From NCBI GenBank assembly GCA_020629715.1, contig JAHDCU010000007.1, positions 1-64,000 of the forward strand: a DNA stretch of 64,000 nucleotides, written 5' to 3'. Each line of letters starts with the position of its first letter. Positions within the stretch are counted from its first letter, which is position 1. The notes under the pieces were generated by a model. It was not told the origin of the DNA. It did no database searches and worked only from the letters and a program-made list of their open reading frames with translations. A program made the position numbers and the translations under genes. This stretch comes from Saprospiraceae bacterium. GTDB lineage: Bacteria; Bacteroidota; Bacteroidia; Chitinophagales; Saprospiraceae. This document shows positions 1-64,000 of the stretch, piece by piece.

Positions 1-19
1 AATTTTTTACCCATAATTC

Positions 20-973
20 TTAGTTATCTATAAATCGGACATCTATATTTCTTGGATGATACTTTTGTAAATCTGATTTTAATGATGAGTTATCAATATG
101 AGTATAGAGTTCAGTTGTAGTAATCGAAGCATGACCGAGCAGTTTTTGAATAAGCCTAAGATTAGCTCCTTCTTGAAGCAAAAGACTTGCACAAGTATGT
201 CTAAAAGTATGAGGCGTGATACCACTATTTTCTGAATTCGAATCATATTTGGTTATTAAATGTCTTACTGTTTGAGTGGATATTTTTCGAAGTCTATTAT
301 TGACGAAAATAGCATTTTGCATTTCGATATGTTTTTTGAAATGTGCTGCATAAATGCGTAGTAATTCCAAAACGTCGCTGTTCGTGATAAAGACTACTCG
401 TTCCTTGCCTCCTTTTCCATAAATGATAATCCTTCCTGATTGATAATCAATATCCTTTGGCCTTATTTGTACTAATTCAGAAACTCGAAGACCTGTACAG
501 AACAAGACTTCAACAATACATACATCACGTAAAATAAAGCTCTGCTCTTTCGTGAATTTATGTTTATCCTTAAGTTCTGGAAGCTTGTCGTAAATCGACT
601 GTAAGTATTCTTTTACCTCTGATTTAGTCATATATCTTGGTAGTGATTTCGGAACTTTTACCTGAAATTCCAGTTGATGGAATGGATTTACAAAATCAGA
701 ATTTTTTCTTTTTACATACTTAAAAAACACTTTTAGTGAGGCCAATTTTCGCTTTACTGACCTTGGACTAAATTTTGATAGTTCCTTTTCAAAATAGCTT
801 TCCATATCCTCAGGAGTAAATTCCATTAGCTCAGTTATAGAATATTGCTCTGTAAATGAGATAAACTGATTTAAGTCAACGGAATACGCTTCAATAGACT
901 TTGGAGAAAGGTTTTTGACGTTTTTGATATACGATAAATAATGAGAGGATAATGAGGTAAAGGTGTTATACAT
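20..973 (-). CDS. Tyrosine recombinase (XerC/XerD-like integrase)
   Basis: A 317-residue site-specific recombinase of the phage-integrase/Xer family, which cuts and rejoins DNA through a covalent tyrosine intermediate. An N-terminal SAM-like DNA-binding domain (about 10-100) precedes the catalytic domain (about 115-305). The catalytic set is visible: R163 in GLRVSEL, H255 and R258 in HTFRHT, H281 in LLGHAS and Y290 in ELYTHI. The length is that of XerC/D, with no extra mobile-element domain. The neighbour is a RadC-like gene, a common partner in Bacteroidota accessory regions, and an rhs locus follows. It could be a housekeeping Xer paralogue or the integrase of an island; the sequence does not decide. 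The start is the only ATG with a sensible N-terminus. Confidence 0.9.
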   Translation of the reverse strand: MYNTFTSLSSHYLSYIKNVKNLSPKSIEAYSVDLNQFISFTEQYSITELMEFTPEDMESYFEKELSKFSPRSVKRKLASLKVFFKYVKRKNSDFVNPFHQLEFQVKVPKSLPRYMTKSEVKEYLQSIYDKLPELKDKHKFTKEQSFILRDVCIVEVLFCTGLRVSELVQIRPKDIDYQSGRIIIYGKGGKERVVFITNSDVLELLRIYAAHFKKHIEMQNAIFVNNRLRKISTQTVRHLITKYDSNSENSGITPHTFRHTCASLLLQEGANLRLIQKLLGHASITTTELYTHIDNSSLKSDLQKYHPRNIDVRFIDN

Positions 974-1093
974 TTCTTGTTCAAATTGGGTGATACAATA
1001 AATGTAAGGTGACAGGAGAATAAGAATATAAAATCAAAAGCTAGAGAAATTATATTTGATAGGCAAATTAGACCATTTGATTAAACGAAGGAC

Positions 1094-1570
1094 TCAAATA
1101 AGCCCTTCATCAGTGAAAGAATAGTAGCTGTGTTCACAAATAATCAAGTGATCAAAAATTCGAAGATCTAAATGCTTTGCTCCTTCAATTAATTTCTTTG
1201 TTAGCTGAATATCCTGTTGGGAAGGCCTCATATTACCCGTTGGATGGTTATGAGCTAAAATGATGCTGCTTGATTTCGCCAGTAATGCAGCACTAAATAA
1301 CAGTCTCGCATCTACTACTGTTCCTGTAAGTCCACCTTTGGAAATGGGTACGATACCAAGTACCGCATTAGACTGATCTAGGAGTAGAATCTTAAATTCT
1401 TCGACAAAGGAAATATCTTGACTCCAATGATGCATAAGTACATCGTAAGCGGATTGGGAATCTCTAATTCTAACGCGATCTGCATAAGGGACAGTACTTT
1501 GATATTGAAGTGTAATCTCAGCTACTTGGAAATTGGATTGTGCATAATAGGGTTTCATAGATGAATACAT
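1094..1570 (-). CDS. RadC-like JAB/MPN domain protein
   Basis: A 158-residue protein consisting of the RadC JAB1/MPN metal-binding domain alone. The JAMM-type residues are visible: an upstream acidic pair at E57/E58, then H107 and H109 in AHNHPTG, S117 and D120 in RPSQQD. Full RadC proteins are about 225 residues and carry an N-terminal helix-hairpin-helix region, which is absent here. Such short forms are common on Bacteroidota mobile regions, and the biochemical role of the family is not established (an old DNA-repair assignment is doubtful). It lies just upstream, on the same strand, of the tyrosine recombinase. An alternative start is Met5. Confidence 0.85.
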   Translation of the reverse strand: MYSSMKPYYAQSNFQVAEITLQYQSTVPYADRVRIRDSQSAYDVLMHHWSQDISFVEEFKILLLDQSNAVLGIVPISKGGLTGTVVDARLLFSAALLAKSSSIILAHNHPTGNMRPSQQDIQLTKKLIEGAKHLDLRIFDHLIICEHSYYSFTDEGLI

Positions 1571-1927
1571 TGAGGTTTGAAATTTGGTCTTTCGATGAGA
1601 ACCTTTGTCTCGATGTGTAATTGACCTTCTGATCCAAGCAGATGGGAAGCATGGAGCCTTAAAGCCAAGAGGCAGAGCTTATTTATTCCGAGCGTAGCGA
1701 TAGAAAAAATGAGAACTGAAGTGTAAACGATCTCTTTGCGTTAGGGTCGCGAACCATAGCTTTGGTAAAAGAAGGGCTTTACAGCATAGAGCACATAGTA
1801 TTTAGTCAAGAGCCATTGATTCGCTAGGTGCATTAAAAACGTAATTCTACGCATTTCAATGACAGGGAGTAAAGACATTAGAACTCTTTGTACCTTAGTC
1901 AAATAAAGAAAACATCAATTACGTGTT
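1571..1927. other. Intergenic region between radC-like and rhs genes, no gene found
   Basis: About 360 bases between two divergently transcribed genes. I see no open frame with coding character, no tRNA and no convincing -7 TAnnTTTG box for either gene. The stretch around 1660-1760 contains 'CCGAGCGTAGCGAT' and 'GGGTCGCGAACC', richer in G+C than the surrounding DNA and suggestive of a degraded intergenic repeat, but no second copy was found in the window. Confidence 0.4.
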
Positions 1928-4900
1928 ATGAGGAGTGTTTTATGGATTTTCGCTAGTCTAATTTTAGGCATGCCATGTATAATCAATGGTCAAAGTTCCA
2001 ACTATATCGATCCAGAGTTAGAGTTTAAGGCGGTGAGTTACATCAGAGATCAGGTAAGTATCCCTGCTAATCCAGCAGCCGATGATATTACAAAACTCGG
2101 AAATCATAGCCTCAACTCATATACAGGAGCCTTATCCTATCAAATACCCCTTTACACCCTTCAGGGATATTCTTTGTCTGTACCGATTACCGCGACCTAT
2201 GATGGGTCTGGTATGAAGGTACAAGACAAAGGAGGTTTACTCGGTACATCTTGGTCACTGAGCGCGGGTGGAGCAATTACGCATCAGGTTAATCGTCATC
2301 CAGATAGAAGTGATAATTATTTCAATCAACCGAACAATGTTGGGACGACACCAAGCAATCTCTATGATCGTCAGGATTATTTTTATGATATACAACGAGG
2401 TACGATAGAAACCCAAGCCGACTTCTATCACTACAACTTCAATGGAAGATCAGGAAAGTTCTATATCCGTCAAGATAAACAGGTTATCCAAAAGGAAAAT
2501 ACCGATCTCAAAATCCAGCCAACCTTTGGCGTTTATGATATAGTGCAGGGATTTATCATCACCGATGATAGTGGTTTGGTCTATAGCTTTACTGCACAAG
2601 AAAAATACAATGTACTTAATGCTGATGTAAATAATGTTGGCTGCCAAGACGTATCATTGCCAAACAACATGGTGCAGTTTGACTACACGAGTGCTTTTTA
2701 TCTGACCAGTATCTCCAACCCCTACAGCAAAGAGACCATCAGCTTTCTTTACGATGATATTCAGATTACCGATAACAATCATGATCTTGCAAGCAATCCA
2801 CTTGCTTTTGAGTGGAAAGAACAATGTACAACATCCGTATCAGGATGTGGATGTAGTAATACAGGTGTAACGACTGGATCGGTCGGAGCGGTAGCCGATA
2901 CACGACTCGTAAACAAACAGATACTCAGCAGAATAGAACTCAAAGTAGATGGAGTCCTCACCCAAGCAGTAGATCTTATGAGTAGCGCAGCCACCACACC
3001 TTGTAGCAGTATCAATGCCTATAAGAGCCATGATAAGAAGCTAGATCAATTAATCGTAAGGAGTTATACCAGTGGATCAGCCGTAGATCTGCATCAATTT
3101 GATTTTGGTTATGACTGCTCTCGGAATCGCTTAACGCTTAAGACGCTGGACATCTGCGATGATACAGGAAGCAACTGTCATGGCTTTTATATGAGCTATA
3201 CAGGCACTATACCGACTGATATTTATTCAGGATCCATAGATCACTGGGGATACTTTAATAATAGTAGCAATTCCAGTCTTGTTCCATGCGGAATGCTCAG
3301 TGGATCGTATTCAGGATGTTCTGACAGAGAACCGAACAATAATGCCCTGAATGGTAGACTCACCTCTATTACACTGCCAACAGGAGGGACAACCGATTTT
3401 GAAATTGAAGCAAATCAAGCGGCAGGATTCCAAGGGGCAAATGATCGAACAGTCGGAGGACTGAGACTCAAATCGGTCAAGGAATACGATATTGATGGAA
3501 GTCTCCTCGGGCATCGTGAATATAGCTACGAACTAGAAAACCCTAGTAGTAGTGCAAAAGAATCAAGTGGACTGCTTATCTCAGAAGTAGATTACGTTGA
3601 AGATACTGGATATACCATCAATGAAGGAGCAGTGATTATGTGGGGTGGAGGTGATCCTTCTGATCCTTGTAATCTCTATTCTATGGGGAGAAAGCGAGTC
3701 TATGCCAATGCTGTTAACGGTATAGAGACCATACAAGGAAGCATCGTTGGTTATAGTCGTATTACTGCACAAGACTATGATCTATCAGGTAATCCAACGG
3801 ACGGGAAAACTGTATCCAACTACATCAATTACACCCGAGCGAATTATCCTGGGAGTGATCTGGATATGGTGAGAAATGGGCAACTCAAAAGCACGGAGTA
3901 TTTTGATAGTAATGACAATCTTATCAAAAAAGAGACAACGACCTATTCTTTTGAAGATGCTAATGTTCCCCATGAAGATCAGAATACGATCTTTTTCCAG
4001 TACCGAGTGAGAACAAGTCCACAGCAAGACAATGCGATACACCTCAATCAAGAGACTTCCAGTAGCACTCCTGTTTGGGAATATAATCCTGCCCCTGGGG
4101 ACTTCATGTCCCGATGCTTTGATACAAAGTTTTTACCCAATGTGAGCAAGGCACGGATTATAGAGCACTATACTGTTCCTGTGTCGATGCTAACTGAAGA
4201 ATGGTTTTATGATGCCAACGGAACGTATCTCGGGACACTCTCGACGACCAAAGAGTATAGCTACGATATGGCGAATCACAGAAAGCCTATCTCAGAATCT
4301 GTAACCAATAGTGATGGCAAGGTATACAGCACCGAGTACAGCTACGCAGATAGCTATGATGATGACCCTGCCATTCAAACGGCTTTACTACAAAACAACA
4401 CCTACTTACCGCCCTATAAGACAGAACAATCCGTTGATGGTGTAATCGTGGATGGGACAAAGATATATCGATCGAGCACCAATGGCGCATTACTTCCTAC
4501 AGAGTCTTATCGATATGAATGGGATAATGGATCAGGATCATGGGAACAGCAAACTGAAGTCACAAGCTTTAATAGCTTACACCTACCTACTACCATTGAT
4601 TTGATCGATTGGAATTTGGATTTTGTACTCAGCTATAGCCCTACTGGGAAAATGACCAGTTGGCAGTTTGGCAACTATCAAAAGAATTGGGTCTATGATC
4701 CAAGCACTGACCACATCAGCAGTACCACGGCTATTGATGGGACGATGATTAGCTATGTTTTTGATGGTCATCAGCGTCTGGAATCTATGACCGATAACTG
4801 TCGGAATGTGACGAGCAGCTATGATTATCACTATGCAGGACAAGCCAGTAGCGTTGGAGGAAGTACCTATAAGAACTTTGTAAAAACGACCATTGATTAT

Positions 4901-7900
4901 CCGCTTATAGCGGGGAGTGCAATGAATCTAATAGAGAGCTATGCGTATAGCGATGGGCAAGCTCGACCTGTTCAACAGGTGAGAAAAAATCAATCGCCTG
5001 ATGGGAGTAATGATATTGTGACACATCAGGTATATGACGCTCTCGGTAGGGTCATTGAACAGCTAGAACCTTTCCCTAGTGGACAATCAGGAGGCTATGC
5101 TCCAATTTTTGGTGGATTAGCACGAACTACTCGATCCTTTTATGCTGATCCTTTACAGCGACCGCTAGGAGCTACGCCTCCAAGTTGGTACGAGACGACA
5201 AGTACCTATAGTACCAATGATGCAAACGATAACGTACTAGGCTATAGCAACGGAGAACTCTACAAGACGATAGTTACAGATCCTGAAGGAAACCAGTCAG
5301 TTAGCTTTACCGATAAAATTGGTAGAACTGTTCTAAGCAGAAAAAGTGATAGTAGTGATACTCCAAGTGAGCGGCTCGACACCTATTATTTCTTTGATGA
5401 AAAAGGACAACCACTCAAAACACGTCCACCGAATGCGAGTGATTTGACTCCTAATCTTTGCTACTTTTTTGATTTTGATACAAAGGGCAATATGATTTGG
5501 AGAAGTCAGGCGGATAGTGATGCGGAGAATTACATCTACAATGACCGTGATCAATTAGTGGGCTACCAGAATCCGACCTTGCAAGCGCAAGGTCTATGGA
5601 TGGTCAGTATGTATGATGAGTATGGAAGAGTAACACAAAAAGGCTATTCAAGTACGGCTCCAAGCCCTAATGCGCCAAGCATAAGCACTCTTCTAGAAGA
5701 ATATTTTTATGATGGCTTTGATGGAAGTAATACCATTTCAGGAGGTCAGTATATCGGGAGAGTCAGAAAACAGCGCATTAAGCAGTTAGAAGATAACGGA
5801 ACAACAGATACATGGATAGAAACAGCCTTTACCTACGATGCTTGTGGAAGAATGACCAGTAGTACAGGCACGAATCATCTCAGTGGCACAGAGACCATTA
5901 CGCAGACCTTTGACGCAGCAGATAATGTATTGACCCAAAATAGAAGCCATACGGGACCTGATGGACTCTATACCTGTAATAAGACGTTTACCTATGATCA
6001 TGTGGGGAGAGCCATAGATACTTATATGCAGATTAATGGAGGAACCAATGAGCATATCAGCAGAAATACCTATACCGTTAAGGATGAACTCAGTCGTTTA
6101 GAGCTTGGAATTTTTGGTGCAGATGTCTTAGCTCGTATGGATTATCTCTACAATGATCAAGGATGGTTACAGCAGATTAATGATCCCTTACCAGGCTCTC
6201 AAGATGATATGCCCTGTACAGGAGTTTCTTCCAGAACCTTTCCAGTACCAAGTGATCTGTTTTACCTCAAACTTAACTACGAAACACCAATCAATAACCT
6301 AAATACCGATAGCTATAAGAACGGGAATATTACGAGTATGGAATGGCAAAGTCCTATGAAGCAGATCAAAGGATATAGTTTTTCCTATGATTTTAACAAC
6401 AGACTCAAAAAGGCGATCTATGGACAGATTGATGGTGTCGCATGGTTACAAACTGATTTTTACTCGACAGAATACACTTATGACAAGCGAGGAAATATCA
6501 TGACTTTACTCCGAAATGGACGGAGTGAAGAAATGATCGGTAGTTGTTTTGCAGATGAGCAGATTGATAATCTGAGTTATACCTATGCAAACAATAGCAA
6601 CAAAATGATCAAGGTGGATGATAGTTCGCCTTGTCCTTCACAGATAACACTTCCAGAAACAATCAATAGTAATCAGACTTTTGCCGCAGATAAGATTGTT
6701 GTCGATAATACTACAATAGATTGTCGAAGTGAGGTGCATATCCATGCAGCTACCGAAATGGTTATTACGGATGCACTAGAGCTATTTGGTGACTGTCAGA
6801 ATGGGGGCGTGACTACGATTCATGATGATTGTCCGACTACAGGGAATCCAGAGGGCTTTGCACAAAACAGCGAGAATGGGCAATACACCTATGACAATGC
6901 AGGGAATATGATTACTGATCCCAATAAGAATATCAGTATCGAGTACAACCATCTGAATCTGCCATTTAAGGTCAGTACGATCTCAGGCGTACCCAAAGAA
7001 CTGCTCATAGAATACGATGCGATGGGTACTAAGCTCAGCCAGTCATATTTTGTGGACGGAGTACTGGAGAGTCGTAGAGACTACATCAATGGAATTGAAT
7101 ACAGAAACAGTATATTTGAATCTATGCAGCATGAGCACGGCAGAGCAGTAAAAGGTGGATCAGGTGGATTTCTCTATGAGTATAATCTCAAAGACCATCT
7201 GGGCAATACTCGCGTTCGTATAGCAGATATTAATGGAGATCATATGATTGATCCGAATGAATCGCCTGGGAATCCTGCTGAAGTACTCTCAATAGAATCG
7301 CATTATCCATTCGGATTGAAGCACCGTCACGCTTCTCAAACCTTTACTGAACTTTCTACTGCTACAAATAGTAGGTATGGGTATAATGGAAAAGAACTCG
7401 TGTCGGAGATGGATTTGGACTGGATGCCATATGGTTTTAGAAATTATGATCCAGCGATAGGACGTTTTACGGGTGTTGATCCTATTAGCGATCAGTTCCC
7501 TCATTTATCTACTTATAATTACGCTAGTCTAGATCCGATTAAAAATATTGATTTACATGGGTTGCAAGGAGTCTTTGCTGCTGATGGGTCTTTAGTAAAA
7601 TATAATGTTCAAAAAGGTCAAGGCCCAAGTCAAATTGCTAAAGATATCAATGAGAACTACGGCTGTTATATGGATTGTGAAGTTACATTTATGGACGTGG
7701 TGAATGACAATCCTAGAGCATTCCAAAATGTATTTGATGGTGATGGAGAAGTGAACGATATTAATAATATAGACTTTAAATCTGGCAATATAGAGCCTGA
7801 CCAAATTTTAGACGTTTCAGCGGGAAAAGAAGGTGGAATAAAAGGTCCTGAAATAAAAGAAAACGATCAGAAAATTTCAGATACTCAAAAAACTATAGAT

Positions 7901-8134
7901 TCTCTGGAAGGAGTTAGTTCAGATCTACAAAGAAAAATTGATTTATCAATAAGCACAGGAGAATACAGTGGTGCAGGTGCCGATCCAAAGATCGGTTCTT
8001 CATCCTCTGCCACGATAAAGAATACAGTAAGAGAGTTTAATAAAAGAGGAGTTGATCAAAAAGTTGACGCTCTAAAACAAAAAGTAGATAGTTTGAACAA
8101 AGTAAATGACCAATTAAAAAAAGATAATGGATAG
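1928..8134 (+). CDS. Secreted Rhs/YD-repeat protein with polymorphic C-terminal domain
   Basis: A 2068-residue protein with a signal peptide (about 1-21, ending INGQS), a long region of YD repeats (for example 'YDALGRVIEQLEP', 'YTYDNAGNMI') and a canonical Rhs-core end (about 1765-1880) with 'YEYNLKDHLGNTRVRI', 'YGYNGKEL', 'GRFTGVDPI' and final DLHGLQ at 1875-1880. Rhs cores form a shell around a variable C-terminal effector. Here the tip is residues about 1881-2068: a LysM-like opening ('YNVQKGQGPSQIAKD'), an Asp/Asn-rich stretch and a coiled-coil-like Lys/Asp/Ser tail. I recognise no toxin fold. No T9SS sorting domain is present. The stop overlaps the next gene by 8 nt, so the two are translationally linked. 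A second copy of the core end lies at 9151-9620 with a different tip. Confidence 0.9.
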   Translation: MRSVLWIFASLILGMPCIINGQSSNYIDPELEFKAVSYIRDQVSIPANPAADDITKLGNHSLNSYTGALSYQIPLYTLQGYSLSVPITATYDGSGMKVQDKGGLLGTSWSLSAGGAITHQVNRHPDRSDNYFNQPNNVGTTPSNLYDRQDYFYDIQRGTIETQADFYHYNFNGRSGKFYIRQDKQVIQKENTDLKIQPTFGVYDIVQGFIITDDSGLVYSFTAQEKYNVLNADVNNVGCQDVSLPNNMVQFDYTSAFYLTSISNPYSKETISFLYDDIQITDNNHDLASNPLAFEWKEQCTTSVSGCGCSNTGVTTGSVGAVADTRLVNKQILSRIELKVDGVLTQAVDLMSSAATTPCSSINAYKSHDKKLDQLIVRSYTSGSAVDLHQFDFGYDCSRNRLTLKTLDICDDTGSNCHGFYMSYTGTIPTDIYSGSIDHWGYFNNSSNSSLVPCGMLSGSYSGCSDREPNNNALNGRLTSITLPTGGTTDFEIEANQAAGFQGANDRTVGGLRLKSVKEYDIDGSLLGHREYSYELENPSSSAKESSGLLISEVDYVEDTGYTINEGAVIMWGGGDPSDPCNLYSMGRKRVYANAVNGIETIQGSIVGYSRITAQDYDLSGNPTDGKTVSNYINYTRANYPGSDLDMVRNGQLKSTEYFDSNDNLIKKETTTYSFEDANVPHEDQNTIFFQYRVRTSPQQDNAIHLNQETSSSTPVWEYNPAPGDFMSRCFDTKFLPNVSKARIIEHYTVPVSMLTEEWFYDANGTYLGTLSTTKEYSYDMANHRKPISESVTNSDGKVYSTEYSYADSYDDDPAIQTALLQNNTYLPPYKTEQSVDGVIVDGTKIYRSSTNGALLPTESYRYEWDNGSGSWEQQTEVTSFNSLHLPTTIDLIDWNLDFVLSYSPTGKMTSWQFGNYQKNWVYDPSTDHISSTTAIDGTMISYVFDGHQRLESMTDNCRNVTSSYDYHYAGQASSVGGSTYKNFVKTTIDYPLIAGSAMNLIESYAYSDGQARPVQQVRKNQSPDGSNDIVTHQVYDALGRVIEQLEPFPSGQSGGYAPIFGGLARTTRSFYADPLQRPLGATPPSWYETTSTYSTNDANDNVLGYSNGELYKTIVTDPEGNQSVSFTDKIGRTVLSRKSDSSDTPSERLDTYYFFDEKGQPLKTRPPNASDLTPNLCYFFDFDTKGNMIWRSQADSDAENYIYNDRDQLVGYQNPTLQAQGLWMVSMYDEYGRVTQKGYSSTAPSPNAPSISTLLEEYFYDGFDGSNTISGGQYIGRVRKQRIKQLEDNGTTDTWIETAFTYDACGRMTSSTGTNHLSGTETITQTFDAADNVLTQNRSHTGPDGLYTCNKTFTYDHVGRAIDTYMQINGGTNEHISRNTYTVKDELSRLELGIFGADVLARMDYLYNDQGWLQQINDPLPGSQDDMPCTGVSSRTFPVPSDLFYLKLNYETPINNLNTDSYKNGNITSMEWQSPMKQIKGYSFSYDFNNRLKKAIYGQIDGVAWLQTDFYSTEYTYDKRGNIMTLLRNGRSEEMIGSCFADEQIDNLSYTYANNSNKMIKVDDSSPCPSQITLPETINSNQTFAADKIVVDNTTIDCRSEVHIHAATEMVITDALELFGDCQNGGVTTIHDDCPTTGNPEGFAQNSENGQYTYDNAGNMITDPNKNISIEYNHLNLPFKVSTISGVPKELLIEYDAMGTKLSQSYFVDGVLESRRDYINGIEYRNSIFESMQHEHGRAVKGGSGGFLYEYNLKDHLGNTRVRIADINGDHMIDPNESPGNPAEVLSIESHYPFGLKHRHASQTFTELSTATNSRYGYNGKELVSEMDLDWMPYGFRNYDPAIGRFTGVDPISDQFPHLSTYNYASLDPIKNIDLHGLQGVFAADGSLVKYNVQKGQGPSQIAKDINENYGCYMDCEVTFMDVVNDNPRAFQNVFDGDGEVNDINNIDFKSGNIEPDQILDVSAGKEGGIKGPEIKENDQKISDTQKTIDSLEGVSSDLQRKIDLSISTGEYSGAGADPKIGSSSSATIKNTVREFNKRGVDQKVDALKQKVDSLNKVNDQLKKDNG

Positions 8135-8954
8135 TGTTTGGAGTGCCATATTTAGGTCGAATTTCTACCTACTCCTTTATTTTCTCATTGTTAAATCGAT
8201 AGGATATATACTCAGTAGTATAATAGTCGCAAGTGATTTTGAATTCTTATACAATATTGATGAAAATTACTTTGACTTAATTGACACCGTTCTATATCTT
8301 TCAGTGGTCTTGGTTTTAATGAAATTTATCAGGATCAGAGGTGATAGTTTGGAAATAAATAATCCACTATTGAAGTTAGGTCCAATTATTATAGTGGTAC
8401 TGCTAATTTTTAACTTTAGGATTTTCGAAGATCCTATTTTCAACATTGAAAATATAATAAGTCAAACTCCTCTAAGCAACGATGAGATCAATAAGTTAAG
8501 CACTCTAAAAGTCATCACTATTATTCTAAATGTAATCTTATTAGGTCCTATACTAGAAGAGCTTCTTTTTAGAAAGTTGATGATAGGAGAATTCATTAGA
8601 AATAAACATCTATGGTTGGGCATATTATATGTCAGTATTTTGTTTGGTCTATGGCATATATCCTTCTATCATTTTGATATTATCACGTTTTTCCTAAGCT
8701 TCCTTTTTGCCTTGATTAGTTCGTTTATTTATATAAAACTTGGACTTAGATATAGTATCATTTTTCACTCAGGATATAATATCTTGTGGTTGGTCATCTA
8801 CTTAAATTCTTCTTACTACAAAAATTTTATTAATGGCTTTGGATTTAGTTATTGGTTGATAGTTAGTATATCATTTATCATAATCGCTTCAATACTTTAC
8901 TTTGTAATAAGACGTAATTATCTCATTAAGAATGCTGAAACTGCTCATGAATAA
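8127..8954 (+). CDS. CPBP-family intramembrane metalloprotease, partner of the Rhs protein
   Basis: A 275-residue, very hydrophobic protein with about seven to eight membrane segments. The three CPBP (CAAX protease/bacteriocin-processing, Abi) motifs are present: EELLFR (E144, E145, R149), FGLWH (F173, H177) and HSGYN (H214, N218). The family includes Rce1-type proteases and proteins giving self-immunity to bacteriocins. The ATG lies inside the last codons of the rhs gene (8-nt overlap), so the gene is co-translated with a polymorphic Rhs tip, the position usually held by an immunity gene. I infer either immunity or processing/maturation of the Rhs tip; the family assignment is firm, the role is not. 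Confidence 0.85.
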   Translation: MDSVWSAIFRSNFYLLLYFLIVKSIGYILSSIIVASDFEFLYNIDENYFDLIDTVLYLSVVLVLMKFIRIRGDSLEINNPLLKLGPIIIVVLLIFNFRIFEDPIFNIENIISQTPLSNDEINKLSTLKVITIILNVILLGPILEELLFRKLMIGEFIRNKHLWLGILYVSILFGLWHISFYHFDIITFFLSFLFALISSFIYIKLGLRYSIIFHSGYNILWLVIYLNSSYYKNFINGFGFSYWLIVSISFIIIASILYFVIRRNYLIKNAETAHE

Positions 8955-9006
8955 AAACAAAATGGCTAGTTTTATATAAAGCCTAGTACTTTAAAGAATA
9001 AATAAA

Positions 9007-9039
9007 AGATAGCCTCACTTCGGTGTGGCTATTTCTTTT
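9007..9039. terminator. UUCG-loop hairpin terminator
   Basis: ATAGCC at 9009-9014 pairs with GGCTAT at 9027-9032, and CAC/GTG close a TTCG tetraloop around one T-T mismatch. T-rich tracts follow on both strands (TTTCTTTT on plus, CTTTTATTT on minus), so it could serve the CPBP gene on plus and the gene relic on minus. Confidence 0.7.
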
Positions 9040-9142
9040 GATATTGGATCAATTCCTGATAAACCTTAGTCACAAGCTTAAAGCTTAGCTGTTTATTGCC
9101 GATGATTAGTTTTTCGGCGGTGTTGTCGATAAGATTTTGATT
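9029..9142 (-). pseudogene. C-terminal relic of an unidentified minus-strand gene
   Basis: Reading the minus strand back from a TAG at 9029-9031 gives an open stretch of about 37 codons with ordinary protein character (includes NLIDNTAEKLIIGNKQ and ends YQELIQYQKK). It ends directly before the hairpin terminator at 9007-9039, as a real gene tail would. Upstream it is cut by a stop at 9143-9145, and the duplicated rhs sequence begins at 9151. I read it as the 3' end of a gene truncated when the displaced rhs tip arrived. The family is not recognised. Confidence 0.45.
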
Positions 9143-9150
9143 CTATGAGA

Positions 9151-9177
9151 GAATACAGAAACAGTATATTTTAATCT
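9151..9177 (+). repeat. Start of duplicated rhs segment, with in-frame stop
   Basis: From 9151 the sequence is nearly identical to 7097 onward in the complete rhs gene. In the parent the frame reads TTT GAA TCT ATG (GAA at 7118-7120); here it reads TTT TAA TCT ATG, with the stop at 9172-9174. DNA-level similarity stays high to about 9444 (parent about 7390), then falls while protein similarity continues to the DLHGLQ border. Confidence 0.85.
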
Positions 9178-10155
9178 ATGCAGCATGAGCACGGCAGAGC
9201 AGTTGAAAATGGATCAGGTGGATTTCTCTATGAGTATCACCTCAAAGACCATCTGGGCAATACTCGTATACGCTTTGCCGACATCAATGGAGATCACATG
9301 ATCGATCCGAATGAATCGCCAGGAAATCCTGCTGAAGTGCTTTCCATAGAATCGCATTACCCATTCGGATTGAAGCATCGTCACGCTTCTCAAACCTTTA
9401 CTGAACTTTCTACTGCTACAAATAGCAGGTATGGGTATAATGGCAAGGAACTTGTACCAGAACTTGATCTTAACTGGATGCCGTATGGAAAGAGAATGTT
9501 TGATCCTGCCACATCAAGATTTATTTCGGTAGACCCTATTGCAGAGGACTTTGCATGGGTCAGTCCATATAACTATGCAGAAAATGAACCCATTGCTAAT
9601 ATTGATTTGCATGGATTGCAGAAAATTCCATACTATCTCAAAGCAGAAGCAAATAAGTATTTAGGACAATTTAATAAAACTACGAATTCTAATATTCCAT
9701 TAACAGGAAATGTCAATTATGCTCCTCTTAGAAGTGTTAGCAATAAAGAAGCAGCTCAAACAGTTCAATTAACTGGAACGGTAGTTGAAGCAGTAGGTTT
9801 AATAGCATCGTTTGTTGCACCTCCTGCAGGTGCTGCGATTGCGGGTGTAGGGAAAGCACTACAAATTGGTGGTACTACTTTAGTGGCTGGAGCCGAAATT
9901 CAGAAACAAGGTGAGATATCAAATTCTACTAAAGTAGATCTCATATTCGATGTAGCAGGTTCGGCACTTCCTGGACCTCTTGATAAAGTCATAGATAATA
10001 CTACTTTGGAACAACCTGTTAAAGACCTGACTAAATCATCTGTAAATTCAGTTACAACAGCATTAACTAAAGTTGCTCAAGAAGGAATTAAGGAGAAAAT
10101 AGAACAAAACGAAATAGAGAACTGTCAAGAAAAATGTCAAGAAAATGATAATTAG
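9178..10155 (+). CDS. Displaced (orphan) Rhs tip: core end plus alternative C-terminal domain
   Basis: A 325-residue frame repeating the last core segment of the upstream Rhs protein (residues 1-148, to DLHGLQ at 143-148) and then carrying an unrelated C-terminal domain (149-325). The domain has a long Ala/Gly/Val-rich hydrophobic stretch around 'GLIASFVAPPAGAAIAG' that could insert in or contact a membrane, and a charged tail ending in two cysteines (NCQEKCQ). There is no signal peptide. A TAA separates it from the rest of the duplicated core, so it is either silent until recombined onto the full gene or translated from the ATG that matches the internal Met at 7124. This is the arrangement known as orphan rhs-CT or CDI orphan modules. 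The tip activity is not recognised. Confidence 0.75.
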   Translation: MQHEHGRAVENGSGGFLYEYHLKDHLGNTRIRFADINGDHMIDPNESPGNPAEVLSIESHYPFGLKHRHASQTFTELSTATNSRYGYNGKELVPELDLNWMPYGKRMFDPATSRFISVDPIAEDFAWVSPYNYAENEPIANIDLHGLQKIPYYLKAEANKYLGQFNKTTNSNIPLTGNVNYAPLRSVSNKEAAQTVQLTGTVVEAVGLIASFVAPPAGAAIAGVGKALQIGGTTLVAGAEIQKQGEISNSTKVDLIFDVAGSALPGPLDKVIDNTTLEQPVKDLTKSSVNSVTTALTKVAQEGIKEKIEQNEIENCQEKCQENDN

Positions 10156-10315
10156 AGTTATTGGGTTACTTTGTATAATTGCTGGGATTCTTTTCGGCAA
10201 ATGGGCGTATAAAAATCGAGAATGGGAAGGTTTTGCAATTTACAGTACGATTAGAAATTATTGCGGTGCTTTTGGATTAGTTCTTTTGGGAATTATACTT
10301 CTTTTCGATCTATGA
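10145..10315 (+). CDS. Small two-helix membrane protein
   Basis: A 56-residue frame starting at ATG 10145, inside the last codons of the orphan Rhs tip (11-nt overlap), and ending TGA at 10313-10315, where it overlaps the next ATG by 4 nt. It has two hydrophobic segments (about 3-18 'IRVIGLLCIIAGILFG' and about 41-55 'GAFGLVLLGIILLF') joined by a short charged loop. The tight overlaps on both sides argue that it is a real member of a three-gene unit. Its position directly after a polymorphic tip is that of an immunity or accessory gene; the function is inferred from place only. Confidence 0.6.
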   Translation: MIIRVIGLLCIIAGILFGKWAYKNREWEGFAIYSTIRNYCGAFGLVLLGIILLFDL

Positions 10316-10890
10316 AAGCAATTTTGATAAGTACTTTAATATTACTGGGATTCTTTGCTAAATCGCAATCAGAATTCTTTGAAGGAATCATTAAATACAA
10401 TATTGAAATCCCTGACAGGGACGTATCTACACTTCATTACTATATCAAGGATACTTTATATCGATTCGATATTTCAGCAGATGAACACGTCATCGAAATT
10501 TATAATGGGGGAGATTCCATATTATGGCTTATGAATTCAACTAATCAATATTCGCAACCATTAGCTGAGCTTGAATCTACTTTAATTAGTTATAAAAAGA
10601 AAAAAGAAAAACGACAAATCATGGGTTATTGGTGTAATAGTGTGGATTTTATATATGATGACAAAACAGTACGTCACTGGTACCAAGATAGCTTATCAAT
10701 TGATAAATCTTTATTCTCTAAAAGTAAAAGCAACTACTCAGCTACGATGTCTATTAAAGGTGCAATATCTCTTGGTATTGAAGAAATCTATGATAATTAC
10801 TCAATTCGTATGACAGCTTATCATATAAAACGAAAAGAATTGACCTTGGATTCATTCATGATTAATAAAATCTTAGAATCAAAGCTGTAA
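10312..10890 (+). CDS. Secreted hypothetical protein of the orphan Rhs unit
   Basis: A 192-residue protein with a clear signal peptide (MKAILISTLILLGFFAKSQS, cleavage near residue 20), then a beta-rich mature part beginning 'EFFEGIIKYNIEI'. The opening resembles the many small Bacteroidota exported proteins that start with an 'EG.I.Y' strand, but I cannot name a family. I chose ATG 10312 rather than an upstream TTG at 10261, because it gives the signal peptide and an ATGA overlap with the small membrane protein. It is the third gene of the unit led by the orphan Rhs tip and a possible periplasmic immunity candidate (inference). Confidence 0.65.
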   Translation: MKAILISTLILLGFFAKSQSEFFEGIIKYNIEIPDRDVSTLHYYIKDTLYRFDISADEHVIEIYNGGDSILWLMNSTNQYSQPLAELESTLISYKKKKEKRQIMGYWCNSVDFIYDDKTVRHWYQDSLSIDKSLFSKSKSNYSATMSIKGAISLGIEEIYDNYSIRMTAYHIKRKELTLDSFMINKILESKL

Positions 10891-11022
10891 TTTTTATTCC
10901 TTATATTTGAACACTCATGATAAATCTTAATGGCTAGTTTAAAACTTAGTTTTATATTATTGTTAAGAAGTTTCTCTAAAGGGTTGGAGATAACGTTATA
11001 AATTTATTTAATGTGACATTTA

Positions 11023-11253
11023 GTGCTATTGTATGACGGAAATGAAAGTATCATTCATGATGAAAATTTTCAAATCAAAGGAATTTCCATTCCGATAAGA
11101 AATAGAGAGTTTTACATTCTGACAATTGAGGTATTGCATCCTACAATGAAGGAACGGAAAAGACCATTCCTTCCAATAAAAATAGATGATTACGGTATGG
11201 TCGCATATTATGATTGGCTCACCAAAGCATGCTTTTCTCAAATTAATATTTGA
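11023..11253 (+). CDS. Hypothetical short frame, possibly a gene fragment
   Basis: A 76-codon frame with a GTG start at 11023 preceded closely by an in-frame TGA. The product is neither a membrane protein nor secreted and resembles no family I know ('PIRNREFYILTIEVLHPTM'). No good ribosome-binding site or promoter is visible, and an equally long frame runs on the other strand over the same bases. It may be the remnant of an immunity-type gene belonging to the rhs locus. Weakly supported. Confidence 0.3.
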   Translation: MLLYDGNESIIHDENFQIKGISIPIRNREFYILTIEVLHPTMKERKRPFLPIKIDDYGMVAYYDWLTKACFSQINI

Positions 11254-11406
11254 CCTGTTCATGTTTAGGTCAATAGAATGACAAAAATATAAGCAACAGC
11301 TCTTAACATCTAGTTTATAGTCTCCAAAACCTAGATGAGATACTTTATAAATCAGTATCTGGTATTGAACTAGTAAAGTTAAATTCTAATCGAAAAGAAA
11401 ATTATA

Positions 11407-12876
11407 GTGAAAGAAGAAAAACAAATACAATTAGCCTTTACGAACAAAGAAGATGAAGAGTATGTCCTAAAGTTTAAATCAATATATGAACACAAACACC
11501 TATTAATTGGTGCAAAAAAAGAAATCCTAAAGGACAAGTTTAAAGATGACATAAAATTATGCAGGTTCTGTTCAAAAAGTGAAACAGAAGTATCATTTAA
11601 GCAGGTTACCCACGTTATTCCACAGCTTTTAAAAAAAGCCAAACCAATTTCAAATTTTGAATGTGATGAGTGCAATGCTAAATTCAGTAAATTTGAAACT
11701 GACTTTTCTAACTACTACTTACTTCACAGGGCTATGTTTGGACATACTAAAAAAAGTGGTGGAATTGCGAAGTTAAAAACAAAAGATGGCGTAGAAATAC
11801 AAGGCGTAAGGAAAACAAAAGAAAATTTAAAACAATTTAATTTATCTGAAGAAGAAGCTGAGCAATTTTTAAACTCAAACCATAAGTTGGTAAGGTTACT
11901 CGCTGATGAAGAGGACGAAGGAATTAATGTTTCTGATAACGGAGACATAATTAGTATTGAAGTTGTAAGACCTACATATAAACCTCTCAATGTATATAGA
12001 ACATTTCTAAAAATTGCACTTTCTATGATCCCTCAAGATGAGTATCAGCATTATAAAAGCATGCTGAATATTCTTAACAATGACTATGAGGATATGCAAC
12101 CAGAACTATTTTGTTTTTTACAACATATTCTGCCTAAATACAATAGCTATTTTAGTATTCCAATGGTAGCACATTGGAACAGAAGCGAGGACGATGAGAA
12201 ACAACCTCAAAAAGTATTTGCATTATACATGGACAATAAAATTTTGCAAATCCCTATATTTTCTGATAACGATTTTGATAGAATATTTGTAAAAGGTGAG
12301 AAATATACCATACCAACAGTTCCTGCTATTTTAAACCCAATTGTATTAATAAACAATGACCAAGATTTCGAATTTCATAAGGAACTAAGTTCTTTGAAAT
12401 TTCAACATATTGATTTTAGCGGAATCGATAAAGTAAAGGGCGAAAAAGACCAGATCACCATCACCAAAGATTTTAATATTAGAGTTGAAACTAAGAATAT
12501 TTCGATAATCGAATCTGAAGAAATTGAAGAATTTTTAGAAGAGCAACTCTGGGGGTTCAATTTATTTCCTGAGTTTATAGAATATAACAAAGTTGATCTG
12601 AAAATAATTTTTATACTTAAAATACCAATTGATAATACCAAATATGTACATATTAAGTCAGGTAGCTTTTATCAAATTGAAAACTCTAATAAAAAAGACA
12701 TAGTAAAAGATCTAGGATTTATTGCTGATTTACTGGCAGCATCTATGGAACATACTTATAAAATGTTCCTGCAGAAATTCCCTCAATATGATAAAATTGA
12801 AGTAAGATCTTTTAGTAAAATTCATTTTCATTCTCATATAGAAGATCAACTAAAAGAAAAAGGTCTTCTTGAATAA
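11407..12876 (+). CDS. HNH endonuclease-like protein
   Basis: A 489-residue protein with an N-terminal treble-clef/HNH-type zinc module: CRFC (C52, C55), THVIP (H69) and CDECN (C86, C89, N90), the layout of the 'HNH endonuclease 5' family. The remaining 380 residues are soluble, Lys/Glu/Ile-rich and unrecognised. It starts at GTG 11407. The gene stands alone, is visibly more A+T-rich than the housekeeping genes that follow, and lies between the rhs units and the tRNA. HNH proteins of this size in accessory DNA are often restriction or phage-defence nucleases; here that is inference. The catalytic His and Asn are present, so activity is plausible. Confidence 0.65.
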   Translation: MKEEKQIQLAFTNKEDEEYVLKFKSIYEHKHLLIGAKKEILKDKFKDDIKLCRFCSKSETEVSFKQVTHVIPQLLKKAKPISNFECDECNAKFSKFETDFSNYYLLHRAMFGHTKKSGGIAKLKTKDGVEIQGVRKTKENLKQFNLSEEEAEQFLNSNHKLVRLLADEEDEGINVSDNGDIISIEVVRPTYKPLNVYRTFLKIALSMIPQDEYQHYKSMLNILNNDYEDMQPELFCFLQHILPKYNSYFSIPMVAHWNRSEDDEKQPQKVFALYMDNKILQIPIFSDNDFDRIFVKGEKYTIPTVPAILNPIVLINNDQDFEFHKELSSLKFQHIDFSGIDKVKGEKDQITITKDFNIRVETKNISIIESEEIEEFLEEQLWGFNLFPEFIEYNKVDLKIIFILKIPIDNTKYVHIKSGSFYQIENSNKKDIVKDLGFIADLLAASMEHTYKMFLQKFPQYDKIEVRSFSKIHFHSHIEDQLKEKGLLE

Positions 12877-13023
12877 AGGAGGAAAGTATCTATAAATTAA
12901 TTGGATGAATATCTATAGTCTACTAAGTTGCACTCCTGACAGGGTCTAAAAATTGATTCTCCTCAAAGAAATAAAGAACGCCTTTAAACAGCATTTTCGC
13001 TTGCAAATTGCTTGCAAATAAAA

Positions 13024-13056
13024 AAGCACTTACGAAGATCAAATTCATAAGTGCTT
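13024..13056 (-). terminator. Rho-independent terminator of the tRNA gene
   Basis: AAGCACTTA at 13024-13032 is the exact reverse complement of TAAGTGCTT at 13048-13056 (9-bp stem, 15-nt loop). Read on the minus strand, the stem is followed by a run of T. It lies 12 nt past the tRNA 3' end. Confidence 0.8.
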
Positions 13057-13067
13057 GATTTACAGGG

Positions 13068-13141
13068 TGGGCCCACGAGGACTTGAACCTCGGACCACCT
13101 GATTATGAGTCAGGTGCTCTAACCAACTGAGCTATAGGCCC
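13068..13141 (-). tRNA. tRNA with CAT anticodon (Met or lysidine-type Ile2)
   Basis: On the minus strand a complete 74-nt cloverleaf folds: acceptor GGGCCTA/TGGGCCC, D-arm GCTC/GAGC, anticodon stem CCTGA/TCAGG with loop CTCATAA (anticodon CAT), T-arm CGAGG/CCTCG with TTCAAGT, and discriminator A. CCA is not encoded (CCC T follows). CAT fits elongator Met or the tRNA-Ile2 whose C34 is changed to lysidine; the GGGCC acceptor and TTCAAGT loop lean towards Ile2, but this cannot be settled by eye. The 1-72 pair is G-C, so it is not a typical initiator. Confidence 0.93.
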
Positions 13142-13159
13142 TGCTTTTAGAAAGCTCCG

Positions 13160-13167
13160 CAAAGTTA
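13160..13167 (-). promoter_or_regulatory. -7 box of the tRNA promoter
   Basis: On the minus strand TAACTTTG matches the Bacteroidota -7 consensus TAnnTTTG and ends 18 nt before the first tRNA base. The -33 element is weak. Confidence 0.5.
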
Positions 13168-13373
13168 CACCTTTGATTATTATATCACAGAATTTTTTAA
13201 GCTTTTAGAAAGACAAATATTATGCTATTTGTGCATTAAAAATAAACAACTGATTATCAACAATTTAAATATGCTTGTTCATCCCTTCGACATAAAACTT
13301 TGAGGATTCATTTTTTCCTACTCCCATACTATGAATGTTAAGATGGCATAATTTCTGCACCAGAATGAGTATT

Positions 13374-13715
13374 ATGAATATCGAGAAAATCAATAGAAAA
13401 CACTTTGTAGAGACGGATATGTTTTATCGTGTAGGATATGGTCTTACCTCTAAGATGCTATCTTTCGACAGTGGTACTATGCATCTCGAGGTAGTCATTG
13501 GTAAGAAATGGAAAAAAAGTTATAGTGCTACGGCATTAGAACTTGCACATTGCTGGAAATCATCTCATCCAGAGCTAAGCCATGCAGTAGCATGTAAAGT
13601 TTATATCATTGATGCCAAAACATACAACTACAAAAAACATCTCATTCATGTAGGCATAAAGCCTGGCTATGATGCTAAAAAAGGTGTTTTATTCAACAAG
13701 AATATGCTCAACTAG
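13374..13715 (+). CDS. Hypothetical protein
   Basis: A soluble, basic protein of about 113 residues that I do not recognise. It has no signal peptide or membrane segment. I place the start at ATG 13374 (MNIEKINRKHF) because the upstream in-frame ATGs at 13335 and 13365 add a low-quality, Trp/Cys-rich N-terminus; no strong ribosome-binding site separates the three. It stands alone between the tRNA and the secreted nuclease gene on the same strand. Confidence 0.55.
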   Translation: MNIEKINRKHFVETDMFYRVGYGLTSKMLSFDSGTMHLEVVIGKKWKKSYSATALELAHCWKSSHPELSHAVACKVYIIDAKTYNYKKHLIHVGIKPGYDAKKGVLFNKNMLN

Positions 13716-13770
13716 CATTTATTCGACTTTCTTCACATCTATTGCTTCATGATCGTCTTATCTTTATGGT

Positions 13771-14850
13771 ATGAAGATACTATTCAGTATAGCAGCATTC
13801 TTTTTATCTATTTCTATCACGATATGCCAATATGACCATATACATGTGGAGTCTAATCTCTCCGGCAATGAATTATTGGACGTATTAGCTGATGATTATA
13901 AAACGAATACCGTCATGTCTTATGGCGATGCACGTGATACCCTGTACAAAGTAGTTTATCTAGAAGGCGGTCAGGTATCAGGTATATATTCAGGACATAG
14001 TATTGCTCTACCAGATGATGTTTCCCCTAGGACATTTCTTTTTATGGGGGGAGCAGACTATGGTATAAATGCCGAACATAGCTATCCTCAAAGCAAGGGA
14101 GCTGGAGAGGGAAATCCGCGTAGTGACATGCATCATCTCTTCCCTTCAGCAGTAATCGTCAATGGTGAACGAAGCAGTAATCCATTCGCAGAAATTGCTG
14201 ACAATCAAACGGACCGATGGTATTTTGAAGATGAGATTCTCAATTTCATACCCGTCAATAATATTGACAGCTATAGCGAGAGCACCGATACACGATTTGA
14301 ACCTAGAGAATCCGTAAAAGGTAATATCGCTAGGGCGATCATGTACTTCTATACCATGTATCAAGATCAAGCCGATAATGCTGATCCTGATTTTTTTTGG
14401 AATCAAATCGATCAGTTGTGTGAGTGGCACTATGCCGATCCTGTGGACTCTCTCGAATGGTTACGTACCTTTAGGATAGCTAAGTATCAAGATGATTTAG
14501 CAAATCCATTCATCCTAGATTGCAGCCTTGCCGGTCGTACATATTGTGATGAAGTCGCAGATGTATGCCAGGAGTTTATCAATACTAACGTGATCGATCT
14601 CGAAGTCAATACAATCTCTTTCGATATTATCCCTAATCCCGCAAATAGTAGGATTGAGATCCATCTTGGTGATACTGATTTTATCCAAGCTGAGCTCATC
14701 ATTAGAGATATGCTTGGACAGGAAGTGCTGGTACATAAACTTCAGTATGATGCAAATGAAATTGATATTTCAGCACTTCCTTCGGGAAATTATATTTCTT
14801 CCCTACTCCTAGATGATCAAATATCTTCTAGAGTGCTCAGTATAGAATAG
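13771..14850 (+). CDS. Secreted endonuclease I with T9SS sorting domain
   Basis: A 359-residue extracellular nuclease. It has a signal peptide (about 1-19, ending ITICQ), an endonuclease I domain (about 25-265) with the family's His-metal core 'NAEHSYPQS' and 'RSDMHHLFPS', then a C-terminal T9SS type A sorting domain (about 285-359: 'IIPNPANSRIEI', 'DMLGQEVL', 'LPSGNYIS'). It probably degrades DNA outside the cell for phosphate or nucleotide supply. The dinB stop-to-start spacing is only 6 nt, so dinB is probably co-transcribed although the functions differ. Confidence 0.92.
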   Translation: MKILFSIAAFFLSISITICQYDHIHVESNLSGNELLDVLADDYKTNTVMSYGDARDTLYKVVYLEGGQVSGIYSGHSIALPDDVSPRTFLFMGGADYGINAEHSYPQSKGAGEGNPRSDMHHLFPSAVIVNGERSSNPFAEIADNQTDRWYFEDEILNFIPVNNIDSYSESTDTRFEPRESVKGNIARAIMYFYTMYQDQADNADPDFFWNQIDQLCEWHYADPVDSLEWLRTFRIAKYQDDLANPFILDCSLAGRTYCDEVADVCQEFINTNVIDLEVNTISFDIIPNPANSRIEIHLGDTDFIQAELIIRDMLGQEVLVHKLQYDANEIDISALPSGNYISSLLLDDQISSRVLSIE

Positions 14851-14856
14851 CCATGC

Positions 14857-15915
14857 ATGAGAAAGATCATCCACATTGATATGGATGCCTTTTTCGCCTC
14901 CGTAGAGCAGCGAGATCATCCACAACTACGAGGAAAACCAATTGCTGTAGGAGGTAATGGAGGACGTGGTGTAGTAGCTGCAGCCAGCTATGAAGCCCGA
15001 AAATATGGCGTAAGATCAGCTATGCCATCACGATTAGCCAAACAAAAATGCCCTCATTTGATATTTGTACCACATCGTTTTGATGTTTACAAATCTGTAT
15101 CTCAAGAGATAAGAGATATTTTTTACCAGTATACTGATCTTGTGGAACCTCTTTCTCTCGATGAAGCATATCTCGATGTCACCATCAACAAACCTAACCA
15201 TAAATCTGCCATCTATATAGCAGAACAAATACGGAAAAAGATACTTCAACAGACTCAACTTACTGCAAGTGCTGGAGTATCCATCAATAAATTTTTAGCG
15301 AAGGTTGCCTCTGACATTAATAAACCTAACGGACTCAAGGTCATTCTACCAGTGGAGGTTGAAGATTTTATGAAAACTCTTCCCATTGAGAAATTTTTTG
15401 GAGTAGGAAAGGTGACAGCACAGCGACTGAAAGCACAAAATATACGTACAGGTGCAGATCTTCAAAAGTATACGCTTATCGAGCTAGTTGAGCTATTCGG
15501 TAAACTTGGTAAATATCTCTATGAAGTGATACATGGTAATGATCATCGAATAGTAAAAAGCAATCGTGTTCGTAAATCCTTTTCCATAGAACGTACATTC
15601 GATACCAATCTTGAAACTCAAAATCATATTGAGGCTAAAATCAAAGAACTTTGTCTTAAACTTCATACATCTATGGAAGACAAAGGTGTAAAAGGTAAGA
15701 CTATCAACCTAAAATTTAGATATGCAGATTTTACCACATATACTAGAACCAAAAGTTACTTAGACTTTATGGATGACTTGGACACATTGCAAAATACCGC
15801 ATGTGGACTTTTTATCAATGCTTGGGACGGTGAATCAAGCCTACGACTTATTGGTATCGGTTACTCTAAATTGAATACCGAAATACCGGAATCTCAACTA
15901 CAATTTCCATTTTAA
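14857..15915 (+). CDS. dinB: DNA polymerase IV (Y-family translesion polymerase)
   Basis: A 352-residue Y-family polymerase, the usual DinB length. The metal-binding acids are D8 (HIDMDAFFASVE) and D102/E103 (SLDEAYLDV). A helix-hairpin-helix segment 'GVGKVTAQRLKAQNI' and a little-finger domain follow. The last residues, SQLQFPF, fit a C-terminal sliding-clamp-binding motif. It bypasses damaged template bases. The ATG at 14857 is 6 nt after the nuclease stop; another ATG at 14853 is out of frame. Confidence 0.96.
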   Translation: MRKIIHIDMDAFFASVEQRDHPQLRGKPIAVGGNGGRGVVAAASYEARKYGVRSAMPSRLAKQKCPHLIFVPHRFDVYKSVSQEIRDIFYQYTDLVEPLSLDEAYLDVTINKPNHKSAIYIAEQIRKKILQQTQLTASAGVSINKFLAKVASDINKPNGLKVILPVEVEDFMKTLPIEKFFGVGKVTAQRLKAQNIRTGADLQKYTLIELVELFGKLGKYLYEVIHGNDHRIVKSNRVRKSFSIERTFDTNLETQNHIEAKIKELCLKLHTSMEDKGVKGKTINLKFRYADFTTYTRTKSYLDFMDDLDTLQNTACGLFINAWDGESSLRLIGIGYSKLNTEIPESQLQFPF

Positions 15916-15943
15916 AAACGTTTATTTGTAGAAATATTTCAAC

Positions 15944-16390
15944 ATGAAAAATATACTACTACTTCTTCTGCTTTCTACCCTACTCATATCATGTTCAGGT
16001 AATCAATTTGAAGAAGATATAGAAGCAATCGAAAATTATATCAGTAGCAACAACCTCACTTTTGATAAAACAGAGGAGTCTATCTACTATTCTATAGTTG
16101 AAAGTGGTAGTGAAGTAAGGCCTACTTTATCTAACTCAGTAGTCTGTCATTATAGAGGATATTATCTTGATGGCGAACAATTCGACTCATCATATGATCG
16201 AGGTATGACCTCAGAATTTGGATTAGCCAATGTCATTGAAGGATGGAGAATAGGCATGCAATTATTTGCAGAAGGTGATTCTGGTACTTTGATTATTCCT
16301 AGCGAACTCGGATATGGTGGTAATCCACCTCTAGGCATACGTGAAGATGCTGTACTTGTATTTGATATAGAACTATTTGAGGTCAAGTAA
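15944..16390 (+). CDS. FKBP-type peptidyl-prolyl isomerase lipoprotein
   Basis: A 148-residue exported isomerase. The N-terminus 'LLLLLLSTLLISCSGN' is a lipoprotein signal with acceptor Cys17. The FKBP domain (about 55-148) shows 'VCHYRGYYLDGEQFDSS', 'VIEGWRIGMQ' and 'SELGYGGNPP', with the hydrophobic pocket residues retained. It catalyses proline isomerisation in periplasmic or surface proteins. It lies 28 nt after dinB on the same strand and converges on the next gene. Confidence 0.92.
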   Translation: MKNILLLLLLSTLLISCSGNQFEEDIEAIENYISSNNLTFDKTEESIYYSIVESGSEVRPTLSNSVVCHYRGYYLDGEQFDSSYDRGMTSEFGLANVIEGWRIGMQLFAEGDSGTLIIPSELGYGGNPPLGIREDAVLVFDIELFEVK

Positions 16391-16409
16391 TGATTTGATC
16401 ATCTCTAGT

Positions 16410-16907
16410 CTACATCACTAAGTCAGCGGACCAAGATACGGAGGTTTTATTACCAAATTCATCTTCAAACTCAGCGTAGAAATTGTAAGTATCTCCAGGT
16501 TTGACTTCATAAAACTCACCCTGACCTAGGGCTATTTTGTCCACTCTATGCACAAAGTTTATAGTACCCTCACTATAGCCAAACTCTGTACCTTCATAGA
16601 TTATATTTTCACGTATTGTAGGGTCATCATTCACAAGAAAATAAATAACACCCTCCTGTATATAATTTTGATCTGTGATATCTATACTGATCTGAAATCC
16701 TGCAGCAATACTTAATGTATAATTGCCTCCATCTTGAATAGGACCTGAAAGATCACCATCCACAAATGGACTATCCACCCATCTAATATCTCTAAGTAAA
16801 GGACCTTCATTATCGATGGTTTCTATCTGGTTTGTTGGTTCGTCTTCAGTACAACTTATGAAACAGAATATCAATGAAAGGCTCACTATTAATTTGATTG
16901 TTTTCAT
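16410..16907 (-). CDS. Hypothetical lipoprotein
   Basis: A 165-residue lipoprotein with the lipobox 'LIFCFISCTED' (acceptor Cys19) followed by acidic residues, a feature linked to surface export in Bacteroidota. The mature part is acidic and beta-rich, with text such as 'NYTLSIAAGFQISIDITD' and 'GDTYNFYAEFEDEFGN', suggesting an immunoglobulin-like fold. No family recognised. It stands alone, converging on the FKBP gene. Confidence 0.75.
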   Translation of the reverse strand: MKTIKLIVSLSLIFCFISCTEDEPTNQIETIDNEGPLLRDIRWVDSPFVDGDLSGPIQDGGNYTLSIAAGFQISIDITDQNYIQEGVIYFLVNDDPTIRENIIYEGTEFGYSEGTINFVHRVDKIALGQGEFYEVKPGDTYNFYAEFEDEFGNKTSVSWSADLVM

Positions 16908-17055
16908 CTCTAGATAATATTTGAGTTCATTTTCAAAAACGCGATATGTTTTAAAAGGTTTGATTCATATCTCAAGACCATATTCTAAGAAATTAAAAAC
17001 CGCATTTAGGATTTTGCTAACAGCACCGCTGGAACTTACCATACTAAAGTGGACT

Positions 17056-17063
17056 TATTTTTG
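17056..17063 (+). promoter_or_regulatory. -7 box upstream of the S46 peptidase
   Basis: TATTTTTG matches TAnnTTTG. Transcription would begin near 17070, downstream of the upstream in-frame ATG at 17049, which supports the peptidase start at 17103. No clear -33 element. Confidence 0.4.
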
Positions 17064-17102
17064 ATATATACTTTTCGTACTAAAATGAAATATTTATACC
17101 AT

Positions 17103-19364
17103 ATGAATACTACCTTAAAATCATTAGTGTTAGCCGCTATTTTAATGTTGCCTTCCAGCCTCATCAAAGCTGGTGAAGGAATGTGGCTGCCATTACTACT
17201 TAAATCTCTTAATGAAGCAGAAATGCAGTCCATGGGAATGAAGCTGACCGCAGAAGATATCTATAGCATCAACCAAGGATCGTTAAAGGATGCGATCGTA
17301 CATTTTGGCGGATTCTGTACGTCAGAAATCATCAGTCCTGATGGATTATTATTGACCAATCATCACTGTGGATATGGTCAGATTCAGTCTCACTCTACCG
17401 TGGAAAATAATTTATTAAAAAATGGATTTTGGGCACAAAATAAAAGTCAAGAACTAGCTAATGCGGGATTGACTGCAACTCTGATCGATCGTATCGAAGA
17501 TGTAACTGCTGTCGCTATGGAAGGTATCACTTCAGAAATGAATAGCGCAGAACGTCAATCTAAAATTGACCGAAACCTTGGATTTTTTAAAGATGATTAT
17601 GAGCTACAATCATATCAAGAAATTGTAATCAAGCCATTTTACAATGGTAATCAATACTTTGCTTTCATCACCACAATATATAAGGATGTAAGACTCGTAG
17701 GTACACCACCTGAGTCTATCGGAAAGTTTGGGAGCGATACTGATAACTGGGTATGGCCACGTCATACGGGAGATTTTTCATTATTCAGAATCTATGCAGG
17801 ACCAGATAACCTGCCAGCAGAATATTCAGATGATAACAAACCATATCAGCCAAAACATTTCCTACCGATCTCTCTGGATGGTGTAGAAGAAGGTGACTTT
17901 ACAATGGTATTCGGTTTCCCTGGACGTACTAATCAATATTTACCTGGGTCTGCCGTGGCTCAAATAAAAGACGTGCTCAATCCAGCTAGAATTGCTATCC
18001 GAGATAAAGCACTTAAGATTATCGATGGCTATATGAGAGCTGATGAAAAAACTCGTCTACAGTATGCTTCTAAATTTGCCAGAGTAGCCAACTACTGGAA
18101 AAAGTGGATAGGCGAAAACCAAGGATTAAATAAGACGAATGCCTTAGCTAAAAAGCAAAAGTATGAAGATGATTTTCAAGAATCTTGCCCTCCAAAATAT
18201 CGAGATCTACTACCACAGATCAATAATCAATATCGTAAACTCGAAGATCATGCTCTTGCAAGAGAATATTACAGAGAGGTCGCACAACGAAATATAGAAA
18301 TCATGCGTATCGTCAATATGGCGAAGCAGATGGGTCGTGCATTCAAAAAGAATGGTACAAAGGGCTATGATGAATTTGTGGATAGAATATCACCAAGGTT
18401 AGAAAGTTTCTATAAAGATTATCGTCCAGAGATCGATCAAGAGGTATTTGCAGCTTTATCAGAAATGTATGTCAATACACTCGGGCAGAAATATAGTCCA
18501 GCGGAGTTTCATACACTACAGTCAACTGAAGATTTCGAGGCTATGGCAGCCGAGCTTTATTCAAATTCTGTATTTACTGATGAAAAAAGAATGAATAAAG
18601 TACTCTTTGCCAGTGCCGAAGTGGCGATAGAAAAAATCAATAACGATCCACTTTATAAATTACAAAGTGCCTGGGATAGTATCTATAAAGACGAAATAGC
18701 AAAACCCTACGACGCGATCCAAGATCGTATCAATATACTGCAGCGCTACTATATGCAGGCGCAGATGGAGACATTCCCTAATAAAAGATTTTACCCAGAT
18801 GCCAACAGTACCATGAGAGTCACTTATGGTAAAGTGAACGGCTACTCACCTAAAGATGCCGTGACTTATAACCCTGTGACATATCTAGATGGAGTCATAG
18901 AAAAATATGTGCCGGATGATTATGAGTTTGATGTAGACAGCAAGTTACTTGAACTATACGAAAACAAAGATTACGGCCAGTATACTGATACCAATGGTAA
19001 AGTGCCAGTCTGCTTTATTGGCACCAATCATACCACAGGAGGTAACTCGGGTAGTCCTGCTATAGATGCACATGGCAACCTCATCGGACTTAACTTTGAC
19101 AGAGCATGGGAAGGTACTATGAGTGACATCAACTATGATGCTTCTATCTGTCGAAATATTATGGTAGATGCGAGATATATTTTATTCATCATCGATAAAT
19201 TTGCAGGTGCTAGTCACCTTATCGATGAGATGAAACTCGTGAGACCAAAACGTGGAATGGCTAAATCCGATAAAGAAATGATACCCAATAAGCCGAATTT
19301 TGATAGAACAAAGCTTGAGCAGAAATCTAAGATCAAAAAGAGTCAAATAAAGGAATATAAATAG
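17103..19364 (+). CDS. S46 family dipeptidyl-peptidase (DPP7/DPP11 type)
   Basis: A 753-residue exported serine peptidase releasing dipeptides from the N-terminus of oligopeptides in the periplasm. I use ATG 17103 because it gives a signal peptide ending IKAGEGMW and fits the promoter. The chymotrypsin-like triad is visible: His in TNHHCGYG (87/88), Asp in HTGDFSLF (224) and Ser649 in GGNSGSP. Arg667 in 'LNFDRAWEG' lies at the S1 position that is Gly in DPP7 and Arg in the Asp/Glu-specific DPP11, so I infer acidic P1 preference. A long helical domain lies between the two halves. It ends before a shared bidirectional terminator. Confidence 0.93.
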   Translation: MNTTLKSLVLAAILMLPSSLIKAGEGMWLPLLLKSLNEAEMQSMGMKLTAEDIYSINQGSLKDAIVHFGGFCTSEIISPDGLLLTNHHCGYGQIQSHSTVENNLLKNGFWAQNKSQELANAGLTATLIDRIEDVTAVAMEGITSEMNSAERQSKIDRNLGFFKDDYELQSYQEIVIKPFYNGNQYFAFITTIYKDVRLVGTPPESIGKFGSDTDNWVWPRHTGDFSLFRIYAGPDNLPAEYSDDNKPYQPKHFLPISLDGVEEGDFTMVFGFPGRTNQYLPGSAVAQIKDVLNPARIAIRDKALKIIDGYMRADEKTRLQYASKFARVANYWKKWIGENQGLNKTNALAKKQKYEDDFQESCPPKYRDLLPQINNQYRKLEDHALAREYYREVAQRNIEIMRIVNMAKQMGRAFKKNGTKGYDEFVDRISPRLESFYKDYRPEIDQEVFAALSEMYVNTLGQKYSPAEFHTLQSTEDFEAMAAELYSNSVFTDEKRMNKVLFASAEVAIEKINNDPLYKLQSAWDSIYKDEIAKPYDAIQDRINILQRYYMQAQMETFPNKRFYPDANSTMRVTYGKVNGYSPKDAVTYNPVTYLDGVIEKYVPDDYEFDVDSKLLELYENKDYGQYTDTNGKVPVCFIGTNHTTGGNSGSPAIDAHGNLIGLNFDRAWEGTMSDINYDASICRNIMVDARYILFIIDKFAGASHLIDEMKLVRPKRGMAKSDKEMIPNKPNFDRTKLEQKSKIKKSQIKEYK

Positions 19365-19388
19365 TCAATACTTCTAATTTTAAAAACC

Positions 19389-19424
19389 AAAAGGGCATCC
19401 ATTCTATCGAGTGGATGCCCTTTT
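19389..19424. terminator. Bidirectional rho-independent terminator
   Basis: AAAAGGGCATCCA at 19389-19401 pairs perfectly with TGGATGCCCTTTT at 19412-19424 around a 10-nt loop, with T or A runs on both sides. It lies between the convergent S46 peptidase and DsbD genes. Confidence 0.92.
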
Positions 19425-19454
19425 TTTATATCAAGAAAACTTAAGCCGATTTGC

Positions 19455-21941
19455 TTAGCTCTTCATTTTTTCAAATGCATCTAAGCTGCAGTTTAAGAAA
19501 GTTTCATACTTATCAATACCAGACTCGTATCCTCTCGGTGAGGAAATCACCTGTTCATCGGGAGTTATAGGGACATAGAGAGGTTGGCTATTTTGTGCAA
19601 AATTAATAATCTGGAAATCTGCCCACTTATTTCCTATATTTCTGATCTTGTCACCTCTTTCTTTGGATACATACATCTCATCTAATTTAGTATCATCATC
19701 AACATATAGCGAAATCAATACAAAATCATTATTGAGTTTTCGCCTTATATCACTATCTACCCAGATAAACTCTTCTGTATTTCGGCAGTTGACACATCCA
19801 TAACCTGTGAAGTCTAGCAATATTGGTTTTTGCTCCTCACGAGCATAAGCAAGACCTTCATAGTAGTCCTTAAAGCAATCAATGTTGTTAGCACATTTTG
19901 TGAAGCTTGGGTATTTAGCTTTTACTTCAGGATCCACCTTTTGAGATGGTAAGAAATAGTTGTAATGCGCAGGAGGTGCTATACCACTAGTTACTTTAGT
20001 AGCAGCATACATTTTAGTCTCATCATTGATCATGAATCCTGTACATAGATATAATGTAAATACCAAGCTTGAGATTGCAAAGAAGGAACGTAATGGTCCG
20101 AGCTTGGTTATTTTACCATCATGTGGAAATCTGATATATCCAAATAGATATAAAGTCATTGCGGCGAATATCAAAATGATGATTCCCATAAAGAGTTCAT
20201 ATCTTAAGAGTCCCCAATGGCTTGTCATATCCGCTACGGATAAAAATTTAAATGCCAGTGCAAGCTCTAAAAATCCCAATACTACCTTAAGGCTAGTCAT
20301 CCAACCACCAGACTTTGGTAGTGAATTAAGCCACGCTGGAAATGCTGCAAACAAGCCAAAAGGTAATGCCAAAGCGGTAGAAAAACCAAGCATCACAGCA
20401 GCCGGGCCAAGGTAACTACCTTGACTAGCAACTTGTACCAAGGCTGTACCAATGATAGGGCCTGTACACGAAAATGATACAATCGCAAGAGTTGCAGCCA
20501 TAAAGAATGTTCCTAATAGACCACCCTTATCCGCCATTTGATCACTCTTAGTGGACCAGCTACTTGGTAACGCTATTTCATAATATCCAAAAAAGGATAT
20601 TGCAAATGCGATGAATATCAAAAAGAAGATCGTATTCGCTATCCAATTAGTGGATAATCTATTTAAAGCTTCAGGTCCAAGTGCTGCAGTTATTAATAAA
20701 CCAATCGTTACAAATATTCCGATAATCGATAGACCATAGATCAATCCATTCACCCAACCTTTTCGCTTTGTATCTTTTGAGAAAAAGCTTACCGTGATCG
20801 GTATCATCGGAAATATACAGGGTAATAAAATTGCAAATAACCCACCTAGAAATCCACCTAGAAAGATACCCCAAATACTATTATCCTTTGCTTCTACTTT
20901 TTCACAATCAGAAATGGGGTTATCACGAGTAGATATAAGATCTTCAATCTTTTGATCCAGTACATTACCTTCTATTTTGATAGAGGTTGCTGCAGCAGCT
21001 TCTTTGTTTGGAAAAAGATTAAAATCTACGCTTGTAGGTGGTAGGCATTTTTCAGCATCACAAGCCATGTAAGTTAGATATCCTGTAATAGCTTGATCAG
21101 GATCACTCACTTTTACATCTTGAGTAATAACAAAAGGCTCATCTGCCAGATATTTGATGACGTTCACTTCAAATAACTTATCATAACCCTCTTTACGTTT
21201 ACCTTGCTCAGCAGATGCTCCAATAGTGCTGTAATGAGCCGCCTCATCATATATAATTTCGGTTGCCACTGGACCATCTTCCGCAGTTTCTTGAGAGTAT
21301 ACCGTCCAACCTTCTGCTATATCTGCCGTATATGTTATGGTATAAGTATCACCATCTTTAGGATTGATATCAATGTTCCAAGTGACAGGCTTGAAAATTT
21401 TAGATTCTGATTTATCATTGACAACCATATCTGAGCCTGTAGCCAGATCTACTCCTTCTATTTTCATAGCTCCAGTATCCGAAGAGACACCTGCAGCCGC
21501 TATTGTAAAATCGTAGCTATCTTTTAGACATCTTTCATCATTACAGGTCATATAGTCTAGATAACCTGTTAGATCAGTAGTATTATCAAGTACTTTTATT
21601 TTTTGAGATATGGTATAGTCCTCATCACCAAGAAATTTAATGACATTCACGTCTTCAAACATCTTGTCTTTACCTTCTTTCTTGTGTCCAGTCTCTACGA
21701 TATCTGATAACGGCTTTATCTTTTCTGGCTCATCGAAAAATATAGAGGTAGGTATAGGACCACCCTCTTCTGTATAATGTGAGTATGTTGCCCACTCATC
21801 ATCGATTTCTCCTGTGAATATCAGCTCATACTCATCATTACCGAGATCTTTAATCTCATGTGTAATTTTGATAGGTTGAAAAATCTGAGCAGAAAGCACA
21901 AAAGTAAAACAAACGGCTATCGCCGTACTTAAATATCGCAT
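19455..21941 (-). CDS. DsbD-family thiol:disulfide interchange protein
   Basis: An 828-residue inner-membrane protein moving electrons from cytoplasmic thioredoxin to exported proteins. In order: signal peptide (1-19), two tandem DsbD-N domains (about 22-150 and 185-310), each with a CxxxxC (TCNDERC, ACDAEKC), a CcdA-like membrane domain (about 350-650) with the redox cysteines in LPCIFPMIP and SFSCTGP, and a C-terminal thioredoxin domain with the CVNC active site. E. coli DsbD has one N-domain; two is unusual. A single-domain homologue is encoded just upstream on the same strand, and both are probably one transcript. Confidence 0.92.
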   Translation of the reverse strand: MRYLSTAIAVCFTFVLSAQIFQPIKITHEIKDLGNDEYELIFTGEIDDEWATYSHYTEEGGPIPTSIFFDEPEKIKPLSDIVETGHKKEGKDKMFEDVNVIKFLGDEDYTISQKIKVLDNTTDLTGYLDYMTCNDERCLKDSYDFTIAAAGVSSDTGAMKIEGVDLATGSDMVVNDKSESKIFKPVTWNIDINPKDGDTYTITYTADIAEGWTVYSQETAEDGPVATEIIYDEAAHYSTIGASAEQGKRKEGYDKLFEVNVIKYLADEPFVITQDVKVSDPDQAITGYLTYMACDAEKCLPPTSVDFNLFPNKEAAAATSIKIEGNVLDQKIEDLISTRDNPISDCEKVEAKDNSIWGIFLGGFLGGLFAILLPCIFPMIPITVSFFSKDTKRKGWVNGLIYGLSIIGIFVTIGLLITAALGPEALNRLSTNWIANTIFFLIFIAFAISFFGYYEIALPSSWSTKSDQMADKGGLLGTFFMAATLAIVSFSCTGPIIGTALVQVASQGSYLGPAAVMLGFSTALALPFGLFAAFPAWLNSLPKSGGWMTSLKVVLGFLELALAFKFLSVADMTSHWGLLRYELFMGIIILIFAAMTLYLFGYIRFPHDGKITKLGPLRSFFAISSLVFTLYLCTGFMINDETKMYAATKVTSGIAPPAHYNYFLPSQKVDPEVKAKYPSFTKCANNIDCFKDYYEGLAYAREEQKPILLDFTGYGCVNCRNTEEFIWVDSDIRRKLNNDFVLISLYVDDDTKLDEMYVSKERGDKIRNIGNKWADFQIINFAQNSQPLYVPITPDEQVISSPRGYESGIDKYETFLNCSLDAFEKMKS

Positions 21942-21981
21942 AGTAGAGCCTTTAAGCTGGTTAGGGTAGATCGAAAGTAGA

Positions 21982-22413
21982 TTATTCTACGGGAATTTCA
22001 AAAATAACATCCTCTGGAGGCAAGCATCTTTTGTCGTCACATGACATATACGTAAAGTAACCTTTTAGAACATCTCCTTCTAGCTTTTCAAATTTCTGAA
22101 CAAAGGTGACATCATCTTTAAATTTAGATACTTCCATTTCAAACAAATCATCAAATGCCGTATAAATTTTTCCCTCTTCTTTTAATTGACCTGAGGCAGT
22201 GGCATTATCGAGTGTGATAGAAGAAGGTATAGGGCCACCTGACGTGGTGTAATGAGAATAAATATTCCATCCTTTTTTGACATCCGCCTTTATATGTAAC
22301 GTGTTTCCGTCAGCTATCTCAAATTCAAACTTAATCGGTGATTTTTTGGATTGTGCAAGCGTAGGGTTACACCAGATAAAAATCGATAATATCGCGAATG
22401 AATAAATTTTCAT
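21982..22413 (-). CDS. Stand-alone DsbD N-terminal-like domain protein
   Basis: A 143-residue exported protein (signal peptide about 1-20, ending PTLAQ) made of one DsbD-N domain. It shares 'KKGWNIYSHYTTSGGPIP' with the two N-domains of the adjacent DsbD and ends with the CxxxxC MSCDDKRCLPP. It probably accepts electrons from, or relays them for, the DsbD encoded 40 nt downstream. It is the third copy of the same domain in the locus, presumably by duplication. Confidence 0.85.
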   Translation of the reverse strand: MKIYSFAILSIFIWCNPTLAQSKKSPIKFEFEIADGNTLHIKADVKKGWNIYSHYTTSGGPIPSSITLDNATASGQLKEEGKIYTAFDDLFEMEVSKFKDDVTFVQKFEKLEGDVLKGYFTYMSCDDKRCLPPEDVIFEIPVE

Positions 22414-22435
22414 AGTTTATTGTTTTCTTATCTAA

Positions 22436-22443
22436 CAAAAATA
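22436..22443 (-). promoter_or_regulatory. -7 box of the dsbD operon
   Basis: On the minus strand TATTTTTG matches TAnnTTTG and ends 22 nt before the ATG of the DsbD-N protein. The -33 element is poor (CTGG about 20 nt upstream). Confidence 0.45.
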
Positions 22444-22500
22444 TCCTAATGAGCAGGCTATATCCAGTATTAGACTTTGATTAATAAAATATTAACTGTA

Positions 22501-23466
22501 CTACAAAAAATGATGCATCAATATTGCCCCTACCAAACATAGGTGTACAAGTTCTTGAGTCATTGCATTTTTAATTTTTAAAAAAATATTACTTAAAAGT
22601 ATACTAAAAGGTATCATCGTGATCAATAGGTATGAGACAGTTAGATATTGACATAAAATCAATCCACCTAGTGAACACAATAATACCCAATATAAAATAT
22701 CAATTTTCTTTTGGGCTTGTATGGTTTTTTTACTCGTCTGAGATCCATAACTGAAAATCGCAAGTAATAATAATAGTACCACGATACTCAAAATCAAAAC
22801 ATGATCTCTACTCCATGTAAGGTCAATAGTTGGAATACTAAATCTCGATATAAAATCATTCTGAATCACAGTATTTAAATCACCAAGCCAATAGTGATAT
22901 ACTGCATAAAACATAAATGGCATGAGTAGGCCAATGAAGTAAATCAAGCGCTCTTTAAACTTAAAAGATCGTAAAATCAGCATTCCTATAAATCCCATAA
23001 TCCAGAATGTGATGTAACTAAATTCTACGAGACTTGAGATTCCTATCAAAAAACTAACATTGAAAATGGTAGCACTAGCGTTGGGTCTTTTATAACAAGA
23101 GAGTAACTCTATCATTGCCCATATCAATAAAAAATTACCTAAAATAAATGGATTCAGCGATAAAAACTTGACCGATACTCCCGTACATAATATAAAGAAT
23201 AATCCAGGTAATAGTGTTATATCCTTGGCCATTCTATTTTTGATAACCAATCTATTGATCATCACCGCAGAAATAAAATAAAAAACAATCGATACAATAT
23301 CAGAGATCAGATTTCCATCCAAGTATCTTGTCAGAAAAGTGTAAAACGAACTTAAATCGGTACTCGGTATCGAATCCTTTGAAAAAGAAGCTACATGAAT
23401 AATGATCGCATAAGGCAATAAAAGTAAGCTGTTGATAAAAAGATTATTTTTGAAAATAGCGATCAA
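22501..23466 (-). CDS. Polytopic membrane protein (DUF6427-like)
   Basis: A 321-residue protein with about ten hydrophobic membrane segments and little else. Size and layout resemble the Bacteroidota DUF6427 family, often near isoprenoid or nucleotide genes; the name is tentative. The start is TTG at 23466, as no in-frame ATG lies upstream. It is transcribed divergently from the polyprenyl synthase, which fits an envelope or lipid role but does not prove one. Confidence 0.7.
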   Translation of the reverse strand: MIAIFKNNLFINSLLLLPYAIIIHVASFSKDSIPSTDLSSFYTFLTRYLDGNLISDIVSIVFYFISAVMINRLVIKNRMAKDITLLPGLFFILCTGVSVKFLSLNPFILGNFLLIWAMIELLSCYKRPNASATIFNVSFLIGISSLVEFSYITFWIMGFIGMLILRSFKFKERLIYFIGLLMPFMFYAVYHYWLGDLNTVIQNDFISRFSIPTIDLTWSRDHVLILSIVVLLLLLAIFSYGSQTSKKTIQAQKKIDILYWVLLCSLGGLILCQYLTVSYLLITMIPFSILLSNIFLKIKNAMTQELVHLCLVGAILMHHFL

Positions 23467-23590
23467 AACCTAATTCATTTATTTATTTCGCTAAGGTACA
23501 AAATTACCCCCCCAAGCAATTATATAAATATTTGATTATCATTTTATCATGGTAGCCGTCTTTGGACTTTAAAGAAAATACTGCTGAATC

Positions 23591-23605
23591 ATTGTTCAGA
23601 ACAAT
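23591..23605. promoter_or_regulatory. Perfect inverted repeat in a divergent promoter region
   Basis: ATTGTTC-A-GAACAAT, 7-bp arms with a single-base centre, between the divergent membrane-protein and polyprenyl synthase genes. The form of a dimeric repressor site; no regulator is suggested by the neighbours. Confidence 0.35.
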
Positions 23606-23677
23606 AGCTTGGATCTAGTGTTGATCTGATCAAATATGTATCTTGTGATCAAGAGCATTGAAACATAGAAACTGCAC

Positions 23678-24652
23678 ATGGCATCAAGCCTGAAAGAAAT
23701 AAAAAATCCTATCCAGGAAGAGTTAAAAATCTTTGAAAAACATTTCAAGGAATCTATGAAATCAAAGGTTGCTTTATTGGATAAAATCATGTACTACATC
23801 GTACAAAGAAAGGGAAAGCAGATCAGACCAATCATGGTATTTTTGAGTGCAAAAGCATGTGGTGAAGTGAAGGACTCAAGCTATATAGCTGCTTCGCTGA
23901 TCGAAATACTACATACAGCATCACTCGTACATGATGATGTGGTAGATGACTCTAGTAAGCGTCGAGGTTTTTTTTCTATCAATGCGCTATGGAAAAATAA
24001 AATCGCTGTTCTTGTAGGTGATTATTTATTTAGCAAAGGAATGCTTCTTAGCTTGGATAATGAAGAGTATGGTCTACTACAGATCGTATCAAAAGCTACA
24101 AAGGCTCTCGTTGAAGGCGAATTGCTTCAAAGTGAAAAGGCCAGGAAATTGGATATTGAAGAGGAGGTTTATTTTGAAATTATCAAACAAAAAACAGCTT
24201 CACTCATAGCAGCAGGTTGTGAAGCCGGTGCCCACTCTGCTACTGAAGATAAAGAGACGATCGAAGTAATGAGGCAATATGGTGAGCATGTAGGTATTGC
24301 TTATCAAATCAAAGACGATTTATTTGATTATGGGGATGAGGATATCGGTAAGCCAAAAGGTATTGATATCAAAGAGAAAAAAATGACCTTACCGCTAATC
24401 TATGCTTTAAACCAATCGTCATGGTTGGAGAAAAGGAAAATAATCAATCTGATCAAGAATAAAAGTGATCAAAGTAAAGCCGTAAAGCAAGTCATCCAAT
24501 TTGTAAAAGATAAAGGAGGTCTACAATATGCCGAATCGAAAATGCTAGAATATCGTGATCTTGCGGTACAAGATCTTGCATCCATACCAGATAGTCCATC
24601 TAAAAGCTCCTTGATAAATCTAGTGGATTTCGTCGTAGAACGACAAAAATAA
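23678..24652 (+). CDS. Polyprenyl diphosphate synthase (trans-isoprenyl transferase)
   Basis: A 324-residue all-helical synthase that chains isopentenyl diphosphate onto an allylic primer. Both Asp-rich metal motifs are present: HDDVVDDSSKRRG (first) and KDDLFDYGDEDIGKP (second), plus KGKQIRP for substrate binding. The length and first motif fit the long-chain (hepta/octaprenyl) class that makes the menaquinone side chain. This fits with mqnC in the window, but the chain length cannot be read by eye. Confidence 0.92.
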   Translation: MASSLKEIKNPIQEELKIFEKHFKESMKSKVALLDKIMYYIVQRKGKQIRPIMVFLSAKACGEVKDSSYIAASLIEILHTASLVHDDVVDDSSKRRGFFSINALWKNKIAVLVGDYLFSKGMLLSLDNEEYGLLQIVSKATKALVEGELLQSEKARKLDIEEEVYFEIIKQKTASLIAAGCEAGAHSATEDKETIEVMRQYGEHVGIAYQIKDDLFDYGDEDIGKPKGIDIKEKKMTLPLIYALNQSSWLEKRKIINLIKNKSDQSKAVKQVIQFVKDKGGLQYAESKMLEYRDLAVQDLASIPDSPSKSSLINLVDFVVERQK

Positions 24653-24659
24653 TCATACC

Positions 24660-25976
24660 CTAATCTAGAATTCTTTCAATCTGAGTACCGATAGCATTGA
24701 GACGTTTATCAATATCTTGGTATCCTCTATCGATTTGCTGTACGTTTTTGATTAAAGAACTTCCCTCTGCCGATAATGCAGCTATCAATAAAGATACACC
24801 CGCCCGAATATCTGGTGAACTCATAGATATTCCTCTAAGGCGATTTTGTCTGGCTAGACCAATCACCGTTGCACGATGCGGGTCACAGAGTATGATCTGA
24901 GCTCCCATATCAATCAACTTATCTACAAAAAACAATCGACTTTCAAACATCTTTTGATGTATCAATACACTACCTTTCGCTTGTGTAGCCATTACTAGCA
25001 ATATACTCATAAGATCAGGTGTAAATCCAGGCCAAGGAGCATCATATACCGTTAAGATAGAGCCATCAATGAAGTTTTCTATTTCATAGACATCTTGTTC
25101 TTTTACAATAATATCATCTCCTTTATACTCTAGATCGAGACCAAATCTTTCAAAGGTCGATGGTATAATTCCTAGTTTTGGGATTTGACAATTTTTAATG
25201 GTTAGTTCTGACTGAGTCATGGCTGCAAGTCCAATAAAACTACCAATTTCTATCATATCTGGAAGTATCCGATGTGTAGTACCTCCAAGTCTCTCTACAC
25301 CTTCTATATGAAGTAAATTTGACCCTACCCCTGTAATCTTTGCACCCATGCGATTGAGCATTTCACAAAGTTGCTGTAAATAGGGCTCACAAGCGGCATT
25401 ATAAATTGTTGTTTTCCCTTGGGCTAACACTGCAGCCATGACTACATTAGCGGTGCCCGTTACAGATATTTCATCCATAAGAATATATGTACCCCGCAAG
25501 CGATCTGCTCCTAGATAAAATTGGTCTGTATTTTCGTTGTAATTAAAGCTAGCCCCCAATTTATTAAGACCATTGAGGTGAGTATCTATCCTACGACGAC
25601 CGATCTTATCACCTCCTGGTTTTGGTAAAAAGGCCTTACCAAACCTGGTCAATAAGGGTCCCAGTAGCATGACGCTCCCTCTTATTTTCTTAGCATTATT
25701 TTGATATTCTTTTGACCCAAAATAATCTAAATCGATATCATCTGCTTGGAAGGTAATCTTATTGTCAGAGTGCCTTGATACTTTTACTCCCAAGCCTTTA
25801 AGGAGTTCTATGAGCTTTCGGACATCAAGAATATCTGGGATGTTATCAATAACTACCTCTTCACTGGTCAGCAATGTTGCACTTAATATCTGTAGTGCCT
25901 CATTTTTTGCGCCTTGTGGCTCTATACTACCCGATACCTTGGCTTCTCCCTGGACTCTAAACGCGAAATCACTCAT
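24660..25976 (-). CDS. murA: UDP-N-acetylglucosamine 1-carboxyvinyltransferase with Cys-to-Asp active site
   Basis: A 438-residue MurA, transferring enolpyruvate from PEP to UDP-GlcNAc, the first committed peptidoglycan step. The family N-terminus 'GSIEPQGAKNEAL' and the loop PGGDKIGRRRID are clear. Residue 123 (codon 25608-25610, GAT) is Asp where E. coli has Cys115, the residue alkylated by fosfomycin. The same change in mycobacterial and chlamydial MurA keeps activity and gives intrinsic resistance. It converges on the polyprenyl synthase gene and has its own promoter, although the envelope genes upstream lie on the same strand. Confidence 0.97.
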   Translation of the reverse strand: MSDFAFRVQGEAKVSGSIEPQGAKNEALQILSATLLTSEEVVIDNIPDILDVRKLIELLKGLGVKVSRHSDNKITFQADDIDLDYFGSKEYQNNAKKIRGSVMLLGPLLTRFGKAFLPKPGGDKIGRRRIDTHLNGLNKLGASFNYNENTDQFYLGADRLRGTYILMDEISVTGTANVVMAAVLAQGKTTIYNAACEPYLQQLCEMLNRMGAKITGVGSNLLHIEGVERLGGTTHRILPDMIEIGSFIGLAAMTQSELTIKNCQIPKLGIIPSTFERFGLDLEYKGDDIIVKEQDVYEIENFIDGSILTVYDAPWPGFTPDLMSILLVMATQAKGSVLIHQKMFESRLFFVDKLIDMGAQIILCDPHRATVIGLARQNRLRGISMSSPDIRAGVSLLIAALSAEGSSLIKNVQQIDRGYQDIDKRLNAIGTQIERILD

Positions 25977-26007
25977 AACTAAATTTGTTTACTACGTTAA
26001 ATTAGTT

Positions 26008-26040
26008 CAAATATAGTAAAAGATAGTAATGTGTATCAAA
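26008..26040 (-). promoter_or_regulatory. Bacteroidota-type promoter of murA
   Basis: On the minus strand TTTG (26037-26040), 21 nt of spacer, then TATATTTG (26008-26015), a close match to -33 TTTG / -7 TAnnTTTG. The murA ATG is 31 nt downstream of the -7 box. Confidence 0.7.
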
Positions 26041-26101
26041 TTGATAATAATGCGCTTGTATTATTATCTTATTCGTATCTATTCAATGAGTATTCGTAAA
26101 A

Positions 26102-26758
26102 TTATCGCTTGTAGCGTTTACGATTTCTGTTATTGCGGCTCCGATTATTATTACGGTGATTACGGTGATTATTACTATTGTTTTGTGGTCTATGACGTTT
26201 GATCGCTTTGGTGTAACCATCTAGATTTTCGTCTTCCGCCAATATTAATTCACCATTAGACATTGCTTTAAGGTCATCCATGATCACAGCATCACTAACA
26301 TAGTGCTCTCTATTCCAGTTTTTATAAGCCATTTTCATAAATGAGCCTATAATCTTGGTAAACTCGATACGCTCTTCGTCATCTTCTACAGCCCTCGCTT
26401 TCTCGATGAGTGTCTGCACATATCTTCCGTAATGTCTAAATCTCTTGATATTAGGTGGATATGACATACCTCCTGGTCGTGGAGCTTCAGAGTCCTTGGA
26501 AGGAATCGGACCATGTGTCGGTATTACTCCAGCCAAATCATAATCGGCAATTTTAAATACTTGTTTCCAAAGCTTCGCCTTGTAGTCCATCGTATTTTTG
26601 GTCTGAGGATTTAATTGATAAACTAAGTCCAAAATCTTTTCTACATATGCTTGCTTGTAATCCAGATCTTTAATAGTCTTGGCATGATTGATCAGTTTCT
26701 GTATATTTCGTCCATATTCAGAAATAATCAGGGGGTCTCGAAGCGAATTATATTGCAT
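26102..26758 (-). CDS. DUF4290 family protein
   Basis: A 218-residue soluble protein of the Bacteroidota family DUF4290 ('LIISEYGRNIQKLINHA', 'KLWKQVFKIADYDL'), regularly found beside murA. The helical domain covers about 1-175. A low-complexity tail (about 190-218) of Arg, Asn, His and Lys is strongly basic and may bind RNA or acidic envelope polymers. Biochemical role unknown. It lies 6 nt after glmS, so it is in the same transcript. Confidence 0.85.
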   Translation of the reverse strand: MQYNSLRDPLIISEYGRNIQKLINHAKTIKDLDYKQAYVEKILDLVYQLNPQTKNTMDYKAKLWKQVFKIADYDLAGVIPTHGPIPSKDSEAPRPGGMSYPPNIKRFRHYGRYVQTLIEKARAVEDDEERIEFTKIIGSFMKMAYKNWNREHYVSDAVIMDDLKAMSNGELILAEDENLDGYTKAIKRHRPQNNSNNHRNHRNNNRSRNNRNRKRYKR

Positions 26759-26764
26759 AGGGTA

Positions 26765-28603
26765 TTATTCTACAGTTACAGATTTTGCTAAGTTACGAGG
26801 TTGATCAACATTACAACCACGCATCACAGCGATGTGATAAGAGAGTAATTGAAGCGGTATTACAGAAAGTAATGGAGATAATGGCTCTTCTGTAGCGGGT
26901 ATCTCAATTGTAAAGTCCGCAATTTCTTTGATTTGAGTATCTCCTTCGCTAACTATAGCAATGACAATTCCTTTACGAGCTTTGACTTCTTGTATGTTAC
27001 TCACTATTTTTTCATATGCACTCATATTAGTAGCAATGACTACTACTGGCATATACATATCTATCAATGCTATTGGGCCATGCTTCATCTCTGCAGCAGG
27101 ATATCCTTCAGCATGTATATAAGATATTTCTTTTAGTTTAAGTGCTCCCTCCAATGCGATCGGGAAATTATATCCACGACCTAAGTATAATGCATTGTGA
27201 GCATTTCTAATCTCACCAGCGATATACTTGATTTGATCATTGAGTTTTAGGATACGAGATATTTTATTGGGTATATCGTCGAGCGCCACGATTAGTCTTC
27301 GATAATAAGACTCTTCTATTTTTCCTCTTTTATAACCTAAGTTTAGTGCCATCAAAGTAAGCACTACGAGCTGGCTAGTAAAGGCTTTAGTAGAAGCTAC
27401 TCCAATTTCTGGACCAGCGTGAATATAAGATCCACTATGGGTGATTCTGGAAATACTCGATCCTACGACATTGACTACTCCATAGATAAGTGCTCCCTCT
27501 GACTTTGCCATCTCTAATGCTGCAAGTGTATCCGCTGTTTCTCCTGATTGCGAAAGTGCTATGACAACATCATTTTTGTTAATGATGGGATTTCGATATC
27601 TCAGCTCAGATGCATACTCTACCTCTGTAGGTATACGTGCCAACTCTTCAAAAAGATACTCTGCGATCAGGGCCGCATGCCAAGAAGTACCACAGGCAGC
27701 CAGTATGATACGTTCAGCATTGGTAAATCTCTTGATATTATCTTTCATACCGCCTACGGCAACCCAACCTTCGTCAGCATTGATACGACCTCTCATACTT
27801 TCTGCTACTGTGATAGGTTGCTGATATATTTCTTTGAGCATAAAATGCTCGTAACCGTCTTTTTCTAACTCTTCTAGCTTAAGGTCGAGTTCTTTAATTT
27901 TTGGATTTTGGACCTCATTATCAATGGTCTTAATCTCATAATTACCATTTCTATTGATGGTTACCATCTCCTCATCATTGAGGTATATTACTCGATTAGT
28001 ATATTTTATGATAGGTGAAGCATCTGAGGCTAAAAAGTATTCGTTATCTCCTAATCCTAATACCAAAGGGCTTGATTTTCTAGCACCTATTAATTTATCT
28101 GGCTCATCCGCGTCCATGACTACTATAGCATATGCACCTACTGCTTTTTTTAGTGCCCTTCTTACAGCTTCCTCGATCGACAGATTTTCTTTCTTTTTAT
28201 ATTCTTCTATTAGGTGAACAAGAACTTCCGTATCGGTTTCACTTTTAAAATCATGCCCGAGATCACGTAATGCCTTTTTTAAAACTGCATAGTTTTCTAT
28301 GATTCCATTATGAATGAGTGAGATCTTCCCATCTCCAGATACATGTGGGTGAGCATTAGTATCATCTGGTTTACCGTGAGTAGCCCATCGAGTATGACCT
28401 ATACCCAATGTACCTTCACAATTGTACTGCTCGGCATGAGCAACCAATTCATTGACTTTCCCTTTCTTTTTGTAAGTATGTAATTCTCCGTTGATCAAAG
28501 AGATTCCCGCACTATCATATCCTCTATATTCTAGCCTTCTTAGACCTTCTATAATAATTGGATATGCTTCTTTATTTCCTAAGTATGCTACTATGCCACA
28601 CAT
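26765..28603 (-). CDS. glmS: Glucosamine-6-phosphate synthase (isomerizing)
   Basis: A 612-residue amidotransferase making glucosamine-6-phosphate from fructose-6-phosphate and glutamine, feeding UDP-GlcNAc and thus MurA. The N-terminal class II glutaminase domain begins at the catalytic Cys2 (MCGIVAYLG) and includes 'GHTRWATHG'. Two SIS isomerase domains follow (SQSGETADT and the 'SYIHAEGYPAAEMKHGPIAL' region), and the C-terminus is the usual PRNLAKSVTVE. Full length. No glmS ribozyme-like leader is recognisable; the preceding gene lies 22 nt upstream. Confidence 0.98.
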   Translation of the reverse strand: MCGIVAYLGNKEAYPIIIEGLRRLEYRGYDSAGISLINGELHTYKKKGKVNELVAHAEQYNCEGTLGIGHTRWATHGKPDDTNAHPHVSGDGKISLIHNGIIENYAVLKKALRDLGHDFKSETDTEVLVHLIEEYKKKENLSIEEAVRRALKKAVGAYAIVVMDADEPDKLIGARKSSPLVLGLGDNEYFLASDASPIIKYTNRVIYLNDEEMVTINRNGNYEIKTIDNEVQNPKIKELDLKLEELEKDGYEHFMLKEIYQQPITVAESMRGRINADEGWVAVGGMKDNIKRFTNAERIILAACGTSWHAALIAEYLFEELARIPTEVEYASELRYRNPIINKNDVVIALSQSGETADTLAALEMAKSEGALIYGVVNVVGSSISRITHSGSYIHAGPEIGVASTKAFTSQLVVLTLMALNLGYKRGKIEESYYRRLIVALDDIPNKISRILKLNDQIKYIAGEIRNAHNALYLGRGYNFPIALEGALKLKEISYIHAEGYPAAEMKHGPIALIDMYMPVVVIATNMSAYEKIVSNIQEVKARKGIVIAIVSEGDTQIKEIADFTIEIPATEEPLSPLLSVIPLQLLSYHIAVMRGCNVDQPRNLAKSVTVE

Positions 28604-28625
28604 ATACTTGTTTTGTATTCAGATG

Positions 28626-30017
28626 CTACGGATTAGTAAAAGTCACTCTCAGCTCTGGAGCAAATTCTGGATGCTCTGTTCCGTATAATACTGTTCGATT
28701 GGGATTATCGATTCGCGATAGTGTAGATAATACAATATCGTGTCTATCATCAGGATTATCATGAAGATACTGAATATGTCCTGTGATATTGAAAGAATAT
28801 TTTCTAATTGTCACTCCTGACTCATCATCCTCTACTAAATTTCCTCCAAATATAAGTTCGCGGATAGCATCTGCGTCTACATTGGCTACCCCCAATGCTG
28901 TAATGATATCGTCAATAACTAACAGTTGATCATTTTCATTGTATCTACTGATAAGAATATCCTCTACAGGAGGGTAAAGGTCCGTTTCGGTATTTTCTTC
29001 CTTTACGTAGACGGTCAACTCAGCTTTATTAATAAGTTTATCAGATAGTTCTTTTACTCCATCAAGGTTGAGCTCGATACTTGGACCAATCATCCCTTGA
29101 ATATATAATTCTTCTTCTCCGATAGCCGTATCATCTATGGCTGTCTCTAACGTAGGTGAAAAATCATGAGTCATAGAAGATAGCTGTGCCCCTCCAATGA
29201 AATAATTAAAGTTATTTTCAAGTGTATCTTGTTCTGTATAATACATCCTCAGTGCAGATGCAAAAGTAGTTGTGTTCTCAAGATTTAACAAGAGACCTAC
29301 CATGGAGTTTTGAGCACTCGACACCAGTTTTAATCCTGGTAAAAATTGCCGAAATTCTGTATCTCCTTGCGAAGCGATAGTATCGGTAAATAATTCGGCC
29401 GCAAATGAATTGTCTAATCTAATTCTTAACTGAGGTCTTACCTTTATCGGCTCACCAGTATCGTGGTCTAATATCGTAAGAGAGTCTCCTGGATTTAGCA
29501 CTATATTGCTAACTCTCCCTATAGGATCTGGATCGGTTTCTACCATATCTGAGACAATAAATGAATCTACCTCAGATATATCTTCAATAACCTTGAAGAC
29601 TTCAATATCCTGAGCCTCCATTTCTCCATACTGTCCTAAAGAGTCTAAGGCAATAATAAGCACTAAAGAGTCCATTACCGCCTCGGAATAATCAGGAAGC
29701 GTGGCATTTCCAAATATTCTTGCTTCAAAATATACCTCACTCGAATATGTTCCGAATATATTGTCATCAATACTTCCTAACAATAGTCTTCTAGGTGTAA
29801 TCGCACTTCTATTTTCTATGGTTGATGCCGTTCTGTAAGCTTTAAGATTTTCAACATCTCCCAAGATAGTTTTACCAGTAATAGAAATAGTATCTGTAAA
29901 TCCAATGAGGACCTCTTCACTATTGAGAAGATCATTACCTACTATCGTTTTATCATCACACGACATAAAAGATATACTTATCGCCAGTGCAAATAAAAAT
30001 GTATTAATTGCTTTCAT
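28626..30017 (-). CDS. DUF4270 family lipoprotein
   Basis: A 463-residue exported protein with a lipobox 'AISISFMSCDDK' (acceptor Cys20) and the beta-rich body of the Bacteroidota DUF4270 family. Members sit between a GT5 'glycogen synthase' gene and glmS across the phylum, as here. The acidic DDK after the Cys fits surface or outer-membrane placement. Function unknown; the location implies a cell-envelope role. Confidence 0.85.
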   Translation of the reverse strand: MKAINTFLFALAISISFMSCDDKTIVGNDLLNSEEVLIGFTDTISITGKTILGDVENLKAYRTASTIENRSAITPRRLLLGSIDDNIFGTYSSEVYFEARIFGNATLPDYSEAVMDSLVLIIALDSLGQYGEMEAQDIEVFKVIEDISEVDSFIVSDMVETDPDPIGRVSNIVLNPGDSLTILDHDTGEPIKVRPQLRIRLDNSFAAELFTDTIASQGDTEFRQFLPGLKLVSSAQNSMVGLLLNLENTTTFASALRMYYTEQDTLENNFNYFIGGAQLSSMTHDFSPTLETAIDDTAIGEEELYIQGMIGPSIELNLDGVKELSDKLINKAELTVYVKEENTETDLYPPVEDILISRYNENDQLLVIDDIITALGVANVDADAIRELIFGGNLVEDDESGVTIRKYSFNITGHIQYLHDNPDDRHDIVLSTLSRIDNPNRTVLYGTEHPEFAPELRVTFTNP

Positions 30018-30050
30018 ATAGGAGTAAAACGGAAATTCGATAATGATATA

Positions 30051-30860
30051 TTATTCTTCAAGCATGCTTTTATAAAAATCCAAACAACTAGGGACAAAGC
30101 TTTCTAGTTCCTGATATTCCATTTTAGGCATTTCACTTGCTTCAAACAATTCTTTAACGCTGTCAGAGACATTTTCGCTTCCCATGATCAATGCATCAGA
30201 ATGGGAAATGGCTCCTACATCTAGAGTAATAGCCCCATCTGTATGATAAGCATCTAGATCTGATTTAGACAAGTTGTTGATTGTTGCTAAATCAATAAAT
30301 TTCTCAGTAAATGTAGACTCGTATCTATTTTCATATGCTGAATATATAGCCTTGGAATCGGCAAATATCGGATCGTCTTTATACACTGTTTTTAGGAATA
30401 GTGGAACTAGGCTTGTCATCCAACCACTGCAATGCACGATATCAGGAGCCCAGCCAAATTTCTTAACAGTTTCTAAAGCACTTTTACAGAAAAAAACAGT
30501 TCTCTCCTGATTATCTTCAAAAGGCTTATCATCTTTATCATTGAAAATAAATTTCCTTTTGAAAAACTCCTCATTATCCAAGAAATATACTTGTAATCTA
30601 GCCCCGGGTAACGAAGCCACCTTTATAATTAATGGGTAGTCTTCATCATCAACGATAATATTCATACCTGACAATCTCACTACCTCATGCAGTTTATGTC
30701 TTCGCTCATTGATGGTACCATACTTAGGCATCAACACTCGTATTTCAAAACCACTTTCCGCTGTTTTTTGAGGTAATTTTCTAAGTATTGTTGAAATTTC
30801 TGATAGGGTCGTGTATGGGTTCATCTCTTGCGTGATGAAGAGTACTCTCTTTTTACTCAT
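30051..30860 (-). CDS. GT5-domain 'glycogen/starch synthase' lacking the GT-B second half
   Basis: A 269-residue protein matching only the N-terminal half (starch synthase catalytic domain, GT5) of glycogen synthase: 'RVLFITQEMNPY', 'VRVLMPKYG'-like 'EIRVLMPKYGTINERRH', 'PDIVHCSGWMTSLVPL'. True glycogen synthases are about 480 residues with a C-terminal GT1 domain that holds the nucleotide-sugar site; that half is absent. Bacteroidota genomes carry this short form next to DUF4270 and glmS, so it is not a local truncation. A role in envelope sugar handling is more likely than glycogen synthesis. Confidence 0.8.
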   Translation of the reverse strand: MSKKRVLFITQEMNPYTTLSEISTILRKLPQKTAESGFEIRVLMPKYGTINERRHKLHEVVRLSGMNIIVDDEDYPLIIKVASLPGARLQVYFLDNEEFFKRKFIFNDKDDKPFEDNQERTVFFCKSALETVKKFGWAPDIVHCSGWMTSLVPLFLKTVYKDDPIFADSKAIYSAYENRYESTFTEKFIDLATINNLSKSDLDAYHTDGAITLDVGAISHSDALIMGSENVSDSVKELFEASEMPKMEYQELESFVPSCLDFYKSMLEE

Positions 30861-30895
30861 AGTATGTTGAGGTTTTTGGATCTCCTAAAAGGCTG

Positions 30896-30903
30896 CAAAG
30901 ATA
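30896..30903 (-). promoter_or_regulatory. -7 box of the GT5-DUF4270-glmS operon
   Basis: On the minus strand TATCTTTG matches TAnnTTTG, 35 nt before the ATG. Upstream, at 30940-30949, is a perfect palindrome ACAACGTTGT that could be an operator. Confidence 0.45.
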
Positions 30904-31071
30904 GCAATAATTAAGCGCATATAAAACCCCTAAAGCACAACAACGTTGTATTGACCAGATTGAAAATCTACCAAACTTAAAATAATACCAAATACAAGAA
31001 TAATCCAAAGAGCCTAGTACATATTGTCAAATTAAAATAATATTTGTACTCTCTAGACGTATAATAGATTC

Positions 31072-31902
31072 ATGAACATAAAGATTTTGAATACTCAAAA
31101 ATCATATTTAGTAATATTTATCATTCTTTTTCTTAGTATGAGCTCTTATGCTCAGAAAGGATGGGAAGTAGGAGGATGGGTAGGAACCTCACAATATTAC
31201 GGTGATTTGAATAATAGGATCAATATCCAAGATCCAGGTATAGCTCTGGGGCTTTTAGGTAGATACAATTTCAATCACCGCGTATCTTGGAGAGGAGGAT
31301 TATCCTTTGGACGTGTAGGCGCTGATGACGCTACTAGTGACAATAACTTTAATCGAAATAGAAATCTAAATTTTCAATCAAATCTCTTTGATTTTTCTAG
31401 TGGACTAGAGTTTAACTTCTTTCCCTATTTACATGGCTCTACCGATCGTTATTATACTCCTTATATTTTCGCTGGTTTAAATATTTTTAGATTTAATCCA
31501 ACTACAGAACTTAATGATCAAACTTACAATCTTCAAGAATACGGTACCGAAGGGCAGTCATTAGGTAGTGAATATGGATTGATCAATGGTGGTTTTTTAC
31601 TAGGTGGAGGTTTTAAGTGGGATATAAATTATGACTGGAGCTTCAATGTTGAAATATCCTATCGAAGCCTATGGACTGATTATCTGGATGACGTAAGTAC
31701 TGTCTATCCAGATTTTGATCTACTTACCAATCAACGTGGAGAAATCGCTGCTCAGTTATCCGATAGATCTCTGGTGGAGGGCATAGGAGTGCTAGGAAGG
31801 CAAAGAGGAGATAGTACAAATAACGATCGTTATGTGTTTTTTAGCTTTGGAATTATGAAATATTTTGGTAGGTTGGAGTGTCCGGCTATTAGTGATTTCT
31901 AA
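31072..31902 (+). CDS. DUF6089-type outer-membrane beta-barrel protein
   Basis: A 276-residue exported protein: signal peptide to about 27 (SSYAQ), then alternating aromatic strands with 'GTSQYYGDLNN', 'LFDFSSGLEFNFFPY' and 'YTPYIFAGLNIFRFNP', typical of the Bacteroidota DUF6089 barrel family. The C-terminus 'YVFFSFGIMKYFGRLECP' ends in an aromatic strand as barrels do. Substrate or role unknown. The following gene overlaps it. Confidence 0.8.
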   Translation: MNIKILNTQKSYLVIFIILFLSMSSYAQKGWEVGGWVGTSQYYGDLNNRINIQDPGIALGLLGRYNFNHRVSWRGGLSFGRVGADDATSDNNFNRNRNLNFQSNLFDFSSGLEFNFFPYLHGSTDRYYTPYIFAGLNIFRFNPTTELNDQTYNLQEYGTEGQSLGSEYGLINGGFLLGGGFKWDINYDWSFNVEISYRSLWTDYLDDVSTVYPDFDLLTNQRGEIAAQLSDRSLVEGIGVLGRQRGDSTNNDRYVFFSFGIMKYFGRLECPAISDF

Positions 31903-32344
31903 ACCTAGCAATATTGTTTTGATTATTGAATTGTTAGTACCCCGATATCATTTATCCATAGCGATATTGGTAAGCTTACTTTTCTTAACTGTTATAAGAA
32001 TAATTCGTCGACGCTACTATGCCTGCCGCGATACGCCATTTTTATTAAAATTTCTTCGGCGTTTAGTTGTTACATATCTACTGTTGATCATCGGAGTACA
32101 TTGCCACGAAGTATATATTTTGTATGATCTAAGATCTTATGATATCAATCATGATGGGATAATATCCGATATAGAAATAACTGAACAATATAAACAAGCA
32201 CTCAAAAGATATATCATGGATACCGCTAGGACATTTGCACCAATCACGGGTATCTTCTATTCATTTATACTCACCATATTTACATTGATCATAGAGCTCT
32301 TAGCAAAAAAGGTCCTAACCATCTTACAATCACTAAATAACTGA
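31865..32344 (+). CDS. Membrane protein with an EF-hand-like loop
   Basis: Up to 159 residues with hydrophobic segments near the N-terminus, about 62-80 and at the C-terminus. Between them lies 'DINHDGIISDIE', a near-perfect EF-hand calcium loop (D-x-N-x-D-G-x-I-S-x-x-E). The most upstream start (TTG 31865) overlaps the barrel gene by 38 nt; GTG 31892 or TTG 31919 are alternatives, none with a good ribosome-binding site. Family not recognised. Confidence 0.6.
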   Translation: MVGWSVRLLVISKPSNIVLIIELLVPRYHLSIAILVSLLFLTVIRIIRRRYYACRDTPFLLKFLRRLVVTYLLLIIGVHCHEVYILYDLRSYDINHDGIISDIEITEQYKQALKRYIMDTARTFAPITGIFYSFILTIFTLIIELLAKKVLTILQSLNN

Positions 32345-32351
32345 ATCTCTA

Positions 32352-32768
32352 TTGAAGCAAAAGAAAATCATTCTCCGCCCCTACCCTAGAGGATTCCATA
32401 TAATCACTGATCATATTCTTGATCAACTCGGTGATCTACCGGAGCTAGGAATCTTACATCTATTTTTGCAACATACCTCCGCAGGACTTAGCATCAATGA
32501 AAATGCTGACTCTGACGTAAGAATAGATCTGGAGTCGTTTTTTAATAAAATTGTCCCAGAAAACTTACCCTTTCTAAGACATACTCTTGAGGGACCAGAC
32601 GACATGCCAGCTCATGTCAAGTCGAGTATCGTAGGAGTACAGCTCAGTATCCCAATCACTAATCATCAACTGGCACTTGGTACTTGGCAGGGTATATATC
32701 TATGTGAATTTAGAAATCACGGAGGTCGCCGAAAAATAATCGCCTCCGTTTACTCAGCCACTACCTGA
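32352..32768 (+). CDS. YjbQ/UPF0047 family protein (secondary thiamine-phosphate synthase-like)
   Basis: A 138-residue member of the YjbQ family: 'GILHLFLQHTSAGLSINEN', 'DDMPAHVKSS' and 'LGTWQGIYLCEFRNHGG' are its conserved blocks. Family members show weak thiamine-phosphate synthase activity in E. coli; the physiological role is unclear. It starts at TTG 32352, 7 nt after the upstream stop, and its 3' end overlaps the convergent DUF427 gene by 19 nt. Confidence 0.92.
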   Translation: MKQKKIILRPYPRGFHIITDHILDQLGDLPELGILHLFLQHTSAGLSINENADSDVRIDLESFFNKIVPENLPFLRHTLEGPDDMPAHVKSSIVGVQLSIPITNHQLALGTWQGIYLCEFRNHGGRRKIIASVYSATT

Positions 32769-33034
32769 ACACCCTTCCAAAAGGCTACTCTGCCCGCTAT
32801 GTTTTCAAATCCAGGCCTGGTACTCGGATAATACCATACGGCATCAGCATTTTTATCACCATCCACAGTGATATCATAATATCTCGCTGTACCCTTATAA
32901 GGACAGGTAGTATTCAACTTTGAGTCAGAAATAAACTCTCGATTAAGACTCTCGGGTGGAAAGTAATGATTACCCTCTACAAGGACGGTATCAGTACTTT
33001 CGGCTATAACGGTATTGTTCCAAATTGCTTTCAT
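32750..33034 (-). CDS. DUF427 domain protein
   Basis: A 94-residue cytoplasmic protein forming a single DUF427 fold: 'VIAESTDTVLVEGNHYFPPES', 'TTCPYKGTARYYDI' and 'YYPSTRPGFENIAGRVAFW' are the family's signature blocks. Function unknown; the fold is a small beta-barrel thought to bind a ligand. Convergent with yjbQ-like, sharing its last 19 nt. Confidence 0.9.
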   Translation of the reverse strand: MKAIWNNTVIAESTDTVLVEGNHYFPPESLNREFISDSKLNTTCPYKGTARYYDITVDGDKNADAVWYYPSTRPGFENIAGRVAFWKGVQVVAE

Positions 33035-33121
33035 AATATTATACTTACTACCAGATTCAACATCTCATAGCACTATTTAGTTAGATGATCATCTCGAATT
33101 AAATAATGAAATGTATTGACA

Positions 33122-33529
33122 ATGACAGATACTTATCACCCATGGATGTCAACCGTAATGAAGGCCGCCGCAGTTTACAATATAGTATGGGGAGCATGGG
33201 CAGTATTATTTCCAAATCACTTTTTTCAAATAGTCGGTATGGAACCGCTGAATCACCCTATGGTATGGCAAGGCATGGGTATGGTGATCGGAGTCTATGG
33301 TCTAGGATATTGGTGGTCTAGCTATAACCCCATCAAGCACTGGCCTATAATTGCTGTAGGCTTCCTTGGAAAAATATTTGGTCCATTGGGTTTTATATTC
33401 AATTACATTCAAGGTATTGTTCCATTTGAGTTTTCTTATACCTTATTGACTAACGACCTTATCTGGTGGATTCCCTTCTTTTTGATTTTGAAAAAAGTCC
33501 ATCAAGATTTTAATTGGAGGCTATCATGA
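33122..33529 (+). CDS. Small polytopic membrane protein
   Basis: A 135-residue, Trp- and Gly-rich protein with four predicted membrane segments. I choose ATG 33122 over the TTG at 33116. It ends with an ATGA overlap onto the next membrane protein gene, so the two are translationally coupled and perhaps form a complex. Family not recognised. Confidence 0.7.
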   Translation: MTDTYHPWMSTVMKAAAVYNIVWGAWAVLFPNHFFQIVGMEPLNHPMVWQGMGMVIGVYGLGYWWSSYNPIKHWPIIAVGFLGKIFGPLGFIFNYIQGIVPFEFSYTLLTNDLIWWIPFFLILKKVHQDFNWRLS

Positions 33530-33957
33530 ATAGTATTGCCGTACCTATAACATACGCAGCAGAAGCACTATTTGATTTCGGTCTAGTCATTCTCATATTG
33601 ATTGTACAGATTATTATATATCCATCATTCAGATTTTATGAATTAGACCGTCTCAAAAAAATTCATAGCCGCTATACTCGTTCTATTACTATGATGGTCA
33701 TGCCGTTGATGATACTACAGATCGCAATGAAAATTTACATGTTATGGACAAAGCTCTATTGGTTAGAGTCAATAGCTCTATTGATAGTATTGATCATTTG
33801 GTTCATAACCTTTCGCTATGCCGTACCTATACATAATGACATTCAGAAAGCTAGCAGTTCGATGGTTTTTTCACAGGATCTAGTAAAAATTAATTCTTAT
33901 AGAACCTTACTCTGGTGCTGCATTTTCCTGCTTACCCTTTTCAAAATATTTATTTAG
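33526..33957 (+). CDS. Polytopic membrane protein
   Basis: A 143-residue protein with four membrane segments and a basic loop 'RLKKIHSRYTRS'. The start at ATG 33526 is decided by a GGAGG at 33516-33520, five bases upstream, and by the ATGA overlap with the preceding stop; an in-frame ATG four codons earlier is less likely. Family not recognised. Its last 4 nt overlap the convergent TetR gene. Confidence 0.7.
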   Translation: MNSIAVPITYAAEALFDFGLVILILIVQIIIYPSFRFYELDRLKKIHSRYTRSITMMVMPLMILQIAMKIYMLWTKLYWLESIALLIVLIIWFITFRYAVPIHNDIQKASSSMVFSQDLVKINSYRTLLWCCIFLLTLFKIFI

Positions 33958-34637
33958 CCCAACATACGATCGAGCATATAATCTATCATCACAATAGTAT
34001 CCTGACATGGTTTGCACTCAGTACTACCATCATAGTCAGTCAAGGTAGGGAAATGTGTCATATAATATTCACTATTGAGCGAAAGCTCAATGATATTGGT
34101 AGCTAAAGCTCTCGGAAACTTAAAAGATTCATCTACTTCTTTGATGATAGATGACATGGTAGAGACTAATTTCTTATAATTATTGTAAAATCCTTTCTCT
34201 TGAAGCTGATCTACCTTTTTATTGTGATAGACTTTAGTTGCATTTTCCACTACGATACGATGCAACTTATCTTGATCAATGTAATCAGGGGTCGTGGCAT
34301 TGCCTAGTGACATAACTAAAGTTTTCACAATAATCTTAAGTCGCTCCTTGGGATCTGAAACATTTCGAGTATCGAGAATAATCATGAAGTGCATATAATC
34401 CCAATACCATGCTACGAGGTAAGCCAATAATCGATACTTATTTTCAAAATAACGGTATACCGATGCCTCTGTAGATTCCATACTCTTTGCTAGCTTCTTG
34501 AAATTGAAGTCTTCAAAGCCTATTTCATCTAATAGGATTATAGTATGATGCAACATCTTCTTGCCAAGCGCAGAGGATAGTGGGTCTCTAAGATATATGG
34601 AATCGTTAATCTCTACAGTTATGTTTACTTGTGGCAT
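33954..34637 (-). CDS. TetR-family transcriptional regulator
   Basis: A 227-residue regulator. A TetR helix-turn-helix lies at about 25-75 ('LLDEIGFEDFNFKKLAKSM', 'STEASVYRYFENKYRLLAYL'), and a helical ligand-binding domain follows. It is transcribed divergently from the ABC-HlyD-TolC exporter genes, the usual place of a TetR repressor of efflux. The palindrome TAATAGT-AAA-ACTATTA between the two genes is its probable operator. The inducing ligand is unknown. Confidence 0.9.
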   Translation of the reverse strand: MPQVNITVEINDSIYLRDPLSSALGKKMLHHTIILLDEIGFEDFNFKKLAKSMESTEASVYRYFENKYRLLAYLVAWYWDYMHFMIILDTRNVSDPKERLKIIVKTLVMSLGNATTPDYIDQDKLHRIVVENATKVYHNKKVDQLQEKGFYNNYKKLVSTMSSIIKEVDESFKFPRALATNIIELSLNSEYYMTHFPTLTDYDGSTECKPCQDTIVMIDYMLDRMLG

Positions 34638-34659
34638 AAGATTGTTGAACTTTTTACAA

Positions 34660-34676
34660 TAATAGTAAAACTATTA
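34660..34676. promoter_or_regulatory. Predicted TetR operator
   Basis: TAATAGTAAAACTATTA, perfect 7-bp arms around AAA, in the divergent tetR/ABC intergenic region and overlapping a TATTATTG (-7-like) box for tetR. Two 15/17 copies occur at 39219-39235 and 39411-39427. Confidence 0.65.
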
Positions 34677-34722
34677 CTTAAAATAGCCGTTTTGCTGAAT
34701 ATGAAATTATCCGTATAACGTC

Positions 34723-36399
34723 ATGACTGAAAATAAGGTTTTAAATCCGCTGCAACGTTTTTATAGATTACTACTCGTCGATCAAAAAGATATCACTCAA
34801 GTATACATATATGCATTGTTTACAGGATTGGTCAATCTATCATTGCCTTTAGGTCTACAGGCCATCATCAATTTAATACAAGGTGGAGAGATATCTACAG
34901 CTTGGGTGGTACTTGTTATATTGGTCATACTGGGTATACTCTTTACTGGTATATTGCAACTTATACAGCTCAGGATAGTGGAGAATGTTGCCCAAAAAAT
35001 TTTTAGCCGAGCATCTTTTGAATTTGCATTTAGGATACCAAGGATCAAAGCAAGACAGTTATACTATTACTATGCACCCGAACTTGCTAATCGATTTTTT
35101 GATACCCTGACCATCCAAAAAGGTCTCCCTAAAATACTCATTGACTTTTCATTAGCATCCTTTCAAGTGGTCGTGGGTCTGATTGTACTCAGTCTGTACC
35201 ACCCATTCTTTATATTATTTGGAATCGCCCTGATCGCGTTGATCATCATCATATTTGTATTTACTGGACCTAGAGGACTCAGCACGAGCCTCATAGAGTC
35301 CAAATATAAATACCAAATGGCGCATTGGTTAGAGGAAGTAGCTAGGACCAAAATATCTTTCAAACTAATAGATAATCCTCAAATTGCCTTAAGTGAAACA
35401 GATACAAAAGTCCAAAACTACCTAGGAGCAAGAGAAAAGCACTTCCGTGTATTAGTAATCCAATTTTTACAATTTATTGGTTTCAAAACCCTAATCGCTG
35501 CCGGGCTTTTGATCATAGGAGGAGTGTTAGTCTTTAATCAGGAAATGAACATCGGTCAGTTTGTAGCAGCAGAAATTATAGTACTTTTAATTATCAATTC
35601 TGTTGAAAAGTTAATACGATCTCTCGACTCGGTATATGATGTGTTGACAGCATTAGAGAAGATCGGTTATGTGACTGATATGGAACTAGACGATGATGAG
35701 GGACTCGACTTTAATCATGATGATCAAGGAATAGAGGTAGGAGTCTACAACTTATCTTTCCAATATCCAGATAATACGTCCAATGTACTGGATGATATCA
35801 CTTTTACTATTCCTAAAGGTATAAACTCCCTCATCATGGGTAGTAGTGGATCTGGGAAATCGACACTCATGCAATTATTAAGTGGTATTATCGAGCCTGA
35901 TAGTGGTGTCATCAAATATAATGGACTTTCTCTACGGTCGATCAATAGTCAAGATTTCAGATCACATGTAGGATTTTCTTTGTCTAATAATGAAACTTTT
36001 CTAGGTACCCTGCTCGATAATATTGCCATGGGTCGGGATAATGTCAGTATATCAGATGTAAGTGATGTCATAGACTTTGTCAATCTGCGAGACTTTGTCA
36101 AAACACTTCCTGAAGGGCTCAATACCGTTTTAGATCCAGAAGGTAAAAAACTACCAAGAAGTGTATCCAACAAGATATTGCTTGCACGGGCAGTAGTGGC
36201 TCAGCCCAAGTTGCTATTGCTGGAGGATCCTCTTGACCATGTCTGCGCCAGTGAAAAAGAAATCATCATCAAAAAGCTTACTGATCCATCTAATCCCTGG
36301 AGTCTAGTGGTGACTACCGTAGATGACTTATGGAAAAAATATATCCCCGAAATGATCACTGTCAATAATGGTAATGTTGTTAATCCAAATCAGAAGTAG
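34723..36399 (+). CDS. ABC exporter (membrane plus ATPase), degenerate nucleotide-binding domain
   Basis: A 558-residue half-transporter with about six membrane helices (about 20-310) and an ATPase domain (about 335-555). Walker A is intact (GSSGSGKST, K379). The Q-loop lacks Gln ('VGFSLSNNET'), the LSGGQ signature is replaced by 'KLPRSVS', Walker B ends LLLLEDP instead of LLLLDEP, and the H-loop His is absent ('VVTTVDD'). With the HlyD and TolC genes downstream it forms a type I-like tripartite pump. No N-terminal peptidase domain is present, so a bacteriocin-processing exporter is unlikely. Catalysis may need another subunit or be very slow (inference). Confidence 0.88.
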   Translation: MTENKVLNPLQRFYRLLLVDQKDITQVYIYALFTGLVNLSLPLGLQAIINLIQGGEISTAWVVLVILVILGILFTGILQLIQLRIVENVAQKIFSRASFEFAFRIPRIKARQLYYYYAPELANRFFDTLTIQKGLPKILIDFSLASFQVVVGLIVLSLYHPFFILFGIALIALIIIIFVFTGPRGLSTSLIESKYKYQMAHWLEEVARTKISFKLIDNPQIALSETDTKVQNYLGAREKHFRVLVIQFLQFIGFKTLIAAGLLIIGGVLVFNQEMNIGQFVAAEIIVLLIINSVEKLIRSLDSVYDVLTALEKIGYVTDMELDDDEGLDFNHDDQGIEVGVYNLSFQYPDNTSNVLDDITFTIPKGINSLIMGSSGSGKSTLMQLLSGIIEPDSGVIKYNGLSLRSINSQDFRSHVGFSLSNNETFLGTLLDNIAMGRDNVSISDVSDVIDFVNLRDFVKTLPEGLNTVLDPEGKKLPRSVSNKILLARAVVAQPKLLLLEDPLDHVCASEKEIIIKKLTDPSNPWSLVVTTVDDLWKKYIPEMITVNNGNVVNPNQK

Positions 36400-36402
36400 A
36401 CA

Positions 36403-37776
36403 ATGCTAAATATAACTGCCAATTCGATAAATCACTTATTTGATAAGTCAAAGTTTAAATCATTTGATCTTTTAAATAACAAAAGTGTATCCAATTATAT
36501 GCTCAAGATTCTCCTCTTTATGGGCATTATTATGATTGCAGCCATGTTTTTACCATGGACTCAAAATGTAAGATCCAAAGGATATGTGACTACTGTAAAT
36601 CCTTACGATAGACCTCAAAATATCGAAGCTTTACTTGGGGGTCGTGTAGAGCAATGGTATGTGAAAGAAGGTCAATCAGTTGCTGTAGGAGATACAATAC
36701 TCAAAATCTCGGAAGTAAAGGAAGAATATTTGGATCCAGAAATCCTGGATCGTACACAGGGACAAATCAAAGCAAAAACAGAATCTGCCTCAGCATATTT
36801 ACAAAAGTCAGAAAATTTGCGCCAACAATACAATGCATTGAAGCAAGGGCTCGCTGCCAAGTTGGAACAAAACGATCTTAAAATTAAGCAGATACAATTT
36901 AAGATCACTAGTGATAGCATGAACCTGGTAGCTGCCAGAGCTAAACTAGATATCGCTAAAGCTCAACTCAAGCGTATAGATACTTTATATAGCCAGGGAA
37001 TCAAATCACTCACAGATCTTGAGGCCAAGCGACTATCTCAACAAGAATCTGCAGCTAAAGTCATAGCTTTAGAAAATAAGATAAACGCTTTTAGGAATGA
37101 CCTCAAAAATCTACAGGTAAATAAAGCCACTATTCAAAATGACTATCTCAATAAGATGGCTAAATCAGAGTCAGACCGTATGTCTGCTTTATCCAATATG
37201 TACGACAGTCAGGCTAATGTAGATAAATTACAATCTAGTTTTAACAGCTATTCTGTAAGACAACAAAATTATATCATCACTTCTCCCATCAATGGAATCG
37301 TCACCAAAGCTCTACAATCTGGTATAGGAGAAATCATCAAAGCTGGGGACAAAATAGTAAGCATCATACCCGACACGTATGAGCTTGGAGTAGAAATGTA
37401 TGTAGAACCCATGGACATGCCACTATTGGCGAAAGGTCAACGAGTCATGGTACAATTTGACGGATGGCCAGCCATCGTATTTAGTGGATGGCCCAATAGT
37501 AGTTATGGTACCTTTGTAGGACAAATATTTGCTATCGATCAGTTTATCAGTGATAACGGTAAATATCGTATCATGGTACAGCAAGATCCAGACGAAAATC
37601 CTTGGCCAGAGCAAGTACGTATAGGTGGAGGTGCTAACACCATCACTTTGCTCAAAGATGTAAGTGTCGGATATGAACTTTGGAGACAGCTCAATGGCTT
37701 TCCGCCTGACTACTACGAACCCATCGAAAATAATGATGATATCAAAAATAAAGCACCGCTCCGTAAAGTCAAGTAA
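36403..37776 (+). CDS. HlyD-family periplasmic adaptor (membrane fusion protein)
   Basis: A 457-residue adaptor linking the inner-membrane ABC protein to a TolC-type channel. A membrane anchor (about 33-50, 'ILLFMGIIMIAAMFLPW') precedes a biotinyl-lipoyl-like half ('GGRVEQWYVKEGQSVAVGD'), a long helical hairpin (about 100-280) and the returning lipoyl half ('ITSPINGIVTKALQSGIGEI'). It begins 3 nt after the ABC stop and the TolC gene starts 7 nt after its own stop, a compact operon. Confidence 0.93.
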   Translation: MLNITANSINHLFDKSKFKSFDLLNNKSVSNYMLKILLFMGIIMIAAMFLPWTQNVRSKGYVTTVNPYDRPQNIEALLGGRVEQWYVKEGQSVAVGDTILKISEVKEEYLDPEILDRTQGQIKAKTESASAYLQKSENLRQQYNALKQGLAAKLEQNDLKIKQIQFKITSDSMNLVAARAKLDIAKAQLKRIDTLYSQGIKSLTDLEAKRLSQQESAAKVIALENKINAFRNDLKNLQVNKATIQNDYLNKMAKSESDRMSALSNMYDSQANVDKLQSSFNSYSVRQQNYIITSPINGIVTKALQSGIGEIIKAGDKIVSIIPDTYELGVEMYVEPMDMPLLAKGQRVMVQFDGWPAIVFSGWPNSSYGTFVGQIFAIDQFISDNGKYRIMVQQDPDENPWPEQVRIGGGANTITLLKDVSVGYELWRQLNGFPPDYYEPIENNDDIKNKAPLRKVK

Positions 37777-37783
37777 TATAATC

Positions 37784-39190
37784 ATGAGGATCGTTAGCCT
37801 ATTTATATGTATCAGCTTAGTAGTCTTTAGCTATAGTCAAGTGCCTAGTGGTGATATACTCAGTCTGCAGGAGTATCTCAGTATCGTAAAAGAAAGTCAT
37901 CCTATCATGACTAGAGCTTCCTTACTACAAGAGCGCGGTCAAGCAATCCTGATGGAAAGTCGTGGTGCATTTGACCCCAAGCTGGAGGCTGATCTCGATC
38001 GTAAAAATTTTGAAAATAAAGAATATTACAATAGACTTAGCTCCAAACTAAAAATCCCTACTCGCTTTGCTGCAGATCTTGGAGTTGGATATGAACGAAA
38101 TAATGGAGAATTTCTAGACTCCAGCGAACTACTACCTGCCAGAGGTCTATGGTCAGCAGGTGTTGAGATTCCACTTATCAGAGGCTTGGTCAATGATGAA
38201 CGTCGTACTCAGCTCAAACAAGCCGAACTGCTAAATCAAATGCTCGAGCAAGATCGCATACAATTAGTCAATGAACTACTCATAGATGCTAGCACAGTAT
38301 ATCTAGAGTGGCAATATGACTATGCATTTATCCAGATTCAAGAAGAAGCGTTGAATATAAGCCTCGAACTATTTGATGCTGTAAAGAGTAGCTTTTTAAA
38401 TGGAGACAAAGCAGCCGTAGATACCCTAGAAGCCGCTATCCAAGTGCAAAACAGAAGAGTCAACTTGAGTAAGGCAATACAATATCTACAGGATAGTAAG
38501 ATCAATTTGGAAAATTATCTCTGGAGTATCAATGGTATCCCTCTTGAGTTACAAGAGCAGATCAATCCTGAAGACATTGACCTAAGCTGGCAAGAACAGA
38601 GCATCTTAGAAATGCGTATTCAACTTGACGAACTGGCGCTAAATAATCCAGAAATCATCACGATGGGGCTCGAAGTACAAGATCTTGATCTCGAACAGAA
38701 ACTAAGTAGAGAGTTACTCAAGCCAGATCTGCGTCTAGGTGCTTACTTACTTAGTGGTGCTGATGAGCAAACGGTCGTAAATCCGATCCAGCTTGATAAT
38801 TATAAAATACAAGCCTCCTTTAACTACCCTCTATTCTTGAGAAAAGAAAGAGCCAAAGTAAAACTTAACCAACTAAAACTTAACGATACAAGGCTTAAGC
38901 TTAAAAATAAAGGGCAGCAAGTACGTCAGAAATTGTATGCCTATCTCAATAATCATGATCAACTCATTGATCAAACCGAACAATACGTTTTTCTCGTAAG
39001 TAACTATAGTGATCTGTTCAATGTAGAGAGAATAAAGTTTGATCTAGGAGAGAGTAGTCTTTTTCTTTTAAATTCTCGACAAAATAAATTGCTTGAGAAT
39101 CAAGAAAAATATCTTAAGTCACAGTATGACTTGTTGTATTATCGTTTGCTATTTCTTTATCAAACAGGTAAACTTGAAGAAATTCTATAA
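37784..39190 (+). CDS. TolC-family outer-membrane channel
   Basis: A 468-residue outer-membrane efflux protein: signal peptide (about 1-18, ending VFSYSQ) and two TolC/OEP repeats of long coiled helices (about 30-230 and 240-465). I place the start at ATG 37784, 7 nt after hlyD, because a frame opening 120 nt earlier lies inside hlyD and hides the signal peptide. It forms the outer duct of the ABC-HlyD pump. Confidence 0.92.
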   Translation: MRIVSLFICISLVVFSYSQVPSGDILSLQEYLSIVKESHPIMTRASLLQERGQAILMESRGAFDPKLEADLDRKNFENKEYYNRLSSKLKIPTRFAADLGVGYERNNGEFLDSSELLPARGLWSAGVEIPLIRGLVNDERRTQLKQAELLNQMLEQDRIQLVNELLIDASTVYLEWQYDYAFIQIQEEALNISLELFDAVKSSFLNGDKAAVDTLEAAIQVQNRRVNLSKAIQYLQDSKINLENYLWSINGIPLELQEQINPEDIDLSWQEQSILEMRIQLDELALNNPEIITMGLEVQDLDLEQKLSRELLKPDLRLGAYLLSGADEQTVVNPIQLDNYKIQASFNYPLFLRKERAKVKLNQLKLNDTRLKLKNKGQQVRQKLYAYLNNHDQLIDQTEQYVFLVSNYSDLFNVERIKFDLGESSLFLLNSRQNKLLENQEKYLKSQYDLLYYRLLFLYQTGKLEEIL

Positions 39191-39218
39191 TTAGCTCCTT
39201 ATAAGTTGAAGTTGGTTA

Positions 39219-39235
39219 TAATAGTAAAACTAAAA
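39219..39235. promoter_or_regulatory. Second copy of the TetR operator-like motif
   Basis: TAATAGTAAAACTAAAA, 15 of 17 identical to the palindrome at 34660-34676 (one arm damaged), just after the tolC gene and before the sigma factor gene. Confidence 0.45.
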
Positions 39236-39375
39236 CAGGCTTCTATATTCTTAAAGCTTTGTTAAAAACGAGGGATGAGAGTCCGATTCATCGTATTTAA
39301 TATACAGTTCACACTAAATATTGGCATTTATATGTTTAAACATCTAAATTGTCAGCATTACTACTAATAGTGTAG

Positions 39376-39406
39376 TTGTAACATTAAAAAAATAGTCTTA
39401 TATTTG
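39376..39406 (+). promoter_or_regulatory. Bacteroidota-type promoter of the sigma factor gene
   Basis: TTG at 39376-39378, 20-nt spacer, TATATTTG at 39399-39406. A TAATAGT half-site within an ACTAC/GTAGT inverted repeat (39360-39376) abuts the -33 box, and a near-complete operator lies just past the -7 box. Confidence 0.65.
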
Positions 39407-39410
39407 TATG

Positions 39411-39427
39411 TAATAGTAATACTATAA
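39411..39427. promoter_or_regulatory. Third copy of the TetR operator-like motif, at the sigma gene start site
   Basis: TAATAGTAATACTATAA, 15 of 17 identical to 34660-34676, with ATAGT/ACTAT arms. It covers the expected transcription start of the sigma gene, where binding would repress. Confidence 0.6.
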
Positions 39428-39457
39428 TTTCAGATAGTGAAATAAAAAATCTTAACC

Positions 39458-40000
39458 ATGACCGCAATACAATTTTCTAACAGCATCATTCAGCTTAGTG
39501 AGCCCCTTATGAGATATGCGCTCAGCCTTACTAAAAACTCTGAAGACGCAAACGATCTTCTGCAAGAGACAACATTCAAGGCATTGAAGAATAGTGATAA
39601 ATTTAAATTAGGGACCAACCTCAAAGCATGGTTGTATACGATCATGAGAAATCAATTTATCAATAAGTACAGAAAGGCGAAGAGAAAGCCTGTAGTACTT
39701 GATGGATCGGATACCAACTATCTCATAGACTCCAATGATAGATATAAGGTAAGAAATGAGGGTGATTCTGACATCCTCATGGAAGAGCTCATGGGATTCA
39801 TAGAGTCTTTACGCAAAGAGCATAAAGAGCCATTTTTAATGAACTACCGAGGCTACAAATATGATGAGATTGCAACAAAACTTGGATTGCCATTGGGTAC
39901 TGTAAAAAGTAGAATTTTCTTAGCTAGAAAACAGGTACAAAAGATGATCAAAAATCACTACAATGTAGAGCATCACCAAGAGCTGACTCGATCAGCATAA
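39458..40000 (+). CDS. ECF-type RNA polymerase sigma factor
   Basis: A 180-residue sigma-70-family factor with regions 2 (about 15-80, 'ALSLTKNSEDANDLLQETTF', 'NLKAWLYTIMRNQFINKYR') and 4 (about 115-170, 'YDEIATKLGLPLGTVKSRIF'). It directs RNA polymerase to a special promoter set. No anti-sigma gene follows. Region 2 and the basic 'KYRKAKRK' resemble the EcfG-unrelated Bacteroidota ECF group. Its promoter carries sites matching the TetR operator, tying it to the upstream exporter. Confidence 0.92.
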   Translation: MTAIQFSNSIIQLSEPLMRYALSLTKNSEDANDLLQETTFKALKNSDKFKLGTNLKAWLYTIMRNQFINKYRKAKRKPVVLDGSDTNYLIDSNDRYKVRNEGDSDILMEELMGFIESLRKEHKEPFLMNYRGYKYDEIATKLGLPLGTVKSRIFLARKQVQKMIKNHYNVEHHQELTRSA

Positions 40001-40047
40001 AATATTTATACAATTACCCCATTGTATAACCCTATCCAATTAAAACC

Positions 40048-40082
40048 AAAGAGCCCATCAGCAGTATGTTGATGGGTTCTTT
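40048..40082. terminator. Bidirectional rho-independent terminator
   Basis: AAAGAGCCCATCA (40048-40060) pairs with TGATGGGTTCTTT (40070-40082) over 13 bp with one G-U pair; a T-rich tract follows. It lies between the convergent sigma factor and secreted YD-like genes. Confidence 0.88.
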
Positions 40083-40110
40083 TATTTGATGAGATAGCAT
40101 AGTTTATGCT

Positions 40111-41157
40111 CTATTGTCTATACGTATTTTGATAGATGATGATCTCACTTATTCCATCACCACCGTATCCACTTTTTATAGATTTGATCAATCGACCATT
40201 ATCATCATAACTATGATCTAATCTAAACCTATCTATGAATTCTGTGATTAGATTGCCCGTCACATCATATTCATTAGTGTAGGTTTCTTCGCTACTTAGA
40301 TCGGTAGATGATAACAAATTGCCCTGTTCGCTGTATGTATATTTCCACTCTGTATAGTTAACTTTCTTCTCTAGAAGTAATCCTTTAGCATCTCTTAAAT
40401 ATTGCTCGCTTACATTTGCATCTCCAGTTTCTTTATCCACAACTATCATTTGGTAATGATGATTACCATTTCTGTTTTCATACACCATATATTGTTTTGG
40501 TGAATCTGCTAGAGCCTCCGTCATCATGGCAAGCATACCTTCTTCTTCATCTCCTGTAGTGATGGGCAGCATTTCCATTTCGTATATTATAGAATCATTT
40601 CGTTCTACTCTATTAGCCGATAATAGAGCAAAACCAGCATTCATATCCAGAGCAATTGGAAGGTTGGTGCTTTCGCTTTCATACTCGATACTCATAAACT
40701 GAGTAACACCATCCGATACACCGATAAGTCTTGACTGTTCGTCATATGTATATTCTTTCAAAGAGTTCATAAGAGCTGCCATTTGAGTATTATCATAAAG
40801 CACTTCTTCTTTAGTAACTCTACCTGACTTATCTTGATATCTATTGATATAAAAGCCCTCTTCTTTGCCAGGGGTAATCGTATACATTTTATGAACTCCT
40901 TTACCATCATAAGTATCGATTTGAGTACTTTTTAAAAAAAGTGCCGTAGTATCTCCATTCATAATAAGCATCGAATCAGGCTCTCGACCTTCTTCAAAAT
41001 TGAGCGTAGAATAAGTTTTTGCAACCACCTTTTCTAACTCAGTTTCTATAGCTGGATTTGCTTTGATATTATTGTCAAAAATAACTCCCAACAAATCTTG
41101 CGCATGTAGAGAAAATAAACTGAATAATAACACAACAGATAGGGTAACTTTTTTCAT
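40111..41157 (-). CDS. Secreted YD-repeat-like protein
   Basis: A 348-residue exported protein (signal peptide about 1-20, ending LHAQ). The mature part contains degenerate YD/Rhs-type text: 'EYTYDEQSRLIGVSDG', 'WKYTYSEQGNLLSSTD', 'NEYDVTGNLITEFIDR', 'HSYDDNGRLIKSIKS', spaced as in Rhs strands but too few for a closed shell. No toxin tip or sorting domain. I use ATG 41157; an upstream in-frame start at 41187 would hide the signal peptide. Unlike the island rhs genes it stands alone, and the function is unknown. Confidence 0.75.
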   Translation of the reverse strand: MKKVTLSVVLLFSLFSLHAQDLLGVIFDNNIKANPAIETELEKVVAKTYSTLNFEEGREPDSMLIMNGDTTALFLKSTQIDTYDGKGVHKMYTITPGKEEGFYINRYQDKSGRVTKEEVLYDNTQMAALMNSLKEYTYDEQSRLIGVSDGVTQFMSIEYESESTNLPIALDMNAGFALLSANRVERNDSIIYEMEMLPITTGDEEEGMLAMMTEALADSPKQYMVYENRNGNHHYQMIVVDKETGDANVSEQYLRDAKGLLLEKKVNYTEWKYTYSEQGNLLSSTDLSSEETYTNEYDVTGNLITEFIDRFRLDHSYDDNGRLIKSIKSGYGGDGISEIIIYQNTYRQ

Positions 41158-41205
41158 CCTTTTATATTTTGATTTCAAAACTAACATACTTCTTCAAATT
41201 AAAAA

Positions 41206-41238
41206 AAGCCCCATCGGAAAATCAATCCGACAGGGCTT
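41206..41238 (-). terminator. Terminator after the M43 protease gene
   Basis: AAGCCC (41206-41211) and TCGGA (41214-41218) pair with TCCGA (41226-41230) and GGGCTT (41233-41238) across a CA/CA internal loop. On the minus strand a run of seven T follows. Confidence 0.75.
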
Positions 41239-41344
41239 TCTAAAATATTAATACTGTTCCTTTATACCGATGACTGTTTTAAAGGTCGAATATTTCATAT
41301 GCTCTTTAAAACATGTATCGCATATATTGCCATCTAGAATGGCA

Positions 41345-43183
41345 TTATCTATCCGATCCTATGCTAGGCTTTTTAGCCAACTTACTAGACTTTTCATCTT
41401 TACGCTCTCCAGTTTTTCTAAAGCCGCTCGTGTCGATGCAGAAGTCTATATAATCATAGTATCCAAAATTGCCATCACTCGCTGCAAAAGTTTCACCATT
41501 TTCGTCTAATATCTCAAAAGATCCATCGCCATAATCGCAGCAAATTCCATCGCCATAAGCATCGTCCACATACAGCGTATAGCATCCGTCAGCTAGGCAA
41601 ATATCTTCTTCAAACGATTGGCCATCCTGACCATCTTGATATGGACCACCTTGAGCAATCGTGCTGCCATTATCCGTGACGATCTCCCAGGTCGTTTCTG
41701 AGCCGTAATCATCTAGTGTAAGCTCAAACGTAATCTGATAGCCATCACAATCATCGCCTAGCTCTCCTTCAGTGGTAAAGAATTCTTTAGCACTCCAAGA
41801 AGTCCAACCATTTGGACACTTTGTTCTTAGTTGTACTTCGTAATCCGTATCTGGTGTTAGATCAATCAAAATCTTAGACGTTTGTACCGTAGTTCTTTTC
41901 ATCCAAGTAGATGTACCCACGGATCTATATCTTAGTCGATACTTTATAGCATTAGCCACGGCATTCCAACGTACTATAGCTTTTGTATCATCTACATCTA
42001 CGATCTCTATAGATTGAGGAGTTTCACAGGTATCAGACTCATTATCATCATCGTCATTACCACCTGTGTCGTCGTCATTATCGTCGTCATCATTGCCACC
42101 GTTGTCGTCATCGTCATTGCCACCATCATCATTGCCGCCACCGCCAGTATTGCCACCACCAGAATATACATTTGCAGCATTATTGGTCACATTAGTTAAG
42201 CTAGAGTTGAGGTAATTTTCCATTCTCTGCACCTGACCTGCTGTGAACATATACATACATGGGTCATCAGAGTAGTCCATGTAGTTCATGTGCAGATCTG
42301 CGCTTCCACAGCTTTGGATCCCAAGATTAGGGCAACCATAGTTTTCTTGACTTTGATTTGGAGTATCGGCTACATTATCATCTTCATTGCATCCTCCATT
42401 ATTACCCCAGATATGATCTAATAGCAAGTAGTGCCCAAGTTCATGTGTAAGTGTTCTACCCAATACAAATGGTGCTTGCGGCGATATATTACCACAGCCT
42501 GATCCAGTACCAAAAGCATTGGCATCTACTACGACTCCGTCACCATCACCATTACCACCTAGCGGAGAGTATCCTAATACACCGGTATTAGGCATCACAA
42601 AAAAGTTAATATACCCCGACCAATCATTACTACTATCACCATTAGTCTTATTGATCGTCACAGCAGGGTCACCATTATTCAGATCATATCCAGATGGGTG
42701 ATTTTGATCGGCTAAAACGAAAGTAATACAGGCCTCTCCATTGGATACACCTGGGAATGTAGAAGAACTCGTATTATTCCACGTATCGATATCACTATTG
42801 GTACCTTTGAAGTCGTCGTTTAATACCTGTAGTTGATTTTGCGCCAACTGCACCAAACAAGCTCGATCAGGATTATTGACACCTTGGTAGTGGATGGCTA
42901 CTGGTACTATCGTGGGATCACTACATGCTGATCTTGTGGATAGCTCAGTACTCATACGCTGAGCATCGGCAAGTTTTTGTTCGTATGCTTTACGATACTC
43001 TGGATCTTGTAGTAGTGTCCTCATCTTAGAGGCAAAGCCACAGTTTCGATGTTCTAAGTGGTGCTTGATTACCTCAGGTTCTATATTTTCAGCAGAGAAT
43101 ATGTCTTCATCTTTAGCACAAGAACTTATCAATAGCATGATCAAACAGATACATGCAAAAGGAAGGATTCGGATAGTTTTCAT
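41345..43183 (-). CDS. M43 (cytophagalysin/pappalysin-type) metalloprotease lipoprotein
   Basis: A 612-residue exported zinc protease. Lipobox 'LIMLLISSCAKDED' (acceptor Cys22) followed by acidic residues suggests surface display. The M43 catalytic region has HELGHYLLLDH (H247, E248, H251, H257) and the Met-turn 'MNYMDYSDDPCMYMF'. A Gly/Asn/Asp-repeat linker (about 350-395), one fibronectin type III domain (about 395-485) and a Cys-containing beta-sandwich ('DDAYGDGICCDYGDG') follow. The start is ATG 43183; the codon two earlier is TTG. No T9SS sorting domain is visible. Confidence 0.9.
   Translation of the reverse strand: MKTIRILPFACICLIMLLISSCAKDEDIFSAENIEPEVIKHHLEHRNCGFASKMRTLLQDPEYRKAYEQKLADAQRMSTELSTRSACSDPTIVPVAIHYQGVNNPDRACLVQLAQNQLQVLNDDFKGTNSDIDTWNNTSSSTFPGVSNGEACITFVLADQNHPSGYDLNNGDPAVTINKTNGDSSNDWSGYINFFVMPNTGVLGYSPLGGNGDGDGVVVDANAFGTGSGCGNISPQAPFVLGRTLTHELGHYLLLDHIWGNNGGCNEDDNVADTPNQSQENYGCPNLGIQSCGSADLHMNYMDYSDDPCMYMFTAGQVQRMENYLNSSLTNVTNNAANVYSGGGNTGGGGNDDGGNDDDDNGGNDDDDNDDDTGGNDDDDNESDTCETPQSIEIVDVDDTKAIVRWNAVANAIKYRLRYRSVGTSTWMKRTTVQTSKILIDLTPDTDYEVQLRTKCPNGWTSWSAKEFFTTEGELGDDCDGYQITFELTLDDYGSETTWEIVTDNGSTIAQGGPYQDGQDGQSFEEDICLADGCYTLYVDDAYGDGICCDYGDGSFEILDENGETFAASDGNFGYYDYIDFCIDTSGFRKTGERKDEKSSKLAKKPSIGSDR
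42020..42160. repeat. Asp/Asn/Gly-coding low-complexity tandem repeat
   Basis: Inside the M43 gene, units coding GGNDDDDN are repeated about three to four times with variable length (TCATCGTCATTGCCACC and near copies). It encodes a flexible acidic linker; such tracts can change length by slippage. Confidence 0.7.
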
Positions 43184-43396
43184 AGTCAATAAATTTTAGA
43201 AAAGTGACAAATAATATGGCATCGGATAATGTATTCATGTACTGAATTATTCAATGCTTACACTTCAAATCTAGACTGGATCATACAGCTAAAAAATCGA
43301 CTTTATACTTCTTGAGCTTCCTTTTATACAAAAGCTACTTTTTATTATACTTTTTGTTTTTTGGTATGAAAAGTCAGGGTTTATCTTAGCCTTATC

Positions 43397-44482
43397 ATGA
43401 AGAATCAATCCCTGCTAAACCGTTTTAGCTATAACAGTAGCTTCTGGCCACTACGACATGTACTGTTTTGGTTTTTCGTATATACCGATGAATTTCTTTC
43501 CATTATTGGTATCACCCCTGCGTATGAGACTTACTCAGATGTATTTGCAATCTTTTTACTAGATGCAGCATTGGTTTATATCAATCTGTATCTACTCCTT
43601 CCTTTCTTTTGGAATCGTAAAAAATATATAGGCTACTTCTTGCTCACCGCATTGACGCTAGGTATCAATGTCTACGTATCATTGCAATCATCTCTGGCAG
43701 ATTACTGCGAAGAATGTGAAGAATTACTGGATGCATCCATGATTTTATCGGATTTTATATCGGTACTCTTCAGTACTGGCTCTATACTCTTTATGGCCGT
43801 AAGTATCAAACTCATCAAAGACTATATTGCCCGAGAACGAAAGCAGCAGGCACTCAAAGAGCAGCAAGCTAAACTAGAACTACAATTGCTACAAGATCAG
43901 GTCAATCCGCACTTTTTATTCAATAGCCTCAATAATCTTTATATTCTTTCGAAAACAGATCCTAAAAAAACTCCAGATCTCATCATGGAGTTATCAGAAC
44001 TTATGCGGTATCAAACCTACTATGCCAGTCAAGATCAAGTAGAGCTACAACATGAAATCAGCTTTTTGAAATCATACCTAAATATGGCTAAGCTAAGATC
44101 AGAAAATCTAGCTTGGAATATATCTGAGGACGATCGGCTCAATCATATGAGTATACCACCCTTATTGTTTTTACCACTAGTCGAAAATGCTATCAAATAC
44201 GGTCAGACACTTGATGAAGACGATCCATACCAAATCAATATCTCTTGGTCTACGACGGGAAACAAACTGACATTTCAATGTGTCAATACCATAGGGGACG
44301 CAGCCCAGCATCATGACACCTCAAAAGATCCTGTTCATCGTGGTCAGGGACTAGCAAATACAGAAAAACGACTCTCTCTTCTCTACCCCAAGCAGCACCG
44401 CTTAACGACCAAATCAGAGGATAATCAGTTTTCTGTGTATCTTGAGATACATGGAATCACTGAAATGCCTAATCGTAGATGA
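43397..44482 (+). CDS. LytS-type sensor histidine kinase
   Basis: A 361-residue kinase with four membrane segments (about 18-140), a short coiled coil (about 145-168) and the His_kinase domain: phospho-acceptor His172 in 'QVNPHFLFNSLNNL', then an ATPase region with 'PPLLFLPLVENAIKYG' (N-box) and a G-box near GQGLANTEKRLSLLY. No extracellular sensor domain, so it probably senses within the membrane. Its 3' end overlaps the LytTR regulator gene by 32 nt. Confidence 0.93.
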   Translation: MKNQSLLNRFSYNSSFWPLRHVLFWFFVYTDEFLSIIGITPAYETYSDVFAIFLLDAALVYINLYLLLPFFWNRKKYIGYFLLTALTLGINVYVSLQSSLADYCEECEELLDASMILSDFISVLFSTGSILFMAVSIKLIKDYIARERKQQALKEQQAKLELQLLQDQVNPHFLFNSLNNLYILSKTDPKKTPDLIMELSELMRYQTYYASQDQVELQHEISFLKSYLNMAKLRSENLAWNISEDDRLNHMSIPPLLFLPLVENAIKYGQTLDEDDPYQINISWSTTGNKLTFQCVNTIGDAAQHHDTSKDPVHRGQGLANTEKRLSLLYPKQHRLTTKSEDNQFSVYLEIHGITEMPNRR

Positions 44483-45179
44483 CGAGCCATTAGCGAGAAA
44501 AGGGATCTCTCTACATCTCTCTGAGCTACCAGAACTTCAAGAGATAGGAAGCGTAGGCAATGCCATCAAAGCCGGTGAATTTATTAAAACCCACCACGTA
44601 GATATCATCTATCTGGATATCGAAATGCCTGGTATCTCAGGTATGCAGTTTTTAGAGACGCTGTCGCCAGATATATTGGTGATACTTACTACGGCATATC
44701 CTCAGTTTGCAGTAGATGCTTTTTCTTTAGATGTCGTGGACTACTTGCTCAAACCTATCAAATTTGATCGATTTTATAAGGCTTCTCAAAAAGCTATTGA
44801 CATCCATCGCCTACGCCATCAAGTCTCTGAAACCGATACTACAGAGTTGCACGATGACTACATGTTTATCAGATCGGATCGTAAGATTGTGAAAATATAC
44901 TTTGATGAAATCAGCTATATCAAGGGGCTTAAAGATTATGTAATCGTGCATACCGCGAGTGAAAAATATATCACTGCCATGAATGTGAAAACCATCTTTG
45001 AACAGTTACCTAAAATCCTCTTTGCAAGAGTCAGTAAATCTCATATCGTATATGTGCCCAAGGTAAGTTCACTCAGCCATGAAAGTGTATTTTTGGATAC
45101 CGAAGAAATCCCATTAGGAAAGACCTATCGCAAGACTTTTATAGAAAATTATGTAGGTGATCGATTGGTGAGGAGGTGA
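44451..45179 (+). CDS. LytTR-family response regulator
   Basis: A 242-residue regulator with a receiver domain (about 4-120; acidic D10/D11, phospho-acceptor D56 in 'IIYLDIEMPG', and K in LLKPIKF) and a LytTR DNA-binding domain (about 140-240; 'FIRSDRKIVKIYFDEISYIKG', 'RVSKSHIVYVP'). I choose ATG 44451 (MESLKCLIVDDE), the first natural start; it lies inside the kinase gene, showing translational coupling. Target genes unknown. Confidence 0.94.
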   Translation: MESLKCLIVDDEPLARKGISLHLSELPELQEIGSVGNAIKAGEFIKTHHVDIIYLDIEMPGISGMQFLETLSPDILVILTTAYPQFAVDAFSLDVVDYLLKPIKFDRFYKASQKAIDIHRLRHQVSETDTTELHDDYMFIRSDRKIVKIYFDEISYIKGLKDYVIVHTASEKYITAMNVKTIFEQLPKILFARVSKSHIVYVPKVSSLSHESVFLDTEEIPLGKTYRKTFIENYVGDRLVRR

Positions 45180-45284
45180 TATGTAAGATCTACGAAAGGC
45201 AGTTCAAGTTTGAAAATTTAAAGAGCACTCGTATGAATTCCATTGTTTTAGGCTCTAAAGATCGAATTCTAAGAAAAAGTACTC

Positions 45285-46808
45285 CTACTCAACTATTACA
45301 AGCTTGGATGTATAAATCATTCTACCCTCGTTTTGAGTAGGTATAATCTCAACTCTATAGATACCTATTGGTAAAAACGATACATCTAATCTTTCTATTC
45401 CCTTATAATCAGTTCTATGATACACCAGTTGCCCAATGGCATCAATAATATAAAGATCTCCATTTCTGTTTTCTGGTATCTCAATAGTTACATAATCATC
45501 TGCAGGATTTGGATATACATTTAGATCTCTTCTCCAGTATACCTCCTCTCCAAATACACTTATGATACTAGGATCACATTTCTCATCATCATCTACTCTA
45601 AATCTGGGGAAATTTGGAAACCCTCCTCTAGCAGAAACCAAGGGTAATACTAAGCCTTGCTGAACCAAATCACATGCCGTTCCTTTTTGATTAGGTTTAT
45701 TGATCACATGAAACGAGTTGCTGCTACTACCTGGACGTATATAGATCTTACAGTCAGGACCTAAAGCGCTTAAAAAGAACTGCGTAGAAAATGGATCATT
45801 CACTCCATTATGCTCGGCTATAAATACTTTCCCCTCTTCTAAATCCTCAAAAGATACTTCTAGCTGCCAAAGGGTATCTGCCGATGCTAGATATAAAAAT
45901 TCAGAATTGGGGCTCCATTCACAAGTAGCAAAAGCAGCCTGCATAGGATTAGTAAAGGATAATTGTCTAACATTCGATAATTCACCAGTAGATCGATCAA
46001 AATCGTATAAGAGCAAACCGTCATACAAGTTGAAGTAAGCATACTTAGACCCATCTGGTGAAAATTTAGCGTCGCCACCTGATGATGCATATTTTTGATC
46101 AAAACCAGTTGGCACTTCCATTTTCTGACTGAGATTTAATCCTTCATCATCCAATGAAAAAATGTACATAACGCTATCAATTCCCGGATTGATAATCCAC
46201 CAGTCTTCCCCATTCGATTGATTGATCGCCGTGAGATAGGAACTTAGAAATTTTCTCATCGTATAGAAATCTACATTTGATTCTACAACTGCTCCAAGAC
46301 CTCCATCTAGCGTAAGGTCAACATAACTATATGACATACTGAACACATCAAAACCACCATCCTCTGCTCGTTCCCAGGTCTTATGAATGATGTAATAAGC
46401 TTCTTCATTGATAGGATCTTCTAATATGAGTATATCTTGACGACCCGGATATCCTGACCAACAACCTCCATTGGACCAAAAATCATCTAAAAACTCCCCA
46501 TCATTGATAAGATCTCCTCCCATCATGATCTCATGATCTCGATTCGCTACAGCACATCCATTCGTATAAAAAAGTAATCTCCCTTCTTCGTCACTTACAG
46601 AAGCATTTGTTTGATCGAATCGAAGTCCCTTATCCCTGATCTCTGGGCTAAAAGGATTTTTGTTAAAATCAAACTTATATGCACTAAAGCCAGAACCAGC
46701 TTCCTGATCAGTACCCATGACCCATTGATAATCTCTTTTATCTTGAGCAGAGATACTACTTACAGTAAGAATAAATAGAAAGAAGATTACTTTGATTTTC
46801 ATCTCCAT
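45285..46808 (-). CDS. Secreted beta-propeller-like protein with T9SS sorting domain
   Basis: A 507-residue exported protein (signal peptide to about 21, ISAQ). The body has repeated beta strands and text such as 'GGDAKFSPDGSKYAYFN' and 'ATCEWSPNSEFLYLAS', typical of WD40/TolB-like propellers. The C-terminus is a T9SS type A domain ('NVYPNPADDYVTIEI', 'IDAIGQLVYH', 'LPIGIYRVEI'). It lies 4 nt downstream of a larger T9SS cargo gene and is probably in the same transcript. Ligand unknown. Confidence 0.85.
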   Translation of the reverse strand: MEMKIKVIFFLFILTVSSISAQDKRDYQWVMGTDQEAGSGFSAYKFDFNKNPFSPEIRDKGLRFDQTNASVSDEEGRLLFYTNGCAVANRDHEIMMGGDLINDGEFLDDFWSNGGCWSGYPGRQDILILEDPINEEAYYIIHKTWERAEDGGFDVFSMSYSYVDLTLDGGLGAVVESNVDFYTMRKFLSSYLTAINQSNGEDWWIINPGIDSVMYIFSLDDEGLNLSQKMEVPTGFDQKYASSGGDAKFSPDGSKYAYFNLYDGLLLYDFDRSTGELSNVRQLSFTNPMQAAFATCEWSPNSEFLYLASADTLWQLEVSFEDLEEGKVFIAEHNGVNDPFSTQFFLSALGPDCKIYIRPGSSSNSFHVINKPNQKGTACDLVQQGLVLPLVSARGGFPNFPRFRVDDDEKCDPSIISVFGEEVYWRRDLNVYPNPADDYVTIEIPENRNGDLYIIDAIGQLVYHRTDYKGIERLDVSFLPIGIYRVEIIPTQNEGRMIYTSKLVIVE

Positions 46809-46812
46809 TTTT

Positions 46813-49521
46813 CTACAATTTCACAATCTTAAATACCTGCTTGTCTTCTGCCTTGGGATCTATTATTTCAATAAAATATAATCCAGAAAGCAAGGACTTC
46901 AGATCTATACTATTGTCAATGATTTGACCAGAACTAATCAATATCGAATTTTGATTGTAAACTTTGAAATGGTACTCTTTGGTGTTTTCCATTCCTATAT
47001 ACAAAATCTCTTGAAAGGGATTCGGATACACTCCTACATTACTTAATACACTATCATCTAGACTTGACTCTAGTGGGACTGTAAAAGTGAGAGAATAACT
47101 ACAACCATTTATATCCATAATCATGACCTCGTAGTCACCAAAGTTAAGGCCTGATAATTCATAAATACCTTGATCTCCAGTACTCCAAATGATATCACTC
47201 ACTTGTGACTCATCGATATCTAACCTTATCAAACCGTTACCTGATCCCGTATCAGAAATAATATCAGATCCAATCGCTAATGAATCATAAATAGCAACAG
47301 TCAGCATAATGATACTATCGCAACCATTATCAGTAAGTACCGGAAAATTAAAATTATAAGTTCCTGCTTCGTCATAACTCATTCCCTCAAAATCTATACT
47401 TTCTCCTTGACAAATGGTACTATCTACTTCCGCAATAGCTTCTGGTAAAACTGTCACGGATAAATCAATAATAGAATCACAACCCTGTGAACTCAGCGTA
47501 GTACTGAGTATAGTAGTATCAATACTCAATGTGCCATATTCATAACCCTCAACAAATATCGTTTCGTCATTACACAGTGTAATATCTAGTTCGGATCGAT
47601 TTTCTGGATGGAAAAATATCTCCACATGTAATATAGAATCACATCCATTTTGAGCCGTTAAAAATTCTGTACCTAAGGGATTGCTCTGGTCATATAAGGT
47701 CCCATGGATGATAATACTTTCGTCTGGACATAATGTTTCATTTATAGTGATATCATAATCCTCTAGTATATCTATATTTAAGCTTACCATTTCACTGCAT
47801 TCTACCCCTTCATATTCCTGTATGATAGTAGCAGATACTATATAATCACCTGGACCGTTATCCTCCATAATTATTAGCTGATTCCCATCTTCACTATAAA
47901 TGAAATCGGGTATATCGACCATCCATTCAATTTGGGCACTCTCATCGGCGATATCAAGATCAAACAAGTATCCCTCGCCTGCACAAAATGATATACTGGT
48001 ATCCTGTGCTATGCTCTGAGGTAGTATTTGCAATTGTATCATCGTCGTATCTTCCTCACAGCTACAATCAAACTGATCACTCATGACCAAAACCTCAATA
48101 GATGCAATATTTGAGGACGTATTGACAAATGAATTTTCCCACGTTGCCAAACTACTATCAAAAGTCAAGGTTTGGAAATCGCCATTAACGATATCTTGAT
48201 CTCCAAGTACCTCTACTTTTAGACCACCATTCACTTCGGTATTATGTGCAATATCAAGTGATATCGGCTCACCAGAACAGATCACCATAGAGGTATCACT
48301 AAATGTACTATTAATGCTAACATTAGGATCTGGACGCTTTATCTCTCCGATGTTTTCTATGATTTTAGGGAACATATTACACTCATAAAAAAGACTTAGC
48401 CAACATCCTGTCATATCATCCGTAACTGGTTGTAATTCTATAGACAATGACTTCTTATCCAAACAAAGATGAGTCGAAGGGTTATTATTGACCACTATAT
48501 CAAAACACATATTGACCTCACCCACCAATGGACTAATTCCTATAGATCCATTAGGGGTTTCGTCATTTGAACATTCAAGAAGCGGTGACTCTGTATTAAA
48601 ATACCATCCTCCAGGAAGATAGCTTCCTCTATTTATAAATAATGAATCACATTCCGTACATGATTCTGACAAAAGATTGCATAGTTGAAAACCGTTGACA
48701 TCCTCATACGTACAAAAGTGGTTTATATATTTCTGAGTTAGTACAGTAGAATCTGGAAACCATATAGCATCCCGAACATTCGTTGAAAGGCTATCAAAAT
48801 TTATAAGTTCAAAACCATTACCAAAACTAGGTATAAACCCATGTAGCCAATATACTGGGTTAGCAAACGAGTAATCGAAAAACAAACAAACCGTCAATGT
48901 ATCATTGGGTAAAAATGGTCCCTCCAAAACCTCTGAAGAACTTCTATCTACAACGTCTATTTCATAGTTGAACAAGTAAGAAGAATTATAGAATTCATCG
49001 CAATGGATACGTTCATTAGATAAAAATATACAAAAATCAAAATCAATCATTTTCGAATTTTCATTCGATATTTCAACTATAACCTCGGTCACCCCAAATG
49101 GAATAGGTACTGTCCGACGATGATCACCATAAAAACGTTGATTTGTAAGCGTATCAGCTTCATTTCCAATAGATAGTAAAGAAGAACATTCTGCATTTTG
49201 TGAATAATAAAGCTTCCAATACAAAGATTCATTTGATTTTGAAACGACTGCCAGGTTTAAATAAGCCATATCCCCGATATTAAGTCTTATCCACTTAGAT
49301 TTACTAGCATAAATATTATCCGAAATACAAAGTTGATTTTCAGATTCTGAATTAAGACCTTCTGATGGAGTGTATGTAAATACAGGTAAAGAATCTAAAC
49401 CCTCTAATTGAAGAGCCTCTTCACAACTATTATAAAATGATTGTCCATGAATAGCTACCAAAGAAAAGATGAAAACAACAATCAGACATAATTGAAACCA
49501 ATACATAACTATCCTATTCAT
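46813..49521 (-). CDS. Large secreted adhesin-like protein with T9SS sorting domain
   Basis: A 902-residue exported protein: signal peptide (about 1-26), a Cys-rich N-terminal half, then at least three modules of about 70 residues ending 'GCDSI' ('CPDESIIIHGTLYD', 'CNDETIFVEGYEYG', 'CQGESIDFEGMSYD'), and a C-terminal T9SS domain ('VYPNPFQEILYI', 'LLSGLYFIEI'). Such modules are abundant in Saprospiria surface proteins. It is likely anchored on or released from the cell surface. Upstream of, and co-oriented with, the propeller-like cargo gene. Confidence 0.85.
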   Translation of the reverse strand: MNRIVMYWFQLCLIVVFIFSLVAIHGQSFYNSCEEALQLEGLDSLPVFTYTPSEGLNSESENQLCISDNIYASKSKWIRLNIGDMAYLNLAVVSKSNESLYWKLYYSQNAECSSLLSIGNEADTLTNQRFYGDHRRTVPIPFGVTEVIVEISNENSKMIDFDFCIFLSNERIHCDEFYNSSYLFNYEIDVVDRSSSEVLEGPFLPNDTLTVCLFFDYSFANPVYWLHGFIPSFGNGFELINFDSLSTNVRDAIWFPDSTVLTQKYINHFCTYEDVNGFQLCNLLSESCTECDSLFINRGSYLPGGWYFNTESPLLECSNDETPNGSIGISPLVGEVNMCFDIVVNNNPSTHLCLDKKSLSIELQPVTDDMTGCWLSLFYECNMFPKIIENIGEIKRPDPNVSINSTFSDTSMVICSGEPISLDIAHNTEVNGGLKVEVLGDQDIVNGDFQTLTFDSSLATWENSFVNTSSNIASIEVLVMSDQFDCSCEEDTTMIQLQILPQSIAQDTSISFCAGEGYLFDLDIADESAQIEWMVDIPDFIYSEDGNQLIIMEDNGPGDYIVSATIIQEYEGVECSEMVSLNIDILEDYDITINETLCPDESIIIHGTLYDQSNPLGTEFLTAQNGCDSILHVEIFFHPENRSELDITLCNDETIFVEGYEYGTLSIDTTILSTTLSSQGCDSIIDLSVTVLPEAIAEVDSTICQGESIDFEGMSYDEAGTYNFNFPVLTDNGCDSIIMLTVAIYDSLAIGSDIISDTGSGNGLIRLDIDESQVSDIIWSTGDQGIYELSGLNFGDYEVMIMDINGCSYSLTFTVPLESSLDDSVLSNVGVYPNPFQEILYIGMENTKEYHFKVYNQNSILISSGQIIDNSIDLKSLLSGLYFIEIIDPKAEDKQVFKIVKL

Positions 49522-49718
49522 CCTGAAAAGTAAGAAACCATTACCTATTTATATCAAAAAGTCAATCATAAAATTAATTTATAGCAGCATCCAAGTAAGC
49601 CATCATAAAAAATGTTTCACTTTAATCTTTGATTCTTTCTTTTACCAACATTATAAACCCATAAACTCGAAACTCTCACTTAGACTTCGTTCCTTTGCAG
49701 ATCAATATCAGAAGAGCT

Positions 49719-51638
49719 ATGATTAAGATCACTTTTCCCGATGGGAATGTACGAGAATATGAAGCTGGAACAACTGCTATGAAAGTGGCACAATCGATCA
49801 GTGAAGGTTTAGCGAGAAATGTATTGGCTGCGAGTATCAATGGTGAGGTGATAGATGCCAATAGACCTATCCATGAGGATGCTACCATTGCACTGCATAC
49901 ATGGCGAGATAAAGAAGGAAAAGCGACCTACTGGCACTCATCGGCTCACTTGATGGCAGAAGCGCTAGAAGCATTATACCCTGGTGTAAAACTAGGTATC
50001 GGTCCAGCGATAGAGAATGGCTTTTACTATGATGTTGATCTAGGAGACCGCAAGCTCAATCCTGATGAATTTCCTAAGATCGAGGAAAAAATGAAGGAGC
50101 TGGCTCGCCAAAAAAATGAGTATGTTAGAAAGGAAGTATCTAAAGCAGACGCTCTAGCATACTTTACAGAAAAAGGAGATGAATATAAACTGGAGCTACT
50201 CGAAGGACTCGAAGATGGTGAGATCACTTTTTATACTCAAGGTGGATTTACTGACCTCTGTCGGGGACCGCATATCCCAAATACAGGTACGATCAAAGCT
50301 GTGAAAATCATGAGCCTAGCCGGTGCATATTGGCGAGGAGATGAGACTCGTGCTCAGATGACTCGGCTCTACGGGATCACGTTCCCAAAGGCGAAAGAAT
50401 TGACTGAATATCTCACTATGCTTGAAGAAGCAAAAAAGCGAGATCACAGAAAACTCGGTGCAGAGCTAGAGTTATTTATGTTTTCTGAGAAGGTAGGTTC
50501 TGGTTTACCGATCTGGTTACCGAAAGGAACTCAGCTAAGAGAGCGTCTCCAAAATTTCCTAAGAACAGAACAAGAAAAGCGAGGATATCAAATGGTGGTG
50601 ACTCCACACATCGGTCATAAAAATCTGTATGAAACATCAGGTCACTACGCCAAATATGGTGAAGATAGTTTCCAACCCATCAAGACCCCACGTGAAGGGG
50701 AGGAGTTTTTACTCAAACCTATGAACTGCCCGCACCATTGTGAAATCTATGGTCATAAACCGCATTCTTATAAAGAGTTGCCACTACGTATCGGAGAATT
50801 TGGTACCGTATACCGATATGAGCAAAGTGGAGAGCTGCACGGTCTATCTCGTGTAAGAGGATTTACACAAGATGATGCACATATCTTCTGTACTCCTGAT
50901 CAGGTAAAGGGAGAGTTTTTAGATGTCTTGGATTTGACCACTAAGGTTTTAACCAAAATGGGATTCAAAGACTTTACAGCACAAATATCACTTCGTGACC
51001 CAGAAACTCCTGAGAAATACATCGGTAGTACTGAAAATTGGGATAAAGCTGAGCAAGCCATCATTGATGCTACCGCAGAAGTTGATCTAGAGACGGTTAC
51101 CGAATATGGCGAAGCTGCATTCTACGGACCCAAGCTTGATTTTATGATCAAAGATGCACTCGGTAGATCATGGCAATTAGGAACTATACAAGTTGATTAT
51201 AATCTTCCTGATCGTTTTGAGTTAGAATATATTGGTAGCGACAATCAGGCGCATCGTCCAGTGATGATACACCGAGCACCTTTTGGATCCATGGAGCGAT
51301 TCATCAGTATTTTGATCGAACATACAGGTGGTAAATTTCCACTTTGGTTAGCGCCAGATCAATTTGCAATACTTCCAATCGCAGATCGCCTCAATGACTT
51401 TGCGAAGGATATTGAGATGCAATTGGCAAAGCATGATATACGAGGATTTATCGATACTCGTACAGAGTCCATTGGTAAGAAAATCCGCGATACTGAGTTA
51501 AAGAAAGTTCCGTTCATGTTAATCGTAGGAGATAAAGAAGCAGAATCCGGTAAAGTTTCGGTACGAAGACAAGGTGAAGGTGATCTGGGTACCATGAGCG
51601 TAGCTGAATTTGTAGAGCACTTTCAGGGATTGATATAA
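49719..51638 (+). CDS. thrS: Threonyl-tRNA synthetase
   Basis: A 639-residue class II synthetase. In order: TGS domain (1-62, '[18 protein letters not shown]'), editing domain with '[11 protein letters not shown]' and the SAD region, catalytic core with '[12 protein letters not shown]' (zinc Cys), '[12 protein letters not shown]' and '[14 protein letters not shown]', then the anticodon-binding domain ending [11 protein letters not shown] use ATG 49719; an in-frame start 24 nt earlier adds residues before the TGS fold. No T-box is visible. Confidence 0.97.
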
Positions 51639-51772
51639 AATATTCAACTATAGATAAGAAGAACTTATCTAGCTTCTGAAATAAAAAATTGTCCGAGCTA
51701 TTTCATTAATAGCATTGACTATTCTCCTCATAGTTTAGAACTTTACAGGGAGTTTAGGCATTCTCTTAAGTC

Positions 51773-53398
51773 ATGATTGATATATTCATACAACATCCAT
51801 TATTATTACTCTTTGTGGTAGCCTCTTTAGGATATCTCGTGGGTACTATTCAGTTTAAAGGTAGCAGCTTAGGTGTTGCAGCAGTACTCTTTGTAGGGCT
51901 TGTGTTCGGTATGATGAATCAAGAGTTGGCAATTCCAGAGATTGTCTTTTCATTAGGTCTCGTGCTTTTTGTATATTCAATAGGACTAAATTCCGGACCC
52001 GCCTTTTTTAAATCTTATAAGAAAAATGGTTTTCGGGATATTGGTTTCATACTGGGTATGCTCGTAATATCTTGTTTTGTAGCAGGCCTACTTTGGTTCA
52101 TCATGGACTATTCAGCGGCGACCATCACAGGTATTTATGCAGGTAGTACAACCAATACACCTGCGCTTGCTGGAGTTATCGATTATGTAAGTCAACAAAC
52201 GGGTGAAGGGGTTTCCTCGGCTCTGGATTCTTTAGTAGTAGGATATTCTTTCTCCTACCCTATGGGGGTTTTGGGTGGCATTATTGCCATAGCATTTATG
52301 GAAAAATGGCTGCGCATTAACTACAAAGAGGAAAAGCAGTCCATGAAAAACAAATATGCCATAGATGAGGACTTGACCAGCGCAACTGTCATACTCAATA
52401 ACGAAAAGCTAGCAAATGTCAAATTACGAGATCTTGTAGCTAAATATAAGTGGAATATAGTATTCGGTAGATACATGCATAATGATCAACTTCAACTGGC
52501 CAACTGGGATACAACACTCAGTATAGGTGATCATATCAAAATCGTTGGTGCTCAAGAAGAACTCGATAAAGCTATCAAGGTACTTGGTCAGCGAAGCAAC
52601 GTGGATATCACCGCTAATAGTACCGAACTTGATATCAGAAGAATATTTGTATCCAATCCTTATGTAACAGGTAGAACAATTGCATCACTCAATCTAAGTG
52701 AAAAATACGATGCTGTGATCACACGTATCCGTCGTGGTGATGCTGAGATATTAGCCAAGGCTAATACAGTATTGGAGCTAGGTGATCGTATTCGATTTGT
52801 TGCTAGACGAAAAGATCTAAAAGCCTTATCCAAATATTTTGGGGATAGCTATAGAGAGTCAAGCCGTGTCAATTTATTTTCCTTTGGTTTAGGAATTGGT
52901 CTGGGACTATTACTGGGAATGTTTGAATTTACGTTTTCGGAGAACCTTAGCTTCAAACTCGGTTATGCCGGTGGACCATTAATCGTGGGTCTTATACTTG
53001 GTTCGCTGCGTCGTACGGGACCGATCGTATGGACACTACCCTACAGCGTTACGATTACCTTGCAACAGATAGGACTGATCTTGTTACTGGCTGTAGTAGG
53101 AGTAAAATCTGGACATTCATTTGTAGATAGTTTCAATCTTGATGGAGTCATGATGATCGGCGCTAGTGCCATTATAAGTTTAGCAACTGCTTTTCTAACA
53201 CTCTGGATCGGTTATCGTATAGTCAAAATCCCCTTCAGCATACTCACGGGCATGGTCTCTAATCAACCTGCGATACTAGACTTCGCCATGTCCAAAACAA
53301 ATAATCGACTACCGCTGATCGGTTATACTATGATGTTTCCGATAGCACTGATTAGTAAGATTGTGATTGCTCAGGTGATGTATATAGTGTTGAGTTAG
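51773..53398 (+). CDS. AspT/YidE-family transporter with two TrkA-C domains
   Basis: A 541-residue membrane protein: two blocks of about five membrane helices (about 5-175 and 365-540) flank two RCK_C/TrkA-C domains (about 200-285 and 290-355, the second with 'TVLELGDRIRFVARRKDLKAL'). This is the plan of the aspartate:alanine exchanger family and the uncharacterised YidE/YbjL proteins. Substrate unknown. The conserved 'GSTTNTPALAG' and 'GMVSNQPAILDFA' repeats are the antiparallel transport motifs. Convergent, with a 4-nt overlap, with the next gene. Confidence 0.9.
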   Translation: MIDIFIQHPLLLLFVVASLGYLVGTIQFKGSSLGVAAVLFVGLVFGMMNQELAIPEIVFSLGLVLFVYSIGLNSGPAFFKSYKKNGFRDIGFILGMLVISCFVAGLLWFIMDYSAATITGIYAGSTTNTPALAGVIDYVSQQTGEGVSSALDSLVVGYSFSYPMGVLGGIIAIAFMEKWLRINYKEEKQSMKNKYAIDEDLTSATVILNNEKLANVKLRDLVAKYKWNIVFGRYMHNDQLQLANWDTTLSIGDHIKIVGAQEELDKAIKVLGQRSNVDITANSTELDIRRIFVSNPYVTGRTIASLNLSEKYDAVITRIRRGDAEILAKANTVLELGDRIRFVARRKDLKALSKYFGDSYRESSRVNLFSFGLGIGLGLLLGMFEFTFSENLSFKLGYAGGPLIVGLILGSLRRTGPIVWTLPYSVTITLQQIGLILLLAVVGVKSGHSFVDSFNLDGVMMIGASAIISLATAFLTLWIGYRIVKIPFSILTGMVSNQPAILDFAMSKTNNRLPLIGYTMMFPIALISKIVIAQVMYIVLS

Positions 53399-55071
53399 AT
53401 TTTGATAAATTGCTTTGTATTTGTTCTACCCAATTCATCAAGTATTTTTACAATATATAGTCCGGGGCTTAGTTCAGCAACATTAAGACTAACTTGATTA
53501 GAATAATCGCTATTCCGTTTTTGGATTGATCTCCCGTAGAGATCATAAATCTCAATTTCCTTAATGAATCTATCCGTTACTATCTCTACATTTTCTCGAG
53601 CAGGGTTAGGCCTGATTATGAATTCTGCTTTATCTATTTGATGCCTATCTTCAGGATAAATCAAACGAATCAATCTTCTCGATTCACTATCCAATTTTGA
53701 AAGATCAAGAGTACCACCGAGCATTTCTATTTCTAGGAATTGCTCCTCTGCACCAATATCACGTTTCACTTTAGCATTTTCAGAAAATGTAAGACTCGTA
53801 CTAGGGTGTAATTGAACTCGCATATGTTTTGGAGCGTCTTTTAGATCTATCCGTTTCTTTAAAACAAACTTACTATCCATATATAGATTGCTACCCTGTC
53901 GTAAGATCAAATCTGCACTATTATCAAACATAAAAACTCCCAAGCCACTTGAACCAACAGAAACATCAGCATCATAATCTACTGTAAAAGTAGCTCCTTC
54001 TATGAAAGCAAGACAGCCTCTGTGTCCTGTAAAATTAACTCCTCCTCCTTTATGTAACCAATGAGTATTCCCCGCATTGATAAGATCTACAATATTACCA
54101 AAACATGCAAAACTCTCCGAAACCTCTATCGTCAAAGAATGACGAATACTGTCACTATCCTTGATGAGCCCTCCTCTCAGCATGGTGTAAGGCTGTATGT
54201 TAAGAGCTGATTCCTCCATATCTAAAATTAAATCCTGAGCTTCATCAATATTAGGCACTACCGTTGCTTCTACGTATCCAATATTATCCCAATCAGGATA
54301 GCTATCACCAGGATGTACAAATATGGCAGGGTAAAAATCTGAAATATCATAAATTGATAATTCATTATCACCAGCAAGTACTTGATCTTGATCATATTTC
54401 AATGAATCGATCAAGAAAAGATCTTCTGCAAACCAAGGAATACTAAAACCAACGCTAAACATTCTTAGCTCTGCTTCTTCTTCTGAAATATTTGAAAAAC
54501 TCAACTTTATAATGAATTCTCTAAGCCGATGATATTCCATCTTATCGGTTACATAACATACCGATCCACCGTAATATTCCGTATAAGGAAATTCTTCCAC
54601 TCTGGTCTTAATAGCGCTACCCGTAGCATCCGGTATTTCTGAAACAATAATAACACCTGCACATAGAGAATCAGCACCACAGTTAAGATTACTTTCTAGT
54701 CCTGATTGCATACTGAAGTATGAGTCAATTGAGTACAAAGAATTGTTATTCAATAATACCTCAAGCGAATCATGATAGATTTGACTTCGGATAAATATTG
54801 GTTTTTCTGAAGGAAATCCAGTGAGATCTAGATGTGCTATAAATGCATTTGGAGTGGTAATATTGAAGCAGTAGCTGCTATCTATAGGTCCATCATAATG
54901 ATTATTGGTGGTACTATAAATATCCCAACCCATCGCCGTGTTTGCATTCTGAGTACTATCATTAATGCACTGAGTTTCTACCAAATCCCTAAAGTTACCA
55001 CTAGGAAGTATCTGAGTAAACCCATTTATAACCACTAAAACAATAATTGCGAATAAATAATAATATCTCAT
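53395..55071 (-). CDS. Secreted hypothetical protein with T9SS sorting domain
   Basis: A 558-residue exported protein; start at ATG 55071 gives a signal peptide (about 1-20, ending INGFTQ). The body has no clear repeats but many acidic beta strands and a segment resembling a right-handed beta structure ('GVNFTGHRGCLAFIEGATFTV'). The C-terminus is a T9SS domain ('IRPNPARENVEIVTD', 'YDLYGRSIQKR', 'LSPGLYIVKILD'). An upstream in-frame ATG at 55140 would hide the signal peptide. Function unknown. Confidence 0.82.
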   Translation of the reverse strand: MRYYYLFAIIVLVVINGFTQILPSGNFRDLVETQCINDSTQNANTAMGWDIYSTTNNHYDGPIDSSYCFNITTPNAFIAHLDLTGFPSEKPIFIRSQIYHDSLEVLLNNNSLYSIDSYFSMQSGLESNLNCGADSLCAGVIIVSEIPDATGSAIKTRVEEFPYTEYYGGSVCYVTDKMEYHRLREFIIKLSFSNISEEEAELRMFSVGFSIPWFAEDLFLIDSLKYDQDQVLAGDNELSIYDISDFYPAIFVHPGDSYPDWDNIGYVEATVVPNIDEAQDLILDMEESALNIQPYTMLRGGLIKDSDSIRHSLTIEVSESFACFGNIVDLINAGNTHWLHKGGGVNFTGHRGCLAFIEGATFTVDYDADVSVGSSGLGVFMFDNSADLILRQGSNLYMDSKFVLKKRIDLKDAPKHMRVQLHPSTSLTFSENAKVKRDIGAEEQFLEIEMLGGTLDLSKLDSESRRLIRLIYPEDRHQIDKAEFIIRPNPARENVEIVTDRFIKEIEIYDLYGRSIQKRNSDYSNQVSLNVAELSPGLYIVKILDELGRTNTKQFIKI

Positions 55072-55187
55072 AACGAACAATTTTTCTATAAGATACAAGT
55101 ACTGCAGTACAAAGACAACAAAACTCAATAATACTGTCACATAGTCGCAAGTTCGCGAACTCTCGAAATCGCAAACTCGATTATTCC

Positions 55188-55601
55188 CTAATGAGGTAGA
55201 CGATCCCGTAATACACCATAGATAAATGTACCCAACACTGCAGCCAATAGCACAACTATGAAGCTCATATAGCCATTACCAATCAAGGTAAATATAGGTC
55301 CTGGGCAAGCACCCGTCAATGCCCAACCTAAACCAAAAAATGTACCTCCAAGGATATACCTCCAAAAGTTTTTAGCTTTATCGGGTTGGTTGATTAAATC
55401 GCCATCTACGTTTTTCCATTTTAGCCTTTTTGCCAGAAAAAGCAGTAGAACACCTGTCGCCAGCGCCGAACCAATCACTCCGTACATATGGAAACTATCG
55501 AAACGAAACATCTCCTGTATTCGATACCAAGAGATCACCTCTGACTTGGTCATGATGATGCCGAAAAAGATTCCTAAGATTAAAAATATCAGCTTTCTCA
55601 T
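55188..55601 (-). CDS. DUF6691/YeeE-type half-permease
   Basis: A 137-residue membrane protein, four segments, with the conserved Cys in 'GWALTGACPGPIF'. It matches the C-terminal half of the YeeE/YedE sulfur-compound transporters (DUF6691) and works with the next gene upstream as a split transporter. Last gene of the sulfur operon. Confidence 0.88.
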   Translation of the reverse strand: MRKLIFLILGIFFGIIMTKSEVISWYRIQEMFRFDSFHMYGVIGSALATGVLLLFLAKRLKWKNVDGDLINQPDKAKNFWRYILGGTFFGLGWALTGACPGPIFTLIGNGYMSFIVVLLAAVLGTFIYGVLRDRLPH

Positions 55602-55604
55602 GAT

Positions 55605-56162
55605 CTAAAATATGATTGGGTACAATAAATGAGTCATCACCAGTCCGCCTATGAAGAAACCTATCACGGCGATTAAGGATGGCAGTTGAAGATTGGATAA
55701 GCCTGTAATCGCATGGCCAGAGGTACATCCACCCGCCCATCGAGTTCCGAATCCAATGAGCAATCCTCCGATAATCAATAGCGACAATGATTTGGGGTTC
55801 GTTATGGCACTTGTAGAAAACAGTTGATCTGGCGCTAGCCCATCTATTGAGCTAAATCCCAGAGCTGATAAACTATCTTGAGTTGCTTCTGATAATATCA
55901 CTGGAGCTGTACCGTCAAGATAAAGAGCGGCTATGGCACCTCCAATGATACCTCCCGCTACAAAAACCATATTCCAGAGCTGCGCTTTCCAATCGAAATC
56001 AAAAAAAGCAACTCGCTTGCCTGCTCCCATGACACTACACATCGTACGTAGGGTACTAGATACACCAAAGGTCTTTCCCAAGTATATAAGCAAAAACATA
56101 TTGAAGCCGATGAGTGGCCCCGCTACATACCATGGCCATGGCTGTGATATAAAATCTATCAT
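55605..56162 (-). CDS. YeeE/YedE-type half-permease
   Basis: A 185-residue membrane protein matching the N-terminal part of YeeE/YedE proteins, which import thiosulfate or related sulfane sulfur. The conserved Cys motif is 'RWAGGCTSGHAITG'. It is encoded 3 nt from its partner half-permease and 6 nt after the dioxygenase gene, so translated from one transcript. The exact substrate is unknown. Confidence 0.9.
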   Translation of the reverse strand: MIDFISQPWPWYVAGPLIGFNMFLLIYLGKTFGVSSTLRTMCSVMGAGKRVAFFDFDWKAQLWNMVFVAGGIIGGAIAALYLDGTAPVILSEATQDSLSALGFSSIDGLAPDQLFSTSAITNPKSLSLLIIGGLLIGFGTRWAGGCTSGHAITGLSNLQLPSLIAVIGFFIGGLVMTHLLYPIIF

Positions 56163-56168
56163 TTTATA

Positions 56169-57587
56169 TTATTTAGACAGTGAGCAAGGAGATACTCCTT
56201 CTGTGATATCAATTTTATCTTCCTTCTTGATAGCTCCAAATCCACCCTTGATATCTACCACCTTATGAATACCGTGTTGTTTAAGGATACTTGAGTATAT
56301 CATCGATCTGTATCCACCAGCACAATGAATGAGGTAATTTTGTTTTGGGTTGAGACTATGTACATGATCGTAGATGAAATCGAGGGGTTTGTTTTCGGAA
56401 TCTTCTAATCTTGCGGTCTCGTACTCACCAGGTTTTCTGACATCTAGTGTTTTGTATGTTGAGAGCAATCTCCGATCTGCAAATTCTGCAGGATTTATAG
56501 ACTCGATAGTCTCTACTGGTTTATTGGCATCTTTCCAACTCGCAAAACCACCATCTAGACATCCCAATACCTGATCAAATCCTACTCTTGCTAATCTAGT
56601 GACCGCCTCTTCTTCTTTACCTTGATCGGTTACCAATACCATTTTTTGCTTGACATCAGCAATCAAAGCACCTACCCAAGGTGCAAATGTACCTCCCAGC
56701 CCTATGAATAGAGAATTAGGTATAAAGCCGTCCTTAAATTCTTGTTGGTGCCTAGTATCCAAGATCAATACATCATCCTGCTTTGACAGTCGTTCAAATT
56801 CATCGATATCTATTCTAGAAGTACCGCGATGAATTATCTGATCAAAACTCTGATCTACACCCGTTTTATTGATCGATGCATTCAATGCAAAATAAGCAGG
56901 TGGAGGCATGATGCCGTCTAGCACAGATTCTACAAATTGTGCTTTACTCAGCTCTACATTGAGAGCATAATTGCGCTGCAACTGATTTTGTAACGTATCG
57001 AACGTCTCTTTGCTCATACTCTTGCCACAAGCAGATCCTGCGCCATGTGCTGGGTATATGATCGTATCTTTGGGTAGAGTCATGATTTTAGATCGTAGGC
57101 TATCGTATAGCATGGCGGCAAGATCTTCCTTAGTGAGACCATTATTGATTGCAAGATCAGGTCGCCCCACATCTCCTATAAATAAAGTATCACCTGTAAA
57201 TACACAATGCTCCTTGTCATTTTCATCCAATAGCAAATAGCAACTCGACTCTAGTGTATGTCCTGGAGTATGCAATACCTTGATCTTCAATTTTCCTAGC
57301 TTCAGCATCTCTCCGTCCTCCGCATTGTAGACAGCATAATCCGTATTTGCATTTGGTCCATACACGATCTCAGCGCCTGTCTTTTGAGCAAGATCCACAT
57401 GACCTGAGACAAAATCTGCATGAAAATGCGTCTCAAAAATGTATTTGAGCTTTACTCCATTCTCTTGGATGAGGTCTATATATGGTTGAGTTTCTCTCAG
57501 CGGATCGATGATCGCAGCTTCTCCATCAGATTCGATATAGTAGGCAGCTTCTGCTAAGCACTTGGTATATAATTGCTTGATTATCAT
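56169..57587 (-). CDS. Persulfide dioxygenase-rhodanese fusion (ETHE1-like, BlH-type)
   Basis: A 472-residue cytoplasmic enzyme: metallo-beta-lactamase domain (about 1-250) with 'ETHFHADFVSGH' (H54, H56, D58, H63), the persulfide-dioxygenase layout, then two rhodanese domains (about 260-360 and 370-465). The second has the active cysteine in 'HCAGGYRS'; the first has 'VTDQGKEEEA' there and lacks it. It oxidises glutathione-type persulfide to sulfite and moves sulfane sulfur, detoxifying sulfide. Its stop-start overlaps the TauE gene by 4 nt, in an ArsR-led operon. Confidence 0.92.
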   Translation of the reverse strand: MIIKQLYTKCLAEAAYYIESDGEAAIIDPLRETQPYIDLIQENGVKLKYIFETHFHADFVSGHVDLAQKTGAEIVYGPNANTDYAVYNAEDGEMLKLGKLKIKVLHTPGHTLESSCYLLLDENDKEHCVFTGDTLFIGDVGRPDLAINNGLTKEDLAAMLYDSLRSKIMTLPKDTIIYPAHGAGSACGKSMSKETFDTLQNQLQRNYALNVELSKAQFVESVLDGIMPPPAYFALNASINKTGVDQSFDQIIHRGTSRIDIDEFERLSKQDDVLILDTRHQQEFKDGFIPNSLFIGLGGTFAPWVGALIADVKQKMVLVTDQGKEEEAVTRLARVGFDQVLGCLDGGFASWKDANKPVETIESINPAEFADRRLLSTYKTLDVRKPGEYETARLEDSENKPLDFIYDHVHSLNPKQNYLIHCAGGYRSMIYSSILKQHGIHKVVDIKGGFGAIKKEDKIDITEGVSPCSLSK

Positions 57588-58405
57588 GCGATTATTTTTC
57601 TTTTCTTAACGAATACTTCTTTGATTGTCATCGCAATAGCAAGTACGATCAGAAAAACTCCAAAGAGTTGTTTTAGGTTTTGGCTAGCAGTCTTTTTTGA
57701 TAATTGATCGCCAATATACAATCCTATGATGGACAATCCTGTGAAGATAAGTAAGAAATTCCACTCAATAAATTGACCCGTCTGAATATCTCCAACAAAA
57801 CCAACCAATGATTTTATAGCTATAATTATGAGGCTCGTACCTATTGCCGTTTTCATATCCATCCCCATCGAAAGTACTAAAATTGGAATGATCATAAAAC
57901 CACCTCCCGCTCCAACTAAGCCCGTCAATAGACCAAGTACAAGGCCCTCTACAATGATGATAAAAATTCCATTCGTGGTATTGAGTGCAGATTTAAATCC
58001 ATCACGATACTGACCCGATCGTAACATACTGATACCTGCCACTACCATCAATATAGCGAAGAGTACCAAAATCGCATTTTCCTTGAGCATAGATATCCCT
58101 AAGATTTCAAATTGCTCAGGAATACTCGGCAAGACCCACCGACGAGTGCAGTATACGGAGATCAACGAAGGAATCGAAAATAATACTGCAATCCTGACAT
58201 CGGCCTCTGATCTAATCATCTTTCTGATAGCTCCAATAAATGCAGTAGCTCCGACCACAAACAATGAATAAGCCGTCGAAAGTACTGGATCTACCGCAAA
58301 GAGGTATACCAATACTGGCACCGTCAAAATAGAGCCTCCGCCACCCAAAAAGCCCAAGGTCAACCCGACCGAGATAGCTCCAAGATATCCTAAAATATTT
58401 TCCAT
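57584..58405 (-). CDS. TauE/SafE-family sulfite/sulfonate exporter
   Basis: A 273-residue membrane protein, about eight segments, with the family's internal repeats 'GLTLGFLGGGGSILTVPVL' and 'GLLTGLVGAGGGFMIIPIL'. It likely exports sulfite produced by the persulfide dioxygenase encoded next. Second gene of the operon, 1 nt after the ArsR gene. Confidence 0.92.
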   Translation of the reverse strand: MENILGYLGAISVGLTLGFLGGGGSILTVPVLVYLFAVDPVLSTAYSLFVVGATAFIGAIRKMIRSEADVRIAVLFSIPSLISVYCTRRWVLPSIPEQFEILGISMLKENAILVLFAILMVVAGISMLRSGQYRDGFKSALNTTNGIFIIIVEGLVLGLLTGLVGAGGGFMIIPILVLSMGMDMKTAIGTSLIIIAIKSLVGFVGDIQTGQFIEWNFLLIFTGLSIIGLYIGDQLSKKTASQNLKQLFGVFLIVLAIAMTIKEVFVKKRKIIA

Positions 58406-58406
58406 A

Positions 58407-58682
58407 TTATATCAATTCACAGTTTTCCATACAATCAAATATTTTCAAAACTTGTCGATCTATTAAGCTATACAAAATGTACTTGCCTTGTTTTTCACTT
58501 TGCAAAATGCCCTTATCTTTCATCTTGGTTAAGTGATGCGATAGTAGCGATTGCTCTGCATTCTGCTCAAGCTTTTCAGAGAGCTCTTTTACAGAAATCG
58601 GCTCATGATGCTCCAATATCCTTAGGATTTCTAATCTTAAAGGATGAGCTATCGCTTTCAGTATATGAGCGACTTGCTCCAT
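58407..58682 (-). CDS. ArsR-family repressor of the sulfur operon
   Basis: A 91-residue winged-helix regulator ('HPLRLEILRILEHHEPISVKE', 'EQSLLSHHLTKMKDKGIL'). I place the start at ATG 58682 rather than 58712, because a -7 box at 58717-58724 would put the transcription start at or after the upstream ATG. The only cysteines are near the C-terminus ('IFDCMENCELI'). BigR/SqrR persulfide sensors use one N-terminal and one C-terminal Cys, so sensing here may differ. Leads the TauE-PDO-YeeE operon and probably represses it. Confidence 0.88.
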   Translation of the reverse strand: MEQVAHILKAIAHPLRLEILRILEHHEPISVKELSEKLEQNAEQSLLSHHLTKMKDKGILQSEKQGKYILYSLIDRQVLKIFDCMENCELI

Positions 58683-58716
58683 CGCCTTGACATTAATCAC
58701 TGTACCAATCATAAAA

Positions 58717-58744
58717 CAAATATATGAACATATGTTGGTATGTT
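58717..58744 (-). promoter_or_regulatory. Promoter -7 box and palindromic ArsR operator
   Basis: On the minus strand TATATTTG (58717-58724) is the -7 box. Immediately upstream lies the perfect palindrome AACATATGTT (58727-58736), and a partial repeat TATGTT follows at 58739-58744. Placement between -33 and -7 suits a repressor site. Confidence 0.55.
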
Positions 58745-59130
58745 GTAATATATTTCATCTAAGTTGTCGTAAAACCACATATATAATCCCTTTTCATGCC
58801 GACTTTATGGAGACATCTTTTAAAATGGAAACATAATCCTTTCCAATAAAATAGGGCTATAAAAGGTTGAAACCTATACCGAAATTTAAAAGATTTCTCA
58901 GCTTCGTTCGAAATGAAAAAATAGTTTAACTGAGACAAACAACGCTAGAAACGAAAGGGTATAGTCTAAGGTGCTACAATTAGTTAAGCACTCTTTGTAT
59001 GAACTTCTTCATTCTTAAAGCCTTTATCGCGGCTCAATAAGTGTTTATTCATATCTTTCAGAAGTTTGTAATATGGTGAAAGGGATGATCTCAGTAAGAA
59101 AATGGTGAAATCGAACAAAAATTAGACTTT
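58745..59130. other. Long intergenic region with one copy of a 51-bp repeat
   Basis: About 390 bases upstream of the ArsR-led operon and the GTG-started hypothetical gene. It holds no coding frame I trust. The only structured element is the 51-bp repeat at 58888-58938, described separately. Confidence 0.5.
58888..58938 (+). repeat. Intergenic repeat, copy 1
   Basis: 51 bp from AAAAGATTTCTC to GAGACAA, 46/51 identical to 60538-60588 in the same orientation. It contains TTCGTTCGAA and short inverted arms (CTCAGCTT near the start, AACTGAG near the end), like the REP-type repeats seen between genes in many Bacteroidota. Confidence 0.7.
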
Positions 59131-59355
59131 GTGGAGCTTACAGCATACAGGGTAAGACAAGATCTGGCAGGGTGGAAAAACTCTTTTAGAAATCTTTATA
59201 AAAATATGGATGAAACATCATTGCAAGTTTGGATTAATGCGAACCCCACTCATTTTGGACAATATAGCGACGCAGGAGATTTACAAGCTGCCTTGAACAA
59301 TACGTCAAATCCACCTTCCAATTTGGATGAATTATTTGATTTTATAAAAAACTAG
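59131..59355 (+). CDS. Hypothetical protein, first gene of a two-gene cassette
   Basis: A 74-residue soluble protein starting at GTG 59131 and ending 2 nt before the next ATG. It shows a helical opening and a hydrophilic end ('SNPPSNLDELFDFIKN'). No family recognised. The close spacing shows co-expression with the PQQ-like propeller gene. Both sit between direct copies of an intergenic repeat. Confidence 0.55.
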   Translation: MELTAYRVRQDLAGWKNSFRNLYKNMDETSLQVWINANPTHFGQYSDAGDLQAALNNTSNPPSNLDELFDFIKN

Positions 59356-59357
59356 GA

Positions 59358-60386
59358 ATGAACTGGTATAGTGCAGGGAAAATAAAAGATTCAAGTTTTT
59401 TGAAGACCACAAAAAACTATTCTTTAACTATAAACAAAGAATATATTAAACTAGGCTTGATCAAGGGTAAATGCCTAGAGCAAGAAATAAATATTTCAGA
59501 AATTTCAGTGGATGGTTCGAGGTTTATTAGAATAGACAAATTTGGCAACTCGCTTTATCTAAATATTAGGAATAAGTTAAATGGCGCAGAAATATGGAAA
59601 TTTATGGAAGATGTCAATGAACTAAATAAAGTTCATGAGAGTAGTGCTATTCCGGGAAAAGTCTCTGATAATAACTTTGTAGTTCTTAAATTAAATAGTC
59701 AAGATTTCATCGGATACGGTGTCTATAGTCTCATAGATAGGGAGTTTTTATTCGAAAGAAGAGAATCAGTCACAAAAGTACATTTAAGTAACGAAATTCT
59801 ATTTTCTGTTGAAATCGAAGGGTTTAATCCAACGCAATATGCCCTTGTTGCGCTTGATATTTATACTGGAGCCGTCCTATGGAAAGTTAAACTAAGAGAC
59901 AATCACGATGAAATAATAGGAGTTCACAAGGACAAACTTCTTTGCAATATATCAGGTAAAGGATGTGCGATCAATCTGAATACAGGTCAAATCATTTGGC
60001 AGCTTGGTCTTGGTATAAGATGCGTTGATCACTCACAACAATTAGCTATTCAATACGGATCTCAAGGTTACAATGAATTTAATCTAAGTACAGGACAAAT
60101 CCATCAAAGTGGTGAATACAAGAATAAGATTGATATTTATACATTCTTAGGGAATCCCGTAGCTCCTATTCTTTACAACGACTTTTTGATATCCCCATCA
60201 AGGACGATGAAGCGAAAAGGAGAAGGCTGCGGCATAGGTTTTTTAAATAGAAAAACTTTGACCTGGGATTATGTAATACCACTAGAATATCCTGTAAAAC
60301 CCACTAATAGCTTTTACATGGAAAATGATCTTCTATATGCTTTAGACATGAATGATACACTTCACATTTTTGAAAGAGAAAGATAA
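59358..60386 (+). CDS. PQQ-repeat/beta-propeller-like hypothetical protein
   Basis: A 342-residue soluble protein without signal peptide. Motifs such as 'ALDIYTGAVLWKVKL', 'GCAINLNTGQIIWQLG' and 'LLYALDMNDTLHIFE' are the blades of PQQ-type propellers, which here lack a known enzyme fused to them. It begins 2 nt after the 74-residue gene. Intracellular localisation is unusual for this fold. Function unknown. Confidence 0.65.
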   Translation: MNWYSAGKIKDSSFLKTTKNYSLTINKEYIKLGLIKGKCLEQEINISEISVDGSRFIRIDKFGNSLYLNIRNKLNGAEIWKFMEDVNELNKVHESSAIPGKVSDNNFVVLKLNSQDFIGYGVYSLIDREFLFERRESVTKVHLSNEILFSVEIEGFNPTQYALVALDIYTGAVLWKVKLRDNHDEIIGVHKDKLLCNISGKGCAINLNTGQIIWQLGLGIRCVDHSQQLAIQYGSQGYNEFNLSTGQIHQSGEYKNKIDIYTFLGNPVAPILYNDFLISPSRTMKRKGEGCGIGFLNRKTLTWDYVIPLEYPVKPTNSFYMENDLLYALDMNDTLHIFERER

Positions 60387-60537
60387 AGTTAACGCCCTGT
60401 TCGTGTCGACCTTGCTTGCTTTACTCAGAAGCGGGTGGGCCTGTGTCGCCTTGGCGTGGAAATCTTTTATTATGGGGAAATACAGTGTTATGCTTGACAA
60501 CAAGGGACATTGATATAAACACTCCACATTTTGACCT

Positions 60538-60588
60538 AAAAGATTTCTCAACTTCGTTCGAAATGAAAAAATAGTTAAGTCGAGACAA
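60538..60588 (+). repeat. Intergenic repeat, copy 2
   Basis: 51 bp, 46/51 identical to 58888-58938. A third, partial unit (TTCTCTCGAAATGAAAAA) follows at about 60590-60607, ending 6 bp before the mqnC stop. Confidence 0.7.
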
Positions 60589-60612
60589 GCTTCTCTCGAA
60601 ATGAAAAACTGC

Positions 60613-61767
60613 TTAATCCACAATCATAGTAGCATGATCCAACTCCTGCTGTTTCATGTTTTGTGGTAATTCACGATACTCATACTCTTGATTTCTCAAT
60701 TGTGGTGTATATCCCGCTTCACGTATAGCTTCTTGGATACCATCTGCTGTAAATCGGAATGCGGCACCTGCGGCAGAGACTACATTTTCTTCGATCATGA
60801 TACTACCGAAATCATTGGCACCTGCATGGAGACATACTTGTGCTACTTTCTTACCTACGGTCAACCAACTGGCTTGGATGTTCGTCACGTTAGGTAACAT
60901 GATGCGGCTCATGGCAATCATCCGTACATACTCATCGCCAGTACAAGTATTACGAGCACGTTTGATTTTTTTCAAAATCGTATCCTCATCCATAAATGGC
61001 CATGGGATAAATGCTAAAAAGCCATTGGCTCCCTCTGGTCTACGGTCATGTACTTCACGGAGTCTAACGAAATGCTCCATTCGCTCTTGATTGGTCTCGA
61101 TATGACCAAACATCATGGTAGCACTGGTCGTCAAACCTACTCGATGCGCCGCTTCCATTACATCGAGCCATTCTTGACCCCCACATTTCCCTTTGGAGAT
61201 CAATCGTCGTACTCGATCATTCAATATTTCGGCTCCAGCACCAGGCAGACTATCTAGCCCTGCATCGCTCAAAGCTTGTAGTACCTCTTCATGAGTGCTT
61301 TGCTCCAACTTAGTGATATGCGCTATCTCTGGTGGTCCAAGCGCATGTAGTTTGAGATTTGGGTATAGGGATTTTAACTCTTTGAAAAGACCCACATAAT
61401 AGTCAAGACTTAGATCAGGATGGTGGCCACCTTGTAACAAGAGTTGCTCTCCACCATACTCAAAGGTCTCTTCTATTTTCTTTTTAAACTGCTCTATCGT
61501 AGTGATATACGCCTCCTCATGTCCGGGTCTGCGGTAGAAATTGCAAAACTTACAATTGGCGATACAGACATTGGTGGTATTACTGTTACGATCTATGATC
61601 CAAGTCACAGTATTATTAGGTACGTGATATTGTCGTAGAGCGTTACCGACGTACATGAGATCAGAGGTACTCGCATTTTCAAACAAAAATACGCCCTCTT
61701 CTATACTCAGATATTCTCGATTCAATGCTCTACCTAAAAGCCCTTCGATGGTGGATTTTTCACTCAT
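60613..61767 (-). CDS. mqnC: Cyclic dehypoxanthinyl futalosine synthase
   Basis: A 384-residue radical SAM enzyme that cyclises dehypoxanthine futalosine in the futalosine route to menaquinone. The [4Fe-4S] motif is C68-x3-C72-x2-C75 ('VCIANCKFCNF'). Further blocks 'LLLQGGHHPDLSLDYY' and 'GAGAEILNDRVRR' fit MqnC rather than MqnE (aminofutalosine synthase), and the length is right. Other pathway genes are outside the window. Its presence rules in the futalosine pathway for this organism. Confidence 0.93.
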   Translation of the reverse strand: MSEKSTIEGLLGRALNREYLSIEEGVFLFENASTSDLMYVGNALRQYHVPNNTVTWIIDRNSNTTNVCIANCKFCNFYRRPGHEEAYITTIEQFKKKIEETFEYGGEQLLLQGGHHPDLSLDYYVGLFKELKSLYPNLKLHALGPPEIAHITKLEQSTHEEVLQALSDAGLDSLPGAGAEILNDRVRRLISKGKCGGQEWLDVMEAAHRVGLTTSATMMFGHIETNQERMEHFVRLREVHDRRPEGANGFLAFIPWPFMDEDTILKKIKRARNTCTGDEYVRMIAMSRIMLPNVTNIQASWLTVGKKVAQVCLHAGANDFGSIMIEENVVSAAGAAFRFTADGIQEAIREAGYTPQLRNQEYEYRELPQNMKQQELDHATMIVD

Positions 61768-61779
61768 AATTACTTATTA

Positions 61780-61787
61780 CAAAAGTA
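61780..61787 (-). promoter_or_regulatory. -7 box of mqnC
   Basis: On the minus strand TACTTTTG matches TAnnTTTG, ending 12 nt before the mqnC ATG, so the leader is very short. The -33 element is weak. Confidence 0.4.
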
Positions 61788-61844
61788 ACACTCTAGTACG
61801 TATTCAGTTGAACATATGGCCTACTCTTTCATACCACATCAAAA

Positions 61845-61859
61845 CCCTCATGATGAGGG
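61845..61859. other. Palindrome in the mqnC/rimP divergent region
   Basis: CCCTCAT-G-ATGAGGG, perfect 7-bp arms, in a 313-bp gap that otherwise holds only promoter elements and the rimP leader. No T-tract on plus and only four T on minus, so a regulatory site is more likely than a terminator. Confidence 0.35.
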
Positions 61860-62006
61860 CCTCACCAACATTCATTAAAATCTTTGCTTACTTATTATCT
61901 GTTATGAACTCGGTAGTTTCCCCTTAGTTTGACTTTCAGAAAAAATGAGCTTCAATCCCCGTAGCTCTTATATGACCATCATAGTACTAGTCCGATAATT
62001 TTTGCT

Positions 62007-62014
62007 TATATTTG
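62007..62014 (+). promoter_or_regulatory. -7 box of the rimP-nusA-infB operon
   Basis: TATATTTG, a full match to TAnnTTTG, 66 nt before the rimP start, leaving a leader that includes the hairpin at 62032-62049. Confidence 0.5.
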
Positions 62015-62031
62015 CGGCGAACTTGATAGAG

Positions 62032-62056
62032 AGGGAGCATTTGTTCCCTTTTTTTA
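62032..62056 (+). promoter_or_regulatory. Terminator-like hairpin (attenuator) in the rimP leader
   Basis: AGGGAGC (62032-62038) and GTTCCCT (62043-62049) form a 7-bp stem around ATTT, with T continuing through 62055. It lies between the promoter and the TTG start of rimP, the place of an attenuator. NusA, encoded in the operon, acts at such hairpins. Confidence 0.6.
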
Positions 62057-62080
62057 TTGGTATAAATCTATATAAAAACA

Positions 62081-62539
62081 TTGAATTTAGAACAACTTGT
62101 ACAAGATGCCATCTCAGAACTGAACTATACAGACTGTTTTTTGGTAGAAATTGTAGAAGGAGCCAACAAGTTTGAAATCTTCATCGACAGCGATGAAGGT
62201 GTTACTTTTTTAAAGTGTAGAAAAATCAGCAGATTATTGGAGGAGCACATCGATGCCAATCCCAATATCCCTGAAAAATATACCTTGGATGTTTCAAGTG
62301 CCGGAGTAGGTAGACCACTCAAATTGTTTAGACAATATAAAAACAATGTAGGTCGCTTGCTAGCCGTGAAGCTTGCCGATGGTAGCAAAAAAGAAGGAGA
62401 CCTTTTGGAAGCTACCGAAGAGCATATAAAGCTTGAAGTATTGAAAGATCCAAATAGCAAAAAAAAGATTAAAGAAAAAGAGCAAATTATCGTAGAGATG
62501 AACAACATTATGGAATCCAAAGTCAAAGTCAGATTTTAA
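62081..62539 (+). CDS. rimP: Ribosome maturation factor RimP
   Basis: A 152-residue RimP, needed for 30S subunit maturation. Conserved text includes 'EKYTLDVSSAGVGRPL' and 'VGRLLAVKLADGSKKEGDLLEA' (C-terminal SH3-like domain). The start is TTG 62081 (MNLEQLVQDA); no ATG gives a better fit. First gene of the canonical rimP-nusA-infB operon; nusA follows after 11 nt. Confidence 0.93.
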   Translation: MNLEQLVQDAISELNYTDCFLVEIVEGANKFEIFIDSDEGVTFLKCRKISRLLEEHIDANPNIPEKYTLDVSSAGVGRPLKLFRQYKNNVGRLLAVKLADGSKKEGDLLEATEEHIKLEVLKDPNSKKKIKEKEQIIVEMNNIMESKVKVRF

Positions 62540-62550
62540 AAATTTAGATT

Positions 62551-63795
62551 ATGAATTTAGTAGAATCTTTCTCGGAATTTAAGGCTGGAAAAAATATTGA
62601 TAGACCTACTATGGTCAGGGTATTGGAAGATGTATTCCGTACGCTTATCAAGAAAAAATATGTCGATGATGAGAACTTTGATGTGATCGTAAATACGCAG
62701 AATGGTGACCTCGAGATGTGGAGAGTACGAGAAATCGTATCCGATGGTGAGGTGACTGATGAGATGAGCCAGATTTCTTTCTCTGAGGCTCAAGCGATAG
62801 ATGATGATTATGAGGTTGGTGAAGAGTGTTATGAGCAGTTAGGTTTAGAGGATTTTGGCCGTAGAGCCATTATGGCCGCTAGACAGACCTTGATCTCCAG
62901 AATTATGGAGCTCGAAAAAGATGAAATATACAAGCGATATGTAGATCGTGTAGGTGATATAGTATTAGGTGAAGTTCACCAGATTTTGAAAAGAGAGCTA
63001 CTCATACTCGATGATGCTACAGGTAACGAACTTGTGCTACCTCGTAATGAGATGATCCGTGGTGATTATTTCCGTAAGGGAGATATGGTACGTGCTATTA
63101 TCAAGGATGTAGAAATGAGAAATAACAATCCTGCAATTGTCATCTCTCGTACAGATTCTGCTTTCTTGGAAAAACTACTGGAGCAAGAAGTACCAGAAAT
63201 TGAAGACGGTCTGATTACTGTGAAAAAGATCGTACGTATACCAGGTGATAGAGCGAAAGTAGCGGTAGAGTCATATGATGATAGAATCGACCCTGTAGGT
63301 GCTTGTGTAGGTATGAAAGGTAGTCGTATCCACGGTATTGTGAGAGAACTCAAGAATGAGAATATCGATATCGTAAACTTTACGACCAATAGTACTCTAT
63401 TCATCCAGAGATCATTGACACCGGCCAAGATCACTAATATCGAGTTGGATACTGAAAACATGAAAGCTTCAGTATTCTTAAAGCCCGATCAAGTATCATT
63501 GGCCATTGGTAGAGGTGGTACTAATATTAAGTTAGCTAGTAAGTTGACTGGATTTGAAATTGATGTGTATCGTGAAAGCGACCAACTAGAAGTAGAAGAT
63601 GTAGATTTAGATGAATTTACAGATGAGATCGATGGTTGGGTAATCGATCAGCTGAAAAACATCGGCTGTGATACCGCTCGAAGTGTATTAGATTTAAGTA
63701 AACAGGAGCTTGCTCGTAGGACTGACCTTGAGGAAGAAACTATAGATGAAGTATTAAGAATATTAGCAGCAGAATTCGAAGATGATGAGAATTAG
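62551..63795 (+). CDS. nusA: Transcription termination/antitermination factor NusA
   Basis: A 414-residue NusA. In order: N-terminal RNA polymerase-binding domain (about 1-125), S1 domain (about 130-200, 'VGDIVLGEVHQILKRELLI'), two KH domains (about 205-345, 'DPVGACVGMKGSRIHGIVREL', 'SLAIGRGGTNIKLASKL') and a helix-hairpin-helix tail ending EFEDDEN. It binds RNA polymerase and modulates pausing and termination. Length is usual for Bacteroidota. Confidence 0.97.
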   Translation: MNLVESFSEFKAGKNIDRPTMVRVLEDVFRTLIKKKYVDDENFDVIVNTQNGDLEMWRVREIVSDGEVTDEMSQISFSEAQAIDDDYEVGEECYEQLGLEDFGRRAIMAARQTLISRIMELEKDEIYKRYVDRVGDIVLGEVHQILKRELLILDDATGNELVLPRNEMIRGDYFRKGDMVRAIIKDVEMRNNNPAIVISRTDSAFLEKLLEQEVPEIEDGLITVKKIVRIPGDRAKVAVESYDDRIDPVGACVGMKGSRIHGIVRELKNENIDIVNFTTNSTLFIQRSLTPAKITNIELDTENMKASVFLKPDQVSLAIGRGGTNIKLASKLTGFEIDVYRESDQLEVEDVDLDEFTDEIDGWVIDQLKNIGCDTARSVLDLSKQELARRTDLEEETIDEVLRILAAEFEDDEN

Positions 63796-63831
63796 GCACT
63801 AGATTCGACAAACAAACTATTAATCAGGTAA

Positions 63832-64000
63832 ATGGCAAAAAGATTAGTCAAAATAGCTAAAGAATTGAATGTTGGTACGTCTACCATAGTAGACTTCCTA
63901 GCAAACAATGGACATGCAATAGAAAACAAACCTACTGCCAAGGTATCTGATGAGCAGTACAATATGCTATTGGCGGAATTTAGTAACTCTATGGCCGTCA
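63832..64000 (+). CDS. infB: Translation initiation factor IF-2 (5' part)
   Basis: The frame opens at ATG 63832, 36 nt after nusA, and runs off the window. The visible residues, beginning MAKRLVKIAKELNVGTSTIV, are the N-terminal IF2-N helical domain; the GTPase core lies beyond the window. Position in the rimP-nusA-infB order confirms the identity. Confidence 0.95.
   Translation, partial: MAKRLVKIAKELNVGTSTIVDFLANNGHAIENKPTAKVSDEQYNMLLAEFSNSMAV

Follow-up and report, generated by a model that had tools for sequence, protein, structure and literature searches.

The 64,000-nucleotide stretch analysed here (the window: positions 1 to 64,000 of contig JAHDCU010000007.1, from a Saprospiraceae bacterium) raises the question of what an ABC half-exporter does once its ATPase domain has lost its catalytic motifs. 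The preliminary description placed a degenerate exporter ATPase at 35730-36399, an interval that corresponds to the nucleotide-binding domain (NBD) of a gene at 34723-36399 (Table 1). Its reading of the motifs, with Walker A intact, the Q-loop Gln, the LSGGQ signature and the H-loop His missing, and the Walker B acids in swapped order, was borne out in every part when the protein was aligned with four canonical half-exporters that its own genome encodes. Of eight catalytic consensus residues, the NBD in the window keeps none, compared with 8, 8, 7 and 7 in the paralogues. Walker A, the A-loop Tyr348 and the ARA-motif Arg489 remain. The further statement that only one half-transporter gene is present holds for the operon and fails for the genome, where a search for other half-transporters returned these four canonical half-exporters, all encoded away from the window operon.

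Table 1. Features of the exporter locus; positions are those of the window, residue numbers those of the half-exporter.
Feature	Position	Strand	Basis or remark
Degenerate ABC half-exporter gene, type IV fold	34723..36399	+	558-aa open frame; AF2 mean pLDDT 87.7; Foldseek TM 0.89 to PCAT1 and HlyB
Transmembrane domain (TMD), res 1-330	34723..35712	+	Conserved half; all that the TMD-only clade retains
Coupling helix 2 region, res 204-222	35332..35388	+	Boundaries inferred from the AF2 model; eroded in TMD-only relatives
Glu284 in TM6	35572..35574	+	Acidic in 258/258 family members, 0/14 canonical exporters
Nucleotide-binding domain (NBD), res 336-558	35728..36396	+	Catalytically degenerate
A-loop aromatic Tyr348, kept	35764..35766	+	Alignment
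Walker A GSSGSGKST, res 373-381, kept	35839..35865	+	Alignment
Q-loop position: Ser421 for Gln	35983..35985	+	Alignment
Signature position, res 477-481: LPRSV for LSGGQ	36151..36165	+	Alignment
Walker B acids: Glu501-Asp502 for Asp-Glu	36223..36228	+	Alignment
H-loop position: Val533 for His	36319..36321	+	Alignment
HlyD-type periplasmic adaptor (MFP), 457 aa	36403..37776	+	Domain matches; starts 3 bp past the exporter gene
TolC-type outer-membrane channel (OMF)	37784..39190	+	Start inferred as the ATG ahead of a signal-like segment; mechanical ORF start 37664
TetR-family regulator, divergent from the exporter gene	33954..34637	-	Domain match

The exporter in the window matched Pfam ABC_membrane (PF00664, E 7.1e-09) and ABC_tran. 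Its best NCBIfam matches were NHLP/LssB-type exporters (LssB, NHLM ABC1/ABC2), far under the curated cut-offs (163.8 bits against a cut-off of 709.4 for NHLM ABC2). An AlphaFold2 model built on 61 relatives grouped with the type IV exporters HlyB, PCAT1, TM287/288 and TAP (Foldseek, VIA-align). The top fold matches were HlyB 8dck and PCAT1 8voz, and comparison with many exporters gave a Z of about 29 over about 545 residues. Since the model fits type IV exporters, the predicted fold of the NBD is intact while the catalytic residues are not. A structure of the TMD alone, predicted from the single sequence, reached a pLDDT of 52 and was set aside.

The gene setting was constant among 80 named loci of relatives, each with one half-exporter gene and, after it, the adaptor gene. 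The MFP was present in all 80 and the OMF in 77, the remaining three reaching contig ends; a TetR relative lay near the operon in 61. Clustering of the neighbours yielded no constant gene besides regulator, exporter, adaptor and channel. A second half-exporter gene adjoined the operon in none of the 80 loci, and the other NBD frames seen in the flanks of four loci measured about 173-311 aa. In the window itself, two small membrane-protein-like frames without a Pfam match adjoin the TetR regulator (33116-33957).

Matches at E ≤ 1e-30 occurred in 66 of the 100 genomes around the window's own, a few of them via other exporters only, and the family profile at E ≤ 1e-60 matched 97 of 395 genomes across the phylum. 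A contig labelled as a Bifidobacterium breve MAG (L084) also carries this Bacteroidota operon and is probably mis-binned or mislabelled. A first motif alignment of 110 rows includes near-duplicates; the counts that follow refer to 209 full-length relatives that are distinct over residues 60-300, with the partial L174 and L197 and the NBD frame of L254 excluded. The loss of motifs extends across the lineage, with 173 of the 209 keeping none or one of the eight residues and only 9 keeping at least four. No member has LSGGQ; 15 have the Q-loop Gln, 16 the Walker B Asp and 14 the H-loop His. Walker B reads DE in 12 members, only 9 of which combine it with the H-loop His, all outside the window's class; the swapped ED acids occur in 106, and other members have T, N, S or K at the Asp position. 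Retention was near-complete for the Walker A Lys (207/209) and complete for the ARA Arg (209/209). Judged by the alignment, the catalytic loss is real and lineage-wide.

The nine members keeping at least four residues (L161-L165, L167-L170) are the most distant ones. They have Walker B DE and the His, with the signature already altered and the Q-loop Gln gone, and on the tree they fall outside the degenerate clade. This position suggests that the Q-loop and the signature were lost first, and Walker B and the His later. An extra N-terminal stretch of ~150-250 residues precedes the TMD in L161-L168, L171, L172 and L321 (about 690-840 aa); it had no Pfam match in L161, L163 and L171.

The more conserved half of an ABC exporter is normally its NBD. 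Among 30 family members, mean identity was 61% over the TMD and 37% over the NBD, and the NBD was the higher of the two in none of 435 pairs. The control consisted of 30 orthologues of the genome's MsbA-like exporter, taken from the same relatives as the family members; here the TMD stood at 51% and the NBD at 68%, with the NBD higher in 98.6% of 435 pairs. The window protein and the members at the 80 named loci, 81 in all, gave 59% for the TMD and 36% for the NBD. The NBD thus evolves faster than the TMD in this family. It is no free-drifting relic in the window, where it is under purifying selection: against the nearest relative, dN/dS was 0.024 for the TMD and 0.027 for the NBD, at a dS near saturation. 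Selection as strong as on the TMD, together with the Walker A Lys kept in 207 of 209 members, argues that the NBD of the window lineage still has some role.

Some relatives have dispensed with the NBD altogether. The search of the phylum returned six matches ending at residue ~330. Family-wide searches around two of them found such TMD-only genes in 33 of 101 genomes (96 with any match) and in 11 of 101 (39 with any match), and a third family had one in a single genome (all three tallies counted by hand). We checked singly 37 distinct TMD-only genes with their flanks, from 36 genomes, three of which are single-contig assemblies (G344, G533, G657). Every one is an open frame of 330-385 aa stopping after TM6, and in all 37 loci the adaptor gene and then the TolC-type gene follow directly. 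The largest gap between a TMD-only gene and the MFP frame was 118 bp, many stops overlap the start of the adaptor frame, and no NBD lies in this gap in any of the 37 loci. On the TMD tree these genes form one clade (SH-aLRT 100) nested within the degenerate family; of the two trees made, one took in 62 of the 209 full-length and all 37 TMD-only rows, the other 49 and 19. The TMD-only genes are under purifying selection, with dN/dS of 0.036-0.068 in four of six pairs; in the other two, dS was saturated and gave no ratio. One genome (G642) has three family genes (L261, L262, L267), one full-length degenerate and two TMD-only, each with its own adaptor and channel.

A profile of the family NBD was run on 37 genomes, with the separate NBD frame beside the TMD in G656 serving as positive control (350 bits). 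G642 and G610 were found to hold full-length copies too. The other 34 genomes carry TMD-only genes and no full-length copy, and the profile detected no free family NBD in them; among the matches listed, scores were at most 183 bits and came from exporter-size frames, the best non-control match lying within a frame of 594 residues. Of 14 segments, only coupling helix 2 varied more among TMD-only members than among full-length ones (entropy 2.22 vs 1.99), and Arg208 fell from 92% to 25% (weighted). Such erosion is the expected outcome of lost NBD docking. At one locus (L254:3843-6025), left out of the TMD-only set, a TMD frame of 498 aa overlaps an NBD frame of 236 aa, either as a split gene or through a frameshift; it may perhaps be an intermediate towards NBD loss.

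ATP binding has also been given up in members that keep part of the NBD. In a search of plasmids, 15 records from Sphingomonadales carried the family. All nine of these genes that were aligned, on which the sphingomonad tallies rest, are without P-loop, signature and Walker B, and an NBD-like stretch remains; adaptor and channel accompany the sphingomonad genes wherever annotated. The P-loop is gone as well in Aureibacter tunicatorum (L322). On the tree, both the sphingomonad and the Aureibacter genes are separate from the TMD-only clade, the sphingomonads on a long branch (3.6) with a support of only 80. As these P-loop-less lineages lie apart from the TMD-only clade, ATP binding has been given up independently at least three times, subject to the long branch of the sphingomonads and that support of 80. 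Read from the genes, the function of the operon outlasts the removal of NBD catalysis, then of ATP binding, and finally of the NBD itself.

Position 284 in TM6 is acidic throughout the family: in all 209 full-length members, all 37 TMD-only members and all 12 plasmid-borne ones. It is acidic in none of the four canonical paralogues and in none of ten T1SS-like exporters from the relatives (706-760 aa), which are termed C39-type by length and not by domain search. The full-length, TMD-only and plasmid-borne sets also share an invariant Lys133, Ser193 and Lys196. The structural model would place Glu284 in the outer part of the membrane span. The residue predates the loss of the ATPase, because it is also present in the outgroup members with Walker B DE and the His.

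To account for the degenerate NBD, a homodimer with odd kinetics or a partner encoded elsewhere had been proposed at the outset. Of the first proposal, the homodimer is likely, and odd kinetics is too mild a term because the family does without NBD catalysis entirely. A homodimer might still hydrolyse ATP slowly through rearranged residues (each swapped Walker B acid in the role of the other, further groups in those of His and Gln), as would suit the kept Walker A, A-loop aromatic and ARA Arg, the frequency of the swapped acids (106/209) and the purifying selection on the window NBD. We nevertheless consider real hydrolysis improbable, since other members have T, N, S or K in place of the Walker B Asp, the NBD is the faster-evolving half, and P-loop-less or NBD-less relatives retain the same operon. 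The second proposal fares slightly worse. Pairing with a canonical half-exporter, or borrowing of a soluble ABC ATPase, could draw on the four other half-exporters of the genome, and canonical exporters were found in 60 of 60 relatives searched; because they occur in all 60, presence or absence cannot settle whether an NBD is shared in trans. A partner is disfavoured, however, by the lone half-exporter at all 80 named loci, by the lower conservation of the NBD, and by relatives that have no NBD, an eroded docking segment and no free family NBD found in their genomes. Moreover, lacking the signature and the catalytic residues, the window subunit would complete neither composite ATP site of a heterodimer, even with a canonical partner, and no partner was identified. 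A heterodimer as in TAP or TM287/288 was rejected, as there is no linked second half and the subunit is without parts of both sites.

In the best rival this protein is not itself an active transporter. It would form a passive, gated channel, or would dock the adaptor and the TolC channel as a subunit for assembly or sensing, with another pump or a concentration gradient doing the work. Repeated loss of the ATPase with MFP and OMF retained is compatible with such a role, and the ion-gradient drive is hypothetical. We think it unlikely, if less so than slow hydrolysis, because the TMD is always part of the operon and carries many invariant charged and polar residues, and because no second pump is encoded alongside in the 80 named loci. 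Intact ATPases in orthologues, together with an error of sequencing or alignment, had been named as grounds for abandoning the initial reading; LSGGQ in 0 of 209 relatives speaks against both. A sequencing error is ruled out by the same motif loss across relatives, and the chance of a pseudogene or of any such error is negligible, with nearly all 209 distinct relatives sharing the state, a dN/dS of about 0.03, and 7-8 of the eight consensus residues in the canonical paralogues in the same alignment.

We therefore favour a pump that has changed its source of energy. The window gene would encode the inner-membrane part of a TetR-regulated tripartite exporter consisting of exporter, HlyD-type adaptor and TolC-type channel. 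The family descends from ABC exporters akin to those of type I secretion and would no longer require ATP hydrolysis by its own NBD. Independence from this hydrolysis is very probable, because the motifs are lost, the NBD is deleted in one clade under purifying selection, and the P-loop is lost separately elsewhere. In the window lineage the NBD would be a conserved pseudo-ATPase with a structural or regulatory role; ATP binding probably persists, as expected from the kept Walker A, A-loop and ARA Arg, and the domain would be without the parts needed for forming and firing the ATP sandwich. Transport would fall to the membrane domain, most likely acting as a secondary exporter driven by an ion gradient, and Glu284 of TM6 is the lead candidate for the coupling residue. 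Another source of energy is suggested because many relatives dropped the ATP engine and kept the remaining pump. We infer transport, homodimerisation and a proton (or other ion) gradient as the drive. The odds for an ion gradient as such are about even, and for the joint reading, independence from the protein's own ATP hydrolysis together with ion-gradient drive, our estimate is a probability of about 0.5. An ion-gradient-driven, ABC-derived secondary exporter in a tripartite envelope complex is the simplest account.

Some neighbouring genes give a hint of the substrate. Of 78 sampled genomes that have both the operon and a SulP-type transporter related to that of L051, 4 carry the two no more than 10 kb apart, where about 0.5 would be expected; for DabA it is 2 of 19, against about 0.1 (pairings read by hand from the search tables). 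SulP genes occurred in 78 of 97 genomes with the operon and in 26 of 298 without it, a difference confounded by phylogeny. SulP-type genes stand beside the operon in distantly related members (L051:11262-13468, L162:143-1550, L185:13-1396, G246, G222, G387); in L051 a carbonic anhydrase gene comes after the SulP gene, and in L162 and L185 the exporter is closely preceded by stretches resembling SulP and carbonic anhydrase. DabA (PF10070, an inorganic carbon transporter subunit) adjoins the operon on a Sphingobium plasmid and in two Bacteroidota genomes (L320:1362-3914, L333:5690-7939, G474:C8). A link of the operon to inorganic carbon or pH handling is possible.

If the favoured reading holds, genes annotated as 'ABC transporter ATP-binding protein' throughout Bacteroidota, and likewise on plasmids of sphingomonads, would be non-ATPases, and TolC-linked exporters could run on an ABC fold without ATP. 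The TMD-only and P-loop-less members open ATP-independence to direct test, for example in the culturable, non-pathogenic Novosphingobium aromaticivorans, whose strain DSM 12444 has the three-gene operon on pNL2 (SARO_RS19820). The family also offers a natural series for a primary (ATP-driven) transporter changing kind, a question hitherto argued mainly from SbmA. The open full-text literature, with subscription journals mostly outside it, yielded no description of an NBD-less or pseudo-ATPase ABC-fold exporter linked to TolC.

Among known systems, the type I secretion and peptide ABC exporters (HlyB, PCAT1; LssB, NHLM ABC1/ABC2) come closest, by the best NCBIfam and fold matches and by the three-gene HlyD/TolC setting. 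An exporter, a HlyD-type adaptor and a TolC-type channel are encoded together here too, but an active ABC ATPase is not predicted, at 0 of 8 catalytic residues; of the marks of an ABC exporter, the TMD with its type IV fold and Walker A are present, and the signature, Walker B DE, Q-loop Gln and H-loop His are absent. The family further differs in that its TMD is more conserved than its NBD and some relatives are NBD-less. Heterodimeric exporters with one degenerate site (TM287/288, TAP, TmrAB) retain one complete composite site, formed by two different subunits, whereas the window gene is single and is without Q-loop, signature, Walker B and H-loop together. The portions of a review of degenerate sites drawn on here (PMC7756269) deal with transporters retaining one active site; they report that loss of the catalytic Glu often accompanies H-loop changes and that ATP can stay bound unhydrolysed in degenerate sites.

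Tripartite pumps driven by RND or MFS proteins share the adaptor and the TolC-type channel, and an ion-gradient drive would be common to them and the window family, whose inner-membrane part is, in contrast, ABC-derived. ABC, RND and MFS are the engines named in the cited part of a review of tripartite systems (PMC8277102). It is tempting, at somewhat less than even odds, to see a fourth kind of engine here, a multi-phylum tripartite family in which an ABC exporter has turned into an ion-gradient secondary pump, with the full conversion series extant, from a near-intact NBD through an ATP-binding pseudo-ATPase and a P-loop-less NBD to a deleted NBD. The precedent for such a conversion is an importer. 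In the sections of PMC13316013 used here, SbmA is a proton-run peptide importer derived from YddA-like proteins, with an ABC-type TMD and neither NBD nor coupling helices, the latter being lost in the SLiPTs (SbmA/BacA) generally. The TMD-only clade mirrors these proteins in its exporter-type TMD, missing NBD, eroded coupling helix and conserved membrane glutamate; the window protein itself has an NBD. Of the glutamate ladder that marks proton-coupled transport in SbmA/SLiPT, the family shows the conservation of Glu284 only. No match to the SbmA/BacA Pfam model was found for the window protein (E up to 0.001) or for the TMD-only L155, L157 and L266 (E up to 0.1), all of which matched ABC_membrane; the absence of SbmA from the 50 matches listed in either fold search has no bearing either way. 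The window family also differs from SbmA/BacA in its T1SS-like origin, in being encoded with adaptor and channel, and presumably in exporting. We infer that the window family is analogous to SbmA yet independent of it.
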